Shown piece after piece: positions 1 through 32,652 of a stretch of 32,652 nucleotides of DNA (its first letter is position 1; every line of letters begins with the position of its first letter). The notes under the pieces were generated by a model. The model did not search any database. It had not been told where the DNA came from and was given only the letters and a program-made list of their open reading frames with translations. The stretch comes from Anaerolineae bacterium (GTDB lineage: Bacteria > Chloroflexota > Anaerolineae > B4-G1 > SLSP01): positions 1-32,652 of the forward strand of contig JALOOJ010000019.1 in assembly GCA_025454475.1 (NCBI GenBank), written 5' to 3'. A program made the translations under genes and the position numbers.

Positions 1-1074
1 ATTCGCGAGTTCCGTCCCGCTGAGCCGGCAGTTGCCTGGCTAGGCGGGGGGCTGGTCGCGTTCGTGCCGCAGTTCGTGGCGATGACGGCATCGGTCAACA
101 ATGATGCGCTGGTGCTCCCGCTGTTGTGGCTCTGGTTGTGGCTTGCCCTGCGGTATTTGCGCGGTGCCGTGCCGGCATGGGCAATGGGTCTGGTCGCCGG
201 GGCGCTGCTGCTGACCAAGACGACGGGTTACGGCGTGTTGCCGTTGACCGTGCTCCTGGTCGCGATGCGATTCCGGCGGGCGGGAATGTCGCTGGCATGG
301 GCGGCGCGTCAGCTTGTCGCCATCTTGGTGCCGGCAGTTCTGCTCGGGGGCATTTGGTGGCTGCGCAACGTCTCGATCTATGGCTGGCCCGACCTGCTGG
401 GGCTCATGCGCCACGACCTCGTCGTCGTGGGTCAGCCGCGGACCGCCGACTGGATCGCGCAGCAGGGGCTGGCGCCTTTCCTTCGCGACGCGATCTGGAC
501 GCTGTTCCGGTCGTTCTGGGGACAGTTCGGGTGGATGGGCGTCGTGCTTGACGTGCGGATCTATCAGGGTCTGGCGATCTTCACGTCATTGACGGTCTAC
601 GGCGCCGCCTGGACTGTGTTGGATCTCGTGGGGCACAAGCCGGATGCACGCGAGCGTGATGGGTGGATTCTGTTTGGGGTGGCTGCGCTGATCACGCTCG
701 CGATGGTCATAGGGTACAACCTCACCTTTGTGCAGCACCAGGGACGGTACCTCTTCCCGGCGTTGCCGTTGCTCGCGTTGGCAGGGGCGCTGGGGTGGCA
801 GCGGTTGGCGGAGCGGCAACTGGCGGTGGGCACTGCGTTGGCGCTGCTGCTGATGGTCGCCGCACTGGCGGGGATTGGCCTGATCCGGGGCGATCTGCCG
901 CTTTGGCCGATGGTGATGTTGGGCGCTGCAGCGTTGGCACTCTTCGGCCTCGCGTTTGTGCCGCGGCGGTGGCACGGTGTGGCGACCGCTGGATGGCTGT
1001 GTGTGATGGTCGCGCTCGATATCTGGTGTCTGTTCGGGTTCATCGTACCGATGCTGGCGCCCGCTATGGGGTGA
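1..1074 (+). CDS. Polytopic membrane protein, glycosyltransferase-like (5' end missing)
   Basis: The frame is open from the first base, so the N-terminus lies outside the window. About 357 residues are visible. They contain roughly eight hydrophobic segments with few charged loops. The segment PQFVAMTASVNNDAL resembles the conserved loop of large membrane glycosyltransferases of the PMT/ArnT-like or DUF2142 type, in which an N-N-D or similar acidic motif follows a membrane helix. A later loop has the Y-N-x-x-x-x-x-Q-x-Q-G-R-Y pattern, also typical of this group. By family, such proteins transfer sugars from polyprenyl carriers on the outer face of the membrane. The substrate cannot be read from sequence, and the catalytic N-terminal acidic loop is not visible here. 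The next gene starts 55 bases downstream on the same strand. Confidence 0.7.
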   Translation: MREFRPAEPAVAWLGGGLVAFVPQFVAMTASVNNDALVLPLLWLWLWLALRYLRGAVPAWAMGLVAGALLLTKTTGYGVLPLTVLLVAMRFRRAGMSLAWAARQLVAILVPAVLLGGIWWLRNVSIYGWPDLLGLMRHDLVVVGQPRTADWIAQQGLAPFLRDAIWTLFRSFWGQFGWMGVVLDVRIYQGLAIFTSLTVYGAAWTVLDLVGHKPDARERDGWILFGVAALITLAMVIGYNLTFVQHQGRYLFPALPLLALAGALGWQRLAERQLAVGTALALLLMVAALAGIGLIRGDLPLWPMVMLGAAALALFGLAFVPRRWHGVATAGWLCVMVALDIWCLFGFIVPMLAPAMG

Positions 1075-1114
1075 TGACCGGAGCGAACTCCAGCAAGGTT
1101 GAGCGCTAACCCTA

Positions 1115-1120
1115 GGAGGA
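1115..1120 (+). promoter_or_regulatory. Strong ribosome binding site of the thioesterase gene
   Basis: A perfect AGGAGG lies 9 bases before the ATG at 1130 and fixes that start. Confidence 0.7.
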
Positions 1121-1129
1121 TATCTCTCG

Positions 1130-1540
1130 ATGGTTGAGCCTGGATTGACCGCGGATATCGAGTACGTCGTCGGCCCGGAGGATACCGCGGCAGCTTACGG
1201 CAGTGGTCTCGTCCCGGTCCTGAGCACGCCACATCTGATCGCGCTGATGGAGGGCACCGCGCAGGCCGTTATTGTCCCGCACCTGGAGACGGGGCAGACG
1301 GCGGTCGGCACGCACGTCGATATGAAGCACCTTGCAGCGACGCCTGTGGGGATGCGGGTGCGTGTTCACGCCGAGCTTGTCGCGGTTGAGGGCCAGCGGC
1401 TGAGTTTTCACATCGAGGCGTGGGATGATGTGGAGAAAGTAGGCGAGGCCGAGCACGAGCGCTTTGTGGTTGATGAAGCGCGCTTCCTGAAGCGTGTAGC
1501 TAAGAAAGCTGGTCAGGCGATGGAGATGCATGGGCGCTGA
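1130..1540 (+). CDS. Thioesterase family protein, FlK (fluoroacetyl-CoA thioesterase) type
   Basis: This is a single hot-dog-fold domain of 136 residues, a normal length for the family. The hallmark segment VGTHVDMKHLAATPVG (about residues 61-76) is present. The upstream segment LSTPHLIALMEGTAQA supplies the Thr and Glu that, with the His of the KHLAAT block, form the FlK catalytic set. Family members hydrolyse small acyl-CoA thioesters in the cytoplasm. Fluoroacetyl-CoA specificity is known only for the Streptomyces enzyme and should not be assumed here, so a general acyl-CoA thioesterase role is more likely. The start is fixed by AGGAGG at 1115-1120. The 3' end overlaps the next gene by 11 bases, suggesting translational coupling. 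Confidence 0.85.
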   Translation: MVEPGLTADIEYVVGPEDTAAAYGSGLVPVLSTPHLIALMEGTAQAVIVPHLETGQTAVGTHVDMKHLAATPVGMRVRVHAELVAVEGQRLSFHIEAWDDVEKVGEAEHERFVVDEARFLKRVAKKAGQAMEMHGR

Positions 1541-1796
1541 GAGCGTTATCTCGCAGCGCTATGAGGAGACCTATGCATCTGTGTATGAGTATCTTCAGGC
1601 ACGACGACGTGACGATCCGAGGTTCACGATCGCCCAACTTCGGGATTTCCTGAAAGAAGCCACCATCCGTCAGGGCAACGACTGGATCGGCGGCGGGCTC
1701 CTCTTCGATGCGACGCAGGCCGCGATTGTCGCGGCGCATGAGGCGGTTCTGGCGGAGTGGCAGGCGGAGGTGGGGAACGCGGCGCGGGCGTCGTGA
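1530..1796 (+). CDS. Small hypothetical protein, coupled to the thioesterase
   Basis: An 88-residue protein that I do not recognise. The ATG lies inside the last codons of the thioesterase gene (11-base overlap, different frame), which fits translational re-initiation. The sequence is soluble and mostly helical, with the conserved-looking core FTIAQLRDFLKEATIRQGNDW followed by a Gly-rich turn (IGGGLLFDATQ) and an Ala-rich helix. There is no signal peptide and no membrane segment. Its stop is only three bases from the stop of the convergent solute-binding protein gene. The evidence is position and coding-like composition; a chance frame cannot be excluded. Confidence 0.55.
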   Translation: MGAESVISQRYEETYASVYEYLQARRRDDPRFTIAQLRDFLKEATIRQGNDWIGGGLLFDATQAAIVAAHEAVLAEWQAEVGNAARAS

Positions 1797-1799
1797 GCC

Positions 1800-3650
1800 T
1801 CAGTCCTGTGGGACGTCCTCCGAGATGTAGAGCGCCTCGCTGTTCCACAGCGTGCCATACGCCGACGCGTCGGGGCGGATGCCCTGGACGTTTGGGCGCG
1901 TCACGAACCAATAGGGGCGCCAGGCCAGAAAAAGCGTGGGCAGCGTCCTGTTGAGTTCGGCCTGTGCTGTCGCCAGGGCCGATGCCTGTGCCAGAGGGTC
2001 GATCGCCGAGAGCGCCCGCGCGCACGCGGCGTCGTAGTCCGTTGACGCGAACCGGCTGAAGTTCTCGCCCTGCCACCCGTTGTCGGCGGTGGGGACGCGG
2101 TCGCTCAACCATCCCCCGCAGATCTCAGGCACTGTCGCCTGCCAGCCGAGAAGCGCCAGCTCGAACCACCCACCGAAGAGCGGGCTGGCAGTACTGGCCG
2201 AGTACAGCTGCCGTGCATCCATCGGCTGCAGGGCGATGTCTGCGCCGCAGTTCTCCAGATCGCCTGCCACGTGCGCAGCGATGACGAAGTACGGTGGGAC
2301 GAAGTGCAGTGTGAGGCTCAACGGCTCGCCATCAGCAAAACCCGGCACATCTTCCGCCTGGCGCACGCCGTCCCCATCGCGATCGCGCCAACCGAGTGAG
2401 TCCAGAAGCCGCCCACTGGCCTGAGGGTTGAACGAGAGCGTGGTGGTCTCTTTGTAGATTGGATGGTTAGGTGGGATGAAGCCGTCGGCTGGGGCGAGCG
2501 CCTCTGCTGGGAGCGCCTGGGCCAAGCGCTGCCGGCTCACGCAGCCTGCTAGCGCTTGTCGCACCTGGATGTCCTGCAGCGGCGAGGCGACCACAGTGGC
2601 GGGGTCCTCGGTCGGCGCGGGCACCGGCAGCGGGTTGAACTCAAGTCGCAGGACGGTTGGCGCAACGTCGGCCCACATCGTGGCACCTCCGGCGGCGGCG
2701 AGTCTGGCCCAAGGCTGCCACGCGGTCTGGCCCACGGGATAGGGCAACACGATATCGCATGGTCCATCCGCCATGAGCTGGGTCCATGAGTCCGGCGTGG
2801 TTACTGGGAAGCGGAAGGTGATCTGTTCCAACAGCGGCACAGGGCCGCTGTAGTTGCCGTTGGGCTCCAGGCGCACCTCACGTCCCGCCTCCCACGCCAC
2901 GATGCGGAAGGGACCTGTGGCCGGTGGGGTGCGGTCGTTGGCGATGCTGGCGAGGGTGTGTCCCTGCCACCTGTGAGCCGGCTGCAACGGAAAGAGGAAG
3001 CCCGGAAAAGCGCTGCTCAGGTAACCCGGTATGCCCTCCCAGCGCAGCGTTCGATCGTTGACGACGATGAACTGCGCCGTACGTTCCGCCAGCTCCCGCC
3101 AACGCCCCTGGGCCTCCGGCAGTTGCGCCAGATGGTAGCCCAGAAGGGCGTCCTTGGCAGTGATGGGTGTGCCGTCAGACCAGAGCAGATCTGATTTCAG
3201 TGTGAAGGTTACGACGAGCTGGGGGAGCCCAGTCGCCTCTGCGTTCGTGGCTTGGTGGACGAAACCCAATGCATCCGCGTACCGCATCCCGCTGGTTATC
3301 GGCACGAGGCGAGTTATGACGTCGCCAGATTCGACGGAGGGCACGCGCTCGACCAGCCGCGCCTCCCAACCGTAGGCCACGCGCTCGACGGCCTCCTCGA
3401 GGAAGAGCGCCAGGAGATCGCTGCCGGATGGCGAGGTCACAAAGGGGCTCGCGGCCTCAGGCTCGAGCGTGCAGACCGTCAGGCGCTGGGCGGTGTCTTC
3501 ACGCTCTATCGTCGGTGTAGGTCTCTGCGTGGGGATCGGTGGCGGTGTCGTAGCAAGGGGCTTCGGCGTCGACTGTGGCATACACGCCGCCAGAAGGAGG
3601 GCGAGGGAGATGCACAGGGATGTGCAGCGCCTGGCGCCTCTAGCCGTCAT
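1800..3650 (-). CDS. ABC transporter solute-binding lipoprotein, peptide/nickel (SBP_bac_5) type
   Basis: A 616-residue secreted lipoprotein. Residues 1-23 form a signal peptide with Arg-rich n-region, hydrophobic core and lipobox LLAAC (Cys23). A Pro/Thr-rich linker of about 25 residues follows, then a long periplasmic-binding-protein domain. Family features include the segment FTLKSDLLWSDGTPITAKD (about residues 150-168), which is the usual W-S-D-G-x-P-x-T-A-x-D block, and the late GDGVRQAEDVPG block. Proteins of this class capture oligopeptides, nickel or similar ligands outside the cell and deliver them to an ABC permease. No permease or ATPase gene is adjacent, so the partner must be elsewhere and the ligand is unknown. 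The gene overlaps the end of the WecA-like gene by 11 bases, so the two are probably co-transcribed. Confidence 0.85.
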   Translation of the reverse strand: MTARGARRCTSLCISLALLLAACMPQSTPKPLATTPPPIPTQRPTPTIEREDTAQRLTVCTLEPEAASPFVTSPSGSDLLALFLEEAVERVAYGWEARLVERVPSVESGDVITRLVPITSGMRYADALGFVHQATNAEATGLPQLVVTFTLKSDLLWSDGTPITAKDALLGYHLAQLPEAQGRWRELAERTAQFIVVNDRTLRWEGIPGYLSSAFPGFLFPLQPAHRWQGHTLASIANDRTPPATGPFRIVAWEAGREVRLEPNGNYSGPVPLLEQITFRFPVTTPDSWTQLMADGPCDIVLPYPVGQTAWQPWARLAAAGGATMWADVAPTVLRLEFNPLPVPAPTEDPATVVASPLQDIQVRQALAGCVSRQRLAQALPAEALAPADGFIPPNHPIYKETTTLSFNPQASGRLLDSLGWRDRDGDGVRQAEDVPGFADGEPLSLTLHFVPPYFVIAAHVAGDLENCGADIALQPMDARQLYSASTASPLFGGWFELALLGWQATVPEICGGWLSDRVPTADNGWQGENFSRFASTDYDAACARALSAIDPLAQASALATAQAELNRTLPTLFLAWRPYWFVTRPNVQGIRPDASAYGTLWNSEALYISEDVPQD

Positions 3651-4677
3651 TGCCTTTGTGCGTGCGGCTCAGATAGAGCAGCAGCAGCACCGTGATGGCC
3701 GCGAGGAGCCCCAGCGCGACGAGTTTGTAGAGCCGTGACGAGAGCACAAGCCCCAACGTCCCTGCGATCGCGCAGAAGGCCCAGTAGATGAAGACGATGG
3801 TATGCGTCGATATGCCGGCGTCCTGCAGCCTGAAGTGGAGGTGGCGCCGGTCGCCTCGGAAGGGGCTTGCTCCGTGCCGCCAGCGGTCCACGATCGTCCA
3901 CGCCACGTCGACGATCGGGATGCCCATCACCAGGAGCACCGTCGCCACGCGGCCTCCGCCGATGAGTCCCAGCGCCGCCATGACATATCCAAGGAAGAAG
4001 GCGCCATTGCTGCCCAGGTGAACTCTCGCCGGCGAGGCGTTGTAGACCAGGAAACCTGCCGCCGCCCCGAGCAGGGCCAGCGCCTGGGGCACGACGCTGG
4101 GCTGCCCGCTGCGAATCATATGGATGGCGAGGATCGCCGCGAGGATCGCCGATACGCCGGCTGCCAGCCCATCCAGCCCGTCGAGCCAGTTGACAGTAAC
4201 GATCATGCCTGTCATCCAGAACAGCGTCAGCGGTACGTAGAGCAGCGCCGGCAGTATGACAGTCGCATTGGTGATCGGATTGTTGAACCGCTCGAGGATG
4301 ATGAGGCTCGCCGTCGCGACGATGGCTGCCAGCAGATAGCCCAGGTACTCCGTGCCTGGGGGAAGCTCGAAGCGGTCGTCGATCAGGCCAACGATTGCCA
4401 TCAACGCGCCGCCGATTGCCAGACCCCAGAAGCGCCGGGTCTCGTTGGGATCCGCTGTCGGAATCGACACGAGGCGCGAGACAGCCAGCGCGCCGAAGAA
4501 GCCCAGTGCAAGGCCCACGCCGCCCAGGCGCGATACGACGCCGCTATGGCGCCTTCGCCCCCCCGGCGTGGCGACGATGTTCAGGCGCACCCCGAGCCTT
4601 CCCATCAGCGGCGTCACGATGAGGGCGATCACGCCGCCGACAGCGAGGACCAGCGCATACTCGAGCCCGTATGGCAT
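3640..4677 (-). CDS. MraY/WecA-family polyprenyl-phosphate sugar-1-phosphate transferase
   Basis: A 345-residue protein with about ten membrane segments, the normal size of the family (glycosyltransferase family 4). Visible motifs are the Mg-binding DD pair (Asp100-Asp101 in GLIDDRFE), the NWLDGLDGLA block (about 163-172) and the late loop GDRRHLHFRL (about 274-283), which matches the His-rich HLHHRL motif of the WecA branch rather than MraY. By family it moves a HexNAc-1-phosphate from a UDP-sugar to a lipid carrier at the inner face of the membrane. One odd point: the usual GD(S/T)GS motif after NASPARVHL reads GSNGA here, so the conserved Asp is missing. It could be an active divergent enzyme or a paralogue with another role. 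It lies downstream of upp and overlaps the lipoprotein gene. Confidence 0.85.
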   Translation of the reverse strand: MPYGLEYALVLAVGGVIALIVTPLMGRLGVRLNIVATPGGRRRHSGVVSRLGGVGLALGFFGALAVSRLVSIPTADPNETRRFWGLAIGGALMAIVGLIDDRFELPPGTEYLGYLLAAIVATASLIILERFNNPITNATVILPALLYVPLTLFWMTGMIVTVNWLDGLDGLAAGVSAILAAILAIHMIRSGQPSVVPQALALLGAAAGFLVYNASPARVHLGSNGAFFLGYVMAALGLIGGGRVATVLLVMGIPIVDVAWTIVDRWRHGASPFRGDRRHLHFRLQDAGISTHTIVFIYWAFCAIAGTLGLVLSSRLYKLVALGLLAAITVLLLLYLSRTHKGNDG

Positions 4678-4715
4678 GCTGGTGGGTGTCTCCCTAATCT
4701 GCTAGATCATACAAA

Positions 4716-4751
4716 GTGTGACCATGAGCGTTCTGACGCTCGCGGTCACAC
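4716..4751 (-). terminator. Terminator after upp
   Basis: Hairpin with arms GTGTGACC (4716-4723) and GGTCACAC (4744-4751) and an inner AGCGT/ACGCT stem. On the minus strand it is followed by TTTGTATG, a modest U-run. It lies between upp and the WecA-like gene, so the downstream gene may rely on read-through or on its own promoter. Confidence 0.65.
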
Positions 4752-4754
4752 GTA

Positions 4755-5381
4755 CTACGCCGTGCCGAACTGGCGGTCGCCAGCGTCACCCAATCCCGGC
4801 ACGATATACGCATGCTCGTTGAGGTGGCTGTCGAGCGCTGCGAGATAGATGTCAACGTCGGGATGTGCCGCGGTGAGGGCAGCGACGCCCTCGGGAGCGC
4901 CAATCAGGCCCAGGAACTTGATACGGTGGGCGCCCCAGTTCTTCAGGATCTCGACGGTCTTGACCGCCGAGCCGCCGGTTGCGAGCATCGGGTCCAAGAT
5001 AAGACAGACAGAGACCGTCGGGTGGATCGGGAGCCGGTTGTAGTAAGAGACAGGGCGGAGCGTCTTCTCGTCGCGGAAGAGGCCGATATGCCAGACCTCC
5101 GCCGAGGGGATCATCTCCCAGATGCCCTCGACCATCCCCAAACCGGAGCGGAGGATCGGGACCAGGCCGATCGGTTCAGCGAGCTTGTAGCCGGTGGTCG
5201 CCGTTAGGGGCGTCTCGATCTCCTTGGGGCAGACAGCCAGATCGCTGAGCGCTTCGTAGGCAATGAGCAGGGTGATTTCGCGGATCAGCTCGCGGAATCG
5301 CTTCGAATCGGTGTTCTTGTCTCGGAGGAGTGTGAGCTTGTGTTTGACCAGCGGATGCTCGGATACGTGGACTTCTGTCAT
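4755..5381 (-). CDS. upp: Uracil phosphoribosyltransferase
   Basis: Converts uracil and PRPP to UMP in pyrimidine salvage, in the cytoplasm. The 208-residue length matches the family. The PRPP-binding loop [13 protein letters not shown] is at about residues 128-140, and the C-terminal uracil-binding block [16 protein letters not shown] is at about 192-207. A conserved GTP/PRPP-site segment PILRSGLGM is at about 75-83. I chose the ATG at 5381 rather than an upstream ATG seven codons earlier. GAGGGGAG lies about 8 bases ahead of it, and the protein then begins [12 protein letters not shown] as in other Upp proteins. A near-consensus promoter lies about 50 bases upstream, and a terminator hairpin lies directly after the stop. 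Confidence 0.96.
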
Positions 5382-5432
5382 GCCTGTGTCTCCCCTCTGC
5401 ATTCGACTGTCGTGTTGTGCTGCACCTGCAGC

Positions 5433-5460
5433 ATTCTACTTGGGGGTGGGTGAATGTCAA
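5433..5460 (-). promoter_or_regulatory. Promoter of upp
   Basis: On the minus strand, TTGACA (5460-5455), a 16-base spacer and TAGAAT (5438-5433) form a strong sigma70-type promoter. The short leader holds a small TGCTGC/GCAGCA hairpin. Confidence 0.75.
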
Positions 5461-5607
5461 AGCTCGTGTCTCGGGGAGCCGGGCCCCTTCCTTAGTCCAC
5501 GGTACCTATAGCCGGATCACTGGCTACGGGCCCCGATCGTTTCCCGGAAGTGCCAGTGACTCCAGGCATCGGATCGCCTGGGAAGTCCACGCCACTGACA
5601 GAACGTG

Positions 5608-6384
5608 CTACCTCAGCCAGCGGGAGGTCAGGGAGTCCAGCGTGCCGTCGGCCTCCAGCGCCTGCAGCGCGCTGTCGATCGCCTCGAGGAGCGCACCATC
5701 GTCACGCCTGACGGCGACGACATAGGGCTCGGGGCTGAACGGTGGGGTGATAACCCGAAGATCCGAATCCCGGCTTTCTGCGATCCGCGCCGACACGTGG
5801 TCGACGACCGCGGCGCTGATCTCCCTGTCATAGAGCAGTAGCGCGAGGGCACCGGGTTCCTCGACCGTGATGACCATAGGCGGCGGATCGAGTGTTTCCT
5901 GCCATAGCAGCGTCTGCATATGCCCGGCGGTGCCGAAGACACACGCCACCGGTTTCCCCTTCAGGTCATCGACGGACGAAATCGCCGCGCCGTCCAGTGT
6001 CATGAACACCAGGCCGGCGTCGAAGTAGGGCGCGCTGAAGGCGAAGTCCTTGCTGCGTGCGGGATCCGGATAGAGCGCCGAGATGATGACATCGGCGCGG
6101 TCGGCGGTCAGCGCGTCATACAGGGCATCGTAGGCCGTCGTGACTGTATGCGCCTCGACGCCCAGGTGTCGAGCAATGGCATGCGCTAGGTCCGCATCGA
6201 GCCCCACGATTCGGTCGTCGGCGCTGATATGTTCAAAGGGCGGGAACGAAGGGTCCATCGCCACGCGGAGCACCCCCGAGGCCGTGATCCGGTCTAGGCG
6301 GCCGGTCCGTGCGCCGCAGGCAACTATAAGAAGCTCTAGCACCAGGAACACCAGGACCAGGGAAGGGACGCTACCCTGATACAG
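5608..6384 (-). CDS. Amino-acid-type ABC solute-binding lipoprotein (SBP_bac_3), start unresolved
   Basis: The mature region is a clear family-3 solute-binding domain. It begins LDRITASGVLRVAMDPSFPP and has FEHISADDRIVGLDADLAHAI and later the domain-2 hinge region. It ends LDSLTSRWLR. A hydrophobic stretch with lipobox IVAC precedes the domain. The start is a problem: no ATG, GTG or TTG lies in frame between the palindrome pair at 6426-6482 and the hydrophobic core. The only in-frame GTG codons fall inside the core and leave no charged n-region. The boundary given uses a CTG at 6384 as a placeholder. A longer open frame continues to 6660, but it runs through a terminator and across the next gene. 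No permease or ATPase is adjacent. Ligand unknown, probably a polar amino acid. Confidence 0.75.
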   Translation of the reverse strand: MYQGSVPSLVLVFLVLELLIVACGARTGRLDRITASGVLRVAMDPSFPPFEHISADDRIVGLDADLAHAIARHLGVEAHTVTTAYDALYDALTADRADVIISALYPDPARSKDFAFSAPYFDAGLVFMTLDGAAISSVDDLKGKPVACVFGTAGHMQTLLWQETLDPPPMVITVEEPGALALLLYDREISAAVVDHVSARIAESRDSDLRVITPPFSPEPYVVAVRRDDGALLEAIDSALQALEADGTLDSLTSRWLR

Positions 6385-6425
6385 TGGAGTCTGGCCTGAA
6401 AGTGCGTTATTGAGGATACGTCTGC

Positions 6426-6482
6426 GGCGGATCCGTGATCCGCCGATCTGGGCTGTGCTGGATGGCGGATCACAGATCCGCC
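6426..6482. repeat. Two perfect palindromes in inverted orientation
   Basis: Copy 1 is at 6426-6444: arms GGCGGATC/GATCCGCC with loop CGT. Copy 2 is at 6464-6482: the same arms with loop ACA. Reversed, copy 1 has loop ACG, so the two 19-base units are inverted copies differing at one base. They are 19 bases apart, between the terminator of the hypothetical gene and the start region of the solute-binding protein. They could be a dispersed palindromic repeat or an operator pair. No other copy was noticed in this window. Confidence 0.8.
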
Positions 6483-6520
6483 GGGAACGTTGGTGCGGTG
6501 AGGTATCTTCGGGACAGCAG

Positions 6521-6558
6521 AAAACGAGACGGGGAGGTGTTGACACCTCCCCGTCTCG
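6521..6558 (-). terminator. Strong intrinsic terminator after the hypothetical gene
   Basis: A perfect 16-base inverted repeat (6525-6540 and 6543-6558) is followed on the minus strand by TTTT. It lies 29 bases after the stop at 6587 and should separate this unit from the solute-binding protein gene. Confidence 0.9.
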
Positions 6559-6586
6559 ATCCTCAGTGCTGTCGTTCACCGAGCGT

Positions 6587-7096
6587 TTAGCCCGTTCCCA
6601 GATCCGACTTGTCATGGTTGGGGTCCAGCTCGACGACAATGCTGCCGGTGTCGAGCGCACGCTTGATCTCCCGCTCGAGCATGTCGCCCATCATCAGGAG
6701 ATTGAGCAGTTCCGCCTCGATGTCAGGGTTGTTCTCGGGCCTGAGCTGCCAGGCAGTCTCCAGCGCGGTGTTCATCTCCTGGAGGTGCAGCAGCATGTCC
6801 ATCAGGACCTCATCGCCGGACGTCGCGCGCTCCTGAAGCATCACCAGTGGCCCGCCGAGAAGCCCGCGTGTCTGCAGCTCGGACTGGACCATCGGGTTGA
6901 ACAGGTCCGAATCGGCCAATCCCTCATAGATCTCGAACGTGTCGTCCGACATCAGGAACTGCTCCAGCAGCTCTGGCGTCATCCACACCATCAGCCCTTC
7001 GTTGGCGAGACGGTCGTAGAGCTCGTCCAACGGGACGAGGATATGCTCGGACTCGCTGAGTATCTGGGTCACTCGTTTCGTAATAGGGTCGGTCAT
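6587..7096 (-). CDS. Hypothetical acidic protein downstream of rarA
   Basis: A 169-residue soluble, acidic protein of unknown function. It has no signal peptide or membrane segment. The first about 60 residues (ILVPLDELYDRLANEGLMVW and the following PELLEQFLMSDDTFEIYEGL) read like a small winged-helix or helical domain, with alternating helix and short strand features. The rest is helical with many Met and Leu residues (LMDMLLHLQEMNTALETAW) and could pack as a coiled bundle. The start is supported by GGGGTG about 8 bases before the ATG. It follows rarA by 66 bases on the same strand and ends in a strong terminator, so the two may be one transcript. I cannot assign a role. Confidence 0.75.
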   Translation of the reverse strand: MTDPITKRVTQILSESEHILVPLDELYDRLANEGLMVWMTPELLEQFLMSDDTFEIYEGLADSDLFNPMVQSELQTRGLLGGPLVMLQERATSGDEVLMDMLLHLQEMNTALETAWQLRPENNPDIEAELLNLLMMGDMLEREIKRALDTGSIVVELDPNHDKSDLGTG

Positions 7097-7162
7097 TCGC
7101 TTTCACCCCGGCGTGTTGTTTCATCCATGATCATACCACGGGTTTGGCATACGGGGAGAGGG

Positions 7163-8482
7163 TCAGCGCTTTTCGCGCAGTTTTCTCAGGAACTCGGCGA
7201 TGCGCTCCTCATAGCCGATCGATTTGGGCTTGTACCATCCGCCTTCGATGCCTTCGGGCAGATAGCGCTGGGCAACCCAGCCGCCTGGGAAGTCGTGCGG
7301 GTACTTGTAACCGGGGGCCGTCGCACGCTCCTCGCCCAGTAGCGTGTTTTGGTCGCGGATGGCGACCGGGGGCGGGAGATAGCCATGCTCCTCGACGTAG
7401 CTCCGCGTCTCGAAATAGGCACCGGCGCTGTTAGACTTGGGCGAGGTCGCGAGATAGAGCGTCGCCTCCGCCAGGTGATACTGGCCCTCGGGCATCCCCA
7501 CCCACTCAAACGCCTGGGCGCACGCATTGACGACGGCGATGGCCATCGGCGAGGCCAGCCCGATATCCTCGGCGGAGGAGATCAGCAGCCGCCGGAAGAT
7601 GAACCGCGGATCCTCGCCTGCCAGGACCATCTTGGCGAGGTAATACAGCGCCGCGTCGGGGTCCGAGCCGCGGATCGACTTGATGAAGGCGCTTGCGGTG
7701 TTGTAGTGTTCGTCGCCTGACTTGTCGTACTGCATCGCCCGGCGCTGGATCGACTCCTCCGCCACCGCTAGGGTGATGTGCAGCATGCCATTGTCGTCTG
7801 GAGGGGTGGATTCCACGGCCAGCTCGAGCGCGTTGAGCGCACTGCGCACATCTCCGTCGGCGAACTCAGCCAGATGCCGGAGCGCATCGGGATCGAGCGT
7901 GATGGTGCGCCGCCCATAGCCGCGGTCCTTGTCGTGGACGGCGCGGACGATCAGATCCTCGATCTCCTCGACCGTGAGTGCGATGAAGCGAAAGATGCGT
8001 GACCGGCTGAGGAGGGGCGAGATGATCGAGAAGTAGGGGTTCTCCGTCGTTGCGCCGATCAGCGTGACCGTGCCGTCCTCGACGACGGGGAGCAGACCGT
8101 CCTGCTGCGCCTTGTTCCAGCGGTGGATCTCGTCGACCATCAGGAGCGTGCGCGTGCCATACATCGCGCGGCGCTCACGGGCTGCCTCGACGAGTTTGCG
8201 CAGGTCGGCGACCCCGGCGAGCACCGCGTTGAGCGTCTCGAAGTGCGACTGGGTGGTGTTGGCGATCACTGCGGCCAGCGTCGTTTTGCCAACGCCGGGC
8301 GGGCCCCAAAAGAGGATCGACGTGAACAGGCGGTCGGCCTCGATCGCGCGGCGTAGTAGCTTGCCCGGGCCGATGATGTGCGCCTGTCCCACCACCTCGT
8401 CGAGCGTACGGGGGCGCATCCGCGCCGCGAGGGGCGCCTCGCGTTTGATCTGGTCCTGACGGCTGTGTTCGAAGATCTCCAT
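7163..8482 (-). CDS. rarA: Replication-associated recombination protein A (RarA/MgsA AAA+ ATPase)
   Basis: A 439-residue AAA+ ATPase of the RarA/MgsA/WRNIP1 family, which acts at stalled replication forks with the clamp and SSB. Visible features are the N-terminal block PLAARMRPRTLDEVVGQ (about 17-33), Walker A GPPGVGKT (60-67), Walker B LLMVDEIHRW (113-122), the sensor-1 region LIGATTENPYFS, the Arg-finger region LLSRSRIF, and the C-terminal MgsA tetramerisation part with LRKLREKR at the end. Length is typical. An open frame extends 43 codons further upstream to 8611, but those residues are low in family similarity and overlap the divergent promoter. The ATG at 8482 starts MEIFEHSRQ and fits the family. 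It has no Shine-Dalgarno and sits 7 bases after a TATACT box, so the mRNA may be leaderless. Confidence 0.95.
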   Translation of the reverse strand: MEIFEHSRQDQIKREAPLAARMRPRTLDEVVGQAHIIGPGKLLRRAIEADRLFTSILFWGPPGVGKTTLAAVIANTTQSHFETLNAVLAGVADLRKLVEAARERRAMYGTRTLLMVDEIHRWNKAQQDGLLPVVEDGTVTLIGATTENPYFSIISPLLSRSRIFRFIALTVEEIEDLIVRAVHDKDRGYGRRTITLDPDALRHLAEFADGDVRSALNALELAVESTPPDDNGMLHITLAVAEESIQRRAMQYDKSGDEHYNTASAFIKSIRGSDPDAALYYLAKMVLAGEDPRFIFRRLLISSAEDIGLASPMAIAVVNACAQAFEWVGMPEGQYHLAEATLYLATSPKSNSAGAYFETRSYVEEHGYLPPPVAIRDQNTLLGEERATAPGYKYPHDFPGGWVAQRYLPEGIEGGWYKPKSIGYEERIAEFLRKLREKR

Positions 8483-8489
8483 AGGGGGC

Positions 8490-8495
8490 AGTATA
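8490..8495 (-). promoter_or_regulatory. Probable -10 box of rarA, close to the start codon
   Basis: TATACT on the minus strand ends 7 bases before the rarA ATG. The -35 is weak (TAGCAC or TTAGCA with an 18-19 base spacer). Initiation would fall at or next to the ATG. Confidence 0.5.
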
Positions 8496-8560
8496 GCGCG
8501 AGTGGGGGAAAAAGTGCTAATTGGAGGGGGCGCCTCTTGGGGGGATAGGTAAGCGCGCGT

Positions 8561-8588
8561 TTGATCCGCACCCCGCGCGTGGTATACT
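8561..8588 (+). promoter_or_regulatory. Promoter of the two-component operon
   Basis: TTGATC (8561-8566), a 16-base spacer and TATACT (8583-8588), ahead of the kinase ATG at 8641. It is divergent from the rarA start, with about 65 bases between the two -10 boxes. Confidence 0.65.
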
Positions 8589-8640
8589 GCAGCTACCGGC
8601 ATCTTGGGCATAGCGAGATGCGAGCCTCAAGGTGGGATAG

Positions 8641-9999
8641 ATGACGATTGCGGCTGTCCTAGGGCATTTTGTTCACGGGTTGGTGTTCTTCACCCTGGGC
8701 TTGACCGTGAATTTCCTGCACTACCGCAGCCGTCGCATATCGCTCGCTCGACACCTGGGTTGGTTGGGTGGGTTCGCGATCGGCGAGGCGCTCTATGCCT
8801 GGTACGAGATCATTGCGCTGCTCCTGCCGGCGGGGGCGTTTCTGCCCGTGGTGGTGCCCCCGGTCATCCTGGCGTCGGCCTACACCTGCCTGCTGGTCTT
8901 CGGGCTGCAGACGTTTATGTCCGAGGACGTTTATCGCAGGCGCAGCCGGATACTGTGGATGGTCCTGAGCGGGCTCTGGTTGGGGTCCTATCTGCTAGCG
9001 CTGTGGGCCTTCAGCGTCGATCAGGCAGCGCTTGCCGGCACGACGGTGGTGTTAGCCCGTTATCTGTTGGCCCTCCCCGGTGGCCTCCTGACCGCAATCG
9101 GCCTCCGGCGGCAGAGTTACCAGTCGCTCGATAGTGTTCTCCGCATGCGCATCCGCCCGGCATTGCAGCTCATCGAGATCACGATGGCGATCTTCGGGCT
9201 GCTTAATCTGGTGATGGTGCCGGGGGTGGATTCGTTTGTCGCCGACCGGTTTGGCTTTCACCTAGTCGACTCCGCGGTGACGGGGTGGGTCTGGGCGGCC
9301 GTGGGGGCGGGCATCACGGTCGGGCTGGTACGCTCGTTGACGACGATCCATCACGAGATCGAGCAGTGGGTTGAGGGGGTGGAGCGACTTCAGGCGATGG
9401 CTGAGGATCGCGAGCGCATCGGGCGCGATCTGCACGATGGGATCATCCAGTCGATCTATGCCGCCGGTTTGCTGTTGGAGAGCATCGTGCCCGTGATCCG
9501 CAGCGATCCCGATCGCGCTCAGGGGCAGGTGGGGCGCGTGATCGATAACCTCAACTTCACGATCCAGGACATCCGTCGGTACATCTTCGATCTCCGCGGC
9601 GACATGCCCGACGACGATCTCCAGCCGGGGATCGAGCACCTGCTGCGCGATTTCCACGTCAACACGCTGCTGCAGACCGAGTTCGAGGTGACGGGGACGG
9701 TGCACCCTATCCATTCGATGGCCCGCCGTCGGCACATCCTGCAGATTGTGCGCGAGGCATTGGCCAACACGGCCAAGCACGCGCAGGCGCGCTGGGTCAG
9801 GGTGCGACTCGCCTACGACACCGATAGCCTCACCCTGATGATCTCGGATGATGGGGTCGGGATGGAGAAGCTGCTGATCGGCAAGGGCTATGGGTTGCGC
9901 AATATCCGCGAGCGGACGCGGCTGCTTGATGGCACGCTGCGCATCGAGAGCGCGCCCGGAGCGGGCGTGACCTTTGATCTGACGGTACCGTATGCGTGA
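8641..9999 (+). CDS. Membrane sensor histidine kinase, NarL/LiaS class (HisKA_3)
   Basis: A 452-residue protein. The first about 240 residues hold about seven hydrophobic segments with very short loops, so the sensor is membrane-embedded rather than a large extracellular domain. A linker helix follows, then the HisKA_3 dimerisation domain with the phospho-acceptor in GRDLHDGIIQS (His265). The HATPase_c domain comes next, with N box REALANTAKHA (Asn376), G1 box DDGVGM (about 403-408) and G2 box GYGLRNIRER (about 419-428). It autophosphorylates and passes the phosphate to a response regulator, almost certainly the next gene, which starts 9 bases after its stop. The signal is unknown; a membrane-linked cue is plausible from the topology. 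Confidence 0.93.
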   Translation: MTIAAVLGHFVHGLVFFTLGLTVNFLHYRSRRISLARHLGWLGGFAIGEALYAWYEIIALLLPAGAFLPVVVPPVILASAYTCLLVFGLQTFMSEDVYRRRSRILWMVLSGLWLGSYLLALWAFSVDQAALAGTTVVLARYLLALPGGLLTAIGLRRQSYQSLDSVLRMRIRPALQLIEITMAIFGLLNLVMVPGVDSFVADRFGFHLVDSAVTGWVWAAVGAGITVGLVRSLTTIHHEIEQWVEGVERLQAMAEDRERIGRDLHDGIIQSIYAAGLLLESIVPVIRSDPDRAQGQVGRVIDNLNFTIQDIRRYIFDLRGDMPDDDLQPGIEHLLRDFHVNTLLQTEFEVTGTVHPIHSMARRRHILQIVREALANTAKHAQARWVRVRLAYDTDSLTLMISDDGVGMEKLLIGKGYGLRNIRERTRLLDGTLRIESAPGAGVTFDLTVPYA

Positions 10000-10008
10000 G
10001 GTGGGCAC

Positions 10009-10671
10009 ATGACCTACAGAATCCTTGTGGTGGACGATCACGAGATCGTACGGCTGGGGCTGCGGACGCTGCTGAGCAATCAGCCCGATTTCGCGGTTGT
10101 CGACGAAGCTGCTTCGGCGGAAGAGGCCGTGGCGAAGTCGCTGCAGCACAACCCCGATGTTGTCGTGATGGATATCCGCATGCCGGGCAGAAATGGGATC
10201 GAGGCGTGTCGCGAGATTAAGGCGAAGCTTCCTGATGTCCATGTCCTGATGTTGACGTCCTATGCTGAGGATGAGATGCTCTTCGACGCGATCGGGGCGG
10301 GCGCTGCGGGGTATGTCCTGAAGCAAGGGGGGGGGGAGGACCTGGTGCGGGCCGTCCGGCGCGTCGCCGGGGGCGACGCATTGCTGGACCCGGCGGTGAC
10401 GCAGCGCGTGTTGGAGCGGGTGCGCGAGGCGAGCCGTCAAGAGCAGGCGGCGGCGTTCAAGGATCTGACTGAGCAGGAACTACGGGTGCTCGGGCTAGTC
10501 TCGCACGGAAAAACGAACAAGGAGATCGCCAAGGAGTTGTTCCTTGGCGAGGGCACAGTGCGCAACTACGTGAGTAGCATCCTGTCGAAGCTTGATCTGA
10601 CGAACCGCGCCGAGGCCGCGGCGTACGCCGTGCGCCACGGCTTGCGGGAGTATCTGGAGGAGATTGGATAG
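10009..10671 (+). CDS. Response regulator, NarL/FixJ family (REC-LuxR HTH)
   Basis: A 220-residue two-domain regulator. The receiver has the acidic pair (VVDDHE), the phospho-acceptor Asp55 in VVMDIRMPG, the Thr/Ser site MLTSYA and the conserved Lys in YVLKQ. The C-terminal LuxR-type helix-turn-helix begins [13 protein letters not shown] and includes [20 protein letters not shown] and the last helix [15 protein letters not shown]. It is the cognate partner of the kinase 9 bases upstream, with GAGGTGGG as the ribosome site. It binds DNA after phosphorylation; targets are not evident. The codons just after the conserved Lys form a run of ten G (10327-10336), which encodes GGG and the first base of Glu. 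A slip there would truncate the protein. A terminator follows directly. Confidence 0.95.
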
Positions 10672-10678
10672 CCTTCCC

Positions 10679-10715
10679 AGTGCCGGGGACTGCAGAGAAC
10701 CTCCGGCACTTTTTT
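10679..10715 (+). terminator. Intrinsic terminator of the two-component operon
   Basis: Stem AGTGCCGG (10679-10686) and CCGGCACT (10703-10710), followed by TTTTT. It starts 8 bases after the response regulator stop. Confidence 0.9.
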
Positions 10716-10819
10716 GGGGGGACTAGGACGGTGCTCTAGGGCGTTGTCTGCATTCTGGCGCTGGGGACGCGCCTCGGACGGCGAAGGAAGTCTCCGCACC
10801 GAGACTGCTTCGCGGTCCG

Positions 10820-10847
10820 TTGTCACGTCCTATGGCTGTGGTATAAT
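10820..10847 (+). promoter_or_regulatory. Promoter of the tRNA-Gly / CAT tRNA / prfA region
   Basis: TTGTCA (10820-10825), a 16-base spacer and consensus TATAAT (10842-10847), 10 bases before tRNA-Gly. Confidence 0.8.
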
Positions 10848-10857
10848 GTCCGAGTGT

Positions 10858-10928
10858 GCGGGCGTTGCTTAATGGTAGAGCCTTAGCCTTCCAAGCTAAA
10901 GATACGGGTTCGATTCCCGTCGCCCGCT
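10858..10928 (+). tRNA. tRNA-Gly (anticodon TCC)
   Basis: Acceptor GCGGGCG (10858-10864) pairs with CGCCCGC (10921-10927). D arm, anticodon stem TTAGC/GCTAA with loop CTTCCAA, and T arm ACGGG-TTCGATT-CCCGT all fold. The discriminator is T and CCA is not encoded. Confidence 0.96.
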
Positions 10929-10933
10929 CTATC

Positions 10934-11006
10934 GGGCTCATAGCTCAATGGTTAGAGCAGCCGGCTCATAACCGGTCGGTTCCAGGTTCAAATCCTGGTG
11001 GGCCCA
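10934..11006 (+). tRNA. tRNA with CAT anticodon (Ile2 or elongator Met)
   Basis: Acceptor GGGCTCA/TGGGCCC (one G-U pair) and anticodon stem GCCGG/CCGGT with loop CTCATAA. The T arm is CCAGG-TTCAAAT-CCTGG and the discriminator is A. It is not initiator tRNA, which lacks a first acceptor pair and has three G-C pairs in a different arm. The CTCATAA loop and arm style resemble tRNA-Ile2, whose C34 is changed to lysidine by TilS, but elongator Met tRNAs share the loop, so identity is not settled. CCA is not encoded. Confidence 0.9.
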
Positions 11007-11022
11007 CTTAGATGGCACTCTT

Positions 11023-11046
11023 GACGGCCCGCGTGAACGGGCCGTC
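11023..11046 (+). other. Hairpin between the CAT tRNA and prfA
   Basis: Arms GACGGCCCG (11023-11031) and CGGGCCGTC (11038-11046) with a 6-base loop. There is no U-run, so it is more likely a processing or partial attenuation structure than a full terminator. It lies inside the frame upstream of prfA and argues against starting prfA at 11012. Confidence 0.6.
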
Positions 11047-11074
11047 TGTCATGCCAGGAAGGGGATGGAGCGCC

Positions 11075-12160
11075 GTGGATACGCAGAGAATGCTAGAGAG
11101 ACTGGGCGTGCTTGAGGAGCGGTATCAGGAACTGACACGCCAGATGGCCGATCCGGTTATCGCCCAGGACTATGAGAAGGTGACGGACCTCGCCATCGAG
11201 CGGGCGGACCTCGAGGATAGGGTGAGTATCTACCGCGAATATCGTGCGGTTCTTGGGGAAATCGAGGGCGCCGAAGCAATGCTGGAAGACAGCGATCCGG
11301 CGCTGCGCGATATGGCGCAGGAGGAGCTGGAGAGCCTCACCGAGCGTCGCGATGTGCTACAGGACAAGCTGCGGGTGCTGCTCGTGCCCAAGGACCCTCG
11401 AGATGAGCGCGACGTGATCATGGAGATCCGCGCGGGCGCCGGTGGGGATGAGGCGGGGCTCTTTGCCGCCGAGTTGGTCCGGATGTACACCCGCTATGCG
11501 GAACTGCAGTCCGGGTGGAAGACGCACATCATCTCCGAGAACCGCACCGGCATCGGCGGCTATAAGGAGATGATTTTCGCGATCGAGGGCAAGGGCGCCT
11601 ATTCGCGGCTCAAGTATGAGAGCGGCGTCCACCGGGTGCAGCGTGTGCCGGCCACCGAATCTAGCGGGCGGATTCACACGTCGACGGTGACGGTGGCAGT
11701 GCTTCCGGAGGTTGACGAGGTCGAGGTTACCATCAACCCCAATGATATCGAGATGACCAACTATGGTTCCTCCGGCCCCGGCGGACAGCATATGCAGAAG
11801 AACGACACCGCTGTGCGTATTCTTTATAAGCCCACCGGTATGGTGGTCACGTGCGAAAGTGAGCGGTCTCTGACACAGAACAAGCTCCGGGCGATGAGCG
11901 TCCTCCGCGCCCGGCTGTACGAGATCGAGCGACTGAAGCAGGTCTCCGAGCTCGAGCAGGCGCGCCGGTCGCAGGTGGGGATGGGCGATCGAAGTGAGAA
12001 AATCCGCACTTACAACTTCCCGCAGAACCGCGTGACCGACCATCGGGTCGGTGTGACGTCCTACAATTTGCCCGGTGTGATGGCTGGCGACATCGACCAG
12101 TTCATCGAAGCGCTGTCGCTGGACGATCAGACGCGGCGGCTGTCAGAGATCGGCGCGTAG
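11075..12160 (+). CDS. prfA: Peptide chain release factor 1
   Basis: Releases the finished peptide at UAA and UAG stop codons on the ribosome. With the GTG start at 11075 it is 361 residues, the usual RF1 length. The codon-recognition motif is PAT (about residues 192-194, in VPATESSGR), of the P-x-T type of RF1 and not the SPF of RF2. The catalytic GGQ motif is at about 236-238 (GPGGQHMQ). The C-terminal block RVTDHRVGVT is also canonical. The GTG has AGGAAGGGG and GGAG upstream. The ATG at 11090, giving MLERLGVLEERY, is an equally family-like start. The more upstream ATG at 11012 would place the tRNA-side hairpin inside the coding region, so I rejected it. Confidence 0.95.
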   Translation: MDTQRMLERLGVLEERYQELTRQMADPVIAQDYEKVTDLAIERADLEDRVSIYREYRAVLGEIEGAEAMLEDSDPALRDMAQEELESLTERRDVLQDKLRVLLVPKDPRDERDVIMEIRAGAGGDEAGLFAAELVRMYTRYAELQSGWKTHIISENRTGIGGYKEMIFAIEGKGAYSRLKYESGVHRVQRVPATESSGRIHTSTVTVAVLPEVDEVEVTINPNDIEMTNYGSSGPGGQHMQKNDTAVRILYKPTGMVVTCESERSLTQNKLRAMSVLRARLYEIERLKQVSELEQARRSQVGMGDRSEKIRTYNFPQNRVTDHRVGVTSYNLPGVMAGDIDQFIEALSLDDQTRRLSEIGA

Positions 12161-12166
12161 TGGGAA

Positions 12167-12201
12167 AGACCTTTGAGCTCTTCTGAAGAGCTCAAAGGTC
12201 T
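12167..12201. terminator. Bidirectional terminator between prfA and trpB2
   Basis: A near-perfect inverted repeat with arms AGACCTTTGAGCTCT and AGAGCTCAAAGGTCT and a short loop. On the minus strand the 3' arm is followed by TTCCC, on the plus strand by ATTTGCC. It serves two convergent units. Confidence 0.8.
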
Positions 12202-12217
12202 ATTTGCCGTGTGGAGT

Positions 12218-13579
12218 CTACTTTGCCGCGGGCAGTGCTTCGAGCGCGGCTGCTAGTTTGGCTTCCTCAAGCTGGTAGTCGTCGAGTGCGCGCCGGTGAT
12301 AGGCGTCATAGGCCGCGAGGTCGAAGTGCCCATGGCCGCTGGCGTTGAAAACGATGACCTTGGACTCGCCTGATTCCTTGCAGGCTAGCGCCTCGTCGTA
12401 GGCGGCGCGGACGGCGTGCGCCGTCTCCGGCGCCACGATCGTGCCTTCGGCCTTGCTGAAACTGAGGGCAGCCTCGAAGACGGCGTTCTGATGATAGGCT
12501 CGGGCCTCGGCCATCCCATCGTTCAGCAGTGATGAGATCGTCGGCGCGATGCCGTGGTAGCGCAGCCCGCCGGCGTGCACAGGGGCAGGGACGAAGCCGT
12601 GGCCCACGGTGTGCATCTTGGCGACCGGGCCGGTCTTGGCCGTGTCACCCCAGTCGTAGGCGTAGGTGCCGCGGGTCATGCTCGGGCACGCCGTAGATTC
12701 GACAAAGATCGCGCGCACGTTGGGGGTTTCGCCCGTGAGCTTGCGCCGCATGAAGGGATAGATCAGGCCCGCGGCGTTGCTGCCGCCGCCTGCGCAGCCG
12801 ATGAGGATGTCCGGGCTGTCGCCCGCCATCTCCAACTGCTTCATCGCTTCCAGCCCGATGATGGTCTGGTGGAGCAGCACGAAATTGACGACGCTGCCCA
12901 GCGAGTACTTATACCCCTCATGCGTCATCGCGTATTCCAGTGCATCGCTGATCGCCATACCCAGGCTGCCCGGCGTCTCGGGGTCTTGCTCGAGCATCGC
13001 ACGCCCGGCGTGGGTCTCTGAGCTTGGGCTGGGCACCACCTCGGCGCCCCATGTCTCCATCATCACGCGCCGGTAGGGCTTCTGCCGGTAGGAGACAGCA
13101 ACCATGAAGACCTTGATCTTCAGGCCGAAGTAGGCGCCCGCCAGACTGAGAGCGCACCCCCACTGCCCGGCACCGGTCTCGGTAGCGAAGCCCGTCAATC
13201 CTTCCTGCTTGGCGTAATAAGCCTGGGCAATCGCCGTGTTCAATTTGTGGCTACCGGCGGGGCTCACGCCCTCCCACTTGTAGTAGATCTTCGCCGGTGT
13301 GTCGAGCGCCTGTTCCCACCGGTGTGCTCGGATGAGCGGGGATGGGCGCGACATTTTCAGGATATCCTGGACTTCTTCAGGGATATCGATGAAGCGCTCG
13401 TGGCTGGCTTCCTGCTCGATGCACCCTGCCGGGAACACCGGCGCAAGGTCGTCCGGCGTCATGACGTTCAGTGTCGCCGGGTGCAGGTAGGGTGGCGGGG
13501 GGTTCTTCATATCCGCCAGGATGTTGTACCATTGTGTCGGCATTTCCTTCTCAGAGAGTAGATACTTATACTGGTTCAT
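12218..13579 (-). CDS. trpB: Tryptophan synthase beta chain, TrpB2 type
   Basis: A 453-residue PLP enzyme that joins indole and L-serine to give L-tryptophan. It is of the longer TrpB2 branch: the N-terminus has MPTQWYNILADM and the aromatic/proline-rich PPPPYLHPATL segment absent from TrpB1. The PLP lysine is Lys112 in AGSHKLNTA, the catalytic Glu is Glu134 in ATETGAGQWG, and the phosphate loop GCAGGGSNAAG is at 261-271. TrpB2 enzymes commonly work without tight binding to TrpA, and no trpA is in this window. A strong ribosome site (GAAGGAG) precedes the ATG. The gene is last in the apparent trpS-ATPase-trpB2 operon, 38 bases after the ATPase stop, and ends at the shared terminator. It therefore falls under the Trp T-box. 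Confidence 0.95.
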   Translation of the reverse strand: MNQYKYLLSEKEMPTQWYNILADMKNPPPPYLHPATLNVMTPDDLAPVFPAGCIEQEASHERFIDIPEEVQDILKMSRPSPLIRAHRWEQALDTPAKIYYKWEGVSPAGSHKLNTAIAQAYYAKQEGLTGFATETGAGQWGCALSLAGAYFGLKIKVFMVAVSYRQKPYRRVMMETWGAEVVPSPSSETHAGRAMLEQDPETPGSLGMAISDALEYAMTHEGYKYSLGSVVNFVLLHQTIIGLEAMKQLEMAGDSPDILIGCAGGGSNAAGLIYPFMRRKLTGETPNVRAIFVESTACPSMTRGTYAYDWGDTAKTGPVAKMHTVGHGFVPAPVHAGGLRYHGIAPTISSLLNDGMAEARAYHQNAVFEAALSFSKAEGTIVAPETAHAVRAAYDEALACKESGESKVIVFNASGHGHFDLAAYDAYHRRALDDYQLEEAKLAAALEALPAAK

Positions 13580-13617
13580 CGCAGTCTCCTTCTTCTGAAA
13601 TGTGATTCCCGATTAGG

Positions 13618-14415
13618 CTATTCCTCAACGGTCATCAGCTCGGGCGATATGCCCTCGGTCAGCAGTGCGCACGCGGCGCTGCTATCCCCCCTCGCCTCGA
13701 GTTGGCACGTCCCTATCCGGCGGGCCGCAAAGAACTGCTCGTACACCTTATAGTGCTCTGTCTCCTCGTAATCCACCTCCTGGACGCGGGGTCCATCGAA
13801 ACTGAAGATCCGGGCTCTGGGCAGCGAGAGCAGGATCGGCGAATGTGTCGCGATAATAAACTGCGCCTGTCCCGCCGCGACAAAGGCCTCCAAGAGCCCG
13901 AGAAACGCCACCTGGCTCTTGGGCGACAGCGCCGCCTCGGGCTCATCCAGAAGATAGAGCCCCTTGCGGTCGAATCGTCCGCGGAAATAGGTCAGCATCC
14001 CTTGCCCGTGGGAGAGCGTGTTGAGCATCCTTCCCCCGTGGTATTGGAGCCGCCCGGGATCGCACACGGCGACATCGTCCAGAAAGTCTGCCAGCTCGCG
14101 GAAGGTCTCCGCTCTGAAGAGCGATCCCGCCACGCGCTCGTCGCTCCAGGCTACGTCGATGAAGTCGGCGAGGCGGGTCTCGTAAGGGTTCTCGTGTGCG
14201 ATGTGGCGCTTGGGCTGGTCCCAGGTATGCATGCCGCACTTGCGTGTGATAGCCTCCAGGAGCGTCGATTTGCCCGACCCGTTGTCGCCGACGAAGAAGG
14301 TTACAGGGCTTCGGAACGTGATCTGTGACGTGGTCCGGAGGATCGGCACATTGAATGGGTAATACTGGTTCGTCGGATAGTACTCAGTGTGGAGTCGCAC
14401 GCTTGTGATGTACAT
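13618..14415 (-). CDS. Predicted AAA/ABC-like ATPase of unknown role
   Basis: A 265-residue soluble ATPase. Walker A is GDNGSGKST (43-51), an ABC-like signature LSHGQG is at 134-139, Walker B LYLLDEPEAALSP is at about 153-165, and the H-loop histidine is His191 in ATHSPILLS. There is no substrate or membrane domain. The pattern matches the small predicted ATPases grouped as COG3910. Members resemble ABC or SMC/RecF-type ATPases, but their function is not established. Here it sits between trpS and trpB2 with gaps of 37 and 38 bases and no terminator, so it appears to be expressed with tryptophan genes. AAAGGAG precedes the ATG. I give no substrate. Confidence 0.88.
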   Translation of the reverse strand: MYITSVRLHTEYYPTNQYYPFNVPILRTTSQITFRSPVTFFVGDNGSGKSTLLEAITRKCGMHTWDQPKRHIAHENPYETRLADFIDVAWSDERVAGSLFRAETFRELADFLDDVAVCDPGRLQYHGGRMLNTLSHGQGMLTYFRGRFDRKGLYLLDEPEAALSPKSQVAFLGLLEAFVAAGQAQFIIATHSPILLSLPRARIFSFDGPRVQEVDYEETEHYKVYEQFFAARRIGTCQLEARGDSSAACALLTEGISPELMTVEE

Positions 14416-14452
14416 CGACTGCTCCTTTGGTCTTGCTAAGGCGTGATTGTGC

Positions 14453-15526
14453 CTATGCTTCGGTCCGCAGCCGGAACGCGTCGGATCTGCCCTGTAACAC
14501 CCGGCGCAGCCGCAGACCCGTTAGCCCCATCGCCTCATAGACCATGCTGAGCGTCGTCTCGGCCTCGCGCTGCATTCGCCGCGTGCCCTCGACGAGCACC
14601 TCCTCGACGAGGCCCGGCTTCGCGACGTAGGCCGCGCGGCGCTCGCGGATCGGATCGAGAAAGGTGTTGATGGCGCGAGCCAGCTTGCGCTTCACCTCGA
14701 CATCCCCCACTTTGCCCAGGAGATAGCGCTCTTTGAGGTCGTTGACCTCCTCGACGTTCGGGTTGAAGGCGTCGTGGTAGATGAAGACGGGGTTACCGTC
14801 GACCCTTCCGGGAACGTCAGCGCGGATGCGGTTGGGATCGGTATACATCCCGCGCACCTTCTCCTCGACCGCCTTGGCGTCATCGGAGAGCATGATGGCG
14901 TTGCCGAGAGACTTGCTCATCTTGGCTTGCCCGTCCGTGCCGATAAGCGAGGGGACCTCGCCGATCATGACATCCGGCAATGGGAAGACTTCGACGTCGT
15001 ACATCCGGTTGAACCGGCGCGCGATCTCGCGTGTGATTTCGACGTGTGCCTCGTTATCCTTACCCACGGGGACGAGGTTGGCACGGGGTAACAGAATGTC
15101 CGCGGCCTGCAGAACCGGGTAGCCGATCAGGCCGAAGGGTACGGTCTCGTCGTCCATGTTCGCGGCACGCGCCATGTCCTTGATGCTGGGGAGGCGTGAG
15201 AGGCGGGGTAGTGTGACAAGGTTCCCCAAGAGTAGTGCGAGTTCGTACTCCTCGGGGATGGCCGATTGCAGAAAGATCACGCTTTTCTCCGGGTCGATGC
15301 CTACGGCGAGGTAGTCGAGGACGACGTTGTAGATGTTGTCGTCCAGCTCCGCCAGGTGCTCCTTCTCAGACTTTGTTGTCAGCGTGTGTAGGTCCGCAAT
15401 GATAAAGTAGCACTCGTAGGCATCCTGCAGCGCGACGCGGTTTTTCATGCTACCCACGTAGTGGCCCAGATGCAGCTTGCCGGTAGGACGGTCGCCCGTT
15501 AGGATTCGCTTCTTTGCTTCGCTCAT
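14453..15526 (-). CDS. trpS: Tryptophanyl-tRNA synthetase
   Basis: A 357-residue class I synthetase that charges tRNA-Trp. The HIGH-type motif is HLGH (19-22, in [10 protein letters not shown]) and the KMSKS motif is exact (202-206). The Trp-pocket and ATP-site blocks [10 protein letters not shown] (about 137-146) and [20 protein letters not shown] (about 154-173) are canonical. Length is normal for the bacterial type. The ATG is preceded by GAAGGAG. It is the first gene of the operon and follows a T-box leader that should sense uncharged tRNA-Trp. Confidence 0.97.
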
Positions 15527-15553
15527 TCTCTTTCTCCTTCTCCATCCAGCCCG

Positions 15554-15592
15554 AAAACAACAAAACGCCCATCCCCAGAAGGGACGAGCGTT
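15554..15592 (-). terminator. T-box regulated intrinsic terminator
   Basis: Arms at 15592-15581 and 15575-15564 pair with two mismatches around a 5-base loop, followed on the minus strand by TTTTGTTGTTTT. It competes with the antiterminator that uses the T-box sequence just upstream. Confidence 0.85.
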
Positions 15593-15905
15593 CGATTGCC
15601 CGTGGTGCCACCCTCGTTAGGCCCTCTGCCCCAACAAAAAACGCGCTGAGTTAGCGCGTTGTTGAGTCCAGCCAGCCTCACTCGTTTCGGGCACGGCCCA
15701 ACAGCGATGTTGTGCGATACCCTACGCCCTGATAACGGTGGCGTCTCCGTCTCGGACTACTTGCGATGGGTGTCGCCTTTTGACACCCCTGCTTTCGGCG
15801 AGCAGCTCCTGGGTCCATTCAATGCTCTCGTCGGTACCGGACTCGCACCAATCGCCGGCTCTCTGCAACCGCGTCCGAGCATCTACTTTCCCGATCTCAG
15901 CCTGT
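15554..15905 (-). promoter_or_regulatory. T-box leader specific for tRNA-Trp
   Basis: Read on the minus strand, the conserved T-box sequence AGGGTGGCACCACG lies at 15614-15601. Upstream is a Stem I region with the AGTAGATGC start, a GAGAGCCGG stretch and the distal GGTGCGAGTCCGGTA block. The specifier is most likely TGG (15817-15815, in AATGGACC), which reads Trp. A Stem III-like hairpin lies at 15660-15640. The last part is the intrinsic terminator listed separately. By the known mechanism, uncharged tRNA-Trp pairs with the specifier and the T-box bulge, stabilises the antiterminator and lets transcription enter trpS. Confidence 0.93.
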
Positions 15906-15914
15906 GACGTTCTC

Positions 15915-15943
15915 TTTATAACACAGGACGCGGGGAAAGTCAA
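15915..15943 (-). promoter_or_regulatory. Promoter of the Trp T-box operon
   Basis: TTGACT (15943-15938), a 17-base spacer and TATAAA (15920-15915) on the minus strand. It places the start of transcription just before the first conserved T-box Stem I bases. Confidence 0.8.
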
Positions 15944-16042
15944 GCGGCATCGGACGTCGGACGTTCATGTTGGGCGGGTTGCATGACGTCTGGACGCTAG
16001 GACAAGGCTCACGGGGAGTCGTTGACGGACTTCGGTTTGGGG

Positions 16043-16071
16043 TTGCCAAATCCTAAGCTTTGTTGTATAAT
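16043..16071 (+). promoter_or_regulatory. Promoter of the Gly-Cys-Leu tRNA cluster
   Basis: TTGCCA (16043-16048), a 17-base spacer and consensus TATAAT (16066-16071), 11 bases before tRNA-Gly. Confidence 0.8.
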
Positions 16072-16082
16072 CCGAAACGTAC

Positions 16083-16154
16083 GCGGGCTTAGTTCAGCGG
16101 TAGAATGTCTCCTTGCCAAGGAGAAGGTCAAGGGTTCGAATCCCTTAGCCCGCT
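16083..16154 (+). tRNA. tRNA-Gly (anticodon GCC)
   Basis: Acceptor GCGGGCT/AGCCCGC, anticodon stem CTCCT/AGGAG with loop TGCCA, T arm AAGGG-TTCGAAT-CCCTT, discriminator T, no encoded CCA. Confidence 0.96.
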
Positions 16155-16157
16155 CTC

Positions 16158-16229
16158 GGCGACGTAGCCAAGCGGCAAGGCAGGGCTCTGCAAAAGCCTT
16201 ATTCGTCGGTTCGATTCCGACCGTCGCCT
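16158..16229 (+). tRNA. tRNA-Cys (anticodon GCA)
   Basis: Acceptor GGCGACG/CGTCGCC, anticodon loop CTGCAAA in stem GGGCT/AGCCT, T arm GTCGG-TTCGATT-CCGAC. It is three bases after tRNA-Gly. CCA is not encoded. Confidence 0.95.
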
Positions 16230-16249
16230 CTCATCTCTCCAGTGCTTTG

Positions 16250-16278
16250 CGGGCATCGTCAAGATGCCCGTTTGTGTT
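16250..16278 (+). terminator. Terminator-like hairpin between tRNA-Cys and tRNA-Leu
   Basis: Arms CGGGCATC (16250-16257) and GATGCCCG (16263-16270), followed by TTTGTGTT. An outer CTCTCC/GGAGAG pairing (about 16234 and 16287) could close it into a longer structure. No new promoter for tRNA-Leu was seen, so it may act as a partial terminator or a processing site. Confidence 0.55.
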
Positions 16279-16294
16279 ATTGGAGGGAGAGCGT

Positions 16295-16378
16295 GGGGCG
16301 GTGGCGGAATTGGCAGACGCCGGGGACTTAAAATCCTCTGCTCGAAAGAGCGTGTGGGTTCGACCCCCACCCGCCCTA
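16295..16378 (+). tRNA. tRNA-Leu (anticodon TAA)
   Basis: 84 bases with a long variable arm (CTGCTCGAAAGAGCG region), as expected for a class II tRNA. Acceptor GGGGCGG/CCGCCCT starts with a G-U pair. Anticodon loop CTTAAAA and T arm GTGGG-TTCGACC-CCCAC. The discriminator is A and CCA is not encoded. Confidence 0.94.
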
Positions 16379-16427
16379 CACAGAAAGGAGAGCGCACGCA
16401 GGCCCGCGTGCGCTCTCCTTTCTGTGT
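16378..16427. terminator. Perfect 22-base inverted repeat between tRNA-Leu and sufD
   Basis: Arms at 16378-16399 and 16406-16427 are perfectly complementary around a 6-base loop. It begins on the tRNA-Leu discriminator base and ends 13 bases before the sufD stop, so it likely serves both convergent units, although no clear U-run follows on either strand. Confidence 0.7.
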
Positions 16428-16440
16428 GAAGCAGTCCCCG

Positions 16441-17811
16441 CTAGAGCCAGAAGCGCTCGGCGATCTCGTCTTCGACCCGTTGCCGGATGTGCGCTAGCGG
16501 CATCCGCTCGATGATCGGGCGGATGAAGCCCTGGGCGATAAGGCTTTGGGCCTCAGGCTTGGGCAATCCCCGCGCCTCCAGGTAGAAGCGTTCCTCATCA
16601 TCGATCCGAGATACCGTCGCGCCGTGGCTGCAGCGTACGTCGTTGGCCAGGATCTCTAGTCCCGGGATTGCGTGCGCCCGTGCGTCGCTGAGCAGGAGGT
16701 TGTTGTTGGCCTGATAAGCCATGGTGTTTCCGCTCGCCTCGGGCTCCACCCGGATCATACCGTAAAAGACCGTGCGTGTCTGATCCTTCAGGATGTTTCG
16801 ATAGAGCAGGTCACTGTGGGTATTAGGCGCTCGGTGATGCTGATAGGTGCTCTGATCCAGGTGTTGGTCGCTGTGCACGAAGCTGAACCCAGCCATCATC
16901 GAGCGGGCCCCTTCCGCGACCAAGTCGCTGCGGAGGAAGTCCTTAGTCATCTTGCCCCCAAGCGAGCCAGCCACCCAGACGAAGTTGGCATTCTCCGCGA
17001 CGCGGGCTTCCTGCACCGTGACCGAATAGCGGTGCTCGCTCCAATGCTGCAGGCTCACGTAGCGTACCCAGGCGCCGGCGCCGGCGTAGATCTCCACCAC
17101 CTCTGCGTTGAGCTCGGGCTGGCTATCTTGTGAAACACGGTCCTGAATGAGGGTCACACGGCTTCCGGGCTCGGCGATGATCAAAGTGTGGTGGAGGTTG
17201 GTGCCACCTTCGGCATCCAGAGCGACTAGCGACTGCAGGGGGCGCGCAACGCGCACACCGGCTGGCACGTGAATGAACGTGCCGCCGTGCCAGAGCGCTG
17301 CATTGAGCGCCGTGAACTTGTTGAAACCGGGACGCGTTGTAGCGCCGCGCATCCAGGTGCCGCGGATCAGGTCGCCGTGGGTTTTGAGAGCGATGTGCAG
17401 ATCCTCCAGAATCACGCCACTAAGGGCATCATCACGGCGCATTATGGCGTATGTCCGAGCCCCGTTGCAGTGCACCAGCGCGCCCGATACCTGGTCTACG
17501 GGCGCAAGCGCGTAATCCCAGCACGGTGGCAGATCGTAGATTCCGTCAAGCTCGCGCGCCGACAGCACGACGCGCAGCGAGTCCAGTGGATAGGCCTTGA
17601 GATCCGTCCGGCGCCAGGCCTCCTCCTTGGGATCGGGAAGGTCCATTGCCTCGTACTGCTGCCAAGCCTCGTGGCGGGCCTGGCGCATCCAATCGGGCTC
17701 GTCATACAGATCAGACAGCAGCGCTACGGACTTAGGCCCTGGCGCCAGGATCTGCGCCGTTTGCGGCGTCACGCCGATATCCGGTAGGGATTCATCGAGA
17801 CGTTCGATCAT
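16441..17811 (-). CDS. sufD: Fe-S cluster assembly protein SufD
   Basis: A beta-helix scaffold subunit of about 456 residues that binds SufB and SufC in the SufBC2D complex, where Fe-S clusters are built. The N-terminal block EEAWRRTDLKAYPLDSL matches the SufD W-R-x-T/Y-x-L-x motif. The core shows the parallel beta-helix pattern (GTFIHVPAGVRVARPLQSL), and the C-terminus has the conserved GATVSRIDDEERFYLEARGL block with the SufB-contact histidine in CSHGATV. I chose the second of two adjacent ATGs (17811) because AGAGGAGG ends 4 bases ahead of it; the first (17814) is too close. A longer frame to 17871 overlaps sufB and was rejected. It follows the sufB stop by 10 bases and is last in the sufCBD operon. 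Confidence 0.95.
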   Translation of the reverse strand: MIERLDESLPDIGVTPQTAQILAPGPKSVALLSDLYDEPDWMRQARHEAWQQYEAMDLPDPKEEAWRRTDLKAYPLDSLRVVLSARELDGIYDLPPCWDYALAPVDQVSGALVHCNGARTYAIMRRDDALSGVILEDLHIALKTHGDLIRGTWMRGATTRPGFNKFTALNAALWHGGTFIHVPAGVRVARPLQSLVALDAEGGTNLHHTLIIAEPGSRVTLIQDRVSQDSQPELNAEVVEIYAGAGAWVRYVSLQHWSEHRYSVTVQEARVAENANFVWVAGSLGGKMTKDFLRSDLVAEGARSMMAGFSFVHSDQHLDQSTYQHHRAPNTHSDLLYRNILKDQTRTVFYGMIRVEPEASGNTMAYQANNNLLLSDARAHAIPGLEILANDVRCSHGATVSRIDDEERFYLEARGLPKPEAQSLIAQGFIRPIIERMPLAHIRQRVEDEIAERFWL

Positions 17812-17821
17812 CATGCCTCCT

Positions 17822-19231
17822 CTAGCCCACCGACCCTTCCATCTGCAACTGCACCAGGCGGTTGAGTTCAACCGCGTATTCCATCGGCAGTTCCTTGATG
17901 AAGGGCTCCAGGAAGCCGTTGATGATGATCGCCGCAGCTTGCGTCTCGCTCAGCCCACGGCTCATCAGGTAGAAGAGCTGATCCTCGCTGATCTTGCTGA
18001 CCGTGGCCTCATGCTCGATCTGGACATCGTCCTCGGACACATCGATGTAAGGATAGGTGTCCGAGCGCGACTCGGGATCGAGCAACAGGGCATCGCAGAC
18101 GACTTTGGACTGCGCGCCCTCCGCGCCGCGGGCAACACGCACCAGGCCGCGGAAGCCGGAGCGCCCATTGCCCTTGCTGATCGACTTCGACGTGATCATC
18201 GAGCTGGTGTTGGGCGCGAGGTGAATCGCCTTGGCGCCGGCGTCATAGTGCTGGTTGTCGCCGGCAAAGGCGATCGAGAGCACCTCGCCGCGGGCGCGTG
18301 GGCCCCTCAAGATCACGGCAGGATATTTCATTGTCACGCCGCTGCCCAGGTTACCGTCGACCCACTCCATCAGCCCGTCCTCGTCGACAAGGGCGCGCTG
18401 CGTGACCAGATTATAGACATTGCGCGACCAGTTCTGGATGGTGGTGTAGCGTGCGTGGGCGCCCTTCTTGACGAAGATCTCGATCACGCCGGTGTGGAGC
18501 GCGGCCTCGGTGTACTGTGGCGCCGTACATCCTTCGATATAGTGGACGTTGCTGCCTTCTTCGGCGATGATGATCGTGCGTTCGAATTGGCCCAAGCTCT
18601 GGGCATTGATGCGGAAATAGGCCTGGAGTGGGATCTCGACATCCACACCGGCGGGCACCCAGACGAAGCTGCCCCCGGACCAGAAGGCGCTGTTCAGGGC
18701 GGCGAACTTGTTGTCGCGGATCGGCACAGCCTTGCTGATATGGGCCTGCACCAGCTCGGGATGGTGGCGCACGGCGGTGTCCATATCGACGAAGATGATG
18801 CCGTGGCGTTCCCACTCTTCCTTTAGAGAGCTGTAGACCGACTCGGAGTCCATCTGGGTCTCGACGCCGGCAAGGTACTTGCGTTCCGCTTCCGGAATCC
18901 CCAGCTTCTCGAATGTATCCTTAATCGCATCCGGCACATCATCCCACGAGCGCGTGTTGGTCGATGTCGCCTTCATAAAATAGTAGAACTGCTCGAAATC
19001 GAGGGTGCCCAGATCCACGCCCCAAGTCGGCATGGGGATATCCAGAAAGATGTCCAGCGCCTTGAGGCGGAAATCGAGCATCCATTGCGGTTCGCGTTTC
19101 AGCGCTGAGATCTCACGCACAACATCCACGCCGATGCCGCGCCGGGACTTGTGCGTATAGTCGATCTCGGTGCGGAAGTCGTAGCGGTCCTGTTCTTTGA
19201 CGTCGCGTAGATTGTCGTGATCTACCGACAT
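17822..19231 (-). CDS. sufB: Fe-S cluster assembly protein SufB
   Basis: A scaffold protein of 469 residues, the family's normal length. It is the SufD partner and the site of cluster assembly. Family blocks include YTHKSRRGIGVDVVREISAL near the start, NKFAALNSAFWSGGSFVWVP, the beta-helix repeats with EEGSNVHYIEGCTAP, the segment DNQHYDAGAKAIHLAPNTSS, and SKVVCDALLLD, which carries the conserved Cys implicated in persulfide or cluster handling. Its ATG is preceded by GAGGAGAG. It lies 42 bases after sufC and 10 bases before sufD. No sufS or sufU is in the window, so the sulfur donor is encoded elsewhere. Confidence 0.97.
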   Translation of the reverse strand: MSVDHDNLRDVKEQDRYDFRTEIDYTHKSRRGIGVDVVREISALKREPQWMLDFRLKALDIFLDIPMPTWGVDLGTLDFEQFYYFMKATSTNTRSWDDVPDAIKDTFEKLGIPEAERKYLAGVETQMDSESVYSSLKEEWERHGIIFVDMDTAVRHHPELVQAHISKAVPIRDNKFAALNSAFWSGGSFVWVPAGVDVEIPLQAYFRINAQSLGQFERTIIIAEEGSNVHYIEGCTAPQYTEAALHTGVIEIFVKKGAHARYTTIQNWSRNVYNLVTQRALVDEDGLMEWVDGNLGSGVTMKYPAVILRGPRARGEVLSIAFAGDNQHYDAGAKAIHLAPNTSSMITSKSISKGNGRSGFRGLVRVARGAEGAQSKVVCDALLLDPESRSDTYPYIDVSEDDVQIEHEATVSKISEDQLFYLMSRGLSETQAAAIIINGFLEPFIKELPMEYAVELNRLVQLQMEGSVG

Positions 19232-19273
19232 GGGCTCTCCTCGCAGCGCCAGGCTAGGGTACCAAGGGCCAAG

Positions 19274-20062
19274 TCAACCCATCCCCTGCCTGACCCACTC
19301 ATACCCTTGTTCCTCGAGCACATCGACGAGTTTGGCGTCGCCGGTCTTGACGATGCGCCCATCGACGAAGACGTGGACCACGTCGGGGTGGATGTAGTTG
19401 AGGATGCGTTGATAGTGCGTAATGACCAACAGCCCCATATTCAGGTCTTTCTGCAGGGTGTTGATACCTTCAGAAACGAGGCGTAGCGCGTCGATGTCGA
19501 GCCCGGAGTCAGTCTCGTCGAGGATGGCGATTTTCGGTTTGAGCAAGGCCATCTGCAGGATTTCGGCACGTTTCTTCTCGCCTCCGGAGAACCCCTCGTT
19601 GAGGTAGCGCTGCAGGAAGGCCGGGTCCATCTCCATGAACGCCATCTTTTCGTTCAGTTCCTGCCGGAACTCACGCATTGGCATCAGGTGGGAGTTAAGC
19701 CGTCCGCGCGTCGCGGTGGGAGTTCTCTCGCCATAGCCCCGGACTGCGCTAGTGGCTGCATGCAGGAAAGAGTAAAGGGTCACGCCGGAGACCGCGACGG
19801 GGTACTGCATGGCAAGAAATAGGCCGTGACGAGCGCGCTGATCGGGCGTCATCTCAATCAGGCTGGCGCCGTCAAGTAAGATTTTCCCTCGGGTGATCTC
19901 GTACTTAGGGTGGCCCATCAAGGTGTAGGAAAGCGTGCTCTTCCCTGATCCGTTGGGGCCCATCAGGGCATTGGTCGCCCCGCGCTCGACAACCAGGTTC
20001 ACACCCTTCAGGATCTCCTTGCCCTCCACCGCGACGTGAAGGTCGCGAATCTCTAACGCCAT
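19274..20062 (-). CDS. sufC: Fe-S cluster assembly ATPase SufC
   Basis: A 262-residue soluble ABC-type ATPase that drives conformational change in the SufBCD scaffold. Walker A is GPNGSGKST (35-43), the signature is FSGGEKKR (157-164), Walker B is IAILDETDSGLD (about 177-188), and the H-loop is VITHYQRIL. The SufC-specific FLAMQYP Q-loop (about 81-87) is present. AAGGAG precedes the ATG by 8 bases. It is the first gene of sufC-sufB-sufD, behind a strong promoter at 20113-20140. Confidence 0.97.
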   Translation of the reverse strand: MALEIRDLHVAVEGKEILKGVNLVVERGATNALMGPNGSGKSTLSYTLMGHPKYEITRGKILLDGASLIEMTPDQRARHGLFLAMQYPVAVSGVTLYSFLHAATSAVRGYGERTPTATRGRLNSHLMPMREFRQELNEKMAFMEMDPAFLQRYLNEGFSGGEKKRAEILQMALLKPKIAILDETDSGLDIDALRLVSEGINTLQKDLNMGLLVITHYQRILNYIHPDVVHVFVDGRIVKTGDAKLVDVLEEQGYEWVRQGMG

Positions 20063-20112
20063 CCGTCATTCTCCTTAGCCCATGATGTCCTGGCCAGATT
20101 TCACCGTCCCTG

Positions 20113-20140
20113 AGTATAGGTCTGTCTGCTTTTTTGTCAA
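20113..20140 (-). promoter_or_regulatory. Promoter of sufCBD
   Basis: Consensus TTGACA (20140-20135), a 16-base spacer and TATACT (20118-20113) on the minus strand. No obvious regulator inverted repeat overlaps it. Confidence 0.8.
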
Positions 20141-20175
20141 GATTCTTCTATTATATTCAACAGTGTGCCTACAGA

Positions 20176-20205
20176 CAGGACCGGCATGCACCCATGCCGG
20201 TCCTG
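20176..20205. terminator. Hairpin after the Yip1-family gene
   Basis: Arms CAGGACCGGCATG and CATGCCGGTCCTG form a perfect 13-base stem with a 4-base loop. It lies 35 bases after the stop at 20241 and has no strong U-run. It insulates the gene from sufC. Confidence 0.6.
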
Positions 20206-20240
20206 CCTACTGGAAAAGATGATGTAGTCCGCGGTCGGGA

Positions 20241-20804
20241 TCAACCGCCAAGCAGGCCGCTGATTGCGCCGAGGCCCATCGCTCCGCCGACGCCCAACAA
20301 TCCGAGGATGAAGCCGATGACGAGGGTGATCAGCCAGCCGATCACGATCGTGACAATGGTTCCCGTGTCGTCGAGATCGAGCCCTTCTTTGACACCGATG
20401 TAGCTGGCGATCAGAGACCAGATCGCGCCAATCACCCCACCGATGCACGGGATGATGCTGAGCATGCGCGGCGCATAGGCGAAGCCAACGACACGCAGCA
20501 TCTCGCCCATTGTCGCGGTTCCCTTGAATACCTTGGTGCCGACAAAGTACGTCACCGCGGACCAGATAGCCCAGTTGAGGAAGGTGACGACGAAGGTCAC
20601 GACGACAGAGAGGACGGTAGAGCCAAGTTCAGGCTTGGCGCCGCGCACCAGGTTGATCAGCAGTTGCAGGATGACGCCGACCACCGAGAGCGCCGCGACA
20701 ATCGCCACGACGATCGCGGCCTGCGTGGTTGCAGACTCGTCTTGCTCGACATCTGCAAAGACCTTTCGATCCAGCTTGAACACACCGATGATTCGCTCGA
20801 ACAT
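20241..20804 (-). CDS. Yip1-family membrane protein
   Basis: A protein of about 187 residues with five hydrophobic segments after a short soluble N-terminus (MFERIIGVFKLDRKVFADVE). The pattern fits the bacterial Yip1/YIP1-domain family: an N-terminal amphipathic region, then membrane helices with the conserved-type stretch VVGFAYAPRMLSIIPCIG in the third-to-fourth helix zone. The function of bacterial members is not established. GAGGAGGG favours the ATG at 20804, with another directly in front at 20807. A longer frame to 20906 lacks support. It is transcribed away from dnaE. Confidence 0.8.
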   Translation of the reverse strand: MFERIIGVFKLDRKVFADVEQDESATTQAAIVVAIVAALSVVGVILQLLINLVRGAKPELGSTVLSVVVTFVVTFLNWAIWSAVTYFVGTKVFKGTATMGEMLRVVGFAYAPRMLSIIPCIGGVIGAIWSLIASYIGVKEGLDLDDTGTIVTIVIGWLITLVIGFILGLLGVGGAMGLGAISGLLGG

Positions 20805-20855
20805 CATTGCCCTCCTCGTTCCAGCCAGGTGACCAAGATACCATCTATGCTTTCC

Positions 20856-20861
20856 ATTATA
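20856..20861 (-). promoter_or_regulatory. Possible -10 box of the Yip1-family gene
   Basis: TATAAT on the minus strand, about 50 bases upstream of the start. The -35 region is poor. Confidence 0.4.
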
Positions 20862-20923
20862 GGCAGAGCTGTCTATCGGAGAAGCAATGATACCCGATGC
20901 CTGCAATCTGCCTCGATATTACC

Positions 20924-20952
20924 TTGTCGTGTGTCGGCGGTTGCCGTATAAT
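20924..20952 (+). promoter_or_regulatory. Promoter of dnaE
   Basis: TTGTCG (20924-20929), a 17-base spacer and consensus TATAAT (20947-20952), about 110 bases before the dnaE ATG. Confidence 0.75.
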
Positions 20953-21063
20953 GGGCATCGAGCGTCGCAGGGCGCTCCCTTCAGATGTGGGTTTGGCCCG
21001 ACAGGGTCCGGCGTCGGTTTTCACCCGCGGCACTTGTTGCGGGCCACCTGATTGGGGGATCGG

Positions 21064-24000
21064 ATGAGGGATTTCGTTCATCTCCACAACCACACCGAAT
21101 TCTCACTGCTCGACGGCCTGAGCAAGTGTTCTGCGCTCGCCGGCTATGCAGCCGAGTTGGGGATGAGCGCGCTTGCGGTTACCGACCACGGCGTGATGTA
21201 CGGCGCGGTTGAGTTCTACAAGGCTTGTCAGGCCGCCGGGATCAAGCCCATCATCGGGATCGAGGCCTATGTCGCCCAGCAGTCACGGCAGAGTCGCGAT
21301 CGCGACGATGGGAAACCCCATCATCTCGTGCTCCTGGCCCAGAATCAGACCGGATACCTCAACTTACTGCGGTTGGCGAGCATCGCGCAGCTAGAGGGGT
21401 TTTACTACAAGCCCCGCATCGACAAAGAGGTGCTGGAGGCGCACAGCGAGGGTGTGATCGCCCTGTCGGGATGTGTGCAGGGCGAGATCCCAATGCTCCT
21501 GAGCCAAGGCCAGGACGCGCGAGCGCGGGATGTCGTGCGCTGGTACTTGGAGCGCTTCCCGGGACGGTTCTACCTCGAGCTTCAGAGCCACGATATGCCG
21601 GAGTACGACGAAGCCTATCGCAAGCTGGTCGTGCTGGGGCGTGATATGCAGGTGCCGCTTGTCGCCACAAACGATATCCATTACGCCAAGCGGCGGCAGG
21701 CGGACGCGCATGACGTCCTGCTGTGCATCGGCACCGGCAAGACGGTCAACGAGCCTAATCGGATGCGGATGTCGGATGACTCCTACTACATGCGCTCACC
21801 CGAAGAGATGTGGACGCTGTATGGTGAGCTGCCTGATGCGCTGGTGAACACAGTGCGGATTGCCGAGCAGTGCGAGGTTAAGATTCAGTTTGCCCCGCCC
21901 TACCACCTGCCCACGTTCCCGGTACCGGCGGAGTGTGGAACTTCGGAGGAGTACTTGCGCTACCTATGCTACCAGGGCATGCGGTGGCGGTATGGGGCGG
22001 ACCACGATAGGCCCGGGTATGTTGAGCGGCTCGAGTACGAGCTGGGCATCATTCACCAGATGGGATTCGACGACTACTTTCTGGTGGTCTGGGATCTGTG
22101 CGAGGCCGCGAAGGCACGCGACATCTGGTGGAATGTCCGTGGATCGGGGGCTGGTAGTGTGGTGGCTTATACCTTGGGGATCACGACGCTTGATCCGTTC
22201 AGGAACCGCCTGCTCTTCGAGCGCTTTCTGAATCCGGATCGCGTGACAATGCCCGATATCGACCTCGACTACCCGGATGACCGGCGCGCGGAGCTGATCG
22301 CATACACCAAGGAACGCTACGGTGCTGATCACGTCTCGGCGATCATCACGTTCGGAACCCTGGGCGCGCGCGCCGCGATCCGCGATGTGGGGCGCGCTTT
22401 GGATATTCCCCTGGGTGATGTGGACCGAGTCGCGCGTATGGTGCCCAACATGCCTGGCAAGCCGGTCTCCATCAGTGAGGCGCTGGAGTCTGTGCCGGAG
22501 CTGAAGGCCGAGTACGACGGCGTTCCCTATATCAAGAACCTGCTGGACACTGCGACCGAGGTCGAGGGGGTGACGCGCCACGCAAGCACGCATGCTGCGG
22601 GCGTGATCGTCTCCGACAAGCCGCTGGTGGAATACCTGCCTCTCAACCGTCCCACAAAGGGGGAGACTGATGATAGCCCCGTCGACCGGATCTCGCAGTG
22701 GCCCATGGAGATCGTCGATGCACTGGGGATGCTCAAGATCGACTTTTTGGGCTTGCGCACACTCACACATATGCGCAAGGCCTGCGAGCTTGTCGAGCGG
22801 GCAACCGGTCGACGGCTGGATCTGGCGACGATCCCCTATGAGCGCGTTCCGGATGACCCTGAGAGAGATGCGGATGTTCGGGCTCTCTACGAGCTGTTGG
22901 CCACGGGGGAGACGACGGGTATCTTCCAGGTAGAGGGTGCCGGCATGCGGCGGACGCTGCGCGATATGCGCCCCGAGCAGTTTCAGCACATCATCGCCGT
23001 CCTGGCGCTCTACCGCCCGGGCCCTATGGAGAACATCCCAACGTTTATCCGGCGAATGCACGGAGAGGAAGCGGTCGAATACAAGCACCCGATGCTGGCG
23101 GACATCCTGGATGATACCTACGGTATCATCGTCTACCAAGAGCACATTATGCAGATCGCCGTGGCGATGGCAGGGTACAAACCTGGAGAGGCCGATGGGA
23201 TCCGCAAGGCAGTCGCCAAGAAGAAGCGCGACCTGATGGACGAGCATCAGAGGATGTTCCGGGAGGGGGCTGTTGCCAAGGGTATCGACGCCGGGGTAGC
23301 CGACTCAGTCTGGGAAGACATCGAGTACTTTGCGCGTTACGGGTTCAATCGCGCCCACGCCGCCGACTATGCGGTGATTACCGCACAGACGGCCTATCTC
23401 AAGGCGCATTATCCCCTGGAGTTTATGACGGCGTTAATGACGACGGAGCGTCACAACACCGAGAAACTTGGCTTTCTTATCGCTGATGCGCGGCGTACCG
23501 GCTTGGAGGTAGAACGCCCGAGCCTGAATCACTCGGATGTCGAGTTCACGATCGAGCGCCGCCAGAGCGGCGAGCGGCGCCAGGCTGCTGAGAGCTACGA
23601 CAGTGGTGGGCAGAGCGACACTGGTGATCGCTTCATCCGCATTGGCCTCGGCGCAATCAAGAATGTGGGTGACGACGCGATGCAGATGGTGGTCGATGCA
23701 CGCCAAGCTGGGGGAGCGTTCAAATCGCTTGATGACTTTGCGGATCGGGTGGACCTGCGCCGGCTCAACCGGAAGACCCTGGAGTGCCTGGTTCAAGCAG
23801 GAGCGTTGGACGACTTCGGCGGACGGGCCGCGTTGATGACCCTCATCGACACGCTGTTGGGCATGAGTGCGCAGGCCCATAGCGCCCGGGACGTAGGGCA
23901 GTTCTCGCTCTTCGACAATATGAGCGATCTGCGCCAGTCGATTGCGTTGCCAAGCTATGCGCCGCCCATCCCGGACCGACAGATACTGGAATGGGAGAAG

Positions 24001-24885
24001 GAGTTGCTGGGGACCTACCTGTCGAAGCACCCGTTGGCGGATCAGGAGCGCGACTTGCTGAAGCGCGAGCTGCTAACGACGACGATCGGGGAACACAGTA
24101 CTGAGGCTCCTGGACAGATGATGAAGCTTGTGGGTATGGTACAGCGCGTGCGCCGGATCACGACCAAGAAGGGGGCGATGATGGCGTTTGTGAGCCTCGA
24201 AGCGCCTGGAGGAACGGCGGAGTGCGTCGTCTTCCCCAAGACTTACGAGAGCTTCAAGGACTTGCTTACGCCGAACCGTGTTCTGGTAGTCTGCGGCAAA
24301 CTCGACAACCAACCGGATCGCGAGGAGCATTCGCTGGTTGCCGAGTGGTTCAAGGAGCCTCACGAATTCCTGCTGGCGGCGCCTGCAAACCCGACAGACC
24401 CCCTTGTGGGGGCTGAGGGTGGTATGGTCGAGCAGGAGACTCCGCGCTATCTAGCGCCAATGCCACCCAGTCGGAATGGAAGAAATGGCGACAATGGCGG
24501 CGGGCAGATCGAGCGGAAGGGGCCGAGCTCATCGCTAGATGCCTCTGAGCCTACCTGGCCTGCGTCGGTCGTAGGTATGGCAGAGGGCAGCGGACCGAGT
24601 GAGGTGACGGCGCCGATGCCACCACCTGATCCACCCGCACCGCCAGCGACGCTGTACATCACTCTCCGGCGCTCGGGAGATAACGGCAGCGACTTTCAGA
24701 AGCTGGCGCGCCTCCATAAGGTGTTGAGGCGCGAGCGGGGGACGGATCGGTTTGTGGTCGTGCTGGACGGTGAGCAGAAGGTCGAGCTGGCCTTCCCGAA
24801 TGAGACTACTCGTTGCACGTATGACCTCAGGCAGCAGATCACGGCCATTGTCGGTGCAGAAAATCTGCGGGTCATACAGCAGTAA
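21064..24885 (+). CDS. dnaE: DNA polymerase III alpha subunit
   Basis: A replicative C-family polymerase of 1273 residues, DnaE1 type. The N-terminal PHP domain starts FVHLHNHTEFSLLDG. All nine metal-ligand positions known from Thermus appear kept: His6 and His8 or His10, Asp17, His42, Glu67, His86 or His87, Cys137, Asp204 and His206. This suggests an active proofreading site. The polymerase aspartates lie in PDIDLDYPDD (398-402) and KIDFLGL (Asp560). The fingers, helix-hairpin-helix and OB-fold regions follow. A low-complexity Pro/Gly/Ser linker (about residues 1110-1195) leads to a C-terminal domain found in many alpha subunits. The ATG at 21064 follows GGGGG; a TTG four codons earlier is also in frame. 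Confidence 0.97.
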   Translation: MRDFVHLHNHTEFSLLDGLSKCSALAGYAAELGMSALAVTDHGVMYGAVEFYKACQAAGIKPIIGIEAYVAQQSRQSRDRDDGKPHHLVLLAQNQTGYLNLLRLASIAQLEGFYYKPRIDKEVLEAHSEGVIALSGCVQGEIPMLLSQGQDARARDVVRWYLERFPGRFYLELQSHDMPEYDEAYRKLVVLGRDMQVPLVATNDIHYAKRRQADAHDVLLCIGTGKTVNEPNRMRMSDDSYYMRSPEEMWTLYGELPDALVNTVRIAEQCEVKIQFAPPYHLPTFPVPAECGTSEEYLRYLCYQGMRWRYGADHDRPGYVERLEYELGIIHQMGFDDYFLVVWDLCEAAKARDIWWNVRGSGAGSVVAYTLGITTLDPFRNRLLFERFLNPDRVTMPDIDLDYPDDRRAELIAYTKERYGADHVSAIITFGTLGARAAIRDVGRALDIPLGDVDRVARMVPNMPGKPVSISEALESVPELKAEYDGVPYIKNLLDTATEVEGVTRHASTHAAGVIVSDKPLVEYLPLNRPTKGETDDSPVDRISQWPMEIVDALGMLKIDFLGLRTLTHMRKACELVERATGRRLDLATIPYERVPDDPERDADVRALYELLATGETTGIFQVEGAGMRRTLRDMRPEQFQHIIAVLALYRPGPMENIPTFIRRMHGEEAVEYKHPMLADILDDTYGIIVYQEHIMQIAVAMAGYKPGEADGIRKAVAKKKRDLMDEHQRMFREGAVAKGIDAGVADSVWEDIEYFARYGFNRAHAADYAVITAQTAYLKAHYPLEFMTALMTTERHNTEKLGFLIADARRTGLEVERPSLNHSDVEFTIERRQSGERRQAAESYDSGGQSDTGDRFIRIGLGAIKNVGDDAMQMVVDARQAGGAFKSLDDFADRVDLRRLNRKTLECLVQAGALDDFGGRAALMTLIDTLLGMSAQAHSARDVGQFSLFDNMSDLRQSIALPSYAPPIPDRQILEWEKELLGTYLSKHPLADQERDLLKRELLTTTIGEHSTEAPGQMMKLVGMVQRVRRITTKKGAMMAFVSLEAPGGTAECVVFPKTYESFKDLLTPNRVLVVCGKLDNQPDREEHSLVAEWFKEPHEFLLAAPANPTDPLVGAEGGMVEQETPRYLAPMPPSRNGRNGDNGGGQIERKGPSSSLDASEPTWPASVVGMAEGSGPSEVTAPMPPPDPPAPPATLYITLRRSGDNGSDFQKLARLHKVLRRERGTDRFVVVLDGEQKVELAFPNETTRCTYDLRQQITAIVGAENLRVIQQ

Positions 24886-24972
24886 GAGCACGGATGTGCC
24901 GGGGACCCGCCTCAGAAGGCACGGAAAGTCCCCGCCACCTAGAGCCTCCGGCCTGAGTGCGGTTGAATGGCC

Positions 24973-25000
24973 TTGCACATGCGATGATGTATGGTATACT
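24973..25000 (+). promoter_or_regulatory. Promoter of tRNA-Val
   Basis: TTGCAC (24973-24978), a 16-base spacer and TATACT (24995-25000), 11 bases before the tRNA. Confidence 0.75.
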
Positions 25001-25011
25001 CCGTTTCGTAT

Positions 25012-25085
25012 GGGCGGTTAGCTCAGCTGGCTAGAGCGCCACGTTGACATCGTGGAGGTCGCAGGTTCGAGTCCTGTATCGCCCA
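25012..25085 (+). tRNA. tRNA-Val (anticodon GAC)
   Basis: Acceptor GGGCGGT/ATCGCCC (T-A and G-T at the inner end), anticodon loop TTGACAT in stem CCACG/CGTGG, T arm GCAGG-TTCGAGT-CCTGT, discriminator A, no encoded CCA. Confidence 0.95.
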
Positions 25086-25091
25086 CCTAGA

Positions 25092-25118
25092 GAAGGCCGG
25101 ACTGCCCGGCCTTCTTTT
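25092..25118 (+). terminator. Terminator of tRNA-Val
   Basis: Stem GAAGGCCGG (25092-25100) and CCGGCCTTC (25106-25114), then TTTTGTTTG. Confidence 0.9.
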
Positions 25119-25125
25119 GTTTGTG

Positions 25126-25153
25126 TTGACATATCGCGGCGCGTACGGAGAAT
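25126..25153 (+). promoter_or_regulatory. Possible promoter of the CapA-like gene
   Basis: Consensus TTGACA (25126-25131), a 16-base spacer and a weak GAGAAT, 25 bases before the start codon. Confidence 0.45.
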
Positions 25154-25177
25154 CCGCTGAAGGAGAGGTACCTGCCA

Positions 25178-26881
25178 ATGCGAGAACAGTTGACCCACCG
25201 TTGGACCACACGCAGGGCATGGGTTGCCCTGATAGTGGGGCTAGGGCTCATTGCCCTGGGCGGTTGCGCCGTCCCTTCACCCTCGCCGACCCCTACGCCC
25301 ACCCGTACGCCGCAGCCCACCCTCACGCCGACACTGACGCCGACTCTCACACCGTCGCCAACGCCGACGCCAGCATTCCCGGTCACTGTCGGCTGCGCGC
25401 CAGCCGTGCCCGACCGGACGTGTGCACAGTTTGAGGCGATGATCGTGGCGGATTCGGCGCACTTCGTGTGGGGGGACCTGTCGGCTGCGATTATGTTGAC
25501 GAGTCAGACCGGTCCGGCGGTTGAGCAGGTCGGTGTTTGGACCGTCGCTATAGCTGCTCCTTTCTACACCATCGAGGACGACCTCTCCGCTGCCGAACTG
25601 CGCGCCACCTGGCAGGGCGCGGCAGCCGGTCCATTTGAGATCCGCCCACTGCTGGCGACAACCGATACCGTCGAGGCGCTCGTGGGGCTCTGGGGGCCTC
25701 CGGGCGAGACCGCGGTGCAGCTCGTGGCCGCCGACCGGCTTCTGGCTGAGGCCGAGGTGCGTAGGGGGTGGGCTCTGGTGCCATTTGACGCGCTGACGCC
25801 ACAGTGGAAAGTGCTGCGCGTTGATGGCGTGTCCCTGGTAGAGAAGAACGCGGGCCTCGATGCGTACCCGCTGCAGGTGCCTCTGTACCTGGACACACAG
25901 GCACGTCCGGAGGTACGCTCGTTGCTGCCAGTAGCCGTGGAGACCTTCACGAACCGCGATGAGTCGCAGATGACGCTGGTGGTGATGACGGGGGTGACGG
26001 CAATGACCCGCGCCACGGGCCGCCTGATGGATGCAAAAGGCGTCACCTATCCGGCTCAGGACATCCTGTCCTGGTTTGAGGATGCCGACTTCGTGCATGT
26101 CAGCAACGAGGTATCTTTCAGACCGGACTGTGTCGCCGAAGGCAGTGGCTCCATGTCTTTCTGCTCGCACGACAGCTACATCGCGCTCCTCGAAGCGATC
26201 AACGCCAACATCATTGAGTTGACGGGCAACCACCTGGAGGATAAGGGCACGGAGTGGGTCGACTACTCGCTGCAGATGTACCGTGATCGCGGATGGCAGT
26301 GGTTCGGTGGCGGGGCCAACCAGGCGGAGGGCAGCCGGCCCTTGATGTTGGTGCACAATGGCAACCAGATTGCCTTTATCGGCTGTAATACGGTGGGGCC
26401 GTTTGCGTCGGAGGACTCAGGTGGCGCAGCGCGCTGTGACTTCCCGGTACTCCAACAGACGATCACTGAGCTTCGCGCGCAGGGCTATCAGCCCATCGCC
26501 ACGGTGCAGTACCTCGAGGACTATAGCTACTCGCCAACGCCCGCGCAGATGGCGGATTTCCGCGCGCTGGCCGATGCGGGTGCCGTTATGGTCCAGGGCA
26601 GTCAGGCGCACCAGGCCCAGACAATGGAGTTCTATAATGGCGCCTTCGTTCACTATGGTCTGGGGAACTTCTTCTTTGACCAGATGTGGAGCGACGGCAC
26701 ACGACAGGAGTTTGTCGATCGATTGACCTTCTACCGGGGAGAGCTGTTGAGCGTGGACCTGCGCACGGCCATCCTGGAGGAATACGGGCGCCCGCGACCG
26801 ATGACGGTGGGCGACCCAGATCCGGCTGGCGATCGCGCCGAGTTCCTGCGTATGATCTTTGATCTGAGCCCGCAGCGCTGA
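25178..26881 (+). CDS. CapA-family (PGA_cap) lipoprotein
   Basis: A 567-residue secreted lipoprotein: signal peptide with lipobox LGGC (Cys30), then a Pro/Thr repeat linker (about 33-67) that probably spans the envelope. An N-terminal domain of about 190 residues is not recognised. From about residue 265 it matches the CapA metallophosphatase-like fold, with the NE pair in VSNEVSF, the NH pair in LTGNHLEDKG, and the end block GSQAHQAQTMEFYNG plus HYGLGNFFFD. The family is linked to poly-gamma-glutamate capsule export or processing, but many members have other roles. The first motif reads TGVTAMTR where the family has GD-x-M-x-x-R, so one metal-ligand Asp is missing. GAAGGAG lies 11 bases before the ATG. 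Confidence 0.85.
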   Translation: MREQLTHRWTTRRAWVALIVGLGLIALGGCAVPSPSPTPTPTRTPQPTLTPTLTPTLTPSPTPTPAFPVTVGCAPAVPDRTCAQFEAMIVADSAHFVWGDLSAAIMLTSQTGPAVEQVGVWTVAIAAPFYTIEDDLSAAELRATWQGAAAGPFEIRPLLATTDTVEALVGLWGPPGETAVQLVAADRLLAEAEVRRGWALVPFDALTPQWKVLRVDGVSLVEKNAGLDAYPLQVPLYLDTQARPEVRSLLPVAVETFTNRDESQMTLVVMTGVTAMTRATGRLMDAKGVTYPAQDILSWFEDADFVHVSNEVSFRPDCVAEGSGSMSFCSHDSYIALLEAINANIIELTGNHLEDKGTEWVDYSLQMYRDRGWQWFGGGANQAEGSRPLMLVHNGNQIAFIGCNTVGPFASEDSGGAARCDFPVLQQTITELRAQGYQPIATVQYLEDYSYSPTPAQMADFRALADAGAVMVQGSQAHQAQTMEFYNGAFVHYGLGNFFFDQMWSDGTRQEFVDRLTFYRGELLSVDLRTAILEEYGRPRPMTVGDPDPAGDRAEFLRMIFDLSPQR

Positions 26882-26918
26882 TGTCGTCTCGTATCATGAG
26901 CTGAGTAGGGGGGACCTT

Positions 26919-27731
26919 ATGTTACCTGCAATTGCCGTGATTGGCGCCGGAACGATGGGAGAGGCTCTGATCAAGGGGCTGCTCCGCCAGGATCTCATCG
27001 ACCCGCAGAACATCATTGCCTCAGATCCGTGGGTGGAGCGTCTGGACTTTCTACGGGAGGCCTATGCCATCCGCACGACAGCCTCCAACGGCGACGCTGC
27101 GCGAGAGGCGAAGATCATCTACCTGTCGGTCAAACCGCAGGTGATGGCGCAAGCGTTGGAGGACCTGCGTGGGGTGGTGGATCGGGACGTGCTGGTTTTC
27201 TCCATTGCCGCCGGTGTCCCGGTGAGCAAGGTCCGCCGCGGCGTTGGGATCGAGAGTGTGATTCGCGCTATGCCCAACACCCCCGCCCAGATTGGGCAAG
27301 GCATCACCGTCTGGACGGCGACGCCGGAAGTGACGGAAGAACAACGTCAGCACGCCCTGACGATCCTCAAGGCGTTAGGGGACGAGGTCTACGTGGCTGA
27401 TGAGCACTACCTGGACATGGCTACAGCGCTATCGGGAACGGGGCCCGCCTATATCTATCTATTTATGGAAGCGATGGTCGATGCGGGCGTGCACCTGGGG
27501 TTCTCCCGGCACGTGGCTGAGAAGCTCGTGTTCCAGACGGTCATCGGTTCCGCAAACTATGCACGCCAGTCGAGTCTTCATCTGGCAGCCCTGCGCAACC
27601 AGGTGACCTCGCCAGGGGGCACGACGGCGGAAGCGTTATACCACTTGGACAAAGGCGGCTTTCGCACGGTGCTATCGCGCGCGATCTGGGCCGCCTTTGT
27701 GCGATCCGAGCAGTTGGGGAAAGACGAGTAG
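26919..27731 (+). CDS. proC: Pyrroline-5-carboxylate reductase
   Basis: A 270-residue enzyme for the last step of proline synthesis: NAD(P)H-dependent reduction of 1-pyrroline-5-carboxylate to L-proline. The N-terminal Rossmann motif IAVIGAGTMGEALIKGLL is at about residues 5-22. The segment SVKPQVM and the block RAMPNTPAQIGQGIT are standard. The C-terminal dimer domain carries ALSGTGPAYIYLFMEAM and the signature LRNQVTSPGGTTAEAL. A GGGGGGA ribosome site precedes the ATG. The gap to the CapA-like gene is 37 bases, so they may be co-transcribed, without a functional link I can see. Confidence 0.97.
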   Translation: MLPAIAVIGAGTMGEALIKGLLRQDLIDPQNIIASDPWVERLDFLREAYAIRTTASNGDAAREAKIIYLSVKPQVMAQALEDLRGVVDRDVLVFSIAAGVPVSKVRRGVGIESVIRAMPNTPAQIGQGITVWTATPEVTEEQRQHALTILKALGDEVYVADEHYLDMATALSGTGPAYIYLFMEAMVDAGVHLGFSRHVAEKLVFQTVIGSANYARQSSLHLAALRNQVTSPGGTTAEALYHLDKGGFRTVLSRAIWAAFVRSEQLGKDE

Positions 27732-27921
27732 CCTCTGGTACAACGAATTTGCGTTGGCTAGGCCACTTATACAGCCAAAACCGGAACACAGGGTTCCGGT
27801 TCGGATTGCGTATGGGTGAAGCAGCGCTCAGCTATCGTTTGCCTCAGCGCCATCAATGGGTGAGCGCCGGGGGATGGTGTCGGCTAGGATGAGGTCGCTT
27901 GACGCGAGCTCCCAGTGTGCC
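27732..27921. other. Convergent intergenic region between proC and rpsT
   Basis: 190 bases with no supported gene. It holds the terminator at 27777-27801; I see nothing else in it. Confidence 0.6.
27777..27801 (-). terminator. Terminator of rpsT, possibly bidirectional
   Basis: Stem AACCGGAAC (27779-27787) and GTTCCGGTT (27793-27801). The U-run is on the minus strand (TTTTGG), so it mainly serves rpsT. It lies 120 bases after the rpsT stop, and may also stop proC transcripts. Confidence 0.75.
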
Positions 27922-28188
27922 TTACTGCTGCAGCTGGTGAATCTGGCTCATCAGACGTGACTTAAGCCGTGCCGCTTTGTTGGGATGAATGACGTGCTTG
28001 CGAGCGGCTTTGTCCAGCTCGCTTGCCGCACGTGGCATCCAGCTCTGAGCGGTGCCATAGTCACCGGCCTCGATTGCCTGGCGGACGGTTCTCACGGCGC
28101 CACGCATCTTGCCCTTGATGTACCGATTGCGCAACCACTTGCGGTAGGAATTGCGGATTTGCTTCTTTGCTGCCTGAGTATTCGCCAC
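27922..28188 (-). CDS. rpsT: 30S ribosomal protein S20
   Basis: An 88-residue basic helical protein that binds 16S rRNA early in 30S assembly. It begins MANTQAAKKQIRNSYRKWLR and has the family block IHPNKAARLKSRLM near the end. The start codon is GTG, preceded by GGAGGAGT at good spacing. It is monocistronic, with a promoter at 28233-28261 and a distal terminator. Confidence 0.96.
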   Translation of the reverse strand: MANTQAAKKQIRNSYRKWLRNRYIKGKMRGAVRTVRQAIEAGDYGTAQSWMPRAASELDKAARKHVIHPNKAARLKSRLMSQIHQLQQ

Positions 28189-28232
28189 GCTTACTCCTCC
28201 AAGACCTGCTGTTTCTCACACATCGAAATGGG

Positions 28233-28261
28233 AGTATACCGCATGTCCGCGATTTTGTCCA
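28233..28261 (-). promoter_or_regulatory. Promoter of rpsT
   Basis: TGGACA (28261-28256), a 17-base spacer and TATACT (28238-28233) on the minus strand. It is divergent from the solute-binding protein promoter. Confidence 0.7.
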
Positions 28262-28302
28262 GCGCGGCTCGCGAGGAAAGGTGACCGCACCTGGAACACG
28301 CT

Positions 28303-28330
28303 TTGACACCGGATGTCGCGGTCCTATAAT
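28303..28330 (+). promoter_or_regulatory. Consensus promoter of the amino-acid ABC genes
   Basis: Exact TTGACA (28303-28308), a 16-base spacer and exact TATAAT (28325-28330). The expected transcript start is about 28338, just ahead of AAGGAGG. Confidence 0.85.
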
Positions 28331-28364
28331 GCAGGCATTGTCCCTACAGAAGGAGGTCCGTCTT

Positions 28365-29114
28365 ATGAAACGCTGGTCGCTGGTTTTCATGTCTGTGTTG
28401 ATGATCGTCGCCGTATTGGGAGCCACAGCCTGTAAGCCGAAGGATACTAAACTGGTCGTGGGTACCTCGGCGGACTATGAGCCATTCGAGTTCGTCGCGG
28501 CGGATGGCAGTTACACTGGGTTCGATGTCGAGCTGATGGAGGAGATCGCCAAGCGTCTCGACATGGAGATCGAGTGGCAGGATATCGCCTTCGATGGCTT
28601 GATCGGGTCCCTGCAAAGCGACAAGATCGACGCCATTATTGCGGCGATGAGTGCAACGCCGGAACGCGAGGAGCAGGTTGACTTCACCGAGCCCTATTTC
28701 ATCGGAGCGGATGCAATCATTGTAGCTTCAGGGTCCGGGATTGAGATCGCTCAGAACGCAGATATGGCGGGACATCGTGTTGGTGTGCAGACGGGCACAA
28801 TCCAGGAAGAGTGGGTCGATGCAAATATCGATGCTGAAGTCTCGCGCTATGAGCGCGCTGAACAGGCCATTATGGACCTGAAGAGCGGGCGCATTGACGT
28901 TGTCGCCATGGACTACTATGCCGCACAGGCCTTTATCACCCAGGGAGGCATCGATCTCGCGTTGAAGACCGAGTTCTCAGGCGAACATATGGCTATCGCG
29001 GTGAAGGAAGGTAACACCGAGCTGCGTGCGAAGCTTGACGACGCCATTGACGAGCTGGCGGCCGAGGGCTTCGTAGAGCAGTTGGCGATGAAATACCTGT
29101 CCGGCGGCGAATAG
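28365..29114 (+). CDS. Amino-acid ABC transporter solute-binding lipoprotein (SBP_bac_3)
   Basis: A 249-residue secreted lipoprotein that captures polar amino acids and presents them to the permease. The signal peptide starts MKRW and ends in a lipobox with Cys23 (GATAC). The family-3 signature is clear: VGTSADYEPFEFVAADG, then YTGFDVELMEEIAKRL (about 48-63), and the hinge and ligand region MSATPEREEQVDFTEPYF. I chose the ATG at 28365 because it follows AAGGAGG and gives a proper signal peptide; the frame extends further upstream but without family similarity. The permease gene follows after 10 bases. No ATP-binding subunit gene lies next to them. Confidence 0.95.
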   Translation: MKRWSLVFMSVLMIVAVLGATACKPKDTKLVVGTSADYEPFEFVAADGSYTGFDVELMEEIAKRLDMEIEWQDIAFDGLIGSLQSDKIDAIIAAMSATPEREEQVDFTEPYFIGADAIIVASGSGIEIAQNADMAGHRVGVQTGTIQEEWVDANIDAEVSRYERAEQAIMDLKSGRIDVVAMDYYAAQAFITQGGIDLALKTEFSGEHMAIAVKEGNTELRAKLDDAIDELAAEGFVEQLAMKYLSGGE

Positions 29115-29124
29115 GCGTAGCGAA

Positions 29125-29784
29125 ATGACTGCCGCGATCCTGCGCGCACTCCCCTATATGGTAGGGGGGATCGGCTACACGGTGCTGATCACGATCATCG
29201 CGCTCGTGGTCGGATTCGTGATCGGTACGCCGATAGCGCTGGCTCGGGTCTATGGTGGTCGTTTGGCTCGGGGCCTGGCGTTGGGCTACACCGTGGTGCT
29301 CCGCGGGTTCCCATCGTTGGTGGTGCTTTTCATCGCCTACTATGTACTCGCCAGTGCTGTTAACCTACCGCCGTTCCTCGCAGGCTGCGCGGCGCTGGGC
29401 GTCTGCAGTAGCGCCTATCAGGCGGAGATCTTCCGCGGCGCCATCCAGAGTGTCACTGCCGGACAGATGCTGGCGGCGAGAGCACTCGGGATGACGCAAG
29501 GTCAGGCGGTGTTAAGCGTCATCCTGCCCCAGGCCTTGCGTAACGCGATCCCCGGATGGTCCAATGAGGCTGCCGTCGTGGTCAAAGACTCATCTCTCGT
29601 GTATGCAGTGGGGTTGGCCGAGCTGATGCGGCGGGCGCAGCAGATCAACGGGACACTTCACGAGCCTTTGCTTATATTCTCGATCACCGGGGTCCTGTAT
29701 TTCATGCTGACTTTCGCGACCAACCGGATTCTTGGCTGGGTGGAGCTGAAAACGCGTATTCCGGAGGTCGTGGAGGCGCGGTAA
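29125..29784 (+). CDS. Amino-acid ABC transporter permease (HisM/GlnP type)
   Basis: A 219-residue inner-membrane permease with about five hydrophobic segments, the usual size. The EAA loop that contacts the ATPase is visible as AARALGMTQGQAVLSVILPQ (about 124-143), and the N-terminal block VLRGFPSLVVLFIAYYVLAS matches the P-x-L-V/x-Q-L-F family block. It forms a dimer in the membrane and moves the substrate from the neighbouring solute-binding protein. The gene starts 10 bases after that gene, with only a weak ribosome site, so translation may be coupled. The operon ends at a hairpin without the expected ATPase gene. Confidence 0.95.
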   Translation: MTAAILRALPYMVGGIGYTVLITIIALVVGFVIGTPIALARVYGGRLARGLALGYTVVLRGFPSLVVLFIAYYVLASAVNLPPFLAGCAALGVCSSAYQAEIFRGAIQSVTAGQMLAARALGMTQGQAVLSVILPQALRNAIPGWSNEAAVVVKDSSLVYAVGLAELMRRAQQINGTLHEPLLIFSITGVLYFMLTFATNRILGWVELKTRIPEVVEAR

Positions 29785-29807
29785 GGTTGCATCCCCTCCA
29801 AACAGAC

Positions 29808-29839
29808 AGCAGGGCGGACCTCACAAGGTCCGCTCTGCT
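29808..29839. terminator. Terminator between the permease gene and rsmD
   Basis: Arms AGCAGGGCGGACCT (29808-29821) and AGGTCCGCTCTGCT (29826-29839), with one G-T pair and a 4-base loop. It sits between convergent genes. The U-run is weak on both sides. Confidence 0.7.
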
Positions 29840-29869
29840 CTAATCACTACTGCGGTCTGTTCGGTGTCT

Positions 29870-30469
29870 CTACGGTATTCCCCGTTCTTCGGGTTTCTTG
29901 TCTGTCTCTTCCACAGCAGGCTCAGCCGGGCGCCCATAGAAGCAGAGCATCACACTGCCATAGGAGCGCTGGTCAAAAAGCACGAGGTTGGTCAGTGCGA
30001 CAGGCTCGTACTCGGTGGGGTTGATCTGGACGATGACCCACCCGTCTTCCTGGAGCCACGCAGGCCTACTATCGATGTGTTGCAGGGTGCGCATCCACCA
30101 GCCACGGTACTGGGGGGGCGCGACAAACACATAGTCGAAGGGCTGGGGCGTGCCCTCAAGGTATCGGAATACGTCTGCTCGCACCAGATTGGCGTTTGCC
30201 CCCAGCCGCGTTGTCGTCAGGTTGCTCTCTATGGCCCGTAACGCAGCCGGGCCCTGTTCCACGAAGACGGTTTTTGCGGCCCCTCGGCTGAGCGCCTCGA
30301 TGCCCACCTGGCCGGTTCCTGCGAAGAGATCCAGGAAGCGCGCCCCCTTGATGTTGAGCTCAATGATGCTGAACAGGGCTGCCTTGGCCCGGTTGGTCAT
30401 AGGGCGTGTCCCGGGGCCGCGAACCGAAGCAAGTGATCTCCCTTTGGCTGTGCCGGCGATGACGCGCAT
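29870..30469 (-). CDS. rsmD: 16S rRNA (guanine(966)-N2)-methyltransferase RsmD
   Basis: A 199-residue SAM-dependent enzyme that methylates G966 of 16S rRNA. It starts MRVIAGTAKGRSLASV, as RsmD proteins do, followed by TRPMTNRAKAALFSII. The SAM motif I is FLDLFAGTGQVGIEALSRGA (about 45-64) and FVEQGPAALRAIESNL follows. The catalytic (N/D)PPY motif appears as APPQY (about residues 118-122), so the first acidic or amide residue is Ala. Because the rest of the fold is intact, this is more likely a lineage variant than a dead enzyme. The C-terminal acidic tail is variable. It lies 17 bases downstream of the Amt-like gene and may be co-transcribed. Confidence 0.9.
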   Translation of the reverse strand: MRVIAGTAKGRSLASVRGPGTRPMTNRAKAALFSIIELNIKGARFLDLFAGTGQVGIEALSRGAAKTVFVEQGPAALRAIESNLTTTRLGANANLVRADVFRYLEGTPQPFDYVFVAPPQYRGWWMRTLQHIDSRPAWLQEDGWVIVQINPTEYEPVALTNLVLFDQRSYGSVMLCFYGRPAEPAVEETDKKPEERGIP

Positions 30470-30486
30470 TGTGTGGCGTTTCCCTT

Positions 30487-31863
30487 CTACTCAGTCTCAC
30501 CCTGCGTCGCGGGAGCCGGGCCCAATAACAGTTCCTGACTTGGCCGAACCGACAGGCGCTGCGTCCGCCTTGACCAGCGCCCCATCAGGCTAGGGCTCGC
30601 GATGATGCCGATGATCCCACCCCACAGTAGACCCCAGAGCCCCACGGCAACGAGCCCGGTGAGTTGAGCCGACAGTTGCTGCGCGTCGCCGCGGATGAAG
30701 ACGCTCGCGACGCCGAGGCTCGGAACGACGTCCTCTGCAAATAGGCCAACCCCATTCCAGCCGAACCCCCATCGACCACTTGCCAACAGGGTCAAGCCTA
30801 CCAAGCCGACTAGACCGCTTGTCAGTGCCAATGCAGTTGCAGACGCTGCGTCGCACACCCTCAGATAGACCCGCACGGCATAGTGGAGGAACGGGAACGC
30901 CAGGCCCGCAAGTAGCCCTGTGATCAGCGCGCCCCAAGGCGGCAGGAATGGCGCACAGCTCAGTGCTGCCCCCCAGCCGGCCGCCAGTCCGAGGGCAGCC
31001 AACAACGTCTCCGGTTTGCCCTCCACCAGCCAGGCATAGAGCTGGGCGGTCACGATCGCGCCGGCCATTGCCAGGAGTACATTGATCGCGGTGTGCTCCC
31101 AATCGAGGATGGCGCCGGCGATATGAAAAGGGCGAGACAAGCTCCAGCCCAGCCACCCCAGGCCCATGAGCAGCGCGCCCACGTTCGCCACAAGAGGTGC
31201 GTAGGTAGATGGGGACTCAACCGCATCACCGGATTCGCCGCGGGGCTGCAGGAGCAGGATCGGTAGGACGATGAGCCCGGGAAGCCACAGCACCAGTGTG
31301 CTACCGCCGAAGTCGACGAATCCGTAACCTAGACCCAGCGTGTCGCCGAGATGAGCGAGCCATCCGCTGCCCCACATCCAACACGCCGCAACGGGCATGA
31401 TCACGGCGCCGGTCAGCGTGCCGGCAACCACCATTAGCCAGCGGCGTGTGTGGGCCAATGCCAGAGTCACGATGAGCACGGCCGAAGCCACGAGGGGAAG
31501 ATACGTCAGAAAGAGCTGGAACACCGCGGATTGTTCAGCTGCCCCGGAGAGGAAGAAGCCGGCAAGCCCGACAATGCCCCAGCCTGAGTCGCCTGGGATG
31601 ATGGAGAAGAGGGCATCGAGACCCTGCAACGAGGCATCTTGCGGGTAGACGGCTTGCGCACCACCGAGGTGCAGGGCGAATCCGACGGCCCAATATCCCA
31701 GTGTCGCAAGCGCCAGAGCTGTGGCGGCAGCCGGGGCCACGCGCCGCGCGTGGGCAGGTGGCAGTCCGCCCCAGGTGAGTAGGAGCAGTCCTATGGGGAG
31801 TAGATACCCCCAAACCCAGGTGGCGTCTATGGCCGTGGCCAGGATGTCCGTCGTTGGTCCCAT
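30487..31863 (-). CDS. Degenerate ammonium-transporter-like membrane protein
   Basis: A protein of about 458 residues with around eleven membrane helices, matching Amt/Mep/Rh topology. The helix-3 region FFLSGAAEQSAVFQLFLTYL aligns with the Amt S-G-A-x-A-E-R block. ACWMWGSGWLAHLG and YGFVDFGGSTLV align with the family's W-x-W-G-x-G-W and D-F-A-G-x-x-V-V-H blocks. Yet the twin-histidine positions are lost: VVH reads VLW, and the second His zone reads QLSAQLTG. Transport by the normal Amt route is therefore doubtful; it may be a sensor or a paralogue. I chose the ATG at 31863, preceded by GGAG; longer in-frame starts lie upstream. It is the probable partner transcript of rsmD. Confidence 0.78.
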   Translation of the reverse strand: MGPTTDILATAIDATWVWGYLLPIGLLLLTWGGLPPAHARRVAPAAATALALATLGYWAVGFALHLGGAQAVYPQDASLQGLDALFSIIPGDSGWGIVGLAGFFLSGAAEQSAVFQLFLTYLPLVASAVLIVTLALAHTRRWLMVVAGTLTGAVIMPVAACWMWGSGWLAHLGDTLGLGYGFVDFGGSTLVLWLPGLIVLPILLLQPRGESGDAVESPSTYAPLVANVGALLMGLGWLGWSLSRPFHIAGAILDWEHTAINVLLAMAGAIVTAQLYAWLVEGKPETLLAALGLAAGWGAALSCAPFLPPWGALITGLLAGLAFPFLHYAVRVYLRVCDAASATALALTSGLVGLVGLTLLASGRWGFGWNGVGLFAEDVVPSLGVASVFIRGDAQQLSAQLTGLVAVGLWGLLWGGIIGIIASPSLMGRWSRRTQRLSVRPSQELLLGPAPATQGETE

Positions 31864-31963
31864 GATGACTCCGGGTTCAGTAGTGCGCTGCTGAATCATC
31901 TTACCAGAGTCTCGGAGATCCACCAGACCCCGCGAGCTTCCACGGGGCTGAGAGGAAGTGCTG

Positions 31964-31980
31964 CTGTGGAGGGTCCACAG
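31964..31980. repeat. Short perfect palindrome upstream of the rpsB promoter
   Basis: Arms CTGTGGA and TCCACAG with loop GGG, ending 21 bases before the rpsB -35 box. It could be an operator or a chance hairpin. Confidence 0.5.
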
Positions 31981-32001
31981 TGATTCCCGAAAGATCCGTG
32001 G

Positions 32002-32029
32002 TTGCGGAAGTCGCCATTTGTGGTACAAT
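32002..32029 (+). promoter_or_regulatory. Promoter of rpsB
   Basis: TTGCGG (32002-32007), a 16-base spacer and TACAAT (32024-32029). It implies a leader of about 120 bases. Confidence 0.65.
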
Positions 32030-32035
32030 CTTCGT

Positions 32036-32158
32036 TCGGGCAACGAGCCCGATAATACACGCGGGGGGACCGTGAGAGGGTGTGCCAGCTATAGGCTGGT
32101 CCTCGATCGGGATGAACGCCGCGGAAGTCCATAACACACTGAGGAGGTTCGAGAGTCT
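32036..32158 (+). promoter_or_regulatory. Structured 5' leader of rpsB
   Basis: Hairpins visible: CGGGC-AACGA-GCCCG near the start, CCAGC/GCTGG (32085-32089 and 32095-32099), and a long-range GTGTG/CACAC pairing (32080-32084 and 32135-32139) that would enclose the middle. GGACC (32067-32071) can pair with GGTCC (32098-32102), which excludes the CCAGC/GCTGG stem. GAGGAGG follows as ribosome site. A role in S2 autoregulation is an inference. Confidence 0.5.
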
Positions 32159-32652
32159 ATGGCGATTGTTACGATGAAGCAGCTGCTGGAGACGGGCGTC
32201 CACTTTGGCCACCGGACGCGACGCTGGAATCCCAAGATGGCACCTTACATCTACACGGAGCGCAATGGGGTCCATATCATCGATCTACAGCAGACGGTTC
32301 GGGCGCTTGAGAAAGCGTATGCTCTGGTGCGCGACATTGTCGCGCGTGGCGACAGAGTGCTTTTTGTGGGCACCAAGCGGCAGGCTCAGGAGAGCATTCG
32401 GCTGGAAGCAACTCGCTGCACTATGCCCTATATCAATCAGCGGTGGCTCGGTGGCACGCTGACAAACTGGCGGACGATCAAGGACCGGATTGATCACCTG
32501 AAGGATCTGGAGGCACGCCGGGAGGCGGGACAGTTTACGCTGCTGACCAAGCGTGAGGCCCTGATGTACGATCGGGAGATCGAGAAGCTGAACGTCCGTC
32601 TGGGTGGCATCAAGGATATGGAGCGACTGCCTGGGGCGATCTTCGTGATCGA
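32159..32652 (+). CDS. rpsB: 30S ribosomal protein S2 (3' end beyond the window)
   Basis: The first 164 codons of a ribosomal protein of the 30S head-platform region. It starts [20 protein letters not shown] and has the standard S2 blocks [20 protein letters not shown] and [11 protein letters not shown], then [11 protein letters not shown] (about 97-107). The reading frame is intact to the window edge. The ATG is preceded by GAGGAGG at an 11-base spacing. In many bacteria tsf follows, which cannot be checked here. Confidence 0.97.

Follow-up and report, generated by a model that had tools for sequence, protein, structure and literature searches.

The RhD and RhCE proteins of the Amt/Mep/Rh superfamily lack the pore histidines and, as family members kept for non-transport roles, offer a likeness to the protein described below. 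Across the superfamily, the twin histidines are described as highly conserved and important for selectivity in the excerpts available of PMC10433425; the same excerpts state that the F215W replacement abolishes AmtB transport and that AmtB without the twin histidines has also been reported as channel-like, passing hydrated NH4+. According to the available part of PMC3647058, the AmtB variant H168A/H318A conducted neither ammonia nor methylamine in vivo, with negative growth tests, and S263 is a pore residue that hydrogen-bonds the substrate in simulation. The variant H168D/H318E passes both NH4+ and K+ (PMC9040831, in part). Since these AmtB mutant reports do not fully agree, some residual unselective ammonium flow through a His-less pore is possible. 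Natural departures from the canonical pore include the fungal proteins of the Mep1 type, in which Glu replaces the first His (excerpts of PMC9040831 and PMC3647058), and the sensor Ks-Amt5, a family member with an occluded pore that retains the binding site, the Phe gate, and the twin histidines (PMC10433425, in part). In a literature search of partial coverage, none of the listings showed a study of a prokaryotic clade of Amts without the histidines.

Sequence and Predicted Structure of the Amt-Like Protein

The stretch of DNA analyzed here (the window; 32,652 nucleotides) comes from a metagenome-type assembly of 369 contigs. An initial annotation, made from the sequence alone, had placed in it an Amt-like protein devoid of both pore histidines, at coordinates that proved correct:

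30487..31863, minus strand: amt-like gene, 458 aa with 11 predicted TM helices (ORF translation, PF00909, AlphaFold2)

The coding frame (30490-31863, minus) comprises 458 codons, with the ATG at 31863, preceded by a GGAG upstream, and the stop at 30487-30489. The fold blocks of Amt/Mep/Rh noted earlier were recovered as a PF00909 match over residues 46-426 (93.5 bits against a Pfam cut-off of 23.2, E value 1.5e-26), and the first phmmer matches were Ks-Amt5 (6eu6, 7.8e-10) and AfAmt1. No further Pfam domain scored above its cut-off in the 458-aa protein, which thus has no fused signal-output domain. With the AmtB-type model TIGR00836 of NCBIfam, the protein scored 96.6 bits, below the cut-off of 343.3, as did all five tested members of the clade described below.

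The structure model that the initial annotation had called for was obtained with AlphaFold2 as a monomer and showed an Amt fold; the class-wide alignment gave a pLDDT of 88.9 and a pTM of 0.89, and an earlier model from a 28-row alignment a pLDDT of 75.3. The best solved structural match was Ks-Amt5 (6eu6; Z 43.4, rmsd 2.7, 364 residues aligned), tied at the top with Mep2, AfAmt1, and another sensor Amt, Sd-Amt1 (8qj3/8qj4; Z 42.4), and AmtB (1u77) matched with Z 41.5. VIA-align also returned urea transporters at Z ~12, taken as a common helical arrangement. By sequence and predicted fold, the protein is a member of the Amt/Mep/Rh superfamily, sharing with AmtB-type transporters (PF00909, TIGR00836) the fold, 11 TM helices, D160, W148, W212, and helix-packing Gly residues.

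Pore Residues

Pore sites were assigned by MAFFT alignment to E. coli AmtB (from NC_000913). All features lie on the minus strand:

31492..31494, minus strand: Leu124, replacing AmtB Phe107 of the Phe gate (alignment, codon position)
31372..31374, minus strand: Trp164, equivalent to AmtB Trp148 of the extracytoplasmic vestibule, kept (W in 57/66 clade rows)
31312..31314, minus strand: Asp184, equivalent to AmtB Asp160, kept (D in 66/66 clade rows)
31288..31290, minus strand: Leu192, replacing the first pore His, AmtB His168 (His in 12/66 clade rows)
31144..31146, minus strand: Trp240, replacing AmtB Phe215 of the Phe gate (W in 43/66 clade rows)
31132..31134, minus strand: Arg244, replacing AmtB Ser219 of the ammonium recruitment site (alignment)
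30991..30993, minus strand: Leu291 at AmtB Ser263, Arg in 61/66 clade rows and Asn in sister Amts; the sole Leu among the 66
30826..30828, minus strand: Ala346, replacing the second pore His, AmtB His318 (His in 16/66 clade rows)
30685..30783, minus strand: TM10-TM11 loop (361-393) on the extracytoplasmic side, exceeding the AmtB loop in length, with the clade motif GxGWNG (model, alignment)

Both pore histidines are lost, as had been proposed: the window's DFGGSTLVL aligned with AmtB DFAGGTVVH, setting Leu192 at H168, and Ala346, within ATALALTSG, stands at H318. The Gln that had been read at the second His site was misplaced. Conserved Gln residues lie further on (Q396 and Q400, equivalent to AmtB Q351 and Q355) and are shared by canonical relatives. 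No alignment placed a histidine at either pore site, so the outcome named beforehand as refuting the claim did not arise. At the S1 recruitment site (W148/D160/S219), Trp164 and Asp184 are retained and Ser is replaced by Arg244; the equivalent of AmtB W212 is kept as well. The C-terminal residues E390, G393, L394, D395, G400, and Y404, present in 93-100% of sister rows, are lost.

Unlike AmtB-type transporters, the window protein is therefore without the twin histidines, the Phe gate, S219, and the PII-coupling C-terminus. As judged from these alignments, the His loss is part of a wider dismantling that also took the gate, S219, and the C-terminal PII-coupling region. Whereas the Mep1-type proteins carry an acidic swap in a working transporter, both His sites are uncharged here and the gate is gone; in contrast to the sensor Amts, the protein has lost the very features that Ks-Amt5 retains and has no fused output domain.

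Phylogeny of the Clade with Repeated His Loss

A profile search matched 273 of 396 genomes of the class, taken to be Anaerolineae, at 1e-5, canonical Amts included, and 264 of 400 genomes of the phylum at 1e-20. Representatives were aligned in 116 rows, and the tree was built from 97 of these after 19 near-copies or fragments had been dropped, excluding the F107, H168, F215, and H318 columns. Every degenerate protein fell into one clade of 66 rows (support 100/100, stem 0.55), sampled from Chloroflexota genomes and mostly from the window's class; two of its rows, L152 and L153, came from genomes filed outside the class. Outside the clade, 29 Amts of Chloroflexota, together with two canonical rows for EcAmtB and the AmtB of the window genome itself, all keep F107, H168, F215, S219, and H318. 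F107 was thus found in 29/29 sister rows versus 0/66 clade rows.

Within the clade, both histidines were present in 11 rows, one in 6 (1 + 5), and none in 49. Over the whole tree, H168 and H318 each underwent at least 11 changes, and a single origin of the His-less rows was rejected (p-AU 9.6e-57). His loss is the natural direction since the outgroups all have His; the change counts themselves give no direction. The twin-His sites showed 26 pair combinations among the 66 rows, and 64 of these carried no charged residue at 12 pore positions. Joint loss of the two histidines appeared associated in a Fisher test uncorrected for kinship (4e-8), whereas a kinship-aware test was not significant (median p 0.125, 6 pairs).

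Orthologs in the Order and Selection

In the order, 38 of 48 genomes held a match at 1e-5, none with internal stops; the G023 match covers just 34 residues, at the end of a contig. Four of the 38 genomes yielded fragments only and six were not fetched, leaving 28 full-length copies. Both histidines were absent from 28/28 of these, so that similar His-less Amt proteins, a search for which had been suggested, do exist; site 168 held Tyr, Leu, Phe, or Met and site 318 Gly, Ala, or Thr. The AmtB positions 160, 163, 214, 215, and 220 read D, G, G, W, and P in all 28 members, W215 and P220 being new, and 63 columns were invariant. Pairwise dN/dS was 0.07-0.20 in 11 of 12 pairs, the twelfth being saturated; these values are rough because several pairs have dS >1. 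A scan of a genome collection returned two relatives only, both Chloroflexi MAGs, one of them filed as Thermoflexales.

Conservation was compared between sister rows and clade as a percentile, 0 being most conserved (medians for pore sets, means for sides). From sister rows to clade, it went from 8 to 82 at the twin-His sites, from 8 to 46 at eight core pore sites, from 38 to 60 on the cytoplasmic side, and from 55 to 44 on the extracytoplasmic side. Extracytoplasmic columns, which make up 64 of 369 overall, rose from 9 to 20 among the 50 most conserved. Residues typical of the clade include Pro in TM1 (97%, 64/66), in TM3 (82%), and at AmtB 220 (88%), Arg at AmtB 263 (92%, 61/66, versus Asn in 97% of sister rows), Trp95, His180, and the GxGWNG loop, whose W369 occurs in 94% of the clade and faces a gap in 20/29 sister rows. 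The window protein departs from two of these residues, with Leu291 in place of Arg and Tyr180 in place of His. On these alignments, constraint has moved and now lies at the extracytoplasmic face.

Genomic Neighborhood

Directly downstream of the amt-like gene lies a gene that served as a synteny marker:

29870..30469, minus strand: rsmD-like gene (named by eye)

It was present in 7 of 41 loci and directly downstream in 6 of these 7, the frames touching or overlapping by at most 301 b. A convergent thpR-like gene (2'-5' RNA ligase/phosphodiesterase type, by eye) was found in 23/41 loci. Both-His and His-less clade members adjoin this same gene, which argues for one ancestral locus. The thpR-like and rsmD-like neighbors speak for vertical inheritance rather than function. 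Neighbor clustering of the 41 loci revealed no operon partner and no metabolic gene hinting at a substrate. Among the 25 largest neighbor clusters, a response-regulator-like one (by eye) occurred in 6/41 loci, at a distance of >5 kb in the two loci examined for position. On the far side of the rsmD-like gene, and convergent with it, the window has a pair of genes for an amino-acid-type ABC transporter (by eye, a binding protein and a permease; 28167-29784, plus strand).

Canonical Amt and PII

A PF00909 match was present in 37 of the 48 order genomes, and only four (the window's own, G001, G002, and G031) held a canonical Amt (at least 319 bits), so the Amt-like protein stands alone in 33 of the 37. 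PII was matched in 3/48 order genomes, leaving 45/48 without, and in 3/17 of those with ≥90% completeness and ≤5% contamination; such absences are approximate because many genomes are incomplete. In the class, 144 of 199 genomes had a PF00909 match, 68 with a canonical copy and 76 with a low-scoring match only, one of the latter (G206) being a fragment that is probably canonical.

The check for a canonical amt-glnK pair proposed in the initial annotation came out positive in the window genome. On contig C156 (6.4 kb), a canonical amtB (L001, 290-1891) lies beside a glnK that is the genome's sole PII match, and the window's amt-like gene has no linked glnK. The PF00909 and PII searches detected neither canonical amtB nor PII in the other four genomes of the genus. 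GC content was 62.8% in the fetched part of the amtB-glnK contig versus 61.9% in the window. This contig may have been wrongly binned into the window genome.

Functional Interpretation

The fold has been kept, the AmtB transport machinery has been dismantled, and the gene is retained by purifying selection. The proteins form a natural, conserved His-less Amt lineage that belongs to the fold superfamily but does not qualify as an AmtB-type transporter, and the window protein, kept by selection despite the loss of its pore residues, probably does a job other than ammonium channeling. It could well be a neofunctionalized Amt, a reading to which we give an even chance, which would no longer be bound to conduct ammonium selectively under PII control and would have been retained for a task at its extracytoplasmic face. 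Such a task is favored because constraint now lies there and the twin-His sites vary freely. The ancestor would first have lost F107 and the PII-responsive tail; the pore would then no longer have been selected for selective ammonium/H+ transport, and its positions would later have changed by drift to uncharged residues, either small or bulky. Retention of the protein may be owed to an extracytoplasmic face made up of the vestibule (W148, D160, GGGWLAxLG, GHG) together with the enlarged lid loop (GxGWNG) between TM10 and TM11. This face could bind something outside the cytoplasm, making the protein a receptor or scaffold, or could act as the gate for some other small solute; the protein would function without PII. 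More tentatively, and with somewhat less than even confidence, the Amt fold may have been co-opted once, near the base of the Chloroflexota clade, for extracytoplasmic binding or another non-ammonium function, the twin-His pore then being abolished repeatedly and in parallel and the protein becoming the sole Amt in whole lineages without PII-AmtB nitrogen control.

Certain points speak against neofunctionalization. The protein is the sole Amt-family member in most order genomes, and such cells could profit from a route for ammonium. Canonical sister Amts share many of the conserved extracytoplasmic residues, which may be structural. The conserved pore Arg of the clade (AmtB 263) hints at a remaining role for the pore interior, although Leu stands there in the window protein. 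In the neighbor clusters of the 41 loci, no partner gene supports signaling. Since 11/66 members retain both histidines, some of the clade may still conduct ammonium.

The protein could still serve as the cell's ammonium route, as a His-free, PII-free, channel-like Amt for NH4+/NH3 that is tolerated wherever ammonium abounds and selectivity and regulation count for little. Its solitary occurrence in 33 of the 37 order genomes with a PF00909 match would fit such a role, as would the excerpted reports of hydrated NH4+ passing through AmtB without the twin histidines (PMC10433425) and of NH4+ and K+ passing through H168D/H318E (PMC9040831), and the retention of D160 (66/66) and W148 (57/66) in the clade. 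However, growth tests of H168A/H318A were negative (PMC3647058, in part), F215, a site at which AmtB does not tolerate Trp (PMC10433425, in part), is Trp in the window protein, and the S219 site is Arg; the clade replacements are mostly uncharged rather than acidic (64/66 rows without charge at the 12 pore positions), and a leaky channel should be costly, yet no constraint is visible at the twin-His sites. We regard this route as unlikely. Facilitation of another small solute, be it a neutral molecule, a gas, or an anion, with selectivity arising from the clade's own residues, appears comparably doubtful. Near-fixed changes such as Arg 263 (61/66) and Pro in TM1 (64/66) and TM3 (82%), together with Trp 215 (43/66), are in its favor, and S263 of AmtB hydrogen-bonds the substrate in simulation (PMC3647058, in part), but 26 pair combinations at the twin-His sites are unexpected for a selective pore, the window protein is without the clade Arg, and no metabolic neighbor in the 41 loci points to a substrate.

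That the gene is a decaying relic of an ammonium transporter, an option left standing by the initial annotation, is very improbable. The catalytic residues are lost and the genome also carries a canonical amtB-glnK; against this, the low dN/dS (0.07-0.20) and the order-wide retention (38/48 genomes, no internal stops) led us to reject it, and the 63 invariant columns among 28 sequences and the confident predicted fold likewise oppose decay. Least probable of all, a non-conducting subunit might enter mixed trimers with canonical AmtB, by analogy to RhCE/RhD, anchoring subunits with RhAG in red cells (PMC10769835, in part), and the window genome does encode both proteins. RhD and RhCE need their conducting partner, whereas most order genomes have no canonical one; an obligate AmtB partner was rejected as the general role because 33 of the 37 order genomes with a PF00909 match are without a canonical Amt.

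The clade with repeated His loss and its intact sisters provide matched pairs for asking what the motif is for and what other uses the fold has. 'Ammonium transporter' calls based on PF00909 can be wrong in Chloroflexota, the match being low-scoring only in 76 of the 144 class genomes.

Some individual sequences deserve mention. Genome G117 contains two clade copies, L105 of the both-His type and L077 without His. At L169 (genome G672, contig C129), two Amt genes lie ~9 kb apart, of canonical pore type as far as aligned. L187 and L191 carry the canonical twin His and Phe gate but Phe at W148.
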